Assembly (NCBI RefSeq): GCF_035581365.1
Contig: NZ_CP141590.1
Location: 2,910,001 to 2,974,000 of the forward strand
Direction of reading: 5' to 3'
DNA: 64,000 nucleotides
From: Tsuneonella sp. CC-YZS046
Lineage (GTDB): Bacteria > Pseudomonadota > Alphaproteobacteria > Sphingomonadales > Sphingomonadaceae
In this document: piece after piece, positions 1 through 64,000 of the stretch
How the letters are laid out: every line of letters starts with the position of its first letter
Numbering within the stretch: position 1 is the first letter of the stretch
Translations under genes and position numbers: made by a program
The notes under the pieces: model-generated
Seen by the model: only the letters and a program-made list of their open reading frames with translations
Database searches by the model: none
What the model was told of the DNA's origin: nothing

Positions 1-569
1 CTCGCAGCGCCGATGCCCCCACGAACGACCGAGCGGCCACGCAGCTTCTTCGTCTTCTCGCTAACGCGGGTCTTGCCGGCCATGATGTCCTTCATCATCG
101 CCGTCACGTCCGCCTTGGTGACATGGGTGACTTGCTTCTTCCCCAGTAGCGGAATGATGTGGCGGTTGATCCGGCCGAGATCAGTGATCTTGGTGCTGGC
201 CTTTTTGGGTCGGCCACCCTTGCCCAGAATGCGGCCCTCTTCGAGTTCCTTGATGTATAGCTCGCACAGCTCCTTGACCGAGATGGCCTTGCGGGTGGTG
301 TTCCGTTCTTCGAGCGGATCGTTCCCCTTTGCCACTTCGGCGAGGGCCTGGATCGCCAGCGTGCGAGCCTGCTCGGCGGTGATCTGACCGTGCCGGCCCA
401 GCTTCATCCGGCGCCGCACATTGTTGGCGTTCCGGTAATCGACAAAGTAGGTCCGAGTGCCGGAGGGCAGCACGAAGACGCCGAAGCCCTTCAGCTCACC
501 GCACCAAACGGTGTATTGACGGTCGCGTGGCTCGGCCTTGTCCACGACGGTTTTCGTAAGTTTCGACAT
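1..569 (-). CDS. Tyrosine recombinase/integrase, N-terminal part (cut by window edge)
   Basis: The reverse strand reads an uninterrupted protein from an ATG at 569 to the window edge, about 189 residues. It starts MSKLTKTVVDKAEPRDRQY and continues through GFGVFVLPSGTRTYFVDYRN, the arm-type DNA-binding (DUF4102-like) domain of phage/island integrases. A SAM-like core-binding domain follows (about residues 95-170, with TKITDLGRINRHIIPLLG). The catalytic R-H-R-Y domain lies outside the window. The gene sits next to a tRNA-Arg 3' fragment (748-792), the usual arrangement for an integrase that inserts an island into a tRNA gene. Whether the gene is complete cannot be seen. Confidence 0.85.
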   Translation of the reverse strand, partial: MSKLTKTVVDKAEPRDRQYTVWCGELKGFGVFVLPSGTRTYFVDYRNANNVRRRMKLGRHGQITAEQARTLAIQALAEVAKGNDPLEERNTTRKAISVKELCELYIKELEEGRILGKGGRPKKASTKITDLGRINRHIIPLLGKKQVTHVTKADVTAMMKDIMAGKTRVSEKTKKLRGRSVVRGGIGAA

Positions 570-641
570 AAGCACCTCGCTAGAGCGGGCTCGAAAAACT
601 CACCAAAAACTCACCACGGGATCGAAAACTGTGGGTGTCGT

Positions 642-734
642 TAGCGTAGCTCAGCGAACCTCAAGAGTCAATAAAACACTGTATTTACAGTTGTTTAGCG
701 TGCTCTAGTGTCGGGTTGAAAAGCCTAGCGTAGC
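642..734. promoter_or_regulatory. Candidate integrase arm sites and a palindrome upstream of int
   Basis: Between the integrase start and the att fragment, TAGCGTAGC occurs at 642-650 and 726-734, with a shorter TAGCGT at 696-701. A perfect inverted repeat ACTGTA-TT-TACAGT lies at 678-691. Repeated short motifs between int and att are typical of arm-type integrase or excisionase binding sites, and the palindrome could be an operator controlling int. This is inference from position and repetition only. Confidence 0.3.
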
Positions 735-747
735 GTTGTAATTCTAG

Positions 748-792
748 CTCCGAAGGCAGAGGTCACAGGTTCGAATCCTGTCGGGTGCGCCA
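748..792 (+). other. tRNA-Arg(CCG) 3' fragment: attachment site of an integrated element
   Basis: The sequence reads as the 3' part of a tRNA-Arg: anticodon loop CTCCGAA (anticodon CCG), variable loop, T arm ACAGG-TTCGAAT-CCTGT, 3' acceptor strand CGGGTGC, discriminator G and CCA. No matching 5' acceptor strand (GCACCCG) or D arm lies in the 75 bases upstream, so this is a fragment and not a working gene. With the integrase 180 bases away it marks an att site left by integration into a tRNA-Arg gene. The intact copy should lie outside the window. Confidence 0.75.
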
Positions 793-1268
793 TTCTCGAA
801 CAAAAGAGAGAACTGCGGGCGTGGTTTTGGCCACGCCCCCTGCAGCACTCCGGGCCAGCACGGCTTTCGAGCCGCTGATACGGATTTCTCGATCGTTCAC
901 GCGAACCTCGCTGAGCAGCAGTCGGGCATAGGCTTGGCGCAGATCGGGCGAGCCGTGATGCAGCTTGTCGCGCAGGAGCAGCGCCAGCTTCTCGATCTTG
1001 TCCGGTGTGATCACGGGCTCAGCCATGGCGAGACGGCGGGTGAGCTCGACAATCTGATCCGCAAGTTCGTCCCGGCGAAACCGCAGATTGACCAGCCGTT
1101 CGCGCATAGAAGCGTCTTCGGCGTCCATCAGGCCCTTCTCGACCAATTCCAGCAGCCGGGCGATGCCTGCTTCGGACTCCTTATGATCCTGGCGCATCTG
1201 CCGCAGCCGATCGCGATTGCGATCTTCGCGTTCGATTGCTGTGCGTAGATAGTCACCGAGCAGTCCCA
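763..1268 (-). pseudogene. Large serine recombinase, C-terminal remnant
   Basis: The reverse strand encodes about 165 residues, from LGDYLRTAIEREDRNRDRLR through VEKGLMDAEDAS and PVITPDKIEKLALLLRDKL to AVLSFVREWRT. These match the coiled-coil and C-terminal part of resolvase-type large serine recombinases. The resolvase catalytic domain, the recombinase domain and the zinc ribbon are missing. The reading frame runs out through the tRNA fragment, giving the tail RQDSNL, a familiar read-through of tRNA sequence. No initiator fits the family, so this is a 5'-truncated remnant. A second, more decayed copy lies at 2429-2540. Confidence 0.75.
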
Positions 1269-1400
1269 GTCCTGCCCTATATTCCGTAGGGAAACATCAC
1301 ATGATAACATCGTGATATAATGAAGAATTTTAGGAAATCGGGCGCTCTGAAGCTCCGCCGCTGCGCGATGCCGGGCGCCAAGCCAGAAGTGGAACCGAAA

Positions 1401-2075
1401 ATGAGTCAATCCAATCGTCTAAAATCAATTGAACGCCTCCGGTCTTACCCCGTAGCGCCCTTGTCGGATGCGTTAGGGAAACGAGGTATTGGGCGAGGCA
1501 TCAAGCGTGTTTGTGGCGATGCCGGATTCTGTGGATGGGCAGTGACCGCGATCGAAGACTATGGCTCATCTGCTGCGGTACGGGCAGCGGCTCGTCTGAT
1601 CGAGGAAGGGGGAGTGCTACTTGCGGCCACTCCGGGCGAAGGAGCGGCCTTAGGGGAGAACCTTGCGGCGGAGATTGCGCGTCGAGGGGGCGCTGGCGTC
1701 GTTATTGATGGTCAGGTGCGTGACCTATCGGGGATGACCAAGGTTGGTCTGCCAGTTTACGCGCGTTCCTTGACAGCATTGGGTAAGCGGCCGTTGAATG
1801 CCGGTGCTGTAGACATCCCGATTCTTATCGGCGGTACGGTCGTGTTTCCGGGAGATTATGTTGTCGCCGATGATGACGGTGTCGTGGTGATCCCTCAGCG
1901 CGAGCTTGATGAAACGCTGGCGATGGCTGACAAAATCATGAATTTGGAAAGTGAGATATATAGAGCGAGCCTCGCTGGTGATGAGCATCCGATACATGGC
2001 ATGTCGGATGATGAGATCACTGCCATGTTCGCAGATGCTTGGAGAGTACACACCAAGCCACCTCACTCAGACTAG
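1401..2075 (+). CDS. RraA family protein (4-hydroxy-4-methyl-2-oxoglutarate aldolase-like)
   Basis: A 224-residue protein from the ATG at 1401 (MSQSNRLKSIERLRSYPVAP). An in-frame ATG at 1320 would add 27 residues that do not look like the family. The core GEGAALGENLAAEIARRG, then VVIDGQVRDLSG with the Arg-Asp pair, and GDYVVADDDGVVVIP are hallmarks of the RraA/HMG-aldolase fold. Members are metal-dependent aldolases/decarboxylases, for instance in protocatechuate 4,5-cleavage, or RNase E regulators. No catabolic partner sits beside it: the gene is an island between two recombinase remnants, and its codons appear less GC-biased than those of the later genes. Fold call is secure; the substrate is not. 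Confidence 0.8.
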   Translation: MSQSNRLKSIERLRSYPVAPLSDALGKRGIGRGIKRVCGDAGFCGWAVTAIEDYGSSAAVRAAARLIEEGGVLLAATPGEGAALGENLAAEIARRGGAGVVIDGQVRDLSGMTKVGLPVYARSLTALGKRPLNAGAVDIPILIGGTVVFPGDYVVADDDGVVVIPQRELDETLAMADKIMNLESEIYRASLAGDEHPIHGMSDDEITAMFADAWRVHTKPPHSD

Positions 2076-2428
2076 CCATCTTCAAAAAGTTTCGCTTCAT
2101 GTCGAGCGATGCCACCATGTTTGTTGAATACTGCACACATAATACACAAAGAGTCTGCTTGGCAGTAAACAGAAGTGCCTTAGACGATCAGGGTGATCTG
2201 ACATTGGCCGGATGGCAACGCAGCACGGCGTTCACCGCACGATGATCGCGGCTTGGAAAACGCCCAGCCATCGACGGAATGGCAACCGGCTTAGAGTCAG
2301 ATTGTAGGTCTGTCTTAACTGGGCCCTGTGGATAAAGCTTGACGCGATAACGCACGATTGATTCAAGCTGCCTTTTGGAGCCGCTAAAATGCGGATTTCA
2401 TGAGGCAGGCGCGGACCTAACAGATAAG
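2076..2428. other. Intergenic stretch without a recognisable gene
   Basis: About 350 bases downstream of the RraA-like gene. Only short, out-of-context frames occur and no family motif was seen. It runs into the decayed recombinase copy at 2429-2540, after which another 130 bases (2541-2674) without a recognisable gene lead to the ALDH remnant. Confidence 0.6.
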
Positions 2429-2540
2429 CAGCCGGGAGATTTCCCGCCTCGGCCTCCTTATGGTCGGGCGCATCCGGCGGATGTCAGTCGCGATTGCGGT
2501 CCTCGCGTTCGAGTACCGTGCGGAGATAATCGCCCAACAG
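2429..2540 (-). pseudogene. Second, decayed copy of the serine recombinase C-terminal region
   Basis: The reverse strand reads LLGDYLRTVLEREDRNRD, then a stop and a one-base shift, then remnants of RRMRPDHKEAEAG. At DNA level it aligns with 1160-1264 (shared stretches such as CTCCTTATG, TCGCGATTGCG and CTCGCGTTCGA against TTCGCGTTCGA). It is therefore a paralogous fragment in the same orientation as the first remnant. The pair brackets the RraA-like gene. No reading frame survives. Confidence 0.65.
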
Positions 2541-2674
2541 ATCCTTCAAGTGCTGGGCTATAATATCTGCTGGCCGTGGATGACCGTTACCTCTCTTTCA
2601 AGATTTTTGCGTGCAAGCCGGGGTGATACCGATGATTAGAACATGTTGGCTACCATTTCCTCAACCCTGGTCGA

Positions 2675-3808
2675 TCACACTTTCGCCTCATTAATCACAT
2701 GGACCCGCATGAATTCGTGTAGGCCCTCTTGGGCGAACTCAACGCCGAGACCAGATTGCTTGGCGCCGCCGAACGGCATGGTCGGTCCGAAATCGAGATG
2801 CTTGTTGATCCATACCGTGCCCGCCTCCATGCGCGTCGCGAGGTCATGCGCCGCCTCGCGGTCGGTCGACCAGATGGAGCCGCCCAGCCCCATGTCCGAG
2901 GAGTTGGCGCGCGCCAGCGCATCCTCTGGGTCGTCATAGCGGATCACCGGCAGGACAGGGCCGAACTGCTCTTCGTCGACCAGCCGCGTGCCATCCTCGA
3001 TATCGCGCACGATGGTCGGCCGAATGAAATAACCCGGCCGGCCGGGTATCTCTCCGCCGGCGATAATGGTCCCATTCGTGCGCGCCTCTTCGATCAGCGC
3101 TCTCACCTTCTCATATTGCGCCTTGTTCTGCAGCGGCCCGATCTGGGCGCCTTGCTTCAGGCCGTCATCGACCACCGCCTCTTCGGCCAGACGCGCAAGT
3201 TCCGCGCAGAGCGCGTCATAGATGTCGGCATGGGCATAGACTCGCTTGATTGCAACGCACACCTGCCCCGCGTTGAGGAATGCACTGCCGAAGATGCCCG
3301 GCGCCACCTTGGCCGGATCCGCGTCCGGAAGCACAATCGCGGCGTCATTGCCGCCCAGTTCCAGCGTGAGGCGCTTGATCGAGGCGGCCGCGCTGGCCAT
3401 CACCTTGCGGCCCGTCTCGGTGGAGCCGGTAAAGCTGATCTTCGCGATGCCGGGATGCGCCGTGAGCCGGCCGCCGAGATCATTCTGGTCGGTGACGATG
3501 TTGACCACCCCTGCTGGAAATATCCCGGCCATCAATTCACCCAGGCGCAGGGTGGATAGCGGCGTCGTGGGCGCGGGCTTCACCACCAGCGTATTGCCGG
3601 CCAGCAGCGCGAAGGGCAGCTTGAAGGCGATGAGCAGGACCGGGAAATTCCAGGGGATGATCGCGCCTACGACGCCGAGCGGGCGCCGATGGACCTCGAC
3701 GCGCCGGTTGTCACTGTCCTCAAGGAGTTCGACAGGCAGGTCATGGCCGGCCATTTGCCGGATGAAAGCGGCGCTATAGGCGATTTCTGCGCTTGCCTCG
3801 TCAAGCGG
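2675..3808 (-). pseudogene. Aldehyde dehydrogenase, truncated at the N terminus
   Basis: About 375 residues of an NAD(P)-dependent aldehyde dehydrogenase survive. Visible are PLGVVGAIIPWNFP, NTLVVKPAPTTPLSTLR, FTGSTETGRKVM, catalytic Glu in LELGGND, catalytic Cys in NAGQVCVAIKR, FGPVLPVI and PFGGAKQSG. Family members are about 480-500 residues, so roughly 100 N-terminal residues are lost. At about 3808 the frame passes abruptly into antisense sequence of a class III ADH on the other strand. The active-site half is intact, but the gene has no start or promoter of its own. Confidence 0.8.
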
Positions 3809-3811
3809 CGT

Positions 3812-4303
3812 ATGGTCGGCGCGGACCGGATCATCGGCGTCGACCTCAATGACGGCAAGGCCGAATGGGGCGCCCGCTTCGGCATGACCCATTTCTATAA
3901 TCCCGAAGGCAAGAGCACGGCCGAAGTCGTCGCCGACCTTACGGCGCTCACCGATGGCGGAGCGGATTATACGTTCGACTGCACCGGCAATACCGAGGTC
4001 ATGCGCCAGGCGCTGGAAGTCTGCCACCGCGGTTGGGGCGTCTCGACCGTGATCGGCGTGGCCGAGGCAGGCAAGGAGATATCCGCGCGCCCCTTCCAGC
4101 TTGTGACCGGCCGCGTGTGGCAGGGGTCGGCCTTCGGTGGCGCAAAGGGCCGTACCGACGTGCCCAGGATCGTCGACTGGTATATGAACGGCAAGATCGA
4201 GATCGAACCGATGATTACTCACGTCCTCAGTCTCGAGGAGATCAATAAGGGCTTCGACCTCATGCACGCGGGGACGAGCATCCGTTCGGTCGTAGTGTTC
4301 TGA
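3812..4303 (+). pseudogene. S-(hydroxymethyl)glutathione dehydrogenase / class III ADH, C-terminal remnant
   Basis: From about 3812 the forward strand encodes roughly 163 residues with typical class III alcohol dehydrogenase sequence: MVGADRIIGVDLNDGKAEWG (NAD-binding fold), GADYTFDCTGNTEVM, GRVWQGSAFGGAKGRTDVP, IVDWYMNGKIEIEPMITH and the tail GTSIRSVVVF. The family is about 370 residues, so the zinc-binding N-terminal half is absent. The break coincides with the break in the oppositely oriented ALDH. A deletion that removed the shared promoter region and both 5' ends of a divergent ADH/ALDH pair explains both remnants. Confidence 0.8.
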
Positions 4304-4365
4304 TGGTGGCCCAGCATGAGCCGCTAAAGGCACAGGCTGGATCAGGCCGGCGTCAGCGAGGTGGA

Positions 4366-4556
4366 ATGCGTCGGATCGATCCTCGGTTCATCAAACGGCT
4401 GGAAGGGCGCTTGGCTTGCCGCAAGCCCGACCATGTGATGACGCAACTCGGGATCAGCCTGAATACCTGGGACAAGCTACTCGCCGGCCAGCCTATCCGG
4501 CCAGCGTGACAGATCGGTTGCTCGATCGTTTCCGCGACTTTGAAGAATCCAACTGA
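4366..4556 (+). pseudogene. Small HTH-like DNA-binding protein, frameshifted near its end
   Basis: From the ATG at 4366 the frame reads MRRIDPRFIKRLEGRLACRK, then MTQLGISLNTWDKLLAGQPIR, and stops at 4509. In the next frame the sequence continues SVTDRLLDRFRDFEESN to a stop at 4554-4556. A pattern of LGIS-NTW-kl-G-PIR followed by SV-RLL-R resembles a short XRE/Cro-like helix-turn-helix protein of about 62 residues, so one extra base near 4503-4508 probably broke it. Its end abuts the ribosome site of the following VOC gene. The family call is tentative. Confidence 0.4.
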
Positions 4557-4569
4557 AGGAGAGTTACCA

Positions 4570-4953
4570 ATGGCAGTCATTTCCGGGGACGGGGTGTTTT
4601 CGCATGTTTTCATCGGTGCCAACGACGTTGAAGCATCAGCCAAATTCTACGACAATGCACTTGGCGCGCTCGGCATCAATAATTTGGGGCCATTCGGCAA
4701 TGGCTGGATACTCTATGGCAAGGACAAGCCCGCGTTCATCATCGCGCGTCCTGGCAATGGCGAAGCGCCGTCGAGCAACGGCGTGACCATCGGCTTTGCC
4801 GCGGCCAGCACTCAGGAAATCGACGCCTTCCATGCCGCCGGCCTGGCCAATGGCGGTAGTGACGAGGGCGCGGCGTATCCGAAAGCCATTTCAGTTCATC
4901 CCGAGAAGCTCCGCCGGCGTTTCATGATCTTCCATGGTCATGAAGCGAATTGA
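4570..4953 (+). pseudogene. VOC (glyoxalase/dioxygenase) family protein, 3' end lost
   Basis: ATG at 4570 with a good ribosome site (GAAGGAGAG). Residues 1-105 are a single vicinal-oxygen-chelate domain: FSHVFIGANDVEASAKFYDN at the start, ARPGNGEAPSSNGVTIGFAA in the middle, then IDAFHAAGLANGGSDEGA. The expected last strand with the metal-ligand Glu (YAAYxRDPxGNK-type) is missing. From about 4885 the frame runs into antisense sequence of the neighbouring EthD gene. Related members include glutathione-dependent enzymes of aromatic or aldehyde detoxification. Judged inactive. Confidence 0.65.
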
Positions 4954-5262
4954 TGAGCGATCGAACAAGTTTTCTTCGTCGGCTGCTATCAAAGATGCTG
5001 TTTCAGGTTCGGATAGATAAGACATTCCCTTGTGAAACTCTTCCTCATTATCGAACCATATTTCCGTGATAACATCGTAGGGGGCTTCGGCTTCCGTGGC
5101 ATAAACCTCATTCCCATATGGCCGAATGAAGTGCCGCACATAGCGCCTCAGGTTAGGGACTTTGCTTATGGCGAGTGGGGCATGGTTGTTTTCATAATAT
5201 TCGATGAAATCCTTCATCGACATGCCCTTTTTTCTCTTGATGAGAACGACTGCCTTGAACAT
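4891..5262 (-). CDS. EthD domain-containing protein
   Basis: A 123-residue protein starting MFKAVVLIKRKKGMSMKDFI. A longer frame to 5349 exists, but the EthD fold begins at this Met. YYENNHAPLAISKVPNLRRY is the conserved EthD strand-helix with the central His; AEAPYDVITEIWFDN follows. EthD proteins are dimeric alpha/beta-barrel proteins found in ether- and aromatic-degradation loci, some acting as decarboxylases or cyclases. It lies 116 bases downstream of the TonB receptor, same strand, so it probably belongs to that transcript. The role is inferred from context. Confidence 0.75.
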   Translation of the reverse strand: MFKAVVLIKRKKGMSMKDFIEYYENNHAPLAISKVPNLRRYVRHFIRPYGNEVYATEAEAPYDVITEIWFDNEEEFHKGMSYLSEPETASLIAADEENLFDRSSIRFMTMEDHETPAELLGMN

Positions 5263-5378
5263 GCAATCCCCTATTTCATGAGCCGTGGGCAAATCTGACG
5301 ATATGCCCTGCCAACCTTGCTGCCTTCCTATCGGCCGATCAGCTTTCACGCATATAGATCAGCACAATCATTCACGTT

Positions 5379-7727
5379 TCAGAATCTCAAGGCGACGCTG
5401 GCGCCATATGTAGCGGGCATGGCGGCCAGCCTGTAGACCGATTCAAGATTGGTGGTGCTGTTCGACCAGTAATAGGTGTTGAAAATGTTCTTGCCCCAGA
5501 TCCACGCTCGCCAGCGATCGTCGATATCCGCGATGCCCAAACGCGCATCGACCGTGGTGAACGCTTTCACCTTGAAGGAGTCGCGATCGAAGAAATCGTC
5601 GGGGCGCAATTCCGGCGATGGCCGGACGTCATCCACCAGATCGGGGTCGTTGAAGAGAGCCATCGTCTTGCTCTGGTAGGCAACGTCAAACCCAGCGAAG
5701 CCCTTGAGTTTGTCTGAAAATGGCCGTTCGTAATCCACTGTCCCGGTAAGGTTCCATTTCGGCGTGTGCGGAAAGGCTAGGCCTTTGTAATTGAGCGGAT
5801 TCCCCACCGGATCGACCGCGATGAAGTCGCTCCTCACCTTTGTCTTCACATATGTCCCGGCGAGGCTCAGGTTCAGGCCCTCGACCGGTGCCGCCTGGAT
5901 CTGAAATTCCGCGCCATATGCCCGCGATTTGGGCACATTGAGAAGAAATTCGAGAATGCCGAATATTCCCAGAACATCCGGCTGGCGGCCGCGCAACTGC
6001 TTGTCGGAATAATCATAGTAGAAGACCGCCCCATTCAGCTGAACCTTGCGATCCAGAAGGCCGGCCTTGAACCCTGCCTCATAGGACAGCACGGATTCCT
6101 GCTTGGCGGGGAGCATCTGGCTGGCATCGGCCGCATTGACATTCGGGAAGCTGCCCGATTTGTACCCCCGGCTGACGTTCGCATAGAGGAGCGCGGTGTC
6201 GGTCGGCGCCCAGTCCAGCCCAAGACGCCAGCTTATATTGTCTTCCGCCAGGCGATCGACCACCAGCAGGGGAACGCGATCGCGCGAGGTGAAGCACTCG
6301 CCGGGCTGTATCTCGAGGGGAGTGCCGGTAAGTCCAAGCAGGAAATTGAATGTGTCCGCGCCCGAGCCATTGCCGCCGTCGCGGATGCATCCCTGAAAAT
6401 CCCGCCGGTCATTGGTGTAGCGAATGCCCGCATGGAGAGTGACTTGGCCTAGCGTGAAATCCGTGTTGGCGAATGCCGCGTAGGTCCTGATCTTCTGGTC
6501 GGCAAATGAGATCGTGTCCGTGTTGCCGAACAACGCATAGAACACGGAGGCATTGGGACTGTTGTAAGTGGTCTGATCGTAGGTCTTGTCCTTTGAATAA
6601 TTCGCTCCGACCAGAACCTTCAGGGAATCTCCGGTATAGGCCAGGCGCACTTCCTGATTGAAGGACCGCACGCGGCCCTCGTTGGGCGCAAATGCGTAGA
6701 CCGGCATCGAAGAGCCATCGACATCCTGCGCGAATTTCTGGTTCAGCCTGGAAAAAGCCGAGATCGAGGTGAATACCAGTTCGGGCATGATGCTGTAATC
6801 AATGCGCGCGGAGCCTTGCAGGAAGTTGTCATCCCGTCGCAGCGAACGCCCGGCGTCCCAGTCCGCCGCTCGCGCGTTGCGCGGAGAGCGGGGATAGGCG
6901 TCATAGTCGGGATTTACGGTTGCGGGGATCAACGGGAATACTTCGAGCAGCTGTGCGGCCTGCGTATCCGATTTATCGGTCCAGCCGTTCAGATTGAGTT
7001 TGATCGAGAGGTTTTCCGTAGGGTCCCAGTGGACCAGCGCCCTCGCTGCGAACTGGCGCTTCGAGCCAAGGCGGTCATCCCGCGTATAGCTTTTCTGCCA
7101 TCCGGAAGAATGCACCCCCATCGCACTGACGCGCACCCCGAGGGTTTCAGTCACAGGGGCGGAAATGAAGCCCCTCACATCGATCGTGTTGAAGCGGCCG
7201 AAGCTGGCGTCAAGGCCCGCTTTCACTTCATCCGTCGGCTTTGCCGCGATGAAGTTGATCGCCCCGGCAGTCGAGTTTTGACCGAACAGAATGCCCTGCG
7301 GTCCCTTCAGCACTTCCACCCGCTCGAGATCGAGAGTGGCGAAACGGGCCTCGACCGGGAAGGACAGCGGCACTTCATCGACATAAAGGGCAACCGTGGA
7401 GCTTGATCCCAGAGTGGAATCGTCAAAGCCGACGCCGCGAATTGCGTATATGGGCGTGCCGCGGGCAGCTTCCGTGAAGGTGAAGCCGGGCACCACCTTG
7501 ATGAGTTGATCCGGACTCGTAATCCCGCGCTTGACCAGATCGTCGCCTTTGAGCGCGGTGATCGACATGCCGACCTTGTTGATCGATTCAGCGCGTTTCT
7601 GGGCCGTAACAATGATTTCGCCAACGCCTGCGGGGCTTGCGGCAGGCTGCTCCTGCGCAAGCGCTATTGTCGGGATTGCCGAAACTCCAAGCAGCAACCA
7701 ACACACATTTGATGTGCTTTTCTTCAT
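5379..7727 (-). CDS. TonB-dependent outer-membrane receptor
   Basis: 782 residues from the ATG at 7727, preceded by GGAGGG; an earlier Met at 7805 would precede the signal peptide. Signal peptide MKKSTSNVCWLLLGVSAIP ending near ALAQ. TonB box/plug start GEIIVTAQKRAE, plug motifs VPGFTFTEAARGTPIYAIRG and LKGPQGILFGQNSTAGAINF, then a long beta barrel ending VALRF with terminal Phe. Receptors of this type import large or scarce substrates with TonB energy; in sphingomonads many serve aromatic or plant-derived compounds. The gene lies between a PhyH dioxygenase and an EthD gene, suggesting uptake of the same substrate. Confidence 0.9.
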   Translation of the reverse strand: MKKSTSNVCWLLLGVSAIPTIALAQEQPAASPAGVGEIIVTAQKRAESINKVGMSITALKGDDLVKRGITSPDQLIKVVPGFTFTEAARGTPIYAIRGVGFDDSTLGSSSTVALYVDEVPLSFPVEARFATLDLERVEVLKGPQGILFGQNSTAGAINFIAAKPTDEVKAGLDASFGRFNTIDVRGFISAPVTETLGVRVSAMGVHSSGWQKSYTRDDRLGSKRQFAARALVHWDPTENLSIKLNLNGWTDKSDTQAAQLLEVFPLIPATVNPDYDAYPRSPRNARAADWDAGRSLRRDDNFLQGSARIDYSIMPELVFTSISAFSRLNQKFAQDVDGSSMPVYAFAPNEGRVRSFNQEVRLAYTGDSLKVLVGANYSKDKTYDQTTYNSPNASVFYALFGNTDTISFADQKIRTYAAFANTDFTLGQVTLHAGIRYTNDRRDFQGCIRDGGNGSGADTFNFLLGLTGTPLEIQPGECFTSRDRVPLLVVDRLAEDNISWRLGLDWAPTDTALLYANVSRGYKSGSFPNVNAADASQMLPAKQESVLSYEAGFKAGLLDRKVQLNGAVFYYDYSDKQLRGRQPDVLGIFGILEFLLNVPKSRAYGAEFQIQAAPVEGLNLSLAGTYVKTKVRSDFIAVDPVGNPLNYKGLAFPHTPKWNLTGTVDYERPFSDKLKGFAGFDVAYQSKTMALFNDPDLVDDVRPSPELRPDDFFDRDSFKVKAFTTVDARLGIADIDDRWRAWIWGKNIFNTYYWSNSTTNLESVYRLAAMPATYGASVALRF

Positions 7728-7932
7728 CACGTCCCTCCCAAGGTTATCCGAACGGACGCGCCGAACGGAAAGATCGTTTTTATGGTTTCGCATAAGGTAG
7801 ATCATTAAATGAAATGATCTGCAAACAGTTTTTTGGTATGACCATTGAGGCGGCTCCTTCCGATTTCATCGAGCCCGCAAAGAGCGATTGACTTGAGACG
7901 AGCCCGGGAAGGAGCGCGTGCTTGACGCGATC

Positions 7933-8841
7933 CTAGCTTTGATCGCTTTCCCTGGCCGTCCAGGGCCTGACCTGCCGGAACAGTGGGCTGTTCGATGCAG
8001 GCTCCCCTGCTTCAAGGCCGCCAAAGCCCCTGGTGTTGTTCTGCTCGTTGATCTTTTCCCGGTCTTCCGAGTTGGCATGGCCCTTCCGGATCTTCGGAAG
8101 CGGGCGGTATTCGGCATCACCGTCGAAGAAGCGGAAGCTGATGGTCCGCCTGCGCTGCCCTGGAATGGTGGGCGCTCCACCATGCAGGCAATGAGGGTGA
8201 AAGGCCAATACGTCGCCCGGCTGCATGTCGTATGACACGATGTCCCATGCGCCGCGATTGGCTTCGATGTCCGGCATGCGCGGCAAGTCCGCCTCGTCGT
8301 AGAGGGGCACGGTGTCGTCATTGGGATCGAAGATCGACCCGTTGTAGAGGATGCCCTTGTGCGATCCGCGTACGATCTCGAGGACATTCTCGGCGGGCAA
8401 GGGATCAAGCGGAATCCACAGGACCACCATGCCGCTGCCCGTCACCGGCAGATAGGAGGTGTCCTGATGCCATCCGGTGCGATGAGTGCGGCCGCCTTCC
8501 TTCAGCCAAATCTGCTCTCCCTGATACCAGATGTCCTTCCCGCCCAGCACGTCGCTGGCGATGTCGGCAATGGCTGTTTCTCGGATCAGGCCGGTGAAGA
8601 GCGGATTGTCTACGGAGTTGCCGATCGAATTGATCACCGTGCCCTCTTCGGTCGTGTACATTCTCTCGAAAGTCCCGCCGGATTTTTCCGGGTTTGCAAG
8701 ACGTTCGGCGAACACCTGCTCGATCCTGTCCATTTCGCGCGGCGAAAGCGCCTGTTTCACCAGCGCCAATCCATCGCGCTCGAATGCGTGGATGTGCTCC
8801 GATTTCACGGCCTTTTGCTTGCCCTGGGCAAGTGCTGACAT
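7933..8841 (-). CDS. Phytanoyl-CoA dioxygenase (PhyH) family Fe(II)/2-oxoglutarate oxygenase
   Basis: 302 residues. The facial triad is visible: H125-Q-D127 in GWHQDTSY and H220 in HPHCLHGGAP. Arg231/232 (RRRTISFRFF) is the likely 2-oxoglutarate ligand. RGSHKGIL is another conserved PhyH segment. The family hydroxylates or demethylates small molecules with O2 and 2-oxoglutarate. It is the first gene of a leftward series (PhyH, TonB receptor, EthD) and faces an AraC regulator across 255 bases, which points to inducible catabolism. The substrate cannot be read from the sequence. Confidence 0.88.
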   Translation of the reverse strand: MSALAQGKQKAVKSEHIHAFERDGLALVKQALSPREMDRIEQVFAERLANPEKSGGTFERMYTTEEGTVINSIGNSVDNPLFTGLIRETAIADIASDVLGGKDIWYQGEQIWLKEGGRTHRTGWHQDTSYLPVTGSGMVVLWIPLDPLPAENVLEIVRGSHKGILYNGSIFDPNDDTVPLYDEADLPRMPDIEANRGAWDIVSYDMQPGDVLAFHPHCLHGGAPTIPGQRRRTISFRFFDGDAEYRPLPKIRKGHANSEDREKINEQNNTRGFGGLEAGEPASNSPLFRQVRPWTARESDQS

Positions 8842-9096
8842 TGACCTGTTCCTCTCGCTTTCGGGTCCGGCGCGGTGGGCCGAACGGCGGTTCCCGGCAT
8901 CCCGGAAGTGAGATCCCGATTAATCGTTCCGAATTCTTGTATGCAGAGGAACAAAGCTTTGGATGAAGCGGACCCAGTGATTTCCGTTGCTCATTGGGAT
9001 CGGGCAGCGCCCGGCCGGTTGATGTTGGGGAAGAAGCCGGTAAACTCACCGGCAAGGCCGATAAAGGGGCCACACCGTGAGAGGCGGGATACTGCG

Positions 9097-10101
9097 ATGG
9101 CAATCAAGAGTTCGGATTTCGCTTGCTCGACAGTCCACGCAACCGCTGCGGAAGGAGTGGAGGCGCTAAACGACAAGAATTTCTCCGACTTCACATCCTT
9201 CCGGAACGCAATGTGCGCCCGCCATCTCGATTGGGAACTCGAGGCCGCGAATCCCGGGGAATATCAGGCCAGAATGCGCGCGCACGATCACTATGGAGTG
9301 GTGTTTACCGACCTGCGCTTCGAAAAGATGCGGGGGTATCGTTCAGACAACCAGATCGTGAATTCCCGGGACGCCTTTTATGTTCTGCTGTTTTTCCTGG
9401 AAGGCGGCGAATACATCTCTCAGGATGAGGATGTCACGCTGACGCGGTCGGGCGACATATTCCTTTGGGACACGTCCAGGCCGCTGAGCTTCGAATCTAT
9501 CGAGGTGACGCGGTGCCTGAGCACGTTTTTCCCCACCTGGATGGTGAACCAGATCGCCCCCCATCTCCAGAACCTATCCGGCAGGCGGCTGTCGGGCGAT
9601 GATAAACTCGGGGCGATCCTGGGCAATCATATTTCAGTGATCCACGATACTATCGACAGTGCCCCTGAAAATGCGCGGCCCAATCTGTTGCGCGCAACGC
9701 TGCATCTGGCCGGCGCGTGTTTCCAGCCTGCGTCAGGGCATTCGCAGACGACGCTTTATCAGAAGAAGCTGGTGGCCAGGATCGAGAAGCACATTCGCGA
9801 AAATCTGCTCGATGCCGATTTCGGTGCGGAAGCCTGCGCCGAGGCTTTCGGGATCAGTTCCCGATACATGCGCAGGATAATGAAAAATGCTGGCACGAGT
9901 TTCACCGCATTCGTGACCGAAGAGCGATTGTCCCGCGCAACCGAAGCCCTGGTAAATCCGCTATTGGCCGATGAATCGATAACCCAGATCGCATACCGCT
10001 TCGGCTTTTGCGATTCCGCCCATTTCTCCCGGCTGTTCACAAAGCGCCATGGCAAGAATCCAAGAGATTTCAGGGCAAGCCATATAGCCGGTCCCCATTG
10101 A
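9097..10101 (+). CDS. AraC family transcriptional regulator
   Basis: 334 residues from the ATG at 9097 (MAIKSSDFACSTVHATAAEG), preceded by GAGGCGGG; an upstream in-frame extension to 8875 lacks family features. The N-terminal 200 residues resemble the AraC-binding-like cupin domain of XylS/FeaR-type activators (SGDIFLWDTSRPLSFES). The C-terminal part is a double HTH (EACAEAFGISSRYMRRIMKN, then ITQIAYRFGFCDSAHFSRLF). It is divergent from PhyH and most likely activates the PhyH-TonB receptor-EthD series in response to the substrate. Confidence 0.88.
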   Translation: MAIKSSDFACSTVHATAAEGVEALNDKNFSDFTSFRNAMCARHLDWELEAANPGEYQARMRAHDHYGVVFTDLRFEKMRGYRSDNQIVNSRDAFYVLLFFLEGGEYISQDEDVTLTRSGDIFLWDTSRPLSFESIEVTRCLSTFFPTWMVNQIAPHLQNLSGRRLSGDDKLGAILGNHISVIHDTIDSAPENARPNLLRATLHLAGACFQPASGHSQTTLYQKKLVARIEKHIRENLLDADFGAEACAEAFGISSRYMRRIMKNAGTSFTAFVTEERLSRATEALVNPLLADESITQIAYRFGFCDSAHFSRLFTKRHGKNPRDFRASHIAGPH

Positions 10102-10215
10102 GCAGTTCGCATTGATCGAAGGGCCTGTGCGCTGTTTGCCAAACTCCCCGTATGTTTCAGCTGGCTGATGGCACAATGAAACAACGGACCTTGCCTTGGA
10201 ACTTGGCCACTTTCA

Positions 10216-11259
10216 TCACATATATTCAGGCGCTTTACATTCCTCGTTTATGAGCCTCTCCAAGGTGCGCCGTACCAGCACGGCGGCCTTGTCGGTTTTA
10301 AGCACGACCGGTCTTAAGTCCCAGAAATCCCTGCCTGCCATACGTTCCTGCACAGCTCGCAGGACAGGCTCGTCTTCTTGCGTGAAAGCGTAGCGGACAA
10401 GGTCTTCGATGCCTTTTGTAATCTCCTGATTGTCCATCGCGAAATTGCGGGCGAGGACATATCGATAAACCAGCTGCTGGTTGTCGATGGGCGTAAGCAG
10501 ATGCGCGCTATGCATGTATCTGCCATTTTCGCGCGACTGGCCTACCGGGGTGATGCCGACCTGCAGATAATAACTTCCAGGAGCATCCCAGCGAACATCG
10601 TTCCAGAAATCGACAAGGTCACCTTCTTTCGCGACACCACTCACGACAAACAACTTGGGTGCCGTGCCACCCGGATTCCAGCGATTGAACTGCACCTGAC
10701 GTTCTGTTGCCGTAGTTTCCGTAGTTCCTGCGGCAAACGCTTCATTGCCAAGCGTGGTCGGATGCAGGAATTGTCCATGGCTCAGGTCCATCAGATTATC
10801 GAGCACAAGCTCATAGTCGATGGCTTGAGTCATCTGTGAAAAGGCCGTGAACGAATATCCTTCCGTATCACCGATCCAGTCGTAGCTTGGAATCTGGTTT
10901 TCATCAGCCTTGTCCGCGTCTCCCATCCATATCCAAACGATGCGGTCCCGTTCGGCAGTGGGATAGGCCGGCACCTTCGCCGCCGATGGCTTGACGCTGG
11001 GATCAAAAGGATTGTGGGCGCAACGCCCTTCGCGATCAAACCGCAAGCCGTGATAAGGGCATTGGATATGACTGCCCACAACCTTACCCATATGCAGGGG
11101 AGCGAAGCGATGGGGGCAGGTATCGCCCAGAGCGATAATCTCGCCGCTCTCGTCCCTGAAAAGGACGACATGCTCTCCTATGATCTTCTGGTAACTGGCC
11201 TTGTCGCCGACTTCCTCGCTCCAGGCAGCCACATACCAAGCATCACGTAGAAATGACAT
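10216..11259 (-). CDS. Rieske non-heme iron oxygenase (VanA-like terminal oxygenase)
   Basis: 347 residues. The N-terminal Rieske centre uses C48-P-H50 and C67-P-Y-H70 (TCPHRFAPLH, CPYHG). The mononuclear iron site shows D158-x2-H161-x4-H166 (NLMDLSHGQFLHP). Length and the start SFLRDAWYVAAWSEEV fit the vanillate O-demethylase / dicamba monooxygenase branch, single-component oxygenases that need a separate reductase. No reductase or ferredoxin is adjacent. Start ATG at 11259 has AGGAGAT upstream and lies 12 bases after the TonB receptor stop, so they share a transcript. Confidence 0.9.
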   Translation of the reverse strand: MSFLRDAWYVAAWSEEVGDKASYQKIIGEHVVLFRDESGEIIALGDTCPHRFAPLHMGKVVGSHIQCPYHGLRFDREGRCAHNPFDPSVKPSAAKVPAYPTAERDRIVWIWMGDADKADENQIPSYDWIGDTEGYSFTAFSQMTQAIDYELVLDNLMDLSHGQFLHPTTLGNEAFAAGTTETTATERQVQFNRWNPGGTAPKLFVVSGVAKEGDLVDFWNDVRWDAPGSYYLQVGITPVGQSRENGRYMHSAHLLTPIDNQQLVYRYVLARNFAMDNQEITKGIEDLVRYAFTQEDEPVLRAVQERMAGRDFWDLRPVVLKTDKAAVLVRRTLERLINEECKAPEYM

Positions 11260-11271
11260 TGCGATCTCCTG

Positions 11272-13685
11272 TCAGAAATCGAAACGAGCCGAAACATACC
11301 ATTCAGCAGGGCGATTATATGTGGCAAACAAGGTGCCTGCCCCGGCCAGCTGATTTGTTCCATTTACGATGAAGCGCTCGTTGAAGACATTCCTGCCGCC
11401 TGCCGTGAACGATAACTTATTATCAGGCAGGGCATAGGTCGCGGACAGGTCTACTGTACTATGGGATTTGCCATAAAGTTCAGGAGTATTTTCTGAATCA
11501 CTGGCCATGCGCGAGCGGTAAAAGTAGTCTGCCCGCAGTGTGAGGGAAGAATCATTGGCGAAAGCCAGGCGGTATTCGGGTCCGGCATGGGCCGTCCACT
11601 TCGCGACCTTGGGCAGGTCGCTATCTTTGAGGATGACTCCGGTCGGGTCGTCCACGCTGGTGTAATGCGCATCGATATACCCCAGGCTGCCATTGAGCCT
11701 CAGCCCGTCGACGAGGCGCGCCTGCACTTCCAGTTCAAACCCCTTGATGCGGGCATCCCCGGCGTTCTCAAAGGTCGGTGAAACGCCGCGCTGGATGAGC
11801 AGTTGCATATCCTTGTATTTCGTTGTGAACGCGGCCGCGTTAATCTGCAGGCGGCGATTCCACAGAATACTCTTAACGCCCAGTTCGAAGGTTTCCGCCG
11901 TCTCTTCCTTGAAAGTCGGCGCGCTGAGAACCGGTGCTGTCACGCGTGTAGTCCAGCCGCCGGATTTGTAGCCCCGAGAATAGGAGCCGTAGATCATGAT
12001 GTCGTCGTTCGGCTTGAATTCCAATCCCAACCGTGGCGAGAAGTCATCGAACTTCTGCTTTTGCAGCGCGGTGGGCTGAAGCTGGGACAGATCCGCCGGA
12101 TCGGGGTAGAGCACCGATGGCAGGCCCAGAAGCTTCTGCAGAAACAGGTTCGCGTCAATCTGGCTGGGCCAGAACCGCTTCTTTTCCTTGGTATAGCGCC
12201 CGCCCAGCGTGATCCCCAGTTGATCGGTGATCGCGAAATTCATATGCGCGAAAGCGGCATAGGATTTCGTCTTGAACCGAATGGGATTGTAGACGGAAAA
12301 TATGCCGCCCGCGAATATCGGATTCTGCTCCTCATCCGCGCTCTCATCAAAGTAATAGGCCCCGACCACCCACTTCAGCCGATCGTCGATCGATGATCCG
12401 CTGAGTTGAAATTCCTGCGAGAATTGATGCTGCGACTGGGTAATCGTGGGCTGAAAGATGATTGCGGGCGATCCGTCGATGTCGAGGCCGATTGCCCACT
12501 TCTGATTGCGATAGGCAGTTATCGATTTCAGCGCGATGCCGTCACTGATGTCGATATCCACCGTCCCGGCGAAGCCGTAATTGCGCAAACGCGAATAGTT
12601 GTTCCCTGCGCCATAGGTCACGTTCAGCCTGTCCGAAACATAGCGATCATCATAGGGCGCCACATCATTTGTCGGATCGGCATCCACATTGACCCCGGCA
12701 AGGGCCGTGCCGGGGCCGACACGGGGGCCGCACACGGCGCCCAGCCCGATGGTATCGAGCGCGGCTGCCGGGGTGCCGATACATATATTGTATAATCCCG
12801 CCAGCGTGGGATTGCCGCTCGGATCGAGTTGTGCCGTTCGGATGAGATGATAGGGGGAGGCTCCTTGGCGCGCCCTCGAATAGTCGCCGGTCAGGGTCAG
12901 GCGGATGTCGTCGCCCTTCCACAGCAGCTTTCCGCGTGCGTTGAATTCATGGCCTCCGCCCAGTCGATCCTTGGCGCCCAGTCCTTGGACGATACCTCCG
13001 GGCACGAAATTTGCTTCGGTTTCGGATGACGTCACGCCCGGAAAGGCTGCGCGCCGCTGCCAGCCGTCGCGTTTGGTGCGCGACACCGCGAATGTGCTCA
13101 GCAACCTGTCTTTGATTAGCGGAATGTCGACCGCAACGGCGGCATCCACGCGATTGAAGCGGCCGACAGTGAACTGCCCTCTCGCGCCGAACGTGGATGC
13201 GGGTTCGCGCGTAACCACGCTGATCGCTCCACCGATGGTATTGCGGCCGAACAGGGTGCCTTGTGGTCCTTGAGTATCTCTATCCGCTCGACGTCCAGCA
13301 GACTGGCATTCGCGCCTATCGTTCGCGCAAGATAGACGCCATCGACATAGGTCCCCACACCCGGCTCGAACGCGGCGGAAAAGTCATCCTGTCCGATTCC
13401 GCGGATGAAGCCCGACAAGGATGAGGGCGATCCGACGATCTGCGAAGAGTTGGAAAGCTGCACGCTTGGGGTGTAGTTGGCCAATTGGGCCACTTCCGTC
13501 ACACCTCGTGACTGCATCGCCTCTCCGCTTATTGCGGCAATGGCAATGGGCACATCCTGCACATTCTCGGCACGCTTTTGGGCGGTGACGATTATTTCTT
13601 CAACACCATCTCCGGATTGGGCAATCGCAGGAAAAGCCGATGTTAGCGCGCACAATGAAACACCACAGCAGAACAGCCGTTTCAT
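11272..13685 (-). pseudogene. TonB-dependent receptor with a one-base frameshift in the plug
   Basis: Start ATG at 13685 with GGAGAGG upstream; signal peptide MKRLFCCGVSLCALTSAFP; plug start EEIIVTAQKRAE. At about 13268 the frame breaks inside the conserved LLDVERIEILKGPQGTLFG segment: the sequence has one G too few, giving LKDHKAP. In the next frame FGRNTIGGAISVVTREPAS and a full barrel continue to the terminal FDF at 11274. Total span is 2414 bases; adding one base gives 805 codons, so the rest is intact. It is followed by the Rieske gene and preceded by a TetR regulator. Loss may be recent, or a sequencing error. Confidence 0.85.
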
Positions 13686-13762
13686 GATCCTCTCCATATA
13701 TGTTTTCCGGGACATGCCCGCTTGGAGGCTGGCCAATTTTTTCGGCTCAACCTCAAAGTGAC

Positions 13763-13790
13763 AATTATTGTATATTTTAGGAGAGGTCAA
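13763..13790 (-). promoter_or_regulatory. Candidate sigma-70-like promoter of the TonB receptor-Rieske operon
   Basis: On the reverse strand TTGACC (13790-13785) and ATAATT (13768-13763) are separated by 16 bases, about 78 bases upstream of the TonB receptor ATG. The element is markedly AT-rich against its surroundings. It lies just downstream of the tetR stop codon, a sensible place for TetR control. Confidence 0.4.
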
Positions 13791-13804
13791 TCGGGATGGT
13801 AATT

Positions 13805-14461
13805 TCAACCGTTCGACAAGGAGCCGGCCACCAGTTCGGGCAATGGAAGCAGCGCGACCCGCCGCGATTCTTCTATGGTCAAGCCAAGCAGGCGCAGGAT
13901 CATTGTAGTTGCCTCAACAATGAAATCCTCTTCAGGATTCGATGTGAGTATGGTTTTGGTGGCTCCCATTAGCGCGCCAAATACGAGATTGGCTGCGTAA
14001 CCCGAATCCAGGAATGTGAACCGCCCCTCTTTCTTTCCGGCATCGATATCGGCGCGCGCAAGTCTCAGGATGTCCTCGTACATCTCTCCTTCCTCGAGCC
14101 ATATGCGTAAAACCAGCCACCCCCAGGCTGGATTGCGAGTTGCCCGAAGGAGTTGGTGCTTGACCCCAATCATTACGCGTTCAGCGCGGTCAGGGACCCC
14201 GGCATAGGCAATCCAGGTCTGTCGGTAAGGATCGCGACCGACCTTTTCCCAAAGCGCGACCATGAGATCGTGGCGAGTTGCGAAATGCTTGTAGAATGTT
14301 CCTCTGGAAACGCCGGCTTCTCTGATGAAGTCCTCGATCGCCGGCATGTGCTCGCCCTGAAGGCCGATAACGCGCGCAGCCGCTTCAATCAGCCGGAGCC
14401 TGGTTCGCTGGCTGCGCGCAGCCCCAATTTCCGCGCGTCTCGCCCTGCTGTGCTCAACCAC
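13805..14461 (-). CDS. TetR family transcriptional regulator
   Basis: 218 residues. The N-terminal HTH is clear (RLIEAAARVIGLQG, then FIREAGVSRGTFYKHFATRH), followed by a helical ligand-binding domain with little family-specific signal. It lies about 120 bases upstream of the TonB receptor-Rieske pair and reads in the same direction, so it is a likely local repressor responding to the substrate or a product. No obvious palindrome was found at 13686-13804 by eye. Confidence 0.88.
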   Translation of the reverse strand: MVEHSRARRAEIGAARSQRTRLRLIEAAARVIGLQGEHMPAIEDFIREAGVSRGTFYKHFATRHDLMVALWEKVGRDPYRQTWIAYAGVPDRAERVMIGVKHQLLRATRNPAWGWLVLRIWLEEGEMYEDILRLARADIDAGKKEGRFTFLDSGYAANLVFGALMGATKTILTSNPEEDFIVEATTMILRLLGLTIEESRRVALLPLPELVAGSLSNG

Positions 14462-14819
14462 GTTTACCCTTTCTTCCCGCCATCCGAATCAACGGGGGGC
14501 TGTTAAACCTTTACGGATAATCGGGCACTCCCATGCCAGTGTCCGTCCGATATACGACTTTGCGCGCAGATTATCGAACGGGAACGGCAAGGTCTTCTTC
14601 TGCCTTTCAACGCTGCCCAGTGATAGAAGCTCTCTTCAAGCCGCGGAAACAGTGCTGCCATCAATGACGTATTCAGCGCCAGCACCAGTGATCGCCTCGC
14701 CCTTCGCGCCAGGTGGACAAGCCGGCGCTGGACGCCGCTGTCGCTGCCCGACTGCTTTCGATCGAACCGATCGCTGGCCGGCGCGGACCTCGCAGCCGCA
14801 GGATGCCTTCGTCAATGGA
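14462..14819 (-). other. Gene-poor scar with a possible SDR C-terminal remnant
   Basis: No complete gene is seen in these 358 bases. On the reverse strand 14636-14705 reads AITGAGAEYVIDGSTVSAA and then a stop, which resembles the last strand of short-chain dehydrogenases (ITGAEFVIDGG-type). A separate reverse frame from about 14632 to 14509 reads KTLPFPFDNLRAKSYIGRTL and ends at a stop without a usable start; I do not recognise it. Together they suggest a junction of gene ends between the catabolic island and the next module. Confidence 0.35.
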
Positions 14820-15803
14820 TCAGTCGGTGTCGATCACCACCACGCATTTGCCGCGAACCTTGCGGTTGCGCAGATCCCTGAAGGCCTGCAGCGCATCGTC
14901 GAAGGGGAAGCGGTTGGCTTTTTGCGGGCGGATTTTTCCTATTTTCGCCCATGTGAGCATTGTATTGAAGTCGGCCCAGCCCTGCTCCCCGGTCTGCTCG
15001 ATGGCGAGGCGCGCCTCGACCCCGATGACCGAGATCATCTTGACCAGCGCGACATTGGTGCGCAGCGTGGCCGGCCGGCCCGAGGTGAACCCGACGACCA
15101 GAATCCGCCCGCCCGGCGCGATTGCCTTCATCGCCTGATCGAACAGGTCGCCGCCCACCGGGTCGAAATAGACGTCCGCCCCGCGCCCGCCGGTAAATTC
15201 GCGCACCTGTTCGGACACGCTGGCCTGGCGATAGTCGATCGCGAGATCCGCCCCCATGGCCTTGAGATAGCCGGTGTCGCTGCCCACCGCGATCACCCGC
15301 GCGCCCAGCGCCCGGCCGACATCCATCGCCGCGCAGCCGACCCCGCCGGTGGCGCCGAACACCACCAGCGTTTCACCCTCCAGCAGCTGCGCGCGGCGGA
15401 CGAGCGCGTTGAATGCGGTCCAGTGGTTCATCAGGAAACCGGCGGCATCCACCAGGTCGATCCCGTCACCGACCGGATGCACGAACCGTTCCGGCAGCAC
15501 GCAATATTCCGCCAGCCCGCCGCCGGCGAGCGACACGGAAAAGGCCGCCACTCGATCGCCGACCCGCAGGCGCGTGACGCCGGGGCCGCAGGCGTCGACG
15601 ATCCCCGACAGCTCGCTGCTGGGAATGTAGGGCAGGGGCGGCAGCTTCTGATAGCCGCCTTCCAGCACCAGCGTTTCCCCGAAGGCGAGGCCCGCCGCGC
15701 GCACGCGGACCCGGACTTCCCCCGGGCCGGGCTGAGGAAGCGGAACCTCTTTCTGCACCAGTTCGAACGGATCGGCGAACCGTTCACACAGCCATGCCTT
15801 CAT
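14820..15803 (-). CDS. NADPH:quinone oxidoreductase-like medium-chain dehydrogenase/reductase
   Basis: 327 residues from the ATG at 15803 (MKAWLCERFADPFELVQ). The GroES-like N-terminal domain lacks the catalytic zinc cysteines, and the nucleotide-binding motif is VVFGATGGVGCAAMDVGRAL. GGRGADVYFDPVGG is the usual quinone-oxidoreductase segment. Members reduce quinones or activated double bonds (enoyl compounds) with NADPH. It follows the LLM monooxygenase on the same strand after 239 bases and is probably co-regulated with it. Confidence 0.85.
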   Translation of the reverse strand: MKAWLCERFADPFELVQKEVPLPQPGPGEVRVRVRAAGLAFGETLVLEGGYQKLPPLPYIPSSELSGIVDACGPGVTRLRVGDRVAAFSVSLAGGGLAEYCVLPERFVHPVGDGIDLVDAAGFLMNHWTAFNALVRRAQLLEGETLVVFGATGGVGCAAMDVGRALGARVIAVGSDTGYLKAMGADLAIDYRQASVSEQVREFTGGRGADVYFDPVGGDLFDQAMKAIAPGGRILVVGFTSGRPATLRTNVALVKMISVIGVEARLAIEQTGEQGWADFNTMLTWAKIGKIRPQKANRFPFDDALQAFRDLRNRKVRGKCVVVIDTD

Positions 15804-16042
15804 GGATAATCGGGCCTCAACAACGCCATTGAACTTCCGCATCCCATAATCGATTCAGCAGGTTGTGAAAGGCGGGATTGCCTTGCGCATCTGGGCGCAT
15901 CTCCGGCCCGGCACATCTCCGCGAAAGCGGGAAGGACCTGCCGGGCGCGGAGCATGGCCCCCGTCGCTTGCTCCGCCTGCCGCATCCGGGAGGATGGAAG
16001 TGGATGCGATCCGGGCAAAACCGGCTCCGGGGATGGCGCGGG

Positions 16043-17248
16043 TCAGGATTTGTCCCGCGCGTTGAAATGGGCCACCATCTCGGGCGAGAGATGCCTGTCG
16101 CTCTTGCTGGCGGCATATTGCGACATCTTGTCCCGCACGGCGGCCGCCATTTCCCCACGGAACAGCGCGTGGTTTTCCTTGAGCCACTTCTCCGAGGAGA
16201 AGCGGTTGTCGTTGAGCCGGTTGATCTTCGGAATGGCATAGCGCGCGATCAGCTCGTAGGAGCGCATGGTTTCCAGCCGATCCGCCCAGTGATGGTCCAT
16301 CACCAGGAAGCAGCCGAACCCGCCGGACTGCGCTTCCAGCCGCTCGATCTGGGCCACGAAATCGTCCGGCGTCCCGATCACCGCGAAGCCGGTGCTTATC
16401 ATGTGATCGACCGGGTCCACCCCCGGCGGCGGCGCGAGCGGCAGGGCGGCCGCCTCGTTCATGTATTCCAGCCAGCGGTGCAGCCCGAAGCGGACGTTTT
16501 CGCGCGCCTTTTCCCGCGTTTCCGCGACATGGACCGGGCCGATCAATCTCCACCCCGAGCGGTCGAGGACATGGCCGTTCTCCTGCGCGGCTTCCTCGGC
16601 GATCGCCCAGTTAGAGGCCAGCGCGTTGAAGCCGCCGGTCGAGGTCGCCCCGATTGAGAGCATGCTGAGGCCGAACCGCCCGGCGGCAAGCGCGCCGGTG
16701 GGCGAAACCTGGCTGGCGACGGCGATTTCCACGCCCGCTTCCTTGTAGGGCAGGAGTTGGAGATGCGCGTTCTGGAGATTGAACCAGTCCGACTTCTCGG
16801 TGACGTTCTGGCTGGCCAGCAGCTGCACGAGCGGGCCGATCGCCTCTTCCATCCGGTCGCGCGCCCGCGCCGTGGGAATGCCCTGCATATAGGCGTCGGA
16901 CGGCAGCGAGCCAGGCCCCACGCCGAACATGATCCGCCCGCGCGTGTGATATTCCAGCTGCCGGATGCGATCCGCCAGCGTGTAGATGTTGTGATAGGGC
17001 AAGGAGGAGACGCCGGTGCCGAATTTGATCGTCCGGGTCCGGTGCGCCACAGCGGCGATGAACAATTCCGGGCTGCCGGTGATTTCCCAGCCGCCGGAAT
17101 GATGCTCCCCCACCCAGACCTCGTCGTAATGGAGGCGGTCGAGCCATTCGACCAGCTCCATGTCGTTCTCGAGAGCGATTGCGGGATGCTCCTCGGGAAT
17201 GTGATGCGGCGGCACGAAGGCCCCGAAGCGAAGTCTAGGTCGAGTCAT
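16043..17248 (-). CDS. LLM-class flavin-dependent monooxygenase (limonene monooxygenase-like)
   Basis: 401 residues of a bacterial luciferase-like TIM barrel: LRFGAFVPPHHIPEEHP, YDEVWVGEHHSGGWEITGSP, TRTIKFGTGVSSLPYHNIY, RIMFGVGPGSLPSDAYMQG, then IGTPDDFVAQIERLE near the C terminus. The pattern fits the subgroup of FMNH2-dependent oxygenases including limonene 1,2-monooxygenase and related Baeyer-Villiger type enzymes; an external flavin reductase is expected. It lies downstream of a promoter/operator that matches the one in front of the thioesterase operon, tying it to the FadR-type regulator next door. Confidence 0.85.
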   Translation of the reverse strand: MTRPRLRFGAFVPPHHIPEEHPAIALENDMELVEWLDRLHYDEVWVGEHHSGGWEITGSPELFIAAVAHRTRTIKFGTGVSSLPYHNIYTLADRIRQLEYHTRGRIMFGVGPGSLPSDAYMQGIPTARARDRMEEAIGPLVQLLASQNVTEKSDWFNLQNAHLQLLPYKEAGVEIAVASQVSPTGALAAGRFGLSMLSIGATSTGGFNALASNWAIAEEAAQENGHVLDRSGWRLIGPVHVAETREKARENVRFGLHRWLEYMNEAAALPLAPPPGVDPVDHMISTGFAVIGTPDDFVAQIERLEAQSGGFGCFLVMDHHWADRLETMRSYELIARYAIPKINRLNDNRFSSEKWLKENHALFRGEMAAAVRDKMSQYAASKSDRHLSPEMVAHFNARDKS

Positions 17249-17393
17249 GCGGCAATTCTCCCAGCCGTGGACGCAGTGATTATCCGGGCGATCATCCGGC
17301 CGGTTTGATCCGGCCAGCCGATACGGCCAAATCCATACCGATCCCGCGCATCCGCGTTCGGCCCGCCGGATCGAGCGCCCCGCGCGGCCTCAA

Positions 17394-17446
17394 GCCTTAA
17401 ATAGGCTTCCGGGGTGAGTCAAATGGTTTGATGTTTTTACCAATCG
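17394..17446 (-). promoter_or_regulatory. Promoter with overlapping candidate FadR-type operator for the LLM gene
   Basis: On the reverse strand TTGACT (17422-17417), 17 bases, then TAAGGC (17399-17394) form a -35/-10 pair directed to the LLM gene, whose ATG is at 17248. The -35 lies in CCATTTGACT, identical over 10 bases to the element at 18328-18337. Next to it is an imperfect inverted TGGT...ACCA (17424-17442). The rest of the 312-base gap 17249-17560 shows no gene. Confidence 0.5.
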
Positions 17447-17560
17447 GCAGTAATAACCATTGTTTTTACAGGAAAATTAAATCCCAAACAATGAATGGCG
17501 GCATTTGCGCAGGGCGCGGCGCGGCATCGGCGCGCGCCTGCCCCGCCGGGAAGCGCCCGC

Positions 17561-18289
17561 TCAGGCCGGATCGACCGGCTTGAGCACCACCGTCCTCGGC
17601 GCGACCGGCTCCACCATCCGGCGATAGGCCTGCACATGTGAGAGCATCTGGCGGCGGGCGGCATCGGCATCGCCCGCCAGGATGGATTCCTGGATATGGT
17701 CCACCGCGCCCCGCGCCGCGATCCGGACTTCCTTGGAGGTGAAGCCGGCGACATGCGGGTCGGTCAGGTTGGGGCCGAGACCCTCGTAAATGGCGCTGAG
17801 CAGCGGATTGTGGCTGGCCCTGCCCACAGCGAGGTGCCATTCCAGATTGGCCTGGACGAAGCGCTTCGCGCCCAGCGTGATCCTGAGATTTTCCTGGCAT
17901 TGCCGCAGCATCGCAATATCCGCATCGGTGCGGTTGGCGGCGGCGAGCGCGCAGATGCTGGGCGCCAGCGTCTCGAAGGTTTCCATCAGCGATGCGAAGG
18001 GAACGCGCCTGCCGCGAATGAACAGGTCGATCGAATTGCGGACCACGCTCTGGCTCGGGGAAATCGCCCGGCGCCCCTGGTTGCGGCCCACCGAAGTGGC
18101 GATCAGGCCCTGGGTTTCGAGAATGCGCATCGCCTCGCGAACCGATCCGCGGCTCAGGCCGGACTGGTCGACCAGTTCCCGCTCGTTCGGCAGCATGTCG
18201 CCCGATTGCAGCTTGCCGCTCAGGATCTGTTCGCGGATGGCCCCGGCAAGAGCCTCGCATCCTTTTTCGGTGTGAATTCTTTCAAGCAT
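17561..18289 (-). CDS. FadR-subfamily GntR transcriptional regulator
   Basis: 242 residues from the ATG at 18289; a TTG at 18298 is an alternative. The winged HTH is LPNERELVDQSGLSRGSVRE followed by AMRILETQGLIA. The helical FCD ligand-binding domain has the likely metal-binding pattern with FVQANLEWHLAVGRASHNPL. FadR-type regulators sense carboxylic acids or acyl-CoA and bind TGGT-N-ACCA-like palindromes. It sits between two oppositely transcribed catabolic arms and has a palindrome 28 bases upstream of its own start. It most likely represses both arms and itself until the inducer appears. Confidence 0.88.
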   Translation of the reverse strand: MLERIHTEKGCEALAGAIREQILSGKLQSGDMLPNERELVDQSGLSRGSVREAMRILETQGLIATSVGRNQGRRAISPSQSVVRNSIDLFIRGRRVPFASLMETFETLAPSICALAAANRTDADIAMLRQCQENLRITLGAKRFVQANLEWHLAVGRASHNPLLSAIYEGLGPNLTDPHVAGFTSKEVRIAARGAVDHIQESILAGDADAARRQMLSHVQAYRRMVEPVAPRTVVLKPVDPA

Positions 18290-18316
18290 TGCAACCAATT
18301 ATTCCAATAAAATGTA

Positions 18317-18360
18317 AAATGGTTAGTCCATTTGACTTGATCTTCCAGCAAAGTTAGGGT
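18317..18360 (+). promoter_or_regulatory. FadR-type operator overlapping the thioesterase-operon promoter
   Basis: A perfect 6+5+6 palindrome AAATGGTTAGTCCATTT occupies 18317-18333. TTGACT at 18332-18337, 17 bases, and TAGGGT at 18355-18360 form a rightward -35/-10 pair whose -35 abuts and overlaps the right arm. The site lies in the divergent gap between the regulator and the thioesterase gene, so one bound dimer could control both directions. Confidence 0.6.
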
Positions 18361-18453
18361 CGCCTGGTTCGCAGCGCAAGCGAAAACGCGCGGCTGGGGC
18401 GGGATAGCCCTGGCCGGCTGCCCGCGCCTGTTGCGGCCTCGATACCGGATAAT

Positions 18454-19305
18454 ATGGGTGAGAACGATTTTCTGATGGCCGGTCAGCTTTACGGTGTGAA
18501 CTTGCTGGATGCTCTCCGGGTCGCGCCCGGCCCGGATTCGGTCTGGACCGGAACCGCGATACTGGGCGGCGACGGAGTGGCCTTCGGCGGGCAGATGGCG
18601 GCGCAGGCGCTGATGGCCGCGCGGGCGGTGGAGCCGGGCCGCCCGCCGGAATCGATCCATTCCTTCTTTCTTGCCCCGGCTAAGCCCGACCGCCTGATCG
18701 ACCACGAGGTCCGGGTCCTGCGCTCCGGGCGCTCCTTCTCGCTGCTGCGGGTCGAAACCCGGCAGGAAGGCCGCCATTGCCTCAGCTCGGTGATCTCCTT
18801 CCACGGCGGGGAAAGCGCGCCGGAGCATCAGGCGCCGATGCCGCCCGCCGGCTCGCCCGAGGATTATCCGGCCTGCGATTTCATTCCGCCCAATACCGAT
18901 CCCGCTGTGCGCCGCTGCTTCGACATCCGGAGCGTGGAAAGCATCGCTTCCACCTCCGCTGGCAGCTATCCGCGCCAGACGTACTGGCTGCGCCATCGCG
19001 GCGAGCTGGGTGCCGATCCGGCGCTGCATTGCGCGGCCCTGACATGGTTCGCCGATCTCAGCATGCCGTGGACCACGGACCTGGCCTATGATGAAAGCCA
19101 CGGCAGGCGGGTTGGCGCGACGCTGGACCATACGCTGTGGTTCCACCGCCCGCCGCGGGCGGATCGCTGGCTGCTCTTCGTCCAGGAAAGCACGGTTTAT
19201 GCCGGCGCCCGGGCGCTCACGCGCGGGTTGTTCTTCGCGCAGGATGGCGCGCTGGTCGCCAGCGCCGCGCAGGAGACGTTGCTCAGGCGCCTGCCGCCGC
19301 AATAA
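18454..19305 (+). CDS. Acyl-CoA thioesterase, TesB-type double hotdog
   Basis: 283 residues from 18454; an ATG at 18475 is an equally good start, just before LYGVNLLDALRV. First hotdog: GGDGVAFGGQMAAQALMAA and ESIHSFFLAPAKPDR; second: LGATLDHTLWFHRP-like segment GATLDHTLWFHRPPRADRW with QESTVYAGARALTRG and the conserved Gln-Glu. TesB-type enzymes hydrolyse acyl-CoA thioesters in the cytoplasm. It opens a rightward operon with an acyl-CoA dehydrogenase (41 bases away) and an acyl-CoA ligase, a set able to activate, desaturate and release a carboxylic acid. Confidence 0.85.
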   Translation: MGENDFLMAGQLYGVNLLDALRVAPGPDSVWTGTAILGGDGVAFGGQMAAQALMAARAVEPGRPPESIHSFFLAPAKPDRLIDHEVRVLRSGRSFSLLRVETRQEGRHCLSSVISFHGGESAPEHQAPMPPAGSPEDYPACDFIPPNTDPAVRRCFDIRSVESIASTSAGSYPRQTYWLRHRGELGADPALHCAALTWFADLSMPWTTDLAYDESHGRRVGATLDHTLWFHRPPRADRWLLFVQESTVYAGARALTRGLFFAQDGALVASAAQETLLRRLPPQ

Positions 19306-19346
19306 GCCCGGCTCGCGCCGGATCGAAGATGGGAGAAGGGAACGAC

Positions 19347-20510
19347 ATGGACTGGATGCTCACCCCCGCGCAGATTGAGTTTCGCGACAGGCTGCGGGCC
19401 TGGGTGGATGAGAATATTCCCAAGGAAGCCGCGCGCGAGGCGGAGCGGGTCGACGGGAACTATCCCCACCATCTGTTCGACCGGCTGGCCGAGGGCGGCT
19501 ATCACGCCACCGGCGTGCCCAGGGAATATGGCGGCATGGGCGCCGATCTCACTACCCAGCTGATCCAGTCGCGGGAGCTGTCGCGCTCGCTGGCGGGGAT
19601 GATCTGGATCTGGGGCTCCACCTCCTTCGCCGGGGCCAATTCCATCGGCCTCTACGGCTCGGACGCCCAGAAGCGGGAATTGCTGCCGAAGATCGCCAAA
19701 GGGCAGTTGAAGGTCACCATAGGCTTCACCGAGCCGGGCGGCGGCACCGACGTGCTGGGCGCGCTCAGGACCACCGCCACCAGAACCGACGGCGGCTGGA
19801 TCGTCAATGGCGTCAAGAAGTGGTGCACCTCGGCCCATGTCTCGGACTATGTCCTGCTGCTGGTCCGCACCGACGACAAGGTCGCGCGCAAGCATCACGG
19901 GGTGAGCCTGTTCCTGCTGCCGCCCCGGTCCGAGGGGGTCACGCTCGAGCCGCTCGAGACGCTGGGCATGCGTGGCCTCGGCACCTTCGACATGACGATG
20001 GAGAACGTCTTCGTGCCGGACGAGCTGGTGCTGGGCGAGCCGAACAACGCCTGGTACATGCTGCTGCCCACCCTCGCCAACGAGCGGATGTTGCTGATGG
20101 GCACCTGCCTGGGCATCATGGACGGCGTGGCCGAGGAAACGCTGGCCTACATGAAGGCGCGCGAAGCCTTCGGCAAGCCGATCGGCGCGTTCCAGGCGGT
20201 CCAGCATCATTTCGCCAATATCCGGATGGCCCTGCACCAGACCGAGCTGGTCGCCTATAATGCAGCGCGCTTGGCCGATGCGGGGGCGGACACTTTCCTG
20301 GAGGTGACGATGGGCAAGGTCATCGCGTCGGAGCATGCGGTGAACGCGGCCGATCTCGGCATCCAGATCTTCGGCGGGATGGGCTATTCGGCCGACAACG
20401 ACATGCAGCGCTACTGGCGCGATGCGCGGCTGATGCGGTTCAGCCCGATCAACAACGAAATGGCGCGCAACCTGGTGGCCGAGCGGTTCGGCCTGCCGCG
20501 TTCCTTCTGA
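19347..20510 (+). CDS. Acyl-CoA dehydrogenase
   Basis: 387 residues from the ATG at 19347 (MDWMLTPAQIEFRDRLR), with GAGAAGG upstream. FAD/substrate motifs: GFTEPGGGTDVLGALRTTA and WIVNGVKKWCTSAHVSDYVL; C-terminal GIQIFGGMGYSADNDMQRYW. The common catalytic Glu of the YEGT(N)E loop is replaced: the sequence reads FSPINNE. Glu246 in LANERMLLMG aligns with the position used by isovaleryl-CoA-type dehydrogenases and could be the base. This suggests a branched or alicyclic acyl-CoA substrate. It is followed 17 bases later by the ligase. Confidence 0.88.
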   Translation: MDWMLTPAQIEFRDRLRAWVDENIPKEAAREAERVDGNYPHHLFDRLAEGGYHATGVPREYGGMGADLTTQLIQSRELSRSLAGMIWIWGSTSFAGANSIGLYGSDAQKRELLPKIAKGQLKVTIGFTEPGGGTDVLGALRTTATRTDGGWIVNGVKKWCTSAHVSDYVLLLVRTDDKVARKHHGVSLFLLPPRSEGVTLEPLETLGMRGLGTFDMTMENVFVPDELVLGEPNNAWYMLLPTLANERMLLMGTCLGIMDGVAEETLAYMKAREAFGKPIGAFQAVQHHFANIRMALHQTELVAYNAARLADAGADTFLEVTMGKVIASEHAVNAADLGIQIFGGMGYSADNDMQRYWRDARLMRFSPINNEMARNLVAERFGLPRSF

Positions 20511-20527
20511 GCCGCTGGAGTCTTCCG

Positions 20528-22090
20528 ATGAGCAATCCCGCAGATCGCCCCCGAACCGTCAACGAGCTGATCGACTGGAATGCCCGATTGCGGCCCTCCG
20601 GCGTGGCGGTGTCCTGCAAGGGCGAGGTCGTGACCCATGCCGGGCTGGCGCGGCTGAGCAGGGATGCGGCGGATTATCTCCATTCGCTGGGGGTCGGGGC
20701 GGGGGATCGGATCGCCATCTTCGTGCCGGTGGCCTCGGCCGATTACCTCGCCCTGGCGCTGGGCGCGATGCGGCTTGGCGCCATCGCCGCCTGCCTCAAC
20801 GCGCGTTTCAAGACCCGCGAGCTGAACCACGCCATCGACAATTCCGCCTGCAGGCTGCTGTTCTACGGCGCCATGCTGCAAGAGGTGGTGGACGCCAGCA
20901 CCGCCCATGAACGGACGGTGGCGCTGCGGCTGGAGGATGCGCGCGAGGAGTGGCGGGCGGGGGGCGCCGTCCGCTCGGGCCGGGAACCCGCCGCTGCGCC
21001 GTTCGGGCCGGTCGGGCCGGATGCGCCCGCGCGGATCATCTACACCTCCGGCACCACCGCCATGCCCAAGGCCTGCCTGCACACGCATGGGGCGATGCTG
21101 CATCAGGGATTTTCCGTGGCCGAGCGGCTGGAACTGCGCGAGGACGACCGCTTCTGGACCCCGCTGCCGCTGTTCCACACCGGCGGGTGGACGCCCTTCC
21201 TCGCCGCGCAGGCGGCCGGAGCGGCGCTGCATCACGCCGGGTTCTTCGAGGCGGGGGAGAGCCTGCGGCAGATGGTGGACGAGAAATGCACCATCCTGTT
21301 CCCCAGCTTCGAGACGATCTGGATGCAGGTGCTGACCCATCCCGATTTCAGGGCGGAGGATTTCGACCGCGCGCGGCTGGTGCTGAATGTCGGGGTGCCG
21401 GAACGGCTGGCGCTGATGCAGGCCATGCTGCCGCATGTGCCGCAGGTCTCCAACACCGGCTGCACCGAGGTCGGCGGCTTCCTCTGCATCGGGCGGGCGG
21501 AGGATTCGCTGGAATCGCGCTGCCACACCGCCGGCCCGCCGCTGAGCGGGATGGAAGCGAAGATCGTCGATCCCGCAACGGGCGAGGAACTGCCCAACGG
21601 CCGGGCGGGGGAACTGCTGGTGCGCGGGCCTGCCTGCCTGTCGGAATATTACCGCGATCCCGAGGCGACCCGCAGCGCCATCGAGGAGGACGGCTGGTTC
21701 CATACCGGCGACCTGCTGAGCCGAACCGACGACAACGAATTCGTCTTCGTTAGCCGGATCAAGGACATGCTGAAGGTGGGCGGGGAGAATGTCGCGGCGG
21801 CGGAGATCGAGGGCCATATCCTGACCCATCCCGAGGTCCATCTGGTGGCGGTGGTCTCGGCCCCGGACGATTATTATGGCGAGGTGCCGGCCGCCTTCAT
21901 CGAAACCGTGCCCGGCGCGCGATTGTCGGAGCAGGACGTGATCGACTTCTGCAAGGGCGCGATCGCCAATTTCAAGATACCGAAATACGTCCGTTTCGTG
22001 CGGGAATGGCCGATGTCCGGCACCAAGATCAAGAAGTTCGAGCTGCGCGACATCATCCGCGAGAGCATCCGGCAGGCGGCGGCGGACTGA
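20528..22090 (+). CDS. AMP-forming acyl-CoA synthetase
   Basis: 520 residues. The adenylate-forming core motifs are present: IIYTSGTTAMPKACLHTHGA (P-loop), FHTGGWTPF, NTGCTEVGGF, DGWFHTGDLLSRTDDNEFVF, VSRIKDMLKVGGENV (hinge) and SGTKIKKFELRD with the C-terminal catalytic Lys. It would convert a carboxylic acid to its CoA thioester with ATP. The acid is unknown; operon partners (dehydrogenase, thioesterase) and the nearby LLM monooxygenase suggest a terpenoid-like or alicyclic acid, which is inference only. Confidence 0.9.
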   Translation: MSNPADRPRTVNELIDWNARLRPSGVAVSCKGEVVTHAGLARLSRDAADYLHSLGVGAGDRIAIFVPVASADYLALALGAMRLGAIAACLNARFKTRELNHAIDNSACRLLFYGAMLQEVVDASTAHERTVALRLEDAREEWRAGGAVRSGREPAAAPFGPVGPDAPARIIYTSGTTAMPKACLHTHGAMLHQGFSVAERLELREDDRFWTPLPLFHTGGWTPFLAAQAAGAALHHAGFFEAGESLRQMVDEKCTILFPSFETIWMQVLTHPDFRAEDFDRARLVLNVGVPERLALMQAMLPHVPQVSNTGCTEVGGFLCIGRAEDSLESRCHTAGPPLSGMEAKIVDPATGEELPNGRAGELLVRGPACLSEYYRDPEATRSAIEEDGWFHTGDLLSRTDDNEFVFVSRIKDMLKVGGENVAAAEIEGHILTHPEVHLVAVVSAPDDYYGEVPAAFIETVPGARLSEQDVIDFCKGAIANFKIPKYVRFVREWPMSGTKIKKFELRDIIRESIRQAAAD

Positions 22091-22198
22091 TCGCGGGCGT
22101 CATTGTCGTGGACGTCGTCGTCGCGGGCGGCGGCGGGCGCTGCCCTGCCGGGGCCGCGCCGTTCGCGAACCGCGCGCGCCTGCCCGGCGCGGCAAGGA

Positions 22199-23209
22199 TC
22201 AGAACCAGGCGCGGATTCCGACCACCGCCGCGAGGCTGGACGCGCCTTCTCCCCGCGCGCGGGCGAGGCGGGCCGTTTCGCCCAGCTTGCGCTCCCAGTG
22301 GATGCCCGCATAGGGCGCGAATTGCCGCGCGAATTCATAGCGCAGCCGCGCGCCCAGCTCGACGGATTCGAAGCCCGCGCCGATCCCCAGCTCGGGCACG
22401 TCCTGCAAGGCGGCGTCGATCTCCGCCCTGGGCTGGAAAATCAGCCGCTGGGTGATGCGCTGGTCGTATTCGGCTTCCGCGCGAAGGTGGACATCGCCCT
22501 TGTCCGAAACGAACACATGCCCGCTCACCTCGAGCCAGTAGGGGGCGAGGCCCTCGATCCCGATCACGGCATAGCTCCGCTCGGGATCGGGCCGGAAATC
22601 ATGCCGTACCCCCAGCTCGAGGTTGAACCAGGGGTCCAGCGCATGGCGCCACACCGCCCGCAGCTCGGCGCTTTCCGGCGCGGCGCCGAAGCGCCCTTCC
22701 CCCTCGGTCGACAGCGCCAGCCGGTCGATGTCCCCGCCATACCAGAACCGGCCGTCCCAGGCGTAGCCGTCCTTCCCGCCGCGCGGGCGATATTCCAGCT
22801 CGTCGATCATCACCGATGCCGTGGCGAACCGCCCTTCCCCGCGCAGCGCGGCGCGCGTCCGCTCCATCCTTTCCCGCGGGAAATACCGATCCGCCGCGTG
22901 GTCTTCGGGGATCGGCGGCGGCAGGGCGTCGCCCGGCAGGTCAGGGGTGGCGGGCAGGATCTGGGGTGCCCGGTGAGCGGAGTGATCGGGCACGGGTAGG
23001 GGCAGGGCGGCAGCGGGAGCGCCGTGAGCGTCGTGGCCCTGATGCGGGTCGCCGCCGGCCTCGTCTTCCATGGCGGGCATATCCGGCATCGCTTGCCCGC
23101 CTTGCGCCCCATGATCGCCATGCGCACCGTGGTCCATCCGCCCGTCCATCTCCTGCGCCATGGCGGGCGCGGAGAGCATCGCGACAGCCAGCAGGGCCGC
23201 CAGCCTCAT
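22199..23209 (-). CDS. copB: Copper resistance protein B (outer membrane)
   Basis: 336 residues with signal peptide MRLAALLAVAMLSAPAMAQ and a His/Met-rich linker (MDHGAHGDHGAQGGQAMPDM). The C-terminal part is a CopB beta-barrel (DRYFPRERMERTRAALRGEG, WDGRFWYGGDIDRLALSTEG, ending in AWF). CopB is an outer-membrane partner of the periplasmic oxidase CopA and binds or exports copper. Its ATG overlaps the copA stop as ATGA, so the two are translationally coupled. No copC, copD or copRS lies beside it. Confidence 0.88.
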   Translation of the reverse strand: MRLAALLAVAMLSAPAMAQEMDGRMDHGAHGDHGAQGGQAMPDMPAMEDEAGGDPHQGHDAHGAPAAALPLPVPDHSAHRAPQILPATPDLPGDALPPPIPEDHAADRYFPRERMERTRAALRGEGRFATASVMIDELEYRPRGGKDGYAWDGRFWYGGDIDRLALSTEGEGRFGAAPESAELRAVWRHALDPWFNLELGVRHDFRPDPERSYAVIGIEGLAPYWLEVSGHVFVSDKGDVHLRAEAEYDQRITQRLIFQPRAEIDAALQDVPELGIGAGFESVELGARLRYEFARQFAPYAGIHWERKLGETARLARARGEGASSLAAVVGIRAWF

Positions 23210-24957
23210 GCGTCACCCGCGGGGCGGCGCACGGTGACGATCCGCATCATGCCCGCATGCATGTGCAGCAGCATGTGGCAGTGGAAGGCCCAGTCCCCTT
23301 CCCCGTCCGCTGTCAGGTCGAACGACACCCGCCCGCCGGGCAGCACATTGACCGTATGCTTGCGCGGCCTGTGGCCCGGCGCGCCATGCACCAGCTCGAA
23401 GAAATGGCCGTGCAGGTGGATCGGATGGGGCATCATCGTGTGGTTGATGAGGTTCACCCGCACGCGCTCGTTCAGGCGGAACGGGATCGGCCGCGCGCCA
23501 TCGGAAAGCGTTTCCCCGTCGATGGACCACATATAGCGTTCCATATTGGCGGTCAGATGGACGTCGATCGTGCGGCTGGGCGGCCTCGGATCGGGATTGG
23601 GCCGAAGCGATTGCAGATCGGCATAGGTCAGCACCCGATGCCCGGCCTGCTCCAGCCCGGTCGGCCGGTCGCCCAGCCGGTCGGCGGGCATGGGGGAGAG
23701 GGAGGCGACCCCGGGGCCGAGCTTCACTTGCGGGGCGACAGACGGGTCGCGCATTGTCATGGAATGGCCCTGTGAGGCGGTGGCGCTGGCCTGCGCCCCA
23801 TGCCCGGCATGGTCGTGCTCCCCTCCGGCGGGCGACATATCCATGCCCATGTCGCGCATGGTCAGCAGCGGCCGCTCGCGCAGGGGCGGCACCGGCCCGG
23901 CCATTCCCAGCCGTGGAGCGAGCGTCGCGCGCACCAGCCCGGAGCGGTCGAGCGCTTCCGCGATGACACCATAGGCATCCGCCGCCTGCGGCCGGACGAT
24001 GACGTCGTAGGTTTCGGCGATGGCGATCTGCAATTCGTCGATCTCGACCGGCTTCACCTCCAGCCCGTCGGCGGCCACCACGATCATGGCCAGCCCGGGA
24101 ATGCGGAAGTTGAAATTGGTCATCGCCGCCGCATTGATGATCCGCAGCCTGACCCGCTCGCCCGGCGCGAACAGCCCGGTCCAGTTCTCGGCGGTGCCAT
24201 GGCCATTGACCAGAAAACTGTAGGCCGCGCCGGTCACGTCCGAAATATCGGTGGCGTCCATGCGCATGGCGCCCCATTCCAGTCGTTCCTTCAGGGACTG
24301 GTCCCGCCCCGCCAGCAGCCCGGCCAGGGTCTGCTTCCGGTAATTGAAATAGCCGCCCATCAGCTTGAGCTTGCGAAGCTGCTCATGCGGATGGATCGGG
24401 CTCCAGTCCGAGAGCACCAGAATATGCTCGCGGTCATAGGCCACCGGGTCCGCCCCGGCCGGATCGATCACGATGGGGCCATAAAGGCCGATCGCCTCCT
24501 GCATGCCGGAATGGCTGTGATACCAATATGTGCCCGCATGGGTCACCGGGAATTCGTAGATGAAGGTTTCGCCCGGATCGATCCCGGGGAAGCTCACCCC
24601 CGGCACCCCGTCCATCTGGAACGGCACCAGCAGCCCATGCCAGTGGATCGAGCTTTGCTCCTTCAGCCGGTTGGTCACCGCAATCCGCACATTGCGCCCT
24701 TCCCTGAGGCGGATGAGCGGGGCAGGCAGCGTTCCGTTGACGGTGACGGCGTGGGCCGAGCGCCCCCCGGTGGAAAAATGACTGTCGGCGATGGTCAGTC
24801 CTATCCGGTCGCCGGAGAGGGTTTCCCCCGTCCCCGCCCCGGCGGTTCCGCTGCGCGCCCAGGCCGGGAACGCCCGCGCGCATGCCAGCGAGGCGGCCAG
24901 CGCGCCTCCGGATTGCAGCAGGCGGCGTCGGCTCGGGGAAAAGTCGGGGGATTCCAT
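23206..24957 (-). CDS. copA: Multicopper oxidase, copper resistance protein A
   Basis: 583 residues. Tat signal SRRRLLQSGGALAASLACAR directs export of the folded protein. Copper ligands: IHWHG, WYHSHSG, HPIHLHGHFFEL and HCHMLLHMHAGMM (T1/T2/T3 sites). A Met/His-rich stretch lies at about residues 365-400 (MRDMGMDMSPAGGEHDHAGH). CopA oxidises Cu(I) in the periplasm. It precedes copB in one operon and follows the SulP gene by 118 bases on the same strand. The two-component genes further upstream could regulate it, but no binding site was identified. Confidence 0.92.
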   Translation of the reverse strand: MESPDFSPSRRRLLQSGGALAASLACARAFPAWARSGTAGAGTGETLSGDRIGLTIADSHFSTGGRSAHAVTVNGTLPAPLIRLREGRNVRIAVTNRLKEQSSIHWHGLLVPFQMDGVPGVSFPGIDPGETFIYEFPVTHAGTYWYHSHSGMQEAIGLYGPIVIDPAGADPVAYDREHILVLSDWSPIHPHEQLRKLKLMGGYFNYRKQTLAGLLAGRDQSLKERLEWGAMRMDATDISDVTGAAYSFLVNGHGTAENWTGLFAPGERVRLRIINAAAMTNFNFRIPGLAMIVVAADGLEVKPVEIDELQIAIAETYDVIVRPQAADAYGVIAEALDRSGLVRATLAPRLGMAGPVPPLRERPLLTMRDMGMDMSPAGGEHDHAGHGAQASATASQGHSMTMRDPSVAPQVKLGPGVASLSPMPADRLGDRPTGLEQAGHRVLTYADLQSLRPNPDPRPPSRTIDVHLTANMERYMWSIDGETLSDGARPIPFRLNERVRVNLINHTMMPHPIHLHGHFFELVHGAPGHRPRKHTVNVLPGGRVSFDLTADGEGDWAFHCHMLLHMHAGMMRIVTVRRPAGDA

Positions 24958-25075
24958 CCCGACCCTATAGCCGAAAAACCGGGACAGGCTTCAAGCGGCA
25001 AAGGTTTCAGGGCGGTTTCAAATTGTGAAAGGATGGCAGCAGGCGCGACGGATGGACACCGCGCCTGCATGCCGC

Positions 25076-26590
25076 TCAGGCCGCGGCCGCTAGGGGTCGA
25101 ACGATGTCGTCCGGGCCTGAGATTTCGATATGCGCGCCGCCCTTCTTGCGGCGGGCCAGCCATTCGCTCAGCGTCTGGGCGGTGGTGTGATCCATCCCCT
25201 TGAGCGCGCCCAGGTCCAGCCGGACCGAACGGTCGTGGGGAAGGCTTTCCAGCACGGAATTGAGGCGCGTGAGGCTGAGGAAGGTCGCGGTGCCTTTCAG
25301 CGCGACATGCGTGACATCTTCCTCGTGCTGTTCCGCTACGCCCAGCTTCAGGCTGCGGCGATAGGGGAGCAGTTCGAGCAGCGACAGCGCCAGCCCGGCC
25401 AGCACGCCGGTCAACAGGTCGGTCGCGATCACGAGCGCGAAAGTGACCAGCCAAAGCAAGGCGGGAAGCCGCCCATGGACATGCAGCAGGTGGCGCACAT
25501 GGTCGATGCTCACAAGCCGCCATCCGGTCACGACCAGCACCCCGCCTAATGCGGTCATCGGTATTTCGCGCAGCAGCCCGGGCAGCAGCGCCACGAAGCC
25601 CAGGATCCATATGCCATGGAATATGGTGGACAGCCTGGTGCGCGCACCGGCCTGCACATTGGCGGAGCTGCGCACGATCACGCCGGTCATCGGCAAGCCG
25701 CCTGCCGCGCCGCATAGCAGGTTGCCGACGCCCTGCGCGCGCAGTTCCTTGTTGTAATCGGTGCGCACGCCATCGTGCATCCGGTCCACCGCCGCTGCCG
25801 AAAGCAGAGTTTCGGCGCTGGCGATGAAGGCGACGGCCACTGCGGCCAGCAATATGCCGGGTTCCAGCAGCGGCGTGAAGAAGCCGTCGCCGGGCAGGGC
25901 GAAAGCGCTCGAGATGGAGTCCGGCACTGTCACGCGCGCGATCTCGAAGCCGAAGGCATAGGCGGCCAGCGTAGCGGCGCTGACGCCGATCAGGGCGCCT
26001 GGCACCAGCGAAAGCGAGGATGGGCGCAGCTTTTCCCATGCCAGCATGACGCCGATGGTCAGCAGGCCGATAATCAGCGCCAGTTCGGTGGCGCGCAGAT
26101 CGAATGGCGAGAGGCCGAGGATGCGTGCGGGCATCGCCGCGATGTTTTCCAGGCCGTTCGATAGTGGCTTGGCGTCGAACAGGATGTGGAACTGGCCGAT
26201 CACGATCAGCGCGCCGATCCCGGCCAGCATCCCGTGGACCACCGCCGGGGAGATCGAGCGGAACAGGCCGCCGAGCCGCAGGACGCCCGCGACGACCTGG
26301 AGCAGCCCGGCAAGGATCAGCATCGGGCCGAGCGCGGACAGGCCATGATCCCGCACGAACTCGAAGACGATCACGGCGAGGCCAGCGGCCGGGCCGCTCA
26401 CCTGCAGGGGCGAACCGGCCAGAAACCCCACCACGATACCGCCGAGGATCCCTGTGACCAGGCCCATTTCCGGGGGAACGCCGGAAGCGATGGCGATCCC
26501 CATGCACAACGGCATGGCGACCAGGAACACGACGATCGACGCTGTGAAATCGCGCGCGAAATGCGCGAAAGGCTTGCTGGGCACGGCCAT
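25076..26590 (-). CDS. SulP family anion transporter (bicarbonate-type) with STAS domain
   Basis: 504 residues from the ATG at 26590. About ten to twelve membrane segments begin at DFTASIVVFLVAMPLCMGIA, with the SulP signature GSPLQVSGPAAGLAVIVFEF. The C-terminal STAS-like domain (from about residue 400) includes VRLDLGALKGMDHTTAQTLS. The SulP branch with a short STAS beside a carbonic anhydrase is generally associated with bicarbonate uptake. The start is five bases from the upstream carbonic anhydrase stop, so the pair forms a CO2/bicarbonate supply unit. Sulfate cannot be excluded as substrate. Confidence 0.87.
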   Translation of the reverse strand: MAVPSKPFAHFARDFTASIVVFLVAMPLCMGIAIASGVPPEMGLVTGILGGIVVGFLAGSPLQVSGPAAGLAVIVFEFVRDHGLSALGPMLILAGLLQVVAGVLRLGGLFRSISPAVVHGMLAGIGALIVIGQFHILFDAKPLSNGLENIAAMPARILGLSPFDLRATELALIIGLLTIGVMLAWEKLRPSSLSLVPGALIGVSAATLAAYAFGFEIARVTVPDSISSAFALPGDGFFTPLLEPGILLAAVAVAFIASAETLLSAAAVDRMHDGVRTDYNKELRAQGVGNLLCGAAGGLPMTGVIVRSSANVQAGARTRLSTIFHGIWILGFVALLPGLLREIPMTALGGVLVVTGWRLVSIDHVRHLLHVHGRLPALLWLVTFALVIATDLLTGVLAGLALSLLELLPYRRSLKLGVAEQHEEDVTHVALKGTATFLSLTRLNSVLESLPHDRSVRLDLGALKGMDHTTAQTLSEWLARRKKGGAHIEISGPDDIVRPLAAAA

Positions 26591-26595
26591 GGGAT

Positions 26596-27288
26596 TCACT
26601 CGGCGGCCTCCGCGCCGTAATCCGATCCGAACCGGCGCCGGGCCGACAGGGCCACCGGCAGCGGCCGGTCGTCCCGCATCGGCACGAACTGGCCGCAATC
26701 TCCGTCCAGCCCCAGCACTTGCCCGGCATTGATGTCCACGAACCAGCCATGCAGGGCCATCTCGCCCTGCGCGATCGCTGCGGCCACGGATGGATGGGTC
26801 CGCAGATGGGCGAGCTGGGCGATCACGTTTTCGAGGCTCAGGGCGCGGACCCGATCCTGCCCCGACAGTTCAGGGCAGCACCGGCTGACGACATGGGCCG
26901 CCGCGGCGCCATGCCGCAGCCACGCCGCGACATTCGGCATCCCGTCCAGCATGGAAGGATCACTGAGCGCCTTCATCGCGCCGCAATCGGAATGGCCGCA
27001 GACGATGATGTCGCGCACGCCCAGCGCGACCACCGCATATTCGACCGTGGACGACACCCCGCCATTCATCGTTGCGAAGGGCGGGACGATGTTCCCCGCA
27101 TTGCGGCAGACGAACAGCTCGCCCGGCTGGGCCTGGAGTATTTGCTCCGGCACGATGCGGGAATCCGCGCAGGATATCATGAGAGCCTTGGGGGCCTGCC
27201 CCTGGCTCGACAGCTTGGCAAAAAGCTCGCCGCTATTGGGGAAGACGAACTTTTCGAAACTGAATACGCGCCCGATCAACTCGTTCAC
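26596..27288 (-). CDS. Beta-class carbonic anhydrase
   Basis: About 230 residues. A GTG at 27288 with GGTGAGG upstream is the preferred start; a GTG at 27297 is also possible. Zinc ligands and active-site dyad are visible: CADSR (Cys, Asp, Arg) and GHSDCGAM (His, Cys), plus CRNAGNIVPP. It interconverts CO2 and bicarbonate in the cytoplasm. It is directly upstream of the SulP transporter and probably co-transcribed, feeding or consuming the imported bicarbonate. Confidence 0.92.
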   Translation of the reverse strand: MNELIGRVFSFEKFVFPNSGELFAKLSSQGQAPKALMISCADSRIVPEQILQAQPGELFVCRNAGNIVPPFATMNGGVSSTVEYAVVALGVRDIIVCGHSDCGAMKALSDPSMLDGMPNVAAWLRHGAAAAHVVSRCCPELSGQDRVRALSLENVIAQLAHLRTHPSVAAAIAQGEMALHGWFVDINAGQVLGLDGDCGQFVPMRDDRPLPVALSARRRFGSDYGAEAAE

Positions 27289-27420
27289 GATCCTCACCTT
27301 TCATTAGATCAAGGGAAAGCCCGGCGTGGACGCCGGACAGCGCGAGGATATTCTAGTGCGGGCGCTTTTCCTGAATTCGGCAGGACTGTAAGAAATTGTT
27401 TCTCGCAGTTGCGAAAAGAT

Positions 27421-28731
27421 TTAGCTCAGCGCGCGCGGAAGGCGCATCGTCACGCGCAGCCCGCCGCTGGGAATATTCGCGAGAGTGAGAATGCCGCCCT
27501 CGGTCTTCACCGCGCGGTCGACGATCGGCAGACCCAGCCCCATGCCGGCGGTATTGCGCGCCCGCGCATTGTCGAGCCGGATGAAGGGGCGCAGCACTTC
27601 GACCAGCCGGTCCTCGGGAATGCCCGGCCCGTCGTCCTCCACGGCGATTTCCACGGCCTTGCCATCCTTGCGCACTTCGACCCGCGCGTTTCCGGCATAA
27701 AGCAGCGCGTTCTCGACCAGATTGGACAAGGCGCGCCGGATCCATACCGGCCGGGCCAGGATTTCCAGGCTCTGCGGCCCGGCATAGCTTGCGTTCCCGC
27801 CCTGGTCGCGGGCATTGTCCACCAGGGTCTGGGCGGTGGCGGCAATGTCGATCAGCGCCGCCGGGGTGCGGTCTTCACCCGATTCCACGAAGGTTTGCAG
27901 CGATTGCAGCAGATCGCGCATCTCGTCGATGTCACGCATGATCTCGTGTAGCGCGGCTGGCTCGATAGCGGCATTCTCCACCCGCAATTGCAGCCGCGCC
28001 AGCGGCGTGCGCAGGTCGTGGCCGATCGCCAGCAGCGTTTGCGAGCTGCTTGCCAGCAATTGGTGGATGCGCTCCTGCATCGCATTGAACGCCCTGATCA
28101 GATGGCGGACCTCGGCCTGGCCGGCCTCCTCCAGCGGTTGCGGGTCCCCCGCGCCTACTTCCGACGTCGCGCGCACCAGGGTTCGCAACGGCGTCAGCGT
28201 GGCCCTGAACAGCAGCCAGGCGAGCAGCAGCAACAGCAGGGACGGCAGTGTCAAGGCGAGCAGATTGCCTAGGTTGAGCGACCATGCGCCCCGGCTGGAC
28301 ATGCGGAAGTTTATCACCGACGCATCGGTGAGCAGGATCGACCCGCCGATATCGCCGGTATTGGACAGCGGAATGAGATTCAGGCGCAGGTCGGAGCCGC
28401 TCAGTTCCGGCTCGAACGCGAGCATCTGCTGGCGCAGGGTGGCAAGCTCTACGCGATTGACCTCGCGCAGGGGGGAGGGCGACCAAGCGAGCTGGATCCG
28501 CTCGGTGCTCAGTTCCTGGGCGACGGCGCGGCGGTCGGCCGGGGGCGTTCCCTCGATCACGCGCTGGGCGATGACGAGATGTTCGGCAATGCGTTCGACA
28601 TCGTCTTCCCGCAGCGCGAAGCTGCTGACACGTTCGAACAGGATGGTGTTCACCATGAAGTCGATCACGACAACGACCAGGACGATGGCGAGAAGCCGCC
28701 CCCCCAGCCCGATGCCGCGCAGCAGCCTCAA
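27421..28731 (-). CDS. Sensor histidine kinase (EnvZ/OmpR type)
   Basis: 436 residues. First membrane helix about 13-30, a periplasmic sensor to about 150, second helix at 158-176, HAMP, then the H-box LLAIGHDLRTPLARLQLR with His238. N-box NLVENALLYAGN, G-boxes VEDDGPGIP and GMGLGLPIVDRA complete the ATPase domain. The start overlaps the stop of the response regulator gene as ATGA. The periplasmic domain has no recognisable metal-binding motif, so the signal is unknown. Confidence 0.9.
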   Translation of the reverse strand: MRLLRGIGLGGRLLAIVLVVVVIDFMVNTILFERVSSFALREDDVERIAEHLVIAQRVIEGTPPADRRAVAQELSTERIQLAWSPSPLREVNRVELATLRQQMLAFEPELSGSDLRLNLIPLSNTGDIGGSILLTDASVINFRMSSRGAWSLNLGNLLALTLPSLLLLLLAWLLFRATLTPLRTLVRATSEVGAGDPQPLEEAGQAEVRHLIRAFNAMQERIHQLLASSSQTLLAIGHDLRTPLARLQLRVENAAIEPAALHEIMRDIDEMRDLLQSLQTFVESGEDRTPAALIDIAATAQTLVDNARDQGGNASYAGPQSLEILARPVWIRRALSNLVENALLYAGNARVEVRKDGKAVEIAVEDDGPGIPEDRLVEVLRPFIRLDNARARNTAGMGLGLPIVDRAVKTEGGILTLANIPSGGLRVTMRLPRALS

Positions 28732-29441
28732 TGGCGGCTCACCTCGGCCGAAAACATGTATCCGATGCCGCGCACGGTCTTGATCGGCGCTTTGCCTCCC
28801 GCCGTGGACAGTTTTCGCCTCAGCCGGCTCACGAGCACGTCCACGCTGCGGTCGGAGCTGTCGGCCAGCCTGGTCCGGGACAGCTCGATCAGCCGTTCGC
28901 GCCCGATTACTCTCTGCGGCTGGCCGAGGAAAACGTTGAGCAAGTCGAACTCGGCCCCAGTCAGATCCACGATCGCGCCGCTGGGCGAGTGCAGCTCCCG
29001 CCTGGCCGTGGAGAACTTCCAGCCTTGGAATCGCAGCTCGCCGGTTTCCCGCCTGGCTTCTCCGATGCCTTGTCCGCCATGGCGCCGCAGCACGGCCCCG
29101 ATGCGGGCGATCAGTTCGCGCGTGCTGAACGGCTTGCCGAGATAATCGTCGGCGCCCAGCTCCAGCCCAACGACGCGGTCTTCCTCGCTGCCGCGCGCGC
29201 TGATGAAGATGACCGGAGTGTCCTGCGTCCGCCGCATCCGCCGCAGCAGATCGATGCCGCTGGTGCCCGGCAGCATGATGTCGAGGACGATGAGATCGAC
29301 CGGCTCATTCTCCAGCACCACCCACATTTCCGCGCCGGTGGCGACCGCGCGAACGTGGTAGCCATGCTCGCGCAAGGCGCGCGCGGTGAGAGTGCGCAAC
29401 GGGACATCGTCCTCGACAAGCAGGATGGAAGGCGAGGTCAT
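28728..29441 (-). CDS. OmpR-family response regulator
   Basis: 237 residues. Receiver domain with acidic pair (LLVEDD), phospho-acceptor Asp54 (LIVLDIMLPG) and Lys103 (LGKPFS). The C-terminal winged helix carries LTGAEFDLLNVFLGQPQRVI and the recognition region SVDVLVSRLRRKL. It is the first gene of a pair with the kinase downstream. Co-directional neighbours are carbonic anhydrase, SulP and copAB downstream and porin-like genes upstream; any could be targets. Confidence 0.92.
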   Translation of the reverse strand: MTSPSILLVEDDVPLRTLTARALREHGYHVRAVATGAEMWVVLENEPVDLIVLDIMLPGTSGIDLLRRMRRTQDTPVIFISARGSEEDRVVGLELGADDYLGKPFSTRELIARIGAVLRRHGGQGIGEARRETGELRFQGWKFSTARRELHSPSGAIVDLTGAEFDLLNVFLGQPQRVIGRERLIELSRTRLADSSDRSVDVLVSRLRRKLSTAGGKAPIKTVRGIGYMFSAEVSRH

Positions 29442-29704
29442 GGGCGGGTCGGGCCAGTCAACGGGAATAAGATAGGCAGGATGCTCCTCGATTCAATCAT
29501 TCCGGGCGGCTATCCGGGGTATCGCCGCAGCCGCAGGAACACGCGGCGCGATCATGCCTGGTGCCAGCAGCCCGTTCCTGTCCAAATACCTTCCCTTTCA
29601 TCCGGTGCTTGCCGATGGCCTGCGCCATCGCCCTAGACACCCTTGCGTTTCCCGATCCGCTCCTGCCTGTGACGAAATGTTGCTGGCGAAGCGCGCCAGG
29701 CGCT

Positions 29705-30439
29705 TCACAGGACCAGGTGAGCGCCCAGCACCACCCGGGCCCCGTGATGCCCCGCGTTGCCGGGAAAGCGGATGTCCCTCCGCCTGATGTCGGTGTCGGA
29801 ATAGGTCAGGCTGAACACCAGCCTGCCCATCGCATAGTCCGCGCCCAGGCTCCAGTCGACATAGTCGCCTGCTGGCCGGAGCCGCCCGGCGCGCATCGCG
29901 TCGTCGACATGGCCGGAGGCGTGGCCGAGATGCCCCGTCAGCGTCACCGGCGTGCCGATCAGGGCGAGGCGCGCGCTGGCCTTGCCGTAGAGATTGCTTC
30001 CGCCGATCGCCCGCTGGGGCGGCGCATAGCTGCCGAGCACGGCCAGATCGACCGGGCCGAGGGCCAGGCCTGCGCCCAGATCGAACTCGACATAATTCTG
30101 CTTGCCCGCCCCGCCCGGGAACAGCCGGGCGATGGCGCCGCCGTGCAGCCGGGTCAGCCCCGCCTCGTGCCGGAAGGCGACCGACAGATCGACCGCTGCC
30201 TCCGCGCCGCCATGGCGCTCGCTGCCGCGCGTGGAGGCCGCTTGGGCCGCCGCCGTGAACCCGGTTCCGGGCAGCGGCACGTCCACTCGCACGCGTGCCG
30301 CTGCCTTGCCGTCGCTCCAGCTCAGCCCCCGCTCCCGGTAGTCGGTCAGGACGGAAGCCTCCAGCCCGATCATCTCCTGCGCGATTGCCGGTGCCGGTGC
30401 CAGCGCGGCCGGAAGGGCGATCGCCAGGATACGTCTCAC
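29705..30439 (-). CDS. TorF family putative porin
   Basis: 244 residues from a GTG at 30439 (read as MRRILAIALPAALAPAPAIA), which overlaps the upstream stop as GTGA. After the signal peptide, VLTDYRERGLSWSDGKAA and later ARLALIGTPVTLTGHLGH, DYVDWSLGADYAMGRLVFS and SLTYSDTDIRR match the TIGR02001/TorF outer-membrane family common in sphingomonads. It ends GAHLVL. Role is presumed small-molecule passage. The 263 bases to the response regulator start hold no gene that I can see. Confidence 0.75.
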   Translation of the reverse strand: MRRILAIALPAALAPAPAIAQEMIGLEASVLTDYRERGLSWSDGKAAARVRVDVPLPGTGFTAAAQAASTRGSERHGGAEAAVDLSVAFRHEAGLTRLHGGAIARLFPGGAGKQNYVEFDLGAGLALGPVDLAVLGSYAPPQRAIGGSNLYGKASARLALIGTPVTLTGHLGHASGHVDDAMRAGRLRPAGDYVDWSLGADYAMGRLVFSLTYSDTDIRRRDIRFPGNAGHHGARVVLGAHLVL

Positions 30440-30912
30440 TGTTTCTGCACCTCTTCTGCCGATAGCAGGGCCAGATCGCGGAGTTCGCGCCGCAAGGCAA
30501 GGGCATCGCTGCCTGCCGCCTGCGTCAGATGCTTTCTCAGCTCTTCCGGGCTGCCTTGAAATTCCGCTGACTGGCCGGCTTGCAGAGTGCTGCAGTGTCC
30601 GCGCCGGGAGCCGTTGCGCAGCGGCATCTCTTCCACGACGCGGCTCAGCGCGGCAATGGGTTCGCCCTCGGGCGTGGCGGCGGCGCGGTGGATCGCAATC
30701 CGGCTCTTCCACAGGCAGATCGCCGGGGTGCGCGGGCCGATCCCGGCCTGCCGCAGGCTGGTTTCGACCTTCGGCTCATAGCTCAGATTAATGGTTCGTC
30801 CTTCATGCACCACCGAAGCCCGATGGATCACCTCGGCGCTGGCGGGTGTGGCCAGCAGGCCCAGAGCGGTGGATATGAACACGGCTTTCACGCGAAACTT
30901 CCGGCGGATCAT
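30436..30912 (-). CDS. Small exported protein of unknown function
   Basis: 158 residues with a signal peptide (VKAVFISTALGLLATPASA). The mature part begins EVIHRASVVHEGRTINLSYE and contains AICLWKSRIAIHRA, GSRRGHCSTLQ and a charged helical C terminus (ELRKHLTQAAGSDALALRRE). Two cysteines are present. I do not recognise the family; the start has a loose resemblance to UrcA-like proteins, which I do not rely on. Its stop overlaps the GTG of the TorF-like gene, so the two proteins are probably made together in the envelope. Confidence 0.65.
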   Translation of the reverse strand: MIRRKFRVKAVFISTALGLLATPASAEVIHRASVVHEGRTINLSYEPKVETSLRQAGIGPRTPAICLWKSRIAIHRAAATPEGEPIAALSRVVEEMPLRNGSRRGHCSTLQAGQSAEFQGSPEELRKHLTQAAGSDALALRRELRDLALLSAEEVQKQ

Positions 30913-31105
30913 GGTGCCTCCTGCTGTCGGGGAGGCGCCGGTAACAGCCTGGCGTTGCTGCTACTCTACGGATTTGTAATAAAACATTGTTGCACGCCGC
31001 GGTTCGGGCGTTCTAGTGACAAACTCGTGACATATATGTTGCCGGATGCCGATCCGCGTCGCGCAGGCGAGGTGATCGCACCGCGCGAGATTTGTCGGAG
31101 AGCGC

Positions 31106-32464
31106 ATGAAGACATATTCCGCCGGCATCGCCAGCGCGCTTGCAATCGGTCTGGCGGTGACATCGCAGGCGGAGGCGCGCCCGATCACGGAAGAAGAGGC
31201 GATTGCCCTGCGCGAGGAGATCACGCGCCTGAAATCGCGGGTTGAGGATCTGGAAAAGCGCCTGGTCGAAAGCACGGAGCAGGCGGAACCGCAAGCGGCC
31301 GGGCGGCCGCGCGAAGAACCCCGGATCGAATGGAAGGGATCGCCGCGCATCGCCGAGGGGGATCGGTCCTTCAAGGTGAAGGGCCGCATCCAGGCCGATG
31401 CCAACTATGTCTCCGTGCCGTCGGGCCTGGACGACAAGGGGCTGGGCTTTTCCAGCGAGTTCCGGAGAGTCCGGCTGGGCGGCGAAGGCGAATTGGGCAG
31501 CGGGTTCGGATACAAGCTGGAGGCGGAATTTTCCGACAACGGCGTCGATCTGGTCGATACCTTCCTCACTTACAGGACCGGCGGCTGGCTGCTGACGCTG
31601 GGCAACCACAACCAGTTCCAGTCGCTCGACGAGCTGACCGGCGACACCACCGGCAGCTTCATGGAGCGCGCCGCCTTCACCGATGCGTTCAACTTCGAAC
31701 GGCGGCTCGGTTTTTCCGCCCAATACCAGAACGGGCCGTTCCTCGGGCAGTTCGGGATATTCACCGACGATGTCGAAGCGCTCTCCAACCAGAACGACGG
31801 GCCGGAGGGCGGCGACGAGAACAACAGCTTCAGCACCGATGGCCGCGTGGTCTATGCCCCCCGGCTCGGTTCCACCCAGCTCCATTTCGGGGCCTCGGCG
31901 CATTGGCGCAAGCTCGGGCGGCTGAGCGATGCGCCGCTGCGCTATCGGCAGCGGCCTTTTGTCCATTCTGCCAACAGCCGGCTGATCGGAACGGCTGCGC
32001 TGTCCGTCAGGGAGGAGCTTTCCTATGGCGTCGAATTGGCGGCGATCAGCGGACGCTGGCATGCCGCTGCCGAAATGCACTGGCTCCGGCCCGACCGGCT
32101 CGACGGCGCGACGCCGGACTTCCGGGGCGGCTATGCGGAGATCGGCTATTTCCTGACCGCCGACAGCCGGGCCTATGGGAACGGGTTCTTCGGCAATACC
32201 CGCCCGGGCAATCCTCTCGGCAAGGGCGGGATCGGGGCGCTGCAGGTCAATCTGCGCTACGATCACCTCGATCTCGACAGTAAGGACATCAGGGGCGGTA
32301 TCCAGAACGGCTATCTCGCCTCGCTGATCTGGACCCCGATCCAGTATCTGCGGTTCAACCTGAATTACGGCTATCTCGATTATCAGGGCGCGGTTCCGCT
32401 GATCGACGGACGCACCGATTACGGCGTGCATGTGTTCGGATCGCGGTTCGAGCTGGATTTCTGA
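31106..32464 (+). CDS. Phosphate-selective porin (OprP/OprO) family outer-membrane protein
   Basis: 452 residues. Signal peptide MKTYSAGIASALAIGLAVTS ending near QAEA, followed by a coiled coil (about 28-60, EEEAIALREEITRLKSRVED) and a barrel with SFKVKGRIQADANYV, EFRRVRLGGEGELGSGFGYK and YKLEAEFSDNGVDLVDTFLT, ending FELDF. These are typical of the OprP fold. The family takes up phosphate or other anions. It is divergent from the small exported protein; the 193-base gap would carry both promoters. Confidence 0.85.
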   Translation: MKTYSAGIASALAIGLAVTSQAEARPITEEEAIALREEITRLKSRVEDLEKRLVESTEQAEPQAAGRPREEPRIEWKGSPRIAEGDRSFKVKGRIQADANYVSVPSGLDDKGLGFSSEFRRVRLGGEGELGSGFGYKLEAEFSDNGVDLVDTFLTYRTGGWLLTLGNHNQFQSLDELTGDTTGSFMERAAFTDAFNFERRLGFSAQYQNGPFLGQFGIFTDDVEALSNQNDGPEGGDENNSFSTDGRVVYAPRLGSTQLHFGASAHWRKLGRLSDAPLRYRQRPFVHSANSRLIGTAALSVREELSYGVELAAISGRWHAAAEMHWLRPDRLDGATPDFRGGYAEIGYFLTADSRAYGNGFFGNTRPGNPLGKGGIGALQVNLRYDHLDLDSKDIRGGIQNGYLASLIWTPIQYLRFNLNYGYLDYQGAVPLIDGRTDYGVHVFGSRFELDF

Positions 32465-32481
32465 TCGGCGGTCGCGGCGGT

Positions 32482-33684
32482 TCAAGCGCTCTCGGCAATC
32501 GCCTGCCCGGCGGCCCACCCGCTCGCCCAGGCCCATTGGAAATTATATCCCCCCAGCCAGCCGGTGACGTCCACCGCCTCGCCGATGGCGTAGAGGCCGG
32601 GCAGATGATCGGCCATCATGCTGCGGGAGGACAGCCCGGCGACGGATATGCCGCCCGCCGTCACTTCCGCCTTGGCGAAACCTTCCGTTCCGGTGGGGGC
32701 GAAGCGCCAGTCGGCGAGGCGGGCCTGGATCGCGCGCAGCGCCTTGTCCGGCAGGTTGCCCAGTTCGCCCTGCATATCCAGCTTTTCGAGCAGCGCTTCG
32801 GCCAGTCGCTCGGGCAGGCTTGCCGCGAGGGCGCGCCGCAGCGGCATGCGCGGGCGCTCCCGCTTCTGCGTGAGCAGCCAGTCCAGCGCGGCATCGGGCA
32901 GGAAATCCACGCCGATCCCGGTGCGGTGCTGCCAGTAGGACGAGATCTGGAGGATGGCCGGGCCTGACAGGCCGCGATGGGTGAACAGCGCGGCCTCGCG
33001 AAAGCGGGTCTTGTTCCAGCGCACCTCGACCTCGGCCGAAACCCCGGACAGCGAATGGAACAGCGCTTCCTCCGCGCCCAGCGTGAGCGGCACCAGCGCG
33101 GGGCGGGGCTGCACCACGGACAGGCCGAAGCGGCGCGCGGTGTCATAGGCGAAGCCGGTCGCGCCCAGCTTGGGGATGGAAGGCCCGCCCGTGGCGAGGA
33201 CCAGCCCGGGCGCGCTCCATTCCGTGCCGCCGATGGTCACGCGGAACAGCCCGTCGCCGTGGCCGATGGCGGTCACCGGCCGGCCGAGCATGAGCGTGAC
33301 CCCGGCGGCGGTGCATTCGCCCGCCAGCATCTCCACGATCTGGCGGGCGGACCCGTCGCAGAACAGCTGGCCCAGCGTCTTTTCGTGCCAGGCGATGCCG
33401 TGGCGGTCGACCAGCGCGATGAAATCCTGCGGGCTGTAGCGGCCCAGCGCGGATTTGGCGAAATGCGGATTGCCCGAGATATAGCGGTCGGCGGCGGTGT
33501 GGATGTTGGTGAAGTTGCAGCGCCCGCCGCCGGAGATCAGGATCTTCCTGCCCGGCGCATCGGCATGGTCGGCCAGCAGCACGCGCTTGCCCCCGGCCCC
33601 CGCCGTCATCGCGCACATCATTCCGGCGGCGCCCGCGCCAAGGACGATGGCGTCATAATGGCGCTGCGTCATGTCGCGGGTCAC
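32482..33684 (-). CDS. HI0933/BaiN-type NAD(P)/FAD-dependent oxidoreductase
   Basis: 400 residues. The FAD-binding Rossmann motif is DAIVLGAGAAGMMCAMTAGA; KILISGGGRCNFTNIH is the family signature. A later segment KAEVTAGGISVAGLSSRSMM is typical of the insert domain, and the end is GGYNFQWAWASGWAAGQAIA. Physiological substrates are mostly unknown for this family. It is coupled by an ATGA overlap to the preceding flavoprotein gene. Confidence 0.85.
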   Translation of the reverse strand: MTRDMTQRHYDAIVLGAGAAGMMCAMTAGAGGKRVLLADHADAPGRKILISGGGRCNFTNIHTAADRYISGNPHFAKSALGRYSPQDFIALVDRHGIAWHEKTLGQLFCDGSARQIVEMLAGECTAAGVTLMLGRPVTAIGHGDGLFRVTIGGTEWSAPGLVLATGGPSIPKLGATGFAYDTARRFGLSVVQPRPALVPLTLGAEEALFHSLSGVSAEVEVRWNKTRFREAALFTHRGLSGPAILQISSYWQHRTGIGVDFLPDAALDWLLTQKRERPRMPLRRALAASLPERLAEALLEKLDMQGELGNLPDKALRAIQARLADWRFAPTGTEGFAKAEVTAGGISVAGLSSRSMMADHLPGLYAIGEAVDVTGWLGGYNFQWAWASGWAAGQAIAESA

Positions 33685-35306
33685 TCGGCCAGGATGCTCT
33701 TGGCGACGGCTTCCGCCACCTTGATCCCGTCGATCGCGGCGGAAAGGATGCCGCCGGCATATCCCGCGCCTTCGCCCGCCGGGAACAGTCGCGCGACATT
33801 GAGGCTCTGGAAATCCTTGCCGCGCGTGATCCGCACCGGCGAGGAGGTGCGAGTTTCCACCCCGGTCATCACCACGTCGGGATCATCGTAGCGCGCGATC
33901 TGCCGCCCGAACACCGGCAGTGCCTCGCGCATGGCCTCGATGGCGAAGCCCGGCAGGCATTGCGACAGATCGGTCATCGTCACGCCCGGCTTGTAGGACG
34001 GAGTGACCGCGCCCAGCCCGGTGGAGGGACGGCCCGCCAGGAAATCCCCGACCTTCTGGGCCGGGGCCGCATAGGACGATCCGCCCGCGCGATAGGCCAG
34101 CGATTCCCAATGCCGCTGGAAGGCGATCCCGGCCAATGGCCCGCCCGGATAGTCCCGCACCGGATCGATCGCCACGACCAGCCCGGAATTGGCGTTGAAT
34201 TCCGCCCGCGAATACTGGCTCATGCCATTGGTCACCACATGCCCTTCCTCGGAGGTCGCGGCCACCACCCGCCCGCCCGGGCACATGCAGAAGCTGTAGA
34301 CGGCGCGGCCGTTCGAGGCATGGTGCGTCAGGCTGTAGGCCGCTGCGCCGAGGATGGGATGCCCGGCGAACTTGCCGTAGCGCGCCTCGTCGATCCATGA
34401 TTGCGGATGTTCGATCCGTACCCCGATGGAGAAGGGCTTGGCTTCGATGTGGACGCCGCGCCGGTGCAGCATCTCGAAAGTGGGCCGGGCACTATGCCCC
34501 ACCGCGAGGACGACGTGATCGGCTTCCAGGAAGCTGCCGTCGTGCAGATGCAGGCCGCGCAGCCGCTGGCGGCCATCCGGCCCGCGTTCCAGCTCCAGCT
34601 CGTCCACCCGGGTCTGCCAGCGATATTCGCCGCCCAGTCCCTCGATCGTGCGGCGCATGCTTTCGACCATGGTGACGAGGCGGAAGGTGCCGATATGGGG
34701 GTGCGCCTCGAACAATATGTCATCGGGCGCGCCCGCCTTGACGAATTCCTCCAGCACCTTGCGGCCGAGGAAGCGCGGGTCCTTGACCCGGCAATAGAGC
34801 TTGCCGTCGGAAAATGTACCCGCCCCGCCTTCCCCGAACTGCACGTTGGAATCCGGATTGAGCTGCGAACGCCGCCACAACCCCCAGGTGTCCCTAGTGC
34901 GCTCGCGTACGACTTTACCCCGGTCGAGGATGATCGGGCGAAAGCCCATCTGGGCCAGGATCAGCCCGGCAAACAGGCCGCATGGCCCGGCCCCGATCAC
35001 CACCGGGCGCAGGCCAGGCCAGCCTTCCGGGGCTTGCGCCACGAAACGGTAATCGGTGTCCGGCCGTGGCCTGACCTCGTGATCGCCTGCAAACCGGGCC
35101 AGGACTTCCGCCTCGTCCGCCAGATCGACATCCACGGTATAGACCAGCAGGATCGCGTTCCTGCGCCGGGCGTCATTGCCGCGCCGGACGATCTCGTGGC
35201 CGCGCAGCCGGTCCGGCTCTATGCCGAGCCGGGCGCAGATGGCCACGGGCAGGGCTTGCGCGTCATGGTCGAGCGGCAGGGTCAGTCCGGAAAGGCGCAG
35301 CATCAT
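33681..35306 (-). CDS. COG2509-type FAD-dependent dehydrogenase
   Basis: 541 residues. An N-terminal domain of about 95 residues precedes the FAD fold VVIGAGPCGLFAGLILAQMG. Conserved segments SNVQFGEGGAGTFSDGKLYC, SFCMCPGGRVVAATSEEGHV and FPAGEGAGYAGGILSAAIDG identify the uncharacterised FAD-dependent dehydrogenase family. The stop overlaps the start of the BaiN-like gene, so both flavoproteins form a two-gene operon. The reaction is unknown. Confidence 0.85.
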   Translation of the reverse strand: MMLRLSGLTLPLDHDAQALPVAICARLGIEPDRLRGHEIVRRGNDARRRNAILLVYTVDVDLADEAEVLARFAGDHEVRPRPDTDYRFVAQAPEGWPGLRPVVIGAGPCGLFAGLILAQMGFRPIILDRGKVVRERTRDTWGLWRRSQLNPDSNVQFGEGGAGTFSDGKLYCRVKDPRFLGRKVLEEFVKAGAPDDILFEAHPHIGTFRLVTMVESMRRTIEGLGGEYRWQTRVDELELERGPDGRQRLRGLHLHDGSFLEADHVVLAVGHSARPTFEMLHRRGVHIEAKPFSIGVRIEHPQSWIDEARYGKFAGHPILGAAAYSLTHHASNGRAVYSFCMCPGGRVVAATSEEGHVVTNGMSQYSRAEFNANSGLVVAIDPVRDYPGGPLAGIAFQRHWESLAYRAGGSSYAAPAQKVGDFLAGRPSTGLGAVTPSYKPGVTMTDLSQCLPGFAIEAMREALPVFGRQIARYDDPDVVMTGVETRTSSPVRITRGKDFQSLNVARLFPAGEGAGYAGGILSAAIDGIKVAEAVAKSILAE

Positions 35307-35432
35307 CGGCCCCTAACGCGTTCGCGCGCATCCGCCAACCGGCGCCGCACCGCTTAGCGATCGGGCGGCAGGCCGAAGGGCGGGGCGAAACCATCGTTCG
35401 CCTGACTCGAAGCACCGCAGATTTCGTTCGAT

Positions 35433-36869
<1,437 letters not shown>

Positions 36870-36958
36870 GGCCCGACACTAGCGGCTTATGGTAAAGCCT
36901 TTGTTAGTGGATACGGGCCATTTCATCGGATTTGGCGATATCCGGGACGGCCCCTGCC

Positions 36959-39214
36959 TTACACCGGACGAAGCGTGGATTCCCCGGCGGACCCGGCATA
37001 GGCCCGCACCAGCCGCGCGACCTCGGGAAGAATCTCCGCGCGCAGCCGGTCCTTGGCCTCGCCGTCCAGCCGGGCCGCTTCCACCGCGGTCGCGATGCAT
37101 TCCCCGATGGCGGCGGCATCCAGCCCGCAATGCTGCATCGCGATCCGGTATTCCCGGTTGAGGTCGGTGTCGAACAGGGCCGGATCGTCGGTGTTGAGCG
37201 TGATCCTGCAGCCCGCCGCGCGCAGCCGGTCCAGGCGAAGCTGCGCATAATCGGGCCGCACCCCCAGCCGGATATTGCTGCTTGGGCAGATATCCAGCAC
37301 CACGCCCTGGTCCGCTATCCGCGCCATCAGCGATGGATCGTCCACCGCCCTGATGCCGTGGGCGATCCGATCCGGCTTGAGCAGATCGAGCGTCTCCACG
37401 ATGCTGGCCGGCCCATCGTTCTCCCCGGCATGGGGATTGCGGCCAAGCCCGTTGCGGGCGGCATGTTCGAAGCAGGCGGCGAAGGGCCGGGCCGGGTGGT
37501 TCGCCTCCGGGCCGCCCAGGCCCAGCGCCACCATGCCGCGCGCGCGCGATTGCGGCAGGCAGGCCCATTGCGCGATTTGCGGGGCCGGGCCGGGATAGCT
37601 GCGCACCAGGTCGGCGATCCAGCGCAGCTCGATGCCGAATGCTTCGCGCACCCGCGCCCGTCCGCGATCGAGCGCGGCGAGGATTCCGTCCAGCCCGATC
37701 GCGCGGTTGAGATAGAGCTGGGGGGTCCACATCACTTCGGCATAGCGGACACACGACGCATGGATCAGCTCGCCCAGCGCGAAGGCCGCATCCTCGAAAT
37801 CGCGCGGATTGCGCAGGCAATGGGCATTGAACAGGATGCGGTTCGCGAAAGCGGCGAAATCCGCGTAGGAGGCCGGCTTGAAGAAGCTGGCCGGGTCCTT
37901 GAACGGCAAGGGAATCCTGTGCCTCTGGGCAAGGCCCTGGGTGAAATCGGGCGACAGCGCGCCTTCCAGATGGAGATGCAGCTCGACTTTCGGCAGGCTC
38001 GCGACGAAATGGGCCAGCGATTGCGGCGGCTCCGCCACGCTATCGGGAACCGCGCGCGGGGTTGCAGGCGCGGGCGGGGCGGCGTTGGGCAGGCTCGCCA
38101 GCGCTGTCTCGATGGCCTGCGTCGCGGGCAGGGTCGCCAGCGCGGAGAACATCCTGCGCCCAGCCAGGATCGCCTGGGTGCGTCGGGCTTCATGCGCCGT
38201 GTCGAGGAAGGCGCCGAGCAGCGGCTTCAGGCCCGCCAGCGCCGCGGGGGCATTCCTGGCGAGCTGTTCGATGAGATAGGGCTTGTGCTTCTCCCACGAG
38301 AGATGTTCCATCACCTGCGCCAGCTTGTCGCGGATGGAAGCGGGCAGCGTGCCCGCCATGCCCTGGCCGGTCAGGACCCGGTAATGGGAAATCTGGGTGC
38401 TGTTGGTGGGCGGAAGCAGGATGACCGGCGTGTCCTGGCTGATCGCCTCATACACCGCGCCTATTCCGGGCGTGCTTATCAGCAGTTCCGCCTTGCCGAT
38501 CGCCTCGGCCGCCTGGACCGGGCTGACCGAACCGAGGATTGTGGCCCGCTCCACTCCGGGGATATGGCGAATGGCATAGGGATTGCCCAGGAACGAAACC
38601 TCGCCGCGCTTCTCCATGGCCGCCTCGAGCGTAAGGCCAAAAAGCAGGATGACCGCTTCCCGGAAGGGAACCCCGACATCGGTCGGCACCGCCATGCCGC
38701 CGGTGTGGATGACGATGCCGCGCTTTTCGCCCTGCCTCGCGCCGCGATGGATGATCGGCGCCACCGCCGTGACCTCTGGCGGCAATGTTTGCGACAGCGC
38801 GCCTTCAAGGGCGGGATAGTCCTGCACCAGATGCGCGAGCAGCCCGGCGGAGGCCTGAATCTCGTCCACCTTGCTGCGCCAGTGGGTCAGGCTGTCGACA
38901 AGGATGGAGCGGCCGGCCAGGCCGATTCTCGCCAGCCGCGCCATGGCGACCATCTGGTTGACCGCGATGAATGCATCGAATCCGGCCAGAGACGCGCGAT
39001 CATGGAATACGTCGCCGAAGGCGCCGTTCACCAAGGGCACATCCGGCTGGGCATTGGCTTGCAGAAACTCGGCGGCGTCGCCCGAGATATTGATCGTGAC
39101 GGAATGCGTCCGCCTCAGCTCCTCGGCTATCAGCCATGCCTTGGAGGCAGGTCCGAAGCCGATCGGAGCGGCGGTTATCAATATGTTGCGTCGCGCAGGC
39201 GGCGCGCCCGTCAC
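36959..39214 (-). CDS. Fusion of a GT-B-like domain and an adenosine-deaminase-family domain
   Basis: 751 residues from a GTG at 39214 that overlaps the stop of the CphA-like gene (GTGA). Residues 9-320 look like a GT-B/UDP-glycosyltransferase-type fold: start NILITAAPIGFGPASKAWLI and donor-site-like region AELLISTPGIGAVYEAISQD. A Pro/Ala linker (about 375-398) follows. Residues 405-745 are a metal-dependent deaminase: HLHLEGAL (H413, H415), GLGGPE, HAGEND (H595, E598), RIAHG (H619), NTDDPALFDTDLNREY (D676, D677). The GLGGPE and TLNTDDP motifs resemble aminodeoxyfutalosine/adenosine deaminases. The substrate is unknown; a modified nucleoside or nucleotide sugar is inferred. Confidence 0.8.
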   Translation of the reverse strand: MTGAPPARRNILITAAPIGFGPASKAWLIAEELRRTHSVTINISGDAAEFLQANAQPDVPLVNGAFGDVFHDRASLAGFDAFIAVNQMVAMARLARIGLAGRSILVDSLTHWRSKVDEIQASAGLLAHLVQDYPALEGALSQTLPPEVTAVAPIIHRGARQGEKRGIVIHTGGMAVPTDVGVPFREAVILLFGLTLEAAMEKRGEVSFLGNPYAIRHIPGVERATILGSVSPVQAAEAIGKAELLISTPGIGAVYEAISQDTPVILLPPTNSTQISHYRVLTGQGMAGTLPASIRDKLAQVMEHLSWEKHKPYLIEQLARNAPAALAGLKPLLGAFLDTAHEARRTQAILAGRRMFSALATLPATQAIETALASLPNAAPPAPATPRAVPDSVAEPPQSLAHFVASLPKVELHLHLEGALSPDFTQGLAQRHRIPLPFKDPASFFKPASYADFAAFANRILFNAHCLRNPRDFEDAAFALGELIHASCVRYAEVMWTPQLYLNRAIGLDGILAALDRGRARVREAFGIELRWIADLVRSYPGPAPQIAQWACLPQSRARGMVALGLGGPEANHPARPFAACFEHAARNGLGRNPHAGENDGPASIVETLDLLKPDRIAHGIRAVDDPSLMARIADQGVVLDICPSSNIRLGVRPDYAQLRLDRLRAAGCRITLNTDDPALFDTDLNREYRIAMQHCGLDAAAIGECIATAVEAARLDGEAKDRLRAEILPEVARLVRAYAGSAGESTLRPV

Positions 39215-41217
39215 GCTGCCTCCGCGGCCGAACGGGCCTTGCGGGCTTTCGATGGGCCGGATGCGGCCGGAAGAGAGCCGGTGGTCAGATAGGCGAATGC
39301 CGCTTCGGCCAGCCGCCGCGCCGGCCCGGCCGCGCCCTTCCCGTCGATCGTCCGGCAGGGCGCATGATCCTTGAGGTAGCGCGCGGCGGCGAGGCAGGCC
39401 GGAGAGCTTCCGTCGGCCATGACCTGCCGGGGTTGCAGCCATCGCGCCGACCGGGCGAGCTGGAGCATGGTTTCTTCGGTAGCCGCGGTTTCCGCTTCTC
39501 CATTCCCGGCCAGGACGATCAGGTCCACCCTGTCGAACGGCCAGCTGTTCCCGGCGGCGTCGGAACTGGTCGAAAGGACGATGGCGTCCACCTCGGGGTC
39601 CTGCATCAGGGCGCGGCCGCCCTGGAAGAGGGTGAGCGGTTCGCCGCTTATCGCCGTTCCGCCGATCCTTGCCTGTTCCCAATTGGACAGCCCGGCGCCC
39701 GGCCAAGCGGTGCGCATCCGTTCATGCAGGGCGGTGCTCACCGTTTCGCCCGGGCCGGGCGAGAGCACGAGGGCAATGGGAATGCGCCCATCGGTTCCGT
39801 TGAACAGGCTCCGCAGCATCGGCTCGTGCATCGTCGTGAACATTTGCGGCTGGGCATTCACCTCGCAGATGATGGCCCCGGAGGACAGCCAGCTTGCGCC
39901 GATGTCGGGAATCAGAAGATCCACTCCCGCCACATCGAGCCGCAAGGTCCGCACCGCCCGCTTGGCGAGATCGATGTTGTCCGGATGGGCCGCCTCCACC
40001 GGAACCGGCCTGGGAATGCCGCCGCTGGCGACGTTCGCTGCGCCCCGGAGCCGGACGAACGCGCCCTTTGCCGGAACCGAGGACGATTCCAGCCCGGCAT
40101 GGGCCAGCATCGCCTCCGCATCCTCGTCCCATTCGATGGGGTGAAGGTGGCGGCGGTCGTCCGTCGCGGTGGCGCGTTCCCGGTTCTGGCGCTCCACCAA
40201 TTGGCGGATCGTGTGCTTCCCATCGCCGGTCACGCCGCCCGGCTCGCGTTCCAGAATGCCATGGACTTCGCCATTGACGAGCTGGATGCGGTAATCGCGC
40301 CCGATGAAATGCTTTTCGACCAGGATCAGGCCGGAATGGGCCTTGGCGCGGTCGAATGCCTTGCGCACGGCGTTTTCGTCGAGCAGGTAGGCCGCGACGC
40401 CCACCCCGCCGTCGAGATCGCCCGGCTTGACCACCACCGGGTATCCCAGCTGGCTGGCGATCTGCGCCGCCTCGTCCGCGGACCTGGCCAATTTATGGCT
40501 GGCGACCGGAAGGGCGGCCGAGCGCAGAACCTGCGAACCCAATTGCTTCTCGCGGGCTATGCTGGTCCCGATCTGCGATGTGCGATCGGTAAAGGAACTG
40601 TCGAGCAGGCGCGACGCGGCGCCATGACCGAACTGGATATGGTTCGGGGCAAGCCGGAACCATGGGATATTGAGCGAATGGGCCGCGGCCAGGAAATGGA
40701 ATGCGTTGAAACCCTGGAGCACGCCGTGCCTGACCGCCTTGGCGTATTTCTCCGCCAGGCTTTCCAGGGAAGCGGCCAGATTCTCCGGTTCCGCCTCGCC
40801 GGATTGCGCGGCCGCGCACAGCAGTTGCATCGCGAGATCGATGGAGGCGACGCAGGCGTTGAAATTCCCGCAAGGCTGGATCACCGTCCAGATATCGGAA
40901 TCGTCTGCATCGTCCTTGAAGATCAGGCTGTCTTCGAGGATGACGTGGCCGCTTGCCTCCAATATCGCCCGAACCCATTGCACGACATGGACGATCCGGA
41001 AATCCGCATCGGCCACGTCGGGCACCGGCTTGACCGGCCCGAAGCGCCGGGTGACGAAATCCTCCACCAATTCCACGATGCTTGCGGGCACGGCTGCGCT
41101 TTTTTGCAACCGGGCGAGCAGGGATGGCTGCCGCAGACCGCGCGTATATCCCATGACACCGATGGCATTGCCCACGCGCTGGACAACTCTCACGCTTGTT
41201 TCCGCCGCTTGGCTCAC
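39211..41217 (-). CDS. Cyanophycin-synthetase-like ATP-grasp protein with degenerate, shortened Mur domain
   Basis: 668 residues. Residues 1-195 match the CphA N domain, ending in NHIQFGHGAASRLLDSSFTD. An ATP-grasp domain spans about 218-475: SIAREKQLGSQVLRSAALPV, YPVVVKPGDLDGGVGV, GRDYRIQLVNGEVHGILERE, GDGKHTIRQLVERQN, LHPIEWDED, CEVNAQPQ. In CphA a Mur-ligase domain of several hundred residues with TGTNGKTT follows. Here only about 145 residues remain, and the P-loop position reads IALVLSPGPGETVS, so ATP binding there is unlikely. CphA1 proteins are about 870-900 residues. It probably forms amide bonds with its ATP-grasp domain only. Coupled to the GT/deaminase fusion. Confidence 0.8.
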   Translation of the reverse strand: MSQAAETSVRVVQRVGNAIGVMGYTRGLRQPSLLARLQKSAAVPASIVELVEDFVTRRFGPVKPVPDVADADFRIVHVVQWVRAILEASGHVILEDSLIFKDDADDSDIWTVIQPCGNFNACVASIDLAMQLLCAAAQSGEAEPENLAASLESLAEKYAKAVRHGVLQGFNAFHFLAAAHSLNIPWFRLAPNHIQFGHGAASRLLDSSFTDRTSQIGTSIAREKQLGSQVLRSAALPVASHKLARSADEAAQIASQLGYPVVVKPGDLDGGVGVAAYLLDENAVRKAFDRAKAHSGLILVEKHFIGRDYRIQLVNGEVHGILEREPGGVTGDGKHTIRQLVERQNRERATATDDRRHLHPIEWDEDAEAMLAHAGLESSSVPAKGAFVRLRGAANVASGGIPRPVPVEAAHPDNIDLAKRAVRTLRLDVAGVDLLIPDIGASWLSSGAIICEVNAQPQMFTTMHEPMLRSLFNGTDGRIPIALVLSPGPGETVSTALHERMRTAWPGAGLSNWEQARIGGTAISGEPLTLFQGGRALMQDPEVDAIVLSTSSDAAGNSWPFDRVDLIVLAGNGEAETAATEETMLQLARSARWLQPRQVMADGSSPACLAAARYLKDHAPCRTIDGKGAAGPARRLAEAAFAYLTTGSLPAASGPSKARKARSAAEAA

Positions 41218-41401
41218 ACCCGGCCGTCCTTTTTTGGTATGGCTTGCTCTTGCTATCGTTCCGGCAAGCTGCCCATAGGCTGGCGTTTCCGGCCCTCAAT
41301 CCCGATTGCCGCAGGATGCCCAAGCATAAACTCTTATGGCGGCGGCGCAATGCCGGTAAGCACCGGATCGGACTATCGCGAGCGCTCCCCGCTCCGGCAA
41401 G

Positions 41402-42751
41402 TCAGGCGGCCCAGGGTCCGCGAATGGCCAGGGTCATCGCCGGGCTGTAGAGGTTTACGAACAGCGTCAGCCCGTCCGGCGAGAAGCAGACCCCCGCCAG
41501 TTCGGTCTGGCGGCGCAGGCGGGCGAACGGATAGGCCGCCCCGGCCGGGGTGATGCCGCGAAGGTAATTGTCGACGACATCGGTATATTGGTCCTCGCAG
41601 ACGATCAGGTGCCCGCTCGGCGCGACGGTCAGGTTGTCGCCGAAATTGAACTGGTCGGGCCGGGTCGATTCGAAGAACAGCTGCAGGCTGGCGGGGCCGG
41701 CTTGCGGCAGCCTGAGGCGGAAGACCTGCCCCAGCTTCTTCGCTCCGCCGGACGTGCAGCAGAAATAAAGCTCGCCCTCGCCCATATGGATGCCTTCGCC
41801 GCGCGCGAACAGGGTCGCCCCGCTGGCCGCGCCCCGGATGCGCAGATCGTCCTGCGGGCTTTCCACCTCGTCGAGATCGATCCAGCCCACTTCGAGCCAT
41901 TCGCCCACCGTCATCCGGCTGCCGGACCAGTTGCGGCTGTCGGGAAGCCCCTTGCCCGGCAGGGCGAGCGCTTGCAGCCGCCCGCCCCGGGCCAGCCTGC
42001 CGGGCGCATCGGGGATGAAGCGATAGAGCAGGCCCTCGTCGCGATCCTCGGTCATATAGACGATGCCGGTGGCCGGATCGACCGCCGCCGCTTCGTGGTT
42101 GAAGCGCCCCATCGCCTTCAGGGGCAGCGCTTCCACCAGCCCCGCCGCATCGGCTGGAACCTCGAACACCCAGCCATGGTCGCGCGTAGCGGCGGCTCCC
42201 GGCAAGGTCAGGTCTTCCTCGCAGGTGAGCCAGCTTCCCCAGGGGGTCGTGCCCCCGGCGCAATTGCGGATCGTGCCGGCCAGCGAACGGAACTGGCGCT
42301 TGATCTCCAGCGTGCCGGGATCGAGCACGAGGGTGGTGGTGCCGCCGGGCAGGACGGCGCCATCGGGCTTGCGGTCATAGCCGCCGGCCAGGGGGCCGCC
42401 CGTGTCGTGGTGCGGCTTCAGCTCGTGATTGCGCACCAGCGCGATCTCTCCGCCGGGCAGTGCCAGGCAACCCATGCCGTCGGCATTGTCGGGCACGGTG
42501 CCGCCATCGTCCATGGCGTCGCCCAGGCGGGACAGAACCCGATAGGAAAACCCTTCCGGCAGGTCGAGCAGGCCGGCTGGGTCCGTTCGCAGCGGGCTGT
42601 ATGGCGAGGATGGCGCGGGCGTCGTGGCCAGCCCCGCTCCGGCGGTGCATCCACTGGCCAGCAGCGCGGCAAAGGCGGTGCCCGTGGCCTGCAGGAAATG
42701 ACGCCGCGTGGCGGGTGGCAAGGCGGTCGCGGTCATGGGGCTGTGCTTCAT
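41402..42751 (-). CDS. PhoX/DUF839 family exported phosphatase-like protein
   Basis: 449 residues from the ATG at 42751. The N terminus has a Tat-like motif TRRHFLQATGTAFAALLASG with a Cys that could be a lipobox (ASGCTAG). Mature part: LPEGFSYRVLSRLGDAMDDG, GCLALPGGEIALVRNHELKP, NCAGGTTPWGSWLTCEED and FNFGDNLTVAPSGHLIVCED, all typical of DUF839/PhoX-type beta-propellers that use Ca/Fe. Expected to be periplasmic and perhaps to release phosphate. It is separated from the CphA-like gene by 184 bases. Confidence 0.82.
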   Translation of the reverse strand: MKHSPMTATALPPATRRHFLQATGTAFAALLASGCTAGAGLATTPAPSSPYSPLRTDPAGLLDLPEGFSYRVLSRLGDAMDDGGTVPDNADGMGCLALPGGEIALVRNHELKPHHDTGGPLAGGYDRKPDGAVLPGGTTTLVLDPGTLEIKRQFRSLAGTIRNCAGGTTPWGSWLTCEEDLTLPGAAATRDHGWVFEVPADAAGLVEALPLKAMGRFNHEAAAVDPATGIVYMTEDRDEGLLYRFIPDAPGRLARGGRLQALALPGKGLPDSRNWSGSRMTVGEWLEVGWIDLDEVESPQDDLRIRGAASGATLFARGEGIHMGEGELYFCCTSGGAKKLGQVFRLRLPQAGPASLQLFFESTRPDQFNFGDNLTVAPSGHLIVCEDQYTDVVDNYLRGITPAGAAYPFARLRRQTELAGVCFSPDGLTLFVNLYSPAMTLAIRGPWAA

Positions 42752-42838
42752 GGCGCCCCCATGCGCGCGGGCTATGACAATTTTGCGGCAGCCCGGCGCA
42801 TTCACGCGTGACGGGCCGGCAAAAGCCACGGGCGGGCT

Positions 42839-43582
42839 TCAATCCGGGCCGGCGTGCGCCTTGGTAACTTCTTCCAGCACCTGCGCGGCGTGCTCCTTCC
42901 GGCAGATCAGCAGGTCCGGCATGGAAACATCGGGCCGATTATAGACCAGCGGGCTGCCGTCGATGCGCGAGCAATGCAGGCCATGCGCGGCGGCCACGGC
43001 GACCGGCGCGGCCGAATCCCATTCATACTGGCCGCCGGAATGGAGATAGACGTCGGCTTCGCCGCGAATGATCGCCATGGCCTTGGCTCCGGCCGAGCCC
43101 ATCGGCACCAGCCCGGCGCCCAGCGCCTTCGCCACCGCCAGCGCTTCGCGGGCGGGGCGCGTGCGGCTCACCACCATGCGCAGCGGCTGGCCTGCGGGCG
43201 GCAGGGCGCGTGGCACGTCGGTCCGCAGCACTTCGCCCAGCCCCGGCAGGGCGACCGCGCCTTCCACCGCCACGCCGTCTATCGCCAGGGCGACATGGAC
43301 CGCCCAGTCCGCGCGCTTTTCGCCATATTCGCGGGTGCCGTCGAGCGGATCGACGATCCACACCCGGGACTTGCCGAGCCGCTCCGGCGTGTCCCTGCAT
43401 TCCTCGGACAGCAGCCCGTCGTCCGGCCGCTGCCGGCGCAGCGCGTCCACGATGAAGCGGTTGGCCGTCTCGTCCCCGGTCCGGCCCAGCGCCTTGTCGT
43501 CCAGCAGCCCGCTCTGGCGGACATCCACCAGGATGCGTCCGGCGGCATAGGCCACCCGCGCCGCCAGTTCGGCATCCGTCAT
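42839..43582 (-). CDS. cysQ: 3'(2'),5'-bisphosphate nucleotidase
   Basis: 247 residues with the Li+-sensitive, Mg-dependent phosphatase motifs: [28 protein letters not shown] and the second metal/substrate loop [15 protein letters not shown]. CysQ removes the 3'-phosphate from PAP formed during sulfate assimilation. The start overlaps the cysNC stop (ATGA), placing it in the same operon as cysD and cysNC. Confidence 0.9.
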
Positions 43583-45504
43583 ATCTCCGGCATCCAGGCG
43601 CCGACGATATGATCCACCACCAGTTCCGCCGCATCCTCGGGCGAGATGCGGGTCGTATCGATATGGATTTCGGGCGCTTCGGGCCGTTCATAGGGGCTGT
43701 CGATGCCGGTAAAGTTCTTCAGCTCCCCGGCCCGCGCCTTCCTGTAGAGGCCCTTCACGTCCCGGCTTTCCGCCACTTCCAGCGGTGTGTCGATGAAGAT
43801 CTCCACGAATTCGCCTTCCGGCAGCAGGTTGCGCACCATCTCGCGTTCGGCCCGGAACGGGCTGATGAAGGCGGTCAGCACGATCAACCCGGCATCGGTC
43901 ATCAGCCGGGCCACTTCGCCCACCCGGCGGATATTCTCGATCCGGTCGGCCTCGGTGAAACCGAGGTCCTTGTTCAGCCCGTGCCGGACATTGTCGCCAT
44001 CGAGCAGGAAGGTGTGCTTGCCCAGCGCATGCAGCTTCTTCTCGACCAGATTGGCGATGGTCGACTTGCCGGAGCCGGACAGGCCGGTGAACCACAGGAC
44101 ATGCGGCGTCTGGTGCTTGAGCTTGGCATGGGCCTGTCGCGTGACGTCGAGCGCCTGCCAATGCACGTTCTGCGCGCGGCGCAGCGCGAAATGCAGCGTT
44201 CCGGCGGCCACGGTGGCATTGGTCATCCGGTCGATCAGGATGAAGCCGCCCATGTCCTTGTTGGTGATGTAAGGCTCGAAGGTGATCCGCTTGTCGGTGG
44301 CCAGCTCGCAGATGCCGATGTCGTTGAGGCCCAGCGTCTTGGCGGCCAGATGCTCCAGCGTGTTCACGTCCACCCGGTATTTCGGCTGATGGACGGTGGC
44401 GGAAACGGTCTGCGTCCCGATCTTCATCAGGTAATTGCGGCCGGGGATCATCTCCTCCTCGGCCATCCACACCACGGTCGCCTCGAACTGGTCGGCCGCC
44501 TCGGCCGGATCGTCCGCCGCGCAGATCACGTCGCCGCGCGAACAGTCGATCTCGTCGGCCAGCGTCAGGGTGATCGACTGCCCGGCCACGGCCTGATCCA
44601 GATCGCCATCCAGGGTCACGATCCGGGCCACCGTGCTGGTCTTGCCTGAAGGGATCACCCGCACCGCGTCGCCCGGCCGGATCGTGCCGGCGGCGATCTG
44701 CCCGGCAAAGCCCCGGAAATCGAGATTGGGGCGATTGACCCACTGCACCGGCAGGCGGAACGGCGCGGCGGTGCGCTCGTCCAGCCCCAGATCGACCGTT
44801 TCGAGATGCTCGATCAGGGTCGGCCCGTCATGCCAGGGCGTTTTCTCGCTCCGGCTGGCGATATTGTCGCCGGCCAGGCCGGAAATCGGGATCGCGGTGA
44901 AGGCGGTGATCCCGATCCTCTGCGCGAAGGCGCGGTAATCGGCGACGATCTCGTCGAAAATCCGCCGGTCGTAGCCGACCAGATCCATCTTGTTCACCGC
45001 CAGCACCACATGCCGGATGCCCACCAGATGGGCGAGATAGGAATGGCGGCGGGTCTGGGTCAGCACGCCCTTGCGCGCGTCGATCAGGATCACGGCGAGA
45101 TCGGCGGTGGACGCGCCTGTCACCATGTTGCGGGTGTATTGCTCGTGGCCCGGCGTATCGGCGACGATGAACTTGCGCTTCTCGGTCGAGAAGAAGCGAT
45201 AGGCCACGTCGATGGTGATGCCCTGCTCGCGCTCCGCGGCGAGGCCGTCCACCAGCAGGGCGAAGTCGATTCCCTGCCCCTGCGTGCCCACCTTCCTGCT
45301 GTCCACTTCCAGCGCGGCCAGCTGATCCTCGAAGATCATCTTGGAATCGTAGAGCAGCCGCCCGATCAGGGTGGATTTGCCGTCATCGACGCTGCCGCAG
45401 GTGATGAAGCGCAGCATGGTCTTGTGCTGGTGGGTTTCCAGATAGGCGTCGATATCCTCGGCGATCAGGGCTTCGGGCCGGTAGATGATGTCCTGGTCGG
45501 CCAT
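43579..45504 (-). CDS. cysNC: Bifunctional sulfate adenylyltransferase subunit 1 / adenylylsulfate kinase
   Basis: 641 residues from the ATG at 45504, which overlaps the cysD stop (TGATG). The CysN GTPase part shows [15 protein letters not shown] (G1), [12 protein letters not shown] (G3) and NKMDLVGYD (G4). The C-terminal CysC kinase starts near residue 465 with P-loop [14 protein letters not shown] and [16 protein letters not shown]. Together with CysD it makes APS and then PAPS. The fused form is common in alphaproteobacteria. The end WMPEI is followed by cysQ. Confidence 0.95.
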
Positions 45505-46403
45505 CAGAAATAGCCCTCCTGCTTCTTCTTCTCCATGCCCGCGCCGCCTGCGTCCTTGTCGATCGCGCGGCCCTGCCGCTCCGAGGTGGTGGTGAGCAGG
45601 GTTTCCTGGATCACTTCGGGCAGGGTCGCGGCCTCGCTCTCCACCGCGCCGGTCAGGGGATAGCAGCCCAGCGTGCGGAAGCGGATGGAGCGCATCACCG
45701 GCTCCTCGCCCGGCTCGAGCGGGAAGCGGTCGTCGTCCACCATCAGCAGCAGCCCGTCCCGCTCCACCGTGGGGCGCGGCGCCGCGAAATAGAGCGGCAC
45801 GATCTCGATCCCTTCGAGGTGGATATATTGCCAGATGTCCAGCTCGGTCCAGTTGGAGATCGGGAACACCCGGATGCTTTCGCCCTTGTTCTTGCGCGCA
45901 TTGTAGAGCTTCCACAGCTCGGGGCGCTGGTTCTTCGGGTCCCAGCCGTGATTGGCGCTGCGAAAGGAGAAGATGCGCTCCTTCGCCCGGCTCTTTTCCT
46001 CGTCGCGCCGCGCGCCGCCGAAGGCCGCGTCGAAACCGTATTTGTCCAGCGCCTGCTTCAACCCTTCCGTCTTCCACATGTCGGTGTGGAGCGGGCCATG
46101 GTCGAACGGGTTGATCCCCTTCTCCAGCGCTTCGGGGTTGTGATGGACCAGCAGATCCATCCCCGCCTCCCTCGCCGCCTTGTCGCGCAGGGCATACATG
46201 TCGCGGAATTTCCAGGTGGTGTCGACATGCAGCAGGGGGAAGGGCGGCGGCGCGGGGTGGAACGCCTTCTTCGCCAGATGCAGCATCACCGCCGAATCCT
46301 TGCCCACGGAATAGAGCATCACCGGATGCTCCGTCTCCGCGACGACTTCGCGCATGATATGGATGCTTTCGGCCTCGAGCCTCTGAAGATGGGTGAGCGA
46401 CAT
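45504..46403 (-). CDS. cysD: Sulfate adenylyltransferase subunit 2
   Basis: 299 residues from the ATG at 46403 ([17 protein letters not shown]); an upstream in-frame Met at 46433 gives ten extra residues that do not fit. PP-loop [16 protein letters not shown] and [19 protein letters not shown] are classical for CysD, as is the C-terminal [10 protein letters not shown] and KKKQEGYF. First gene of a cysD-cysNC-cysQ operon for sulfate activation. Confidence 0.95.
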
Positions 46404-46547
46404 GCTGCACGCCCCTAGGCAGGGGGCGGGCAAGCGTCAATCACACCAAAAGTTTGCCGGGTTTCAGTTGCGCTTTCGCAATCGCCGGCCTTGGCTTTTC
46501 CGGCCGCGCGGCCGATAATGGCGGCAACCTGCCCGAGGAGAAGCCCC

Positions 46548-47294
46548 ATGGCGCTGACAGTCCACCAGTTTCCGTGCCTGTCCGACAATTACGGCTATCT
46601 GATCCGCGACGAGGCGAGCGGCAAGGTCGCCGCGATCGACACGCCGGAGGCGGAGGCGATCATCCGCGAGGCGGAAAGCCTGGGCTGGCCTATCGACTAT
46701 GTGTTCAACACCCATTGGCACCCGGATCACGCGGGCGGCAATGAAGCGGTGAAGGCGCGCTTCGGCTGCGAACTGGTGGGGCCGGAGGAAGTGCGCGCCC
46801 ATTTCCCGGTCGACCGGATCGTGGCGGATGGCGACACGGTGGAGCTGGGCGAAACCCGCTTCGAGGTGCTGGATACCGGCGGCCATACCACGGGCCACGT
46901 CTGCTATTATGCGCCCGGCGAGGCGACGGTCTTCGTGGGCGACACGCTGTTCCCGCTCGGTTGCGGGCGGCTGTTCGAAGGCACGCCCCGGCAGATGTGG
47001 GCCAGCCTGTCCCGCCTCGCTGCCTTGCCGGAGGAAACCATGGCCTACAGCGCGCATGAGTACACGCTCTCCAACGGCCGCTTCGCGGTGACGGTCGATT
47101 CCTCGGCCGCGCTGGCGGAGCGGATGAAGCGCGTGGAAGCCGCAAGGGAGCGCGGAGAGCCGACCGTGCCGACCACCATCGGGGAGGAGCGGCGCACCAA
47201 TCCCTTCCTGCGCGCGCCCCTGCTGTCGGATCGGGCGGACCCGGCCGAAGCCTTCGCCGAGATCCGCGCCGCCAAGGACAATTTCAAGGGCTGA
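46548..47294 (+). CDS. gloB: Hydroxyacylglutathione hydrolase (glyoxalase II)
   Basis: 248 residues from the ATG at 46548, preceded by GAGGAG. Metallo-beta-lactamase fold with the zinc motif THWHPDHAGG, later GGHTTGHVCYY, VGDTLFPLGCGRLFEG and AHEYTLSNGRFA, and the C-terminal substrate segment near TTIGEERRTNPFLR. It hydrolyses S-lactoylglutathione in methylglyoxal detoxification. It is divergent from cysD and followed 42 bases later by a crotonase gene. Confidence 0.93.
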   Translation: MALTVHQFPCLSDNYGYLIRDEASGKVAAIDTPEAEAIIREAESLGWPIDYVFNTHWHPDHAGGNEAVKARFGCELVGPEEVRAHFPVDRIVADGDTVELGETRFEVLDTGGHTTGHVCYYAPGEATVFVGDTLFPLGCGRLFEGTPRQMWASLSRLAALPEETMAYSAHEYTLSNGRFAVTVDSSAALAERMKRVEAARERGEPTVPTTIGEERRTNPFLRAPLLSDRADPAEAFAEIRAAKDNFKG

Positions 47295-47336
47295 CCGGCA
47301 GGTCATGCGCTGCACGGTTCCGCAGGGAGAGGCGAA

Positions 47337-48140
47337 GTGACGGATCTGGTTCTCAGCGAGCTGACGGACGACGGCATCCTCGTCCTGACGCTGAACGCGC
47401 CCGCGCGGCATAATCCGATTTCCGATCCGCCCATGCTGGACGCGGTGGTCGCCGCGGTGGAGCAGGCCGACGCCGGACTGGCGGCGCGGGTGATCGTCCT
47501 GACCGGGGCGGGCAAATCCTTCTCGTCCGGCGGCAATGTGGAGGAAATGAAGCCGGGCGGCTCGCTCAACCCCGGCTCGCCGGCCATGACACGGCGCGGC
47601 TACAAGAAGGGCATCCAGCGCCTGCCGCTGCTGTTCGAAGCGCTGGAGGTTCCGGTCATCGCGGCGGTGAACGGCGCGGCGATCGGTGCTGGCTGCGATC
47701 TTGCCTGCATGTGCGACGTGCGCATCGCCAGCGAACGTGCGGTGTTCGCGGAAAGTTTCGTCAAGCTCGGGCTGGTGCCGGGGGATGGCGGGGCCTGGCT
47801 GCTGCCGCGCGTGGTCGGCTTCGCCAAGGCCAGCGAAATGGCGCTGACCGGAGAGCGGCTGGATGCGCGGGCGGCTTTGGCCTGCGGGCTGGTTTCCCGG
47901 GTCGTGCCCGCGGAGCGCCTGATGGATGAGGCGCTGTCGGTCGCAAGCATGATCGCCGCCAACCCGCCCCATGCGGTGCGGATGACCAAGCGCCTGCTGC
48001 GGGAGGCATGGCGGGCCAGCCTGCCTGCCACGCTGGAGATGTCGGCCGGGTTCCAGTCCGCCTGCCATGCCACCCGGGATCACGAGGAGGCGGTCAACGC
48101 CTTCCTCGAAAAGCGGGAACCGCGTTTTCGCGGGGAGTAA
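47337..48140 (+). CDS. Enoyl-CoA hydratase/isomerase (crotonase) family protein
   Basis: 267 residues from a GTG at 47337 with AGGGAGAGG upstream. Crotonase core: VIVLTGAGKSFSSGGNVEEM (oxyanion hole), VIAAVNGAAIGAGCDLACMC and FAESFVKLGLVPGDGGAWLL, with Glu in the expected first catalytic position (FAES). The C-terminal helices follow. It acts on an enoyl-CoA or related thioester; the substrate is not evident. The gene order with gloB suggests only shared transcription. Confidence 0.88.
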   Translation: MTDLVLSELTDDGILVLTLNAPARHNPISDPPMLDAVVAAVEQADAGLAARVIVLTGAGKSFSSGGNVEEMKPGGSLNPGSPAMTRRGYKKGIQRLPLLFEALEVPVIAAVNGAAIGAGCDLACMCDVRIASERAVFAESFVKLGLVPGDGGAWLLPRVVGFAKASEMALTGERLDARAALACGLVSRVVPAERLMDEALSVASMIAANPPHAVRMTKRLLREAWRASLPATLEMSAGFQSACHATRDHEEAVNAFLEKREPRFRGE

Positions 48141-48169
48141 GGCGCGGACGCGCCCAGGCCATGATCGTT

Positions 48170-49546
48170 TCAGGCTGGGTCTGGACCCTGCCCCGGGCCT
48201 TCCCGCGCCGCCGCTTCCGCCTGTTCGCGCTCCAGCCCGTTGAGCGTGCGCCAGGCCATCAAGCCCATGATGGCGTAATAGACCGCGCCGCCGATGGCCA
48301 CCGCCCAGGCAATGCCGATGGCGTCGTCTTCCTGCACCAGCGCGAGCATCGCGATGCCGAGCGCGCCCAGCGCGGTGAGCCGCGCGATCAGCGCCAGGCG
48401 CGCCCGCCCGGTGGCATGCAGCACCGGCTCGAAGGCCACGCTGGCCAGCTCGAAGGATGCCTCGATGGTCAGGGGGATCATCACGATATAGCCCGCGCGG
48501 AAGGCGTCGCCGCCGATGAAGCTCATCAGCTGGGCGCCGCAGGCCACGGCCAGCACCACCACCAGCGCGCCGCCGCCGCCCGCGATCAGGCTGGTCTGCA
48601 CCGCCAGCTTGCGGAACTCGTCGGCCGCCGCCGCCACCCGGGCGCGGGACATTTCCGCATAGACCGAGCGGGTGAGCAGGGTGGAGAGCTTGCTCAGCCC
48701 CTGGCTCAATTGCTGGGCGAGGCGATAAAGGCCGGCCGCCCGGGTTCCGGCGAAATAGCCGACCGCGAGGAGCGGGCCATAGCGCTTGACCGCTTCGACC
48801 GTGGCGGTCGCATAGGTTATCAGGAAGAAGCGGATGATCCCCGGATTGTCCCGCAGCGCGTGCCCGATCTCCTTCAGATGGCGCAGGCGCACCGCCTGGG
48901 GGCAGAGATAGCGCGCGGCGACCCAGTACATGACCGCTTCGAATATATCGATGATCGCCCAGGCGATGAGGAACTTGAGCAGGGTCGGCCCGGTCAGCCA
49001 GATCGCCACCGCCGACAGCAGGCGGCCCAGCGGAACCCAGGCTTCCACATAGACCGCGATGTCGAAGCGGTCGAGCGCGCGCACCACCCCGGTCGGGGCG
49101 GAGACCAGCGCCCACAGCATGGCGCAATTGAACCAGAAGGCGATGTCGATCAGCTCGGGATTGAGGTCCAGCGTATCGGCGAAATGGAAGAACACCACAT
49201 AGGCGATAAGGCAGCCGATCACCGCGCCGATCGCGTCGAGCGCGCCGGCCAGCATCCCCAGCCGGCCGAATGCGTTCCAGTTGCCTTGATGGACATGCTC
49301 CGCCCCGTAGCGGACCACCACCCGCCAGGTCTGGAAACCGGCGATGGCGATCAGCGCCTGCGCGGTGCCGAAGATCAGCGAGAAGTGGCCGAAGTCCTTC
49401 AGCCCCAGCGAACGCGTGACGATGGCGAGATAGACGAGGCTGCAGACCGCGCCGAAACCCTTGCCGCCCAACAGCCACACGGTGTTGGCGAACATTCGGC
49501 CCAGCATGGATTCGGGCATGAGTCGCGTGCGGGCCTTGGCTGCCAT
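48170..49546 (-). CDS. Oligosaccharide/lipid flippase (MOP superfamily, Wzx-like)
   Basis: About 458 residues from the ATG at 49546; ATGs at 49519 and 49606 are alternatives and none has a clear ribosome site. A string of 12 or so membrane segments begins ANTVWLLGGKGFGAVCSLVY. GAVVRALDRFDIAVY-like segment VVRALDRFDIAVYVEAWVPL and VKRYGPLLAVGYFAGTRAAG resemble polysaccharide-biosynthesis flippases. It would move a lipid-linked glycan or polar lipid across the inner membrane. It opens the headgroup cluster and is divergent from the cytidylyltransferase-like gene. Confidence 0.82.
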   Translation of the reverse strand: MAAKARTRLMPESMLGRMFANTVWLLGGKGFGAVCSLVYLAIVTRSLGLKDFGHFSLIFGTAQALIAIAGFQTWRVVVRYGAEHVHQGNWNAFGRLGMLAGALDAIGAVIGCLIAYVVFFHFADTLDLNPELIDIAFWFNCAMLWALVSAPTGVVRALDRFDIAVYVEAWVPLGRLLSAVAIWLTGPTLLKFLIAWAIIDIFEAVMYWVAARYLCPQAVRLRHLKEIGHALRDNPGIIRFFLITYATATVEAVKRYGPLLAVGYFAGTRAAGLYRLAQQLSQGLSKLSTLLTRSVYAEMSRARVAAAADEFRKLAVQTSLIAGGGGALVVVLAVACGAQLMSFIGGDAFRAGYIVMIPLTIEASFELASVAFEPVLHATGRARLALIARLTALGALGIAMLALVQEDDAIGIAWAVAIGGAVYYAIMGLMAWRTLNGLEREQAEAAAREGPGQGPDPA

Positions 49547-49641
49547 CGCGACGCATTTGGACGAGGCGGGGGGTTTCTGCAAGCCGTGCGGTGTCTTGCG
49601 CGCCATTGCAGCCCGGCGGAACAGCGCCTAATGCGCAGGCC

Positions 49642-50388
49642 ATGATCGAACACGCCATATTGCTGAGCGCGGGCCAGGGCTCGCGCATGCTGCCGCTGAC
49701 TGCCGAGCGGCCCAAGTGCCTCATCGAATTTTCGGGCCGCTCGCTGCTGGCCTGGCAGATCGAGATGCTGGCCCGGGGCGGGGTGAAGCGGATCGACGTC
49801 GTCACCGGCTTCATGACCGACATGGTGGACGAGGAAATCGCCTCCATCCGCGACCCCAGGGTCGAAATCGCGACCCGGTTCAATCCGTTCTACAAGGTGG
49901 CCGACAATCTCGGTTCCTGCTGGATCGCGCGCGAGGCGATGCGAGGGGATTTCCTGATCCTCAACGGCGATACGCTGGTTTCGGAAGACATCGTGCGCAA
50001 GGTGCAGGCCGGGAGCGAATGGCCGATCGCGGTGACGGTGGATGTCAAGGACAGCTACGACAGCGACGATATGAAAGTCTCGCGCGGGGTCGGCCAGGAC
50101 GAAGGCCGGCTGCTGCACATCGGCAAGACCCTGACCGCCGAGCAGAGCAATGCCGAATCCATCGGCTTCCTGGCCTTTCGCGGCGAAGGCGCGGAAATGT
50201 TCCGCGAGGCGGTGCGCAAGGCGATGCGCACGCCGGAAGGGGTGCAGCACTGGTATCTCAAGGTGATCGACACGCTCGCTGCAACCGGCAAGGTCGGAAC
50301 CGTGTCGATCGAAGGGCTGGGCTGGGCCGAGGTCGACTTCCTCAACGATATCGAGGTTGCGACCCGGCTTACCGACAGTTGGGCCTAG
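49642..50388 (+). CDS. Sugar/alcohol-phosphate nucleotidyltransferase (LicC/IPCT-like)
   Basis: 248 residues from the ATG at 49642. Nucleotide-binding signature AILLSAGQGSRMLPLTAERP with the conserved Lys in RPKCLIEF, then DFLILNGDTLVSEDIV (metal Asp) and NAESIGFLAFRGEG; the tail WAEVDFLNDIEVA is typical of LicC or inositol-phosphate cytidylyltransferases. It would form a CDP-alcohol or NDP-sugar. The CDP-alcohol phosphotransferase 0.5 kb away could use its product. Confidence 0.85.
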   Translation: MIEHAILLSAGQGSRMLPLTAERPKCLIEFSGRSLLAWQIEMLARGGVKRIDVVTGFMTDMVDEEIASIRDPRVEIATRFNPFYKVADNLGSCWIAREAMRGDFLILNGDTLVSEDIVRKVQAGSEWPIAVTVDVKDSYDSDDMKVSRGVGQDEGRLLHIGKTLTAEQSNAESIGFLAFRGEGAEMFREAVRKAMRTPEGVQHWYLKVIDTLAATGKVGTVSIEGLGWAEVDFLNDIEVATRLTDSWA

Positions 50389-50410
50389 GGCGGCGTTCTA
50401 GGGTCACGAC

Positions 50411-50854
50411 CTAAGCGAAGCCGCCCTTGAGCCAGGCGGCGAGCCGTTCCAGCTCCGCCGGTTCGAGCGCGACGGCATGGCCGAGGTCGGGTGTCCGGGG
50501 CCAGCCCACGTCGACGAATTCCCGCGCGCCTGCCTCGCCTTTGGGCCATTCCCGCACCCCTTCGTAGCGGGGGATGATGTGGAAATGGACATGCGGGTCG
50601 ACCATCATCAGCATCAGGTAATTGAGCTTCTCATAGCCGATCAGCTTGCCTAGCGCGCGCTCGATCGCCGCGCTGGCCCGCTTCAGTTCCGCATGGGCCG
50701 CTTCCGGCAGGTCGCCGAATGCGGTCGCGTCCGATTTCGCCGCCAGCACCAGGCTGCCCAGCGTCGGCTGCGCGGGGCGGGCCAGCACCACCCAGTGCTC
50801 GAACTCATGAACCAGCGAAGCCGGCCAGCCGAATTTCTCGATCGTCGCATTCAT
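50411..50854 (-). CDS. HIT family protein
   Basis: 147 residues. The histidine triad is HVHFHIIPRY near residue 92, preceded by the family segment KLNYLMLMMVD. HIT proteins hydrolyse or transfer nucleotidyl groups (for example NMP-linked compounds). It begins four bases after the CDP-alcohol phosphotransferase stop on the same strand, which suggests a role in handling nucleotidylated intermediates in this cluster. Confidence 0.88.
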   Translation of the reverse strand: MNATIEKFGWPASLVHEFEHWVVLARPAQPTLGSLVLAAKSDATAFGDLPEAAHAELKRASAAIERALGKLIGYEKLNYLMLMMVDPHVHFHIIPRYEGVREWPKGEAGAREFVDVGWPRTPDLGHAVALEPAELERLAAWLKGGFA

Positions 50855-50858
50855 GGCG

Positions 50859-51986
50859 TCAGCCCTCCGCCAGCCAGGATGTGATGGGACGCCCGGAAGA
50901 CGACAGGATCATCGCCTGAACCAGCCGGATGGCGTGGATGGCGCAGCTGATCGCGGTCCACCAGGCCACCGCGATCAGGCCCAGGTCGGGCCGGGCGAAC
51001 AGCATGGAGGCGAACAATATCACCATATTGGGGTTGCGGCGCGCGGTGATCAGGCGGAACCGGCTGTCGAACCTGCGCCAGACATGGATATGGATGCCCC
51101 CATAAAGCCGCATGAACGCGCCTTCTATCAGGCGCTGGACGACATAGCCGCCCTGGATCGCGGCCTGCACCAGCCAGAAGGTCTGGCTGTCATAGGCCAG
51201 GCCCCAGGCGGCCAGGCCGGTCGCCCAGAACCACCACCAGAACGGCGGATGGACGAGATCTATGCCATGGTCGAAGACATTGCCCCACCAGCTCGAGGTG
51301 ATGGTGCAGCGGGCCAGCTTGCCGTCCACCGTGTCCAGCACCATGAAGACGAGGCCCATCGCCATGCCCAGCCAGTAATGGCCCCAGGCGAAGGCGAAGG
51401 TGGCCGCGACGCACAGGATCGCGCCGAGCGCCGTCACCATGTTGGGAGTGATGCCCGCGCTGGCGGCGATCCGGGTCAGCACCAGCGCCCATTCCGGCCA
51501 GAGATATTTGGTGAGGACGTCGGTCACGCCCTTGTAGGCGCCGAAATAGCTGGCCCGCTCGGCCTGCCGCACGGTTTGCGGGGTCAATTCCAGCAGGAAC
51601 GGGGTTTCGCGTTTCCTGAGTTGCTTGTTCTCGATGGTCGGCCCGCTTTCGAAAGCGACCACCCGGAGCGGACCGGATGCGGCCAACGGCCGGCTTTCGG
51701 CCATGGCCGCGCGGATCGCGGCGGCATCGGCTTCGTCCGGCGCATGGGCCAGGGCCGGAACGCCGCCCAGGGTCAGCACGAGGCCCGGCTCGGCCGCGAC
51801 ATGGCGGAACCAGGCGGGATCGAACGCCACGGCGGCATTGCTCAGCACCACGGGCGCGGCCCGATCCGCGCGCAATCCCGCCGCTTCGGCCAGGCGGCGG
51901 GTGCGTTCGGCCATGGAAAGGCCCCAGAGCCTGGTGGGATTGCTGCCCACGCTTTCGCTGCCGGGCTTCGCTTGGCTGACGGTCAT
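50859..51986 (-). CDS. CDP-alcohol phosphotransferase with an N-terminal extra domain
   Basis: 375 residues. The CDP-alcohol signature D-x2-D-G-x2-A-R-x8-G-x3-D-x3-D is complete (DTVDGKLAR, then GNVFDHGID). Several membrane helices surround it. The first 135 residues (WGLSMAERTRRLAEAAGLRA, VVLSNAAVAFDPAWF) precede the usual fold and resemble a reduced nucleotidyltransferase-like module as in fused inositol-phosphate enzymes. It would join a CDP-alcohol to an acceptor alcohol, making a phospholipid or phosphodiester. The acceptor is not evident. Confidence 0.85.
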   Translation of the reverse strand: MTVSQAKPGSESVGSNPTRLWGLSMAERTRRLAEAAGLRADRAAPVVLSNAAVAFDPAWFRHVAAEPGLVLTLGGVPALAHAPDEADAAAIRAAMAESRPLAASGPLRVVAFESGPTIENKQLRKRETPFLLELTPQTVRQAERASYFGAYKGVTDVLTKYLWPEWALVLTRIAASAGITPNMVTALGAILCVAATFAFAWGHYWLGMAMGLVFMVLDTVDGKLARCTITSSWWGNVFDHGIDLVHPPFWWWFWATGLAAWGLAYDSQTFWLVQAAIQGGYVVQRLIEGAFMRLYGGIHIHVWRRFDSRFRLITARRNPNMVILFASMLFARPDLGLIAVAWWTAISCAIHAIRLVQAMILSSSGRPITSWLAEG

Positions 51987-52147
51987 GAAGGCGTGGACTA
52001 GGGTCTAGCGCGGGAAACCGCAATGGCCGTTCGTCCGGCAAGGGTTCCGGGGCGGGACGCCATGCAAGAAAAGGATATGTTTCCACCCCATGCGGGGATA
52101 AGGCGTTCGGGATGGATGGCACGGTCTATGAGTTCGAGAGGTTGCCC

Positions 52148-53143
52148 ATGGCTACGCAACGGCCGGTTCCGGCGGCGGCGCGGCGCGCGGGCGGCGGCCC
52201 CTCGGGCGCCCTTGTCGGGGTCATCCGCAATCCGCGCAGCCATCGCAACAAGGGCCACGCTCCGGAAATGGCGGAACGGCCCGATGTCATCACCCGCACC
52301 CCGCGCACGCGGGAGGAGCTGGCCAGGGATCTCGTCGAAATGGCGGGCATGGGCATCGCGATGCTGGCGGTCGACGGCGGCGACGGGACGGTGCGCGATG
52401 TGCTGACCTGCGGCGCATCCTGCTTCGGCGAGAACTGGCCGCGCATGATCGTGTTGCCCAAGGGCAAGACCAATGCCTTGGCCGTCGATCTCGGCCTGCC
52501 CAACCACTGGTCGCTGGCCGAGGCGCTGGACGCCGCGCGCCGGGGGCCGGGCGTCGATCGCCGCCCGGTGGTGGTGAACGGTGCTGGCGTGAATGGTGGC
52601 AGTCTTGTCGGATTCTTCCTGGGTGCCGGCATCTTCACCACGGCGACCAACGAAGGCCAGGTCGCGCATCGTTACGGTGCATTCAACAGCTTTGCAGTGG
52701 GATTGACGGCGGTTTCTGGAATACTCCAGGGCCTGTTCGGAACCGGCAGCAGAGGGTGGCGCGGGATCACCCCGATCAAGCTGTTTCTTGATGAAGAAGC
52801 GCGCGAAGTGCGGCGTAGCCAATATGGGCCGCCGGAAACCCGCTATGCCATCCTTGTTTCGACGCTGAATGATTTTCCGCTGGGCATAAAGCCGTTCGGC
52901 AAGCAGCCCGATGGCCTGAAATATCTGCTGGTCGATTATCCGTTGCGGCGTGTCATCGCCCTCGCGCCAGCGCTGCTGGCGGGTTGGGAAGGGGCCCTTC
53001 TCGGCAGGCTTGGCGTCCATCGCGGCCATGCGCAGGAAGCGATCTTCGATGTGGGCGACAAGTTCATCCTCGATGGCGAGGCATTTCCCGCCGGCCGCTA
53101 TCGCCTGACGCTTGGCCCCAAGCTCAACTTCGTGGCGCCGTGA
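52148..53143 (+). CDS. Diacylglycerol-kinase-like lipid kinase
   Basis: 331 residues from the ATG at 52148 with GAGAGG upstream; an ATG at 52112 lies in frame. DAGK catalytic motifs: GVIRNPRSHRNKG and LAVDGGDGTVRDVLTCGASC, then VLPKGKTNALAVDLGLP (family PxGTxNxxA position reads KGKTNALA). The C-terminal lobe ends with ILDGEAFPAGRYRLTLG. It would phosphorylate a lipid such as diacylglycerol, a sphingoid base or ceramide. GTGA overlap with the next gene. Confidence 0.82.
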   Translation: MATQRPVPAAARRAGGGPSGALVGVIRNPRSHRNKGHAPEMAERPDVITRTPRTREELARDLVEMAGMGIAMLAVDGGDGTVRDVLTCGASCFGENWPRMIVLPKGKTNALAVDLGLPNHWSLAEALDAARRGPGVDRRPVVVNGAGVNGGSLVGFFLGAGIFTTATNEGQVAHRYGAFNSFAVGLTAVSGILQGLFGTGSRGWRGITPIKLFLDEEAREVRRSQYGPPETRYAILVSTLNDFPLGIKPFGKQPDGLKYLLVDYPLRRVIALAPALLAGWEGALLGRLGVHRGHAQEAIFDVGDKFILDGEAFPAGRYRLTLGPKLNFVAP

Positions 53144-54036
53144 ACCAGACCCTGCAGAGCCGGGTTGCGGCAGGCCTGGCCCAAGCGGTGGCCGAGCCGG
53201 TCCGCCTGTTCGCGGAGCGGCTGGCGCAGGAGGCCGGGGCGCTGGCCGCGCTGTTCTACGGCTCCAACCTGCGGACCCGTTCGCTCGATGGCGTGCTGGA
53301 TTTCTACCTGCTGCTGCCGGGCGGCGTCGAAACGGGAATCTGGCCGAGGGTCAGCTATCATGAATGGCCGCATGAGGGGCTTGTCCTGCGCGCCAAGGTC
53401 GCGACCATGACGCTTGCCACCTTTCGCGCGGCTGCCGCTGGCGAATTGCTCGATACGACGATCTGGGCGCGCTTCGTGCAACCCGGCGCGCTGGTCTGGT
53501 CGCGGGATGCGGAAACCGGCGGGCAGGTCGCGGGGGCGATTGCCTGCGCGGCGGTCACGGCGGCGCGGCTGGCCGTCGCCCTCGGGCCGGAGCGGGGCCG
53601 GGCGGAGGATTATTGGCGCGCCCTGTTCCGGGCCACTTACAAGGCGGAGTTCCGGGTGGAGAAGCCCGGCCGCGAGGATTCCATCCTGGCCGCCAATCGC
53701 GCGCATTTCGATGGCCTGCTGCCGCTGGCGCTGGTCGCGGCGGCGATCCCCTTCGAGGAGAGGGACGGCGTGCTCGCGCCCCGGCTGGACGGGGCGGAGC
53801 GGTGGACGATCAGGCATTGGTGGCGCCGCCGCCGCCGGCTCGGCAAGCCCTACAACCTCGTCCGCCTGCTGCGCGCCTCGGCCACGTTCGAAGGGGCCGC
53901 CCGCTATGCCGCCTGGAAGGTGGAGCGGCACACTGGCGTTCCGGTCAAGCTCACGCCGTGGCGCGAACGCCATCCGGTCCTGGCCGCGCCCGGCGTGTTG
54001 TGGCGGGTGTGGCGCGCCCGGCGCAATGCGTCATGA
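53140..54036 (+). CDS. Uncharacterised protein, possibly nucleotidyltransferase-like
   Basis: 298 residues from a GTG at 53140 overlapping the lipid-kinase stop. Near residue 43 ALFYGSNLRTRSLDGVLDFY has the shape of a pol-beta-type nucleotidyltransferase motif (GS followed by D-x-n-D), but the acidic spacing is irregular. The remainder (YWRALFRATYKAEFRVEKPG, WWRRRRRLGKPYNLVRLLRA) is basic and helical. I do not recognise a family. The stop overlaps the next start (ATGA), so it is an integral member of the lipid-kinase operon. Confidence 0.6.
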   Translation: MNQTLQSRVAAGLAQAVAEPVRLFAERLAQEAGALAALFYGSNLRTRSLDGVLDFYLLLPGGVETGIWPRVSYHEWPHEGLVLRAKVATMTLATFRAAAAGELLDTTIWARFVQPGALVWSRDAETGGQVAGAIACAAVTAARLAVALGPERGRAEDYWRALFRATYKAEFRVEKPGREDSILAANRAHFDGLLPLALVAAAIPFEERDGVLAPRLDGAERWTIRHWWRRRRRLGKPYNLVRLLRASATFEGAARYAAWKVERHTGVPVKLTPWRERHPVLAAPGVLWRVWRARRNAS

Positions 54037-54803
54037 CCTGCAGCGCGCTCATTCTCGCCGGTTCCCGCGCCGGTGAGGCGGATGCGCTCGCCGCCTCGGA
54101 AGGCGTGTCGCACAAGGCGCTGATCGAGCTGGAAGGGCTGCCGCTGCTCGCCCGGGTCCATGCGGCCCTGACCGCGGCGGGGATGGAGCGGATCGCGGTA
54201 TGCGCGAGCGACCCGGAGGTGATCGCGCTGGCCGAGCGGCTGGGGGCGGTCGTGACCGAACCGGCCGACGGGCCGAGCGGAAGCGTGGCCCGCGCCTTTG
54301 CCCGCCTCGGCGCGCCGATGGTGGTGACAACGGCGGATCATGCCTTGCTGCGGCCGCGCTGGGTCCGCCAGTTCATCGAGAAGACGCCGCCCGATGCCGA
54401 TGTCGCGATCCTGCTTGCGCGCCGGGCCGCGGTGGAAGCGGCGATGCCCGGCAGCCGGCGCACATGGCTGCGCTTCGCCGATGGCGAATGGTCGGGATGC
54501 AACCTGTTCCACCTCGCCACCAGCCGGGCCGAAGCGGCGATCGAGAGCTGGGCCGGGGTGGAGGCGGACCGCAAGCGGCCCTGGCGGATCGCCGCCCGGC
54601 TCGGCTACGGCACGTTGTGGAATTACTGGCGCGGGCGCCTGACCATGCAGGGCGCGGTCGCCCGGCTCGGGCGGCAGATCGGGATCTCGGCGGCGGTGGT
54701 CAGCGCGGCCGACGGGCTTGCCGCCGTCGATGTGGATAGCATGAAGGACCTCGCCGACATCCGCGCGCTGGTGGCGGAGCGGCGGGCCGGCGCGGGATTG
54801 TAG
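54033..54803 (+). CDS. MobA-like NTP transferase
   Basis: 256 residues from the ATG at 54033, overlapping the preceding stop. Start MTCSALILAGSRAGEADALA, then GVSHKALIELEGLPLLARV with the conserved Lys, and VVTTADHALLRP (metal-binding Asp). These are the features of MobA-like nucleotidyltransferases; the canonical GxGxR is altered to GSRAGEAD, common in one subgroup. Together with the unknown protein and the lipid kinase it may prepare a phosphorylated lipid headgroup. Confidence 0.82.
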   Translation: MTCSALILAGSRAGEADALAASEGVSHKALIELEGLPLLARVHAALTAAGMERIAVCASDPEVIALAERLGAVVTEPADGPSGSVARAFARLGAPMVVTTADHALLRPRWVRQFIEKTPPDADVAILLARRAAVEAAMPGSRRTWLRFADGEWSGCNLFHLATSRAEAAIESWAGVEADRKRPWRIAARLGYGTLWNYWRGRLTMQGAVARLGRQIGISAAVVSAADGLAAVDVDSMKDLADIRALVAERRAGAGL

Positions 54804-54868
54804 GGCGTGGCGTGGGGCCAGTCCCCGCAAGCGCCGCCACGGCCCACGCCCTCAGCCGGGGCCAGGCC

Positions 54869-55399
54869 CTAGCGGTATTTCATGTCGATCTGGATTGCCT
54901 TCACCCCATTGCCGACATTGAAGGCGGTCTTGGTGTGGCTCGGCTTGCCGAGATTGAAGATGTTGAGGCTCGGATTGTTGGACATGCCGCCGCCATCCCT
55001 GGAGATGCTGGTCTTTCCGTCCCCGTCCGTGTCATGGCGCACGGCGATGCCGTAAACCCCCGCGTCCGGCACGGGCACGCAAAAGGTCATGCTGCCGCTG
55101 CGCGCGGGCGTTTCTATCCGGTTGATCCAGCGGCCCTTCTGCAGCCAGTCCGCCGCCGTGCCGCGATAGCTCTGGACCCGGATCATGCCGCTGGACGAAC
55201 GGATGCCGTTCACCGTCACGCGCACGGCCGGCCCTTGCCCGGGGCTGCACTTGCTCAGATCGTTGGCGATATGCTGGCGATACTGGCTCTGCGCCATGGC
55301 GGGCGCGGTGACGGGCGCCAGCATGGCTCCCACGGCGCCGAGGGTGGCGATCGCGATGGCGGCTATCGATCTGGACTGCATTGCGGTCCCCTTTTTCAT
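54869..55399 (-). CDS. Exported DUF2141 domain-containing protein
   Basis: About 176 residues from the ATG at 55399 (MKKGTAMQSRSIAAIAIATL); an ATG at 55381 is also possible. Signal peptide ends near APAMAQS. The DUF2141 core is visible: VRVTVNGIRSSSGMIRVQSY, VPDAGVYGIAVRHDTDGDGK and MSNNPSLNIFNLGKPSHTKT. Members are secreted and of unknown function, often Ca-binding-like loops (DTDGDGK). It stands alone on the reverse strand between forward genes. Confidence 0.8.
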   Translation of the reverse strand: MKKGTAMQSRSIAAIAIATLGAVGAMLAPVTAPAMAQSQYRQHIANDLSKCSPGQGPAVRVTVNGIRSSSGMIRVQSYRGTAADWLQKGRWINRIETPARSGSMTFCVPVPDAGVYGIAVRHDTDGDGKTSISRDGGGMSNNPSLNIFNLGKPSHTKTAFNVGNGVKAIQIDMKYR

Positions 55400-55776
55400 C
55401 TTCATCCTTCGGCAGCGCGTGGCGCCGGGAAAATAGCTCCGCTTTTCTGCCCTTTCATGACAGGAATTCGTCCCTGCTTCACTGCCCTGATGCCGGTAAA
55501 GCGCTGAATAAGCCCTGAATTGATTCGTGGGCAAGGCTTAAGGAACGCCGGCCGGACGGCGGCGTTCCGGCATCGCGCGCGGCCTGCCCCTTTCCGATCC
55601 CGCCGGATTGCCCGGAACGGCAGGGGCTGGCGGCGCCGTCGATGCCCCGAATCGGGGCGGCTTCGCCAAAGCGTTTCGCAGTTGCGCCCTGGCGCGCGGG
55701 TTTGCGATATCTTGTGTGGAAAAAGCGAGATTCCGTGCTTGTGGCTACAAGCACTGGTGGATAGGCCATATCGGCA
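55400..55776. other. Intergenic region with a strong hairpin upstream of rpe
   Basis: About 377 bases without a gene. A 9-bp hairpin GGAACGCCG (55542-55550) / CGGCGTTCC (55560-55568) with a 9-base loop stands near the middle. A short AT-richer stretch at 55710-55760 precedes rpe and could hold its promoter. No conserved RNA family was recognised. Confidence 0.4.
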
Positions 55777-56445
55777 ATGCCAGCCCTTCCCCTGATCTCG
55801 CCCTCGATCCTTTCCGCCGATTTCGCCCGGCTTGGGGAGGAAGTGCGCGCTGTGGACGCGGCGGGCGCGGACTGGATTCATATCGACGTGATGGATGGCC
55901 ATTTCGTGCCCAACATCACCATCGGCCCGGCCGTTATCAAGGCGCTGCGGCCCCATTCCGGCAAGCCGTTCGACGTGCATCTGATGATCGCCCCGGTGGA
56001 CCTCTATCTGGAGGAATTCGCGCAGGCCGGGGCCGATATCATCACCATCCATCCCGAAGCCGGGCCGCATTCCCATCGCACCATCCAGGCGATCAAGGCA
56101 CTGGGCAAGAAGGCCGGGGTGGTGCTCAATCCCGCCACGCCGGAAACGGCGCTCGATTACCTGCTCGAAGATGTGGACCTCGTGCTGGTGATGAGCGTCA
56201 ATCCCGGCTTCGGCGGGCAGAGCTTCATTGCCAGCCAGCTTCGCAAGATCGAGGCGATCCGGGGAATGATCGACAGGCTCGGCAAGCCCATCCACCTGGA
56301 AGTGGACGGGGGGATAAACCCGGAAACGGCGCGGCAATGCGTCGATGCCGGGGCGGATGTGCTGGTTGCCGGATCGGCGACCTTCAAGGGCGGGCCTGAA
56401 CGATATGCCGCCAATATCGCCGCTCTCAAGGGGGCCGGGGGATGA
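55777..56445 (+). CDS. rpe: Ribulose-phosphate 3-epimerase
   Basis: 222 residues. All family motifs are present: [65 protein letters not shown] and AGSATF. It interconverts ribulose-5-phosphate and xylulose-5-phosphate in the pentose phosphate pathway. The stop overlaps the start of the heparinase-like gene (ATGA), so the two are coupled. Confidence 0.95.
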
Positions 56446-58340
56446 ATGATGCCGCGTCCCAGGGCCATCTGGCGCTGCGCGGCGATGAACGGGGCCGCGC
56501 CGGCATCGCGGCCGGGGAAGGCGCCATGGCGATCCCGCTGGACGCGCCCAAGGAAGAACCGCTGGTGATTGCGCCCGAACCTGCCGAGGATGCGGCCGCG
56601 CAGCGCGTGATCGAGCCGGGGCGGGCCTTGGCGCTGGCCGATTTCGCCCCTCCGGCGATCGGGGCGGGCGAACGCTTGCTGCGCTTCGCCTATCGCCTCG
56701 GCGTGCCCGGCCCGGCGCTTGCCGCTCCGTTCCGCAAGCCCGCCAGGACCAGGCTGCTGGCAACGGTGGAAGGCCCGCTTCACGGCGATCGCGTGGCCGG
56801 GGTGGCGCTCCGGGCCGGGCATTTCCTGATCTACGGGTTGAAGGCGCCCATCGCGCAGATGGATTTTTCCCCCGCCGCGCATCTGACCCCGCCCTTTGCG
56901 CGGGCCGTGCATGGCTTCACCTGGCTGGCCGATCTGGCGGCAAGCGGTCCGCGCGAACAATGCGCGCCCACGGCGGAGCGGGTCCTGTCGGCCTGGCTTC
57001 ACGCCAACCCCGCGCCCGGCAAGGGGGAAGCCTGGAATATCGGCCATGCCGGCCACCGGCTGCTGAGCTGGCTGGTTCACGCGCCGCTGCTGCTTTCCGG
57101 GAAGGATCGCGATTTGCGCAAGCAGGCGCTGGCGGCCATGGCCACAACCGCCCGCTGGCTCGACCGCAATGTCACCCGCGCGGGCAACCGCCTCGAGGAA
57201 GTGGCGGGCTGGTGCGCGATCACGGCCGCCGGGCTGCTGCTGCCCGATGGCCGGGCGCGCCGCCTGTTCGGCGAGGCCGGGCTGGTGCGCGCGCTGGGCG
57301 AACTGGTGGGCGACGATGGCGGCGTGCTCTCGCGCAGCCCGCTCGACCAGATCGAGGCGATAACCCTACTGGTCGATCTCGCCGCCTGCTACCGCGCGAC
57401 CCGGCGCGATCCGCCGCAGGCGCTGGCCGCGATGGAAGCCTTCCTCGTCCCGCCGCTGCTGGCCCTGCTGCATGGCGATGGCGGCCTGGGTTCCTGGCAG
57501 GGCGCTGGCGCGGTCGCGGAGGGCCGGATCGCCGCGGTGATCGAAGCCAGCGGGGTGCGCACCCGCCCGCTGCGCGAGGTCCGGCAATGGGGCTATCAGC
57601 GCGTCTCGGCGGGCAAGTGCCTGCTGCAATTCGATGCCGCGCCGCCGCCGCTGGCGCGCCATGCGAAAACCGGCTGCGCATCGACCCTGGCGTTCGAGCT
57701 ATCGCAAGGCCCGCATCGGCTGATCGTCAATTGCGGGGGCGCGTCCTTTGCCGGCGGGCAGGTGCCGGTGCGGATCGAGCAGGGGCTGCGGGCCAGCGCC
57801 GCGCATTCCACCCTGGTGCTGGACGATGCCAATTCCACCGCCGTGCTGATCAAGGGCAAGCTGGGCACCGGGGTGGGCGAGGTCGAGGTGGACCGGCGTC
57901 TGCTCCAGCTGGACGGCGGCGGGGCGACGCGGCTGGAAGCGAGCCATGACGGCTATGCCGCCCGTTATGGCCTGGTCCATCGCCGCATCCTGATCCTGCG
58001 CGACGATGGCTCCGAACTTCGCGGCGAGGATGTATTGATCCCGGCGGGCCGCCGGGGCAAGCGGGGCAAGGTGGGTTTCGCGATTCGCTTCCATGTCGCC
58101 CCCGGGGTGGAGCTGGGCCTGGCCGAAAGCGGCAAGGGCGCCGGGCTGGCCCTGCCGGACGGCAGCTATTGGCAATTCGTCTGCGGGGCGAACGCCATGG
58201 ACAGCGCGGAGCTTTCGATCGAGGAAAGCCTGTGGGTCGATGGCGAGGGGCGGCCGCATCCGACCCAGCAATTGGTGATTTCCGGGATGGTTTCCCGCGG
58301 CGGGGGGAATTTCTCCTGGCTGCTGAAAAGAATGGGGTAG
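56442..58340 (+). CDS. Heparinase II/III family protein
   Basis: 632 residues. The first 60 residues have no clear family sequence. An alpha-toroid part follows ([38 protein letters not shown]), then the beta-sandwich with [17 protein letters not shown] and [15 protein letters not shown], the heparinase II/III C-terminal domain. No signal peptide is apparent, unlike many secreted polysaccharide lyases. Such genes sit beside purH in other sphingomonads, as far as I recall. The polysaccharide substrate is unknown. Six bases separate it from purH. Confidence 0.82.
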
Positions 58341-58346
58341 TTTTCG

Positions 58347-59936
58347 GTGTCAGATGTGAAAATCGGGCGGGCGCTGCTTTCGGTGTCCGACAAGACCGGC
58401 TTGGTCGAACTCGGGCAGGCGCTGGCTGCGCGCGGGGTGGAGCTGGTTTCCACCGGCGGCACCGCCAATGCGCTGCGCGACGCGGGGCTGCAGGTGAAGG
58501 ACGTGTCCGACCTCACCGGCTTTCCCGAGATGATGGACGGCCGGGTCAAGACGCTGCACCCGATGGTGCATGGCGGGCTGCTGGCGGTGCGCGACAATCC
58601 CGATCATGCCGCGGCGATGGAGCGGCACGGCATCGGCGCGATCGATCTGGTGGTGGTCAATCTCTACCCGTTCCAGCAGACCGTGGCCAAGGGCGCCGGG
58701 CGCGAGGAGATCATCGAGAATATCGATATCGGCGGGCCTTCTATGGTTCGCTCCGCCGCCAAGAACCACGGCTTCGTCACCATCGTGACCGATCCGGCGG
58801 ATTATCCCGAGCTGCTGGCGGAGCTGGAGCGCGGCGGCGGGGCGACCGGCCTCGATTTCCGCAGGAAGATGGCGGCCCGCGCCTTCGCCGCCACCGCCGC
58901 CTATGACGCGGCGATCAGCCAGTGGTTCGCCCGGGTGGATCAGGGCGAGAAGTTCCCGGCCCGCCGCGCCATGGCCAGCCGCCTCGTCTCGACCCTGCGC
59001 TATGGCGAGAACCCGCATCAGCAGGCCGCGCTCTATGTGCCGGAAACGCCGTTCGGCAGCGGCGTCGCCCAGGCGGAGCAGGTGCAGGGCAAGGAGCTGT
59101 CCTACAACAATTACAACGACGCCAACGCGGCGCTGGAGCTGGCTGCGGAATTCGCTGGCGGCGACCCGGCGGTGGTGATCGTCAAGCACGCCAATCCCTG
59201 CGGCGTGGCCCAGGGCGGCAGCTTGCTCCAAGCGTGGAGCGACGCGCTGGCCTGCGATTCGGTGTCGGCCTTCGGCGGCATCGTCGCCACCAATGTCCCG
59301 CTGGATGGCCCCACCGCCGAGGCGATCTGCGAGATCTTCACCGAAGTGGTGGTCGCCCCCGGCGCGGACGAGGCGGCCCGCGCGGCCTTCGCCCGCAAGA
59401 AGAACCTGCGCCTGCTGCTGACCGACGGCCTGCCCGATCCGCGCCGCGCCGGCGTCAGCCAGGTCGTGATCGCGGGCGGGCTGCTGGTGCAGGATCGCGA
59501 CAATGGCCACGTCACGCGCGACATGCTGAAGGTGGTGACGAAGCGCGCGCCGACCGAGCAGGAGCTGAAGGACTGCCTGTTCGCCTGGACGGTGGCCAGG
59601 CATGTGAAATCCAACGCCATCGTCTATGCCAGGGACGGGATCACGGCGGGGATCGGCGCGGGCCAGATGAACCGGCGCGACAGCGCGCGGATCGCAGCGA
59701 TCAAGGCGGCCGAAGCGGCGGAGAAATACGATTGGGCGCAGCCGCGCACCGTGGGCAGCGCGGTGGCGTCCGACGCATTCTTCCCCTTTGCCGATGGCTT
59801 GCTGGCGGCGGTGGAAGCCGGGGCGACGGCGGTGATCCAGCCCGGCGGCTCGATCCGCGACGAGGAAGTGATCCAGGCCGCGGACGAGGCGGGCCTGGCG
59901 ATGGTGTTCACGGGAATGCGCCACTTCCGCCATTGA
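58347..59936 (+). CDS. purH: Bifunctional AICAR formyltransferase / IMP cyclohydrolase
   Basis: 529 residues from a GTG at 58347. IMP cyclohydrolase (MGS-like) domain: [60 protein letters not shown] transformylase domain: [30 protein letters not shown] (catalytic Lys-His), [32 protein letters not shown]. It carries out the last two steps of IMP synthesis. Probably co-transcribed with rpe and the heparinase-like gene. Confidence 0.97.
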
Positions 59937-60056
59937 TCCGCCTGCGTGGGCTGCCGGGGTGCGCGCCTGAACGCGGGCGCCACTCGCCGTTCAGCGAACC
60001 GTCAGCGACTCCCTTGCAAGAGATGGCCACCAGCAGAGACAGATCGGAGAGAACCG

Positions 60057-60167
60057 ATGGGCATTTTCGAACCCGCCCTTTATCGCCCCTTCGCCATCGG
60101 CTTCTTCGCCGGTGCGTTGATGGTCGGCGCGCAGATCGTCGGCCAGGCCAGCGGGTTGCTCGGCTGA
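60057..60167 (+). CDS. 36-residue single-pass membrane protein
   Basis: ATG at 60057 with CGGAGAG seven bases upstream. The product starts MGIFEPALYRPFAIGFFAG and continues with a hydrophobic stretch to GQASGLLG. A single transmembrane helix covers residues 10-30. It lies between purH and the Fur-like gene in the same orientation. The clean ribosome site and tidy composition support a real gene; its function is unknown. Confidence 0.55.
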   Translation: MGIFEPALYRPFAIGFFAGALMVGAQIVGQASGLLG

Positions 60168-60264
60168 TGCGGGCGCGCTTGCCGGGGGAGCGCCCCGGTA
60201 TCGGCGCGCGCAATTTACGGGCGGGCTGATTGCCCCGGAGCGGCCCTGCCACTATGTTGGCGGC

Positions 60265-60750
60265 ATGAATGGCCATCACCATCATCACGAGCATTCCGGA
60301 AAGAAGCTGATTTCCGAAGCGCGCAGCGCGCTGGAGGCGTCGGGCGAGCAGTGGACGGACATGCGCGCGGACATCTTCGAGGCGCTGGCCGAGCGCGCCC
60401 GCCCCGCTTCCGCCTACGACATCGCCGAAACGCTGACCGCGCGGCGCGGCAAGCGCGTGGCCGCCAACAGCGTCTACCGCATTCTCGACCTGTTCGTGCG
60501 CACGAATCTGGCCAATCGCATCGAAAGCTCCAACGCCTATCTCGCCAACACCCATCCGGGCTGCCGGCACGATTGCATCTACCTGATCTGCGACAGCTGC
60601 GGGCGGGCCGTGCATCTGGACGACGATCAGCTGACCGGAGCCTTGCGGCTGGCCGGGCAGAAAGTGGGATTCGCCGATGTCAGGCCGGTGGTGGAGCTGC
60701 GCGGAATCTGCAATTCCTGCGGGCCGCTGCCCGCATCCGCCGGGCTTTGA
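60265..60750 (+). CDS. Fur family regulator, Zur-like, with His-rich N terminus
   Basis: 161 residues. It begins MNGHHHHHEHSGKKL, a metal-binding looking tail. The winged helix follows (TDMRADIFEALAERARPASA, AANSVYRILDLFVRTNLANR), then DCIYLICDSCGRAVHLDDDQ with CxxC and a final CNSCG, the structural zinc pair of Fur/Zur proteins. It fits a zinc-sensing repressor better than an iron Fur. Targets are not visible in this window. The dxs gene follows in the same direction. Confidence 0.88.
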   Translation: MNGHHHHHEHSGKKLISEARSALEASGEQWTDMRADIFEALAERARPASAYDIAETLTARRGKRVAANSVYRILDLFVRTNLANRIESSNAYLANTHPGCRHDCIYLICDSCGRAVHLDDDQLTGALRLAGQKVGFADVRPVVELRGICNSCGPLPASAGL

Positions 60751-60803
60751 CCTGCCGTTCCACAATTGATGACAGCAAACCCATTGCCGTGTAAGCGCCG
60801 CTG

Positions 60804-62738
60804 ATGACTGCCAATCCGGCCACTCCCCTGCTCGACAAGGTAAAGACTCCGGCCGATCTCCGGCGATTGGAGCCTGCCCAGCTGCGCCAGCTCGCCGATG
60901 AATTGCGCAGCGAGATGATCGCCGCCGTGGGCCAGACCGGGGGTCATCTCGGCTCCGGGCTGGGCGTGGTCGAGCTGACCGTGGCAATCCATTACGTGTT
61001 CGATACGCCGCATGACCGGCTGATCTGGGATGTCGGCCATCAGGCCTATCCGCACAAGATCATCACCGGCCGGCGCGACCGGATTCGCACCCTGCGCCAG
61101 GGCGGCGGGCTGTCGGGCTTCACCAAGCGCAGCGAAAGCGAATATGATCCGTTCGGCGCGGCCCATTCCAGCACCTCGATTTCCGCCGCGCTGGGGTTCG
61201 CGGTGGCGAACAAGCTGGCGGGGGCGCCGGGCAAGGCCATTGCCGTGATCGGCGACGGCGCGATGAGCGCGGGAATGGCCTATGAGGCGATGAACAACGC
61301 CAAGCAGGCGGGCAACCGGCTGGCGGTGATCCTGAACGACAACGATATGTCGATCGCGCCGCCGGTGGGCGGGCTTTCGGCCTATCTGGCCCGGCTGGTG
61401 TCCTCGCGCCAGTTCCTCGGCCTGCGCGGCCTCGCGCGGCGCCTGTCGCGCAAGCTGCCGGAACCGCTGCATCGCGCCGCCAGGAAGACGGACGAATTCG
61501 CGCGCGGCATGGCGATGGGCGGCACCCTGTTCGAGGAGCTGGGCTTCTATTATGTCGGCCCGATCGACGGCCACAATCTCGACCAGCTGATCCCGGTGCT
61601 GGAGAATGTGCGCGACGCGGAGGAAGGGCCTTGCCTGGTCCATGTCGTGACCCAGAAGGGCAAGGGTTATGCCCCGGCCGAGGCGAGCGCGGACAAATAT
61701 CACGGCGTCCAGAAGTTCGACGTCATCACCGGGGAGCAGGTGAAGGGCGCGGCCGGCCCGCCCAGCTACACCAGCGTCTTCGCCAAGGCCCTGATCGCGG
61801 AGGCGGAGCGGGACGAAACCATCTGCGCCATCACCGCGGCGATGCCCTCGGGCACCGGGCTGGACAAGTTCGAGCAGGCCTTCCCCGACCGTGCCTTCGA
61901 CGTGGGCATCGCGGAGCAGCACGCCGTCACCTTCGCCGCCGGCCTCGCGGCGCAGGGCATGCGGCCGTTCTGCGCGATCTATTCGACCTTCCTCCAGCGC
62001 GCCTATGACCAGGTCGTGCACGACGTCGCGATCCAGAACCTGCCGGTCCGCTTCGCCATCGACCGGGCGGGGCTGGTCGGCGCGGATGGCGCGACCCATG
62101 CCGGCAGCTTCGACATCGCCTATCTGGCGACCCTGCCCAACATGGTGGTGATGGCCGCCGCGGACGAGGCGGAACTGGTGCATATGACGCACACCGCCGC
62201 CCTTTATGACGATGGCCCGATCGCCTTCCGCTATCCGCGCGGCAATGGCCTCGGGCTGCCGCTGCCCGAGGTTCCGCAGCGGCTCGAGATCGGCAGGGGC
62301 CGGATCGTGCGCGGCAACGAAAAGGGCGGCGGCAAGGTCGCGCTGCTGTCGCTCGGCACCCGGCTGGCCGAAGCCTTGAAGGCGGCGGACCAGCTCGAGG
62401 CCCGGGGGCTGGCCACCACGGTGGCGGACCTGCGCTTCGCCAAGCCGCTGGACGAGGATCTGATCCGCGCCCTGTTGGCCAGCCATGAAGTGGTGGTGAC
62501 GATGGAGGAAGGGGCGATCGGCGGGATGGGCGCGCATGTGCTGACCATGGCGAGCGATCTGGGCCTGACCGATGCCGGGCTGAAGATCCGTACCATGCGC
62601 CTGCCCGACCTGTTCCAGGATCACGACGCGCCGGACAAGCAGTATGACGAGGCCGGGCTCAACGCGCCGCAGATCGTCGATACGGTGCTGAAGGCGCTGC
62701 GCCACAACAGCGCCGGGGTGGAAGAAGCCCGGGCTTAG
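60804..62738 (+). CDS. dxs: 1-deoxy-D-xylulose-5-phosphate synthase
   Basis: 644 residues. Thiamine diphosphate motif [20 protein letters not shown] with [33 protein letters not shown] at the start; [19 protein letters not shown]-like segment [19 protein letters not shown] with catalytic Glu and His; [20 protein letters not shown]. First enzyme of the MEP isoprenoid pathway, joining pyruvate and glyceraldehyde-3-phosphate. Length and domain order are normal. Confidence 0.97.
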
Positions 62739-62770
62739 GGGCGGGACTGCAGCATACAGATACCAAGACC

Positions 62771-62801
62771 CGCTCGCCCTTCGACAGGCTCAGGACGAGC
62801 G
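62771..62801. repeat. REP-like hairpin after dxs
   Basis: CGCTCG (62771-62776) pairs with CGAGCG (62796-62801) around CCCTTCGACAGGCTCAGGA. The core CCTTCGACAGGCTCAGG is the same sequence family as the repeats at 63651-63761. It lies 32 bases after the dxs stop and may also act as a terminator. Confidence 0.6.
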
Positions 62802-62908
62802 TTTCAGCCTATCAAGGGTAATCCGCTAACGGGCTTCCCACTCCCCGCTGTTCAATCCGCGCCCGCCTTGTTAATCGACCGCACATCGCATCAGGCATCA
62901 GCGGGAGA

Positions 62909-63640
62909 ATGAATATGGCGGTACGCACGGAGCAGCTGCATTACGAAGCGGACGGTCTTTCGATGGTCGGGCATCTGGCCTGGAATGAAGGCGCGGGGCC
63001 GCGGCCGGGCGTGCTGGTGTTCCCCGAAGCCTTCGGCCTGGGCGATCATGCCAAGGGCCGGGCGGAGCGCCTGGCCAGCGAGTTCGGCTATGTCGCCTTG
63101 GCCTGCGACCTGCACGGCAATGGCGCCGTGATCGATGCGCTGGAAGAGGTCCTGCCGCTGCTGCAGCCGCTGCGCACCGAAGCGGCCAAGGTGCGCGACC
63201 GGGTGCGCCAGCCACTCGCCGCGCTGGCGGCCCGGCCGGAAGTGGACGCCAGCCGGATCGCAGCGATCGGCTTCTGCTTCGGCGGCACCATGGCCTTCGA
63301 GCTTGCCTTGAGCGGCGCTGACATCAAGGCGGCGATCGGTTTCCACAGCGGGCTGGAAGTGACGTCGCCGCAGGATGCCAAGGCGATCAAGGGCAAGGTC
63401 CTCGCCCTGCTCGGCGCCGACGATCCGGGCATCCCGCCGGAGCAGCGCGCGGCCTTCGAATCCTTCATGCGCGAAGGCGGGGTGGACTGGCAGATGCATC
63501 TCTACGGTGGGGTGCTGCACAGCTTCACCGCGCCCGAAGCCGATTCGCGCGGGATGCCGGAATTCCTCCGCTACGACGCGGTGGCCGATGCGCGGTCGTG
63601 GAAGCAGATGGCGGCGCTGCTGGAAGAGGTGTTCGGGTAG
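62909..63640 (+). CDS. Dienelactone hydrolase family protein
   Basis: 243 residues. Alpha/beta hydrolase with nucleophile Cys123 in AAIGFCFGGTMAFE, acid Asp in LLGADDPGIP and His204 in LHSFTAP; Glu40 in VFPEAFG fits the DLH-specific Glu. In aromatic pathways such enzymes open dienelactone rings, but many relatives act on other esters. No chlorocatechol genes surround it. Expected to be cytoplasmic. Confidence 0.88.
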   Translation: MNMAVRTEQLHYEADGLSMVGHLAWNEGAGPRPGVLVFPEAFGLGDHAKGRAERLASEFGYVALACDLHGNGAVIDALEEVLPLLQPLRTEAAKVRDRVRQPLAALAARPEVDASRIAAIGFCFGGTMAFELALSGADIKAAIGFHSGLEVTSPQDAKAIKGKVLALLGADDPGIPPEQRAAFESFMREGGVDWQMHLYGGVLHSFTAPEADSRGMPEFLRYDAVADARSWKQMAALLEEVFG

Positions 63641-63650
63641 CAGTCCGCCC

Positions 63651-63761
63651 CCGTTCGTCCTGAGCCCTTCGACCAAGCTCAGGACAGGCTTGTCGAAGGA
63701 CCGCTCTTTCTTCTGAAATAGGAAACAGGAAAGCCGGGCTTCGACAAGCTCAGCCCGAACG
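63651..63761. repeat. Inverted pair of REP-like elements
   Basis: A first copy (about 63651-63700) reads CCGTTCGTCCTGAGC with TTCGACCAAGCTCAGGAC and GGCTTGTCGAAGGA. A second, inverted copy (63734-63761) reads CGGGCTTCGACAAGCTCAGC followed by CCGAACGG. CCGTTCG at one end pairs with CGAACGG at the other. The CCTTCGACAAGCTCAGG core is the common sphingomonad intergenic repeat. The rest of the 295-base gap before the transposase start shows no gene. Confidence 0.7.
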
Positions 63762-63935
63762 GAATTGCGGGAACAAGTGCATAAGCAGCTGGATTCGATG
63801 GAAGGATTGCTCTCGATCTGATGGGCCGTTCTGGCAGGATGGCCTAAATCGGTTCCTCATCTTGACATTAATAGGCGATTATAGCGTTTACAAACCCACA
63901 CGATTCCGGTAGAGAAATGGGCAAGGAGCAATTCC

Positions 63936-64000
63936 ATGTCCGTTCTCTCTCATCCCCGCTTTCACGACGAAGCCGCCGCCTTCGAATATCTGGAAAGCAT
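63936..64000 (+). CDS. IS1595-family transposase, N-terminal start (cut by window edge)
   Basis: From the ATG at 63936, after GCAAGGAGCAATTCC, 21 residues are visible: MSVLSHPRFHDEAAAFEYLE and then S. This matches the opening of IS1595-type transposases (short acidic helix before the zinc-binding CPHCG motif, which lies beyond the window). The inverted repeat at the left end could not be placed with certainty in 63840-63935. Confidence 0.65.
   Translation, partial: MSVLSHPRFHDEAAAFEYLES

Follow-up and report, generated by a model that had tools for sequence, protein, structure and literature searches.

Within the window, i.e. the whole stretch of 64,000 nucleotides of Tsuneonella sp. CC-YZS046 DNA that was analysed, two overlapping genes lie on the minus strand. 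The first (39211..41217) encodes a CphA-like ligase of 668 amino acids, identified by open reading frame, family matches, active-site residues, phylogenetic position and fold model, while the second (36959..39214) encodes a 751-residue fusion of a putative glycosyltransferase (GT) with an adenosine deaminase (ADA), assigned by open reading frame and family matches. Both open with GTG; the ligase stop and the fusion start share the tetranucleotide GTGA, and a ribosome site, GGAGG, is positioned directly upstream of the second start. Codon-position G+C supports both frames as genes, and the overlapping pair of the original prediction was confirmed in position and junction. The two proteins likewise turned out largely as described, with similarities to CphA1 (phmmer E 4e-59) for the ligase and to a deaminase (E 2e-45) for the ADA half of the fusion, which rule out chance as their cause.

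On the same strand, the pair is preceded by genes for PhoX, a CysQ-like phosphatase and CysNC, and a gene for a GGDEF protein lies downstream. A scan for sigma-70 promoters at the locus returned no site. Neither a transporter nor a regulator nor an additional biosynthetic gene adjoins the pair, hence any route encoded here must start from compounds of primary metabolism. One further genome of the genus was sampled (67% complete); there, other genes come after CysQ (locus L163, G301:C504; 79% identity over the 183 CysQ residues present on the contig), so that the stretch from PhoX through the ligase to the fusion is variable. Since this genome also lacks any match to the GT-ADA fusion, and its three ligase matches are all placed by the tree closest to other paralogs and not to the window ligase, the two-gene unit looks like an acquisition at the strain or species level.

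The ligase comprises an N domain, an ATP-grasp G domain (about residues 165-462), a collapsed remnant of the Mur domain (about 480-600) and a low-confidence tail. In family searches it comes nearest to the cyanophycin synthetase models, with scores far under their cutoffs (TIGR02068, 258 vs 850 bits; NF010623, 275 vs 877 bits). The predicted replacement of TGTNGKTT by SPGPGETV in a shortened Mur region was borne out: the motif occupies residues 486-493, the Mur P-loop (GTNGKT) is absent, and the part from EVNAQP to the end measures 217 residues as opposed to about 475 in CphA1. A full N domain beside ATP-grasp signatures had also been claimed; the N domain is borne out by the fold model but only weakly by sequence. 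The predicted structure (pLDDT 81) matches the folds of CphA1 (TM about 0.7) and CphA2 (7ta5, TMt 0.69) and displays the N domain, whereas the sequence of this domain is weakly recognisable, the HMM match begins at residue 105, and HVVQW is found at residue 77 instead of HxxEH. The Cx19HxxEH site of the N domain occurs in 83% of CphA1 and is thus not strictly required.

In the numbering of TeCphA1 (PMC9427784), positions 215, 267, 309, 323, 394, 396, 456 and 458 of the ligase are occupied by S, G, R, R, N, A, Q and F, respectively. Thus R309, R323 and N394 are kept (R310, R324 and N395 in the ligase's own numbering), while E215, H267, S396, G456 and R458 are lost. In CphA1, R309 serves carboxylate activation to the acyl phosphate and two residues among the R309/R323/N394 set hold the beta-carboxylate of Asp; E215 contacts the Arg side chain of cyanophycin, H267 is the P-loop His, G456 the oxyanion Gly and R458 the alpha-carboxylate Arg (PMC9427784). 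Because the residue binding the Arg side chain is lost, a polymeric product, as envisaged in the original prediction, finds no support, and owing to the loss of Arg458 and Gly456 the acceptor may not be aspartate. Judged by its sequence, the protein is a single-site ATP-grasp enzyme from which the Arg-adding Mur site has gone.

A maximum-likelihood tree places the ligase in a family of short CphA-like ligases, which is supported at 99/99 and split from CphA1 and CphA2 at 95/97. Together, residues and tree indicate that it belongs to neither group; plain CphA1 or CphA2 identity is thereby ruled out, and the earlier view that this is not an ordinary cyanophycin enzyme is sustained. A plain CphA2, one of two outcomes that had been named as removing most of the novelty, was considered in particular. 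The ligase could then re-polymerise beta-Asp-Arg beside an unrelated fusion, and its similar length, the inactive Mur part and a predicted fold that is also near to CphA2 would be accounted for. On the contrary, G456 and an acidic side chain at position 215 are retained in CphA2, whereas the window ligase has Gln and Ser there, the tree positions the ligase outside the CphA2 clade, CphA2 is described as cyanobacterial (PMC10206079), and a sister ligase adjoins a sister ADA in Undibacterium (see below), all of which render this explanation highly improbable.

The departures from CphA1 characterise the short family as a whole. Among 28 aligned short ligases, R309, R323 and N394 are invariably kept, while H267 is found in 0/28, G456 together with R458 likewise in 0/28, and E215 is lost in 28/28. 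Mur-bearing homologues (n=72), on the other hand, have G456 and R458 in every case and H267 in 69/72. The Mur part is collapsed throughout the short family, several members of which reside in the host genome, and so this feature cannot be upheld as special to the window protein. Besides the window ligase, the host genome contains five ligase matches: three clear short-family paralogs, a divergent one nearer to CphA2 in the tree, and a weak one. Across genomes, short ligases have as neighbours one of two types of class I methyltransferase, a chorismate-binding enzyme, a P450 or an ADA, and related short ligases tend to share the type of partner. A search of a literature library for clusters of short CphA-like ligases or for combinations of ligase, ADA and GT found no description.

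Several further arrangements within and around this family deserve mention. At L039 (4161-10014; G000:C1 about 2092160-2098013) a paralogous short ligase overlaps a gene for a chorismate-binding enzyme, with TauD and class II aldolase genes nearby; the ligase and the chorismate gene are also present in the same-genus genome (L044). At L041 (5387-8126), and likewise at L047, L049, L067, L069, L073, L074 and L076, a methyltransferase gene is conserved upstream of the short ligase; these methyltransferases share 45-58% identity across Sphingomonadaceae, Halomonas, Thauera and Pseudidiomarina, forming a recurrent two-gene unit. In the host genome, a 346-residue protein devoid of Pfam matches is encoded directly behind a divergent CphA-like ligase (L040, 6301-7341). 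A Cyanobium contig (L079, 3866-8338) carries a longer CphA-like gene, Mur domain included, immediately ahead of a short ligase, and a similar double exists in L080. Lastly, the long CphA-like proteins of L081 (4054-6792) and L115 (4622-9358), which score well under the CphA cutoffs, branch beside the short family (95/97) and may represent intermediate stages of Mur-site loss.

The closest relative of the window ligase in the genome collection stems from Undibacterium fentianense (39% identity, E 2e-129), where the ligase gene is followed by a methyltransferase gene and then by a stand-alone ADA gene, the GT half being absent. Both ligases are sisters in the maximum-likelihood tree (100/99) and have ATDDRRxLHPI in common, in a stretch where the others differ. 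In parallel, the fused ADA and the Undibacterium ADA share 45% identity and are sisters (99/99) on long branches of the ADA tree, while the identity of the fused ADA to Sphingomonadales ADAs is at most 38%. Since sister ligases adjoin sister ADAs, the association of ligase and ADA is genuine, albeit uncommon. One of 295 genomes of the Undibacterium family has the pairing, and a profile of the pair's ligase run against 395 genomes of the phylum produced no other close relative among its top-ranking matches, most matches being longer frames; in all, two ligase-ADA loci were found. The proposed linkage of the pair in relatives hence stood for ligase and ADA, with sister partners, but not for the exact combination of ligase and GT-ADA fusion, which was found nowhere else in the genomes searched. 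As a methyltransferase takes the place of the GT in Undibacterium, the latter would be a lineage-specific step that the shared ligase-deaminase core does not need.

The deaminase half of the fusion (about residues 405-751; 36962..38002, minus strand), assigned by motifs, TIGR01430 and phmmer, retains HLHLEG (413), HAGE (595), AHG (618) and NTDDP (674), that is, its metal and catalytic residues, and exceeds the adenosine deaminase cutoff of TIGR01430 (245.1 vs 216.55 bits), which bears out the complete metal-dependent deaminase that had been predicted. The nearest solved relative by sequence is 3ou8, listed as 'adenosine deaminase' in the PDB table, which we take to be PA0148. This protein is an adenine deaminase (PMC6629668).

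Because the fusion holds the only ADA match found in the host genome, a role in purine salvage is possible, and the Undibacterium genome, too, contains no second ADA at the cutoff used. A housekeeping salvage enzyme that was fused by accident, in an operon devoid of a joint product, is nevertheless improbable given that sister ligases accompany sister ADAs in two bacterial classes, and given the clade's own ADA signatures (GLGGPE and HAGENDGP) and the GTGA coupling. The ADA domain also matches the PADLOC model CARF_ADA (3.7e-28) and, weakly, RdrB, which would be in keeping with a phage-defence unit deaminating nucleotides like RADAR or CARF-ADA (Cad1). Of the profile, however, this match covers positions 253-601 alone, which are its ADA part, and a CARF domain is absent; moreover, the ligase matches no defence model and the N-terminal half of the fusion is a GT relative. 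With a generic ADA match as the only resemblance, and neither a CARF domain nor an RdrA/RdrB partner found, phage defence was ruled out as an identity for the pair, and a defensive function is given next to no credence.

The GT half (residues 1-395; 38030..39214, minus strand) is distantly related to cytosylglucuronate (CGA) synthase. The GT-B-like character ascribed to it earlier proved weak by Pfam (0.027), whereas the CGA-synthase families match better (TIGR04469, 1.9e-6; TIGR04467, 8e-4, with 18.7 bits vs a cutoff of 300). Its motifs are GFGPASK (19), HTGG (170), STPGxxxxxE (247) and LLPPTNSTQ (266), and a single-sequence structure model reached only pLDDT 39, too low to inform on the fold. 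Relatives are scarce: 300 Sphingomonadales genomes contained no full-length relative and one weak partial match, the genome collection together with phages, plasmids and viral contigs yielded a single remote relative, on a plasmid, 399 genomes of the phylum contributed one more (G585), and the GT profile matched no PDB sequence. These two remote relatives themselves match TIGR04467 (5.4e-21 and 5.7e-11; 75.2 and 42.2 bits), and among the genes around them are those for DegT aminotransferases, a GNAT-histidine phosphatase fusion and MFS carriers. The closer one, on a Streptomyces microflavus plasmid, has DegT aminotransferases and a nucleotide hydrolase of the LOG type beside it, a setting that resembles nucleoside-antibiotic clusters. 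MilC, the CGA synthase of the mildiomycin route, couples hydroxymethylcytosine with UDP-glucuronate (PMC11784345). Hence the GT half is probably a nucleobase glycosyltransferase, and the link to a nucleoside or sugar at which the original prediction hinted gains substance from its proximity to nucleobase-glycosylating enzymes.

The surroundings of both relatives are of interest in their own right. The plasmid locus (L046, NZ_CP054927.1, 7550-18136) combines the CGA-synthase-like gene, annotated as 'hypothetical', with genes for the LOG-type hydrolase, two aminotransferases, a GT and an asparagine synthase, and is likely an uncharacterised nucleoside cluster. L147 (G585:C33, 102-10323), from a Pseudomonadota genome, holds a CGA-synthase-like gene, a DegT aminotransferase, the GNAT-histidine phosphatase fusion, an MFS carrier and a radical SAM protein with a weak match to BlsE, and is possibly a peptidyl-nucleoside cluster.

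The reading we favour, to which we attach slightly less than an even chance, is a translationally coupled two-gene operon that makes a small purine-derived amino-acid conjugate. The deaminase, whose nearest solved relative by sequence is the adenine deaminase PA0148, would turn adenine into hypoxanthine, either as such or within an intermediate. The GT would then couple this unbound base with an NDP-sugar, much as MilC does with a cytosine and UDP-glucuronate, yielding an N-glycoside that could bear a carboxylate. Finally, the ligase would activate a carboxylate as an acyl phosphate and join an amino acid to it, forming a single amide and no polymer; the amino acid is probably acidic, since the two CphA1 residues holding the beta-carboxylate of Asp are kept. 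In Undibacterium, the same ligase-deaminase core would operate with a methyltransferase instead of the GT. The family assignments and the linkage follow from sequence, while we infer the order of steps and the identities of sugar, base and amino acid. The low score of the GT half against the CGA-synthase cutoff, its absence in Undibacterium, the restriction to two ligase-ADA loci, the lack of adjoining pathway genes, the possible salvage role of the sole ADA and the loss of Arg458 and Gly456 speak against such a pathway.

Alternatively, the substrate of the ligase-ADA core may be a preformed adenosine metabolite (adenosine, SAH, MTA or a nucleoside carboxylate). Late tailoring would then fall to either the GT or the methyltransferase, and the GT would not form the bond between base and sugar. 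This would agree with the exchange of GT for methyltransferase in Undibacterium, with the score of the ADA half above the adenosine deaminase cutoff and with the free change of short-ligase partners between clades; yet the nearest recognisable family of the GT consists of nucleobase N-glycosyltransferases and among solved deaminases the adenine deaminase PA0148 comes closest in sequence, so that we regard the use of a preformed adenosine metabolite as somewhat unlikely. For the favoured conjugate pathway, we tentatively advance the more specific proposal of a new class of minimal nucleoside-amino-acid pathways, in which a CphA-derived single-site ligase would attach an amino acid to a hypoxanthine or other purine N-glycoside supplied by a CGA-synthase-like GT-deaminase fusion, amid an undescribed short-ligase family that swaps its partners.

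A ligase family now annotated as cyanophycin synthetases has thus, by residues and tree, departed from cyanophycin chemistry. Its small operons with changing tailoring enzymes point to a set of uncharacterised amide-forming pathways in Proteobacteria and other phyla, among which the window pair would be the first to involve a purine and base-glycoside chemistry. The unit is built from known folds, the family is broad and misannotated, and both enzymes are small enough for direct assay.

With respect to known systems, the ligase resembles CphA1 (7wac, 7lg5 and 7lgm, the latter being the A. baylyi enzyme) in its N and ATP-grasp architecture, its predicted fold and the R309/R323/N394 set, but differs by the missing Mur active site and HxxEH, the replacement of H267, E215, G456, R458 and S396, an NAQPQ motif and its separate clade. 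With CphA2 (8fxh, 7ta5) it shares a single site, similar length and a degenerate Mur part, whereas its G-domain signature, clade and non-cyanobacterial origin are different. To CGA synthase (MilC; TIGR04467, TIGR04469) the GT half is tied by FGPxS, GG, PG(x)nE and LPPxNxxQ, motifs in common with its two relatives that match TIGR04467, although the GT half remains far under the equivalog cutoff, is fused to a deaminase and has no pyrimidine-pathway genes nearby. Adenine and adenosine deaminases (PA0148, TIGR01430) have all catalytic motifs in common with the fused ADA, which scores over the family cutoff but forms its own subclade with the Undibacterium enzyme and is GT-fused and ligase-linked. 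Finally, peptidyl nucleoside antibiotics of the mildiomycin type offer a parallel in base N-glycosylation by a CGA-synthase-type enzyme combined with amino acid attachment, whereas the pair described here comprises two genes only, with a CphA-derived ligase and a purine deaminase in place of cytosine chemistry.
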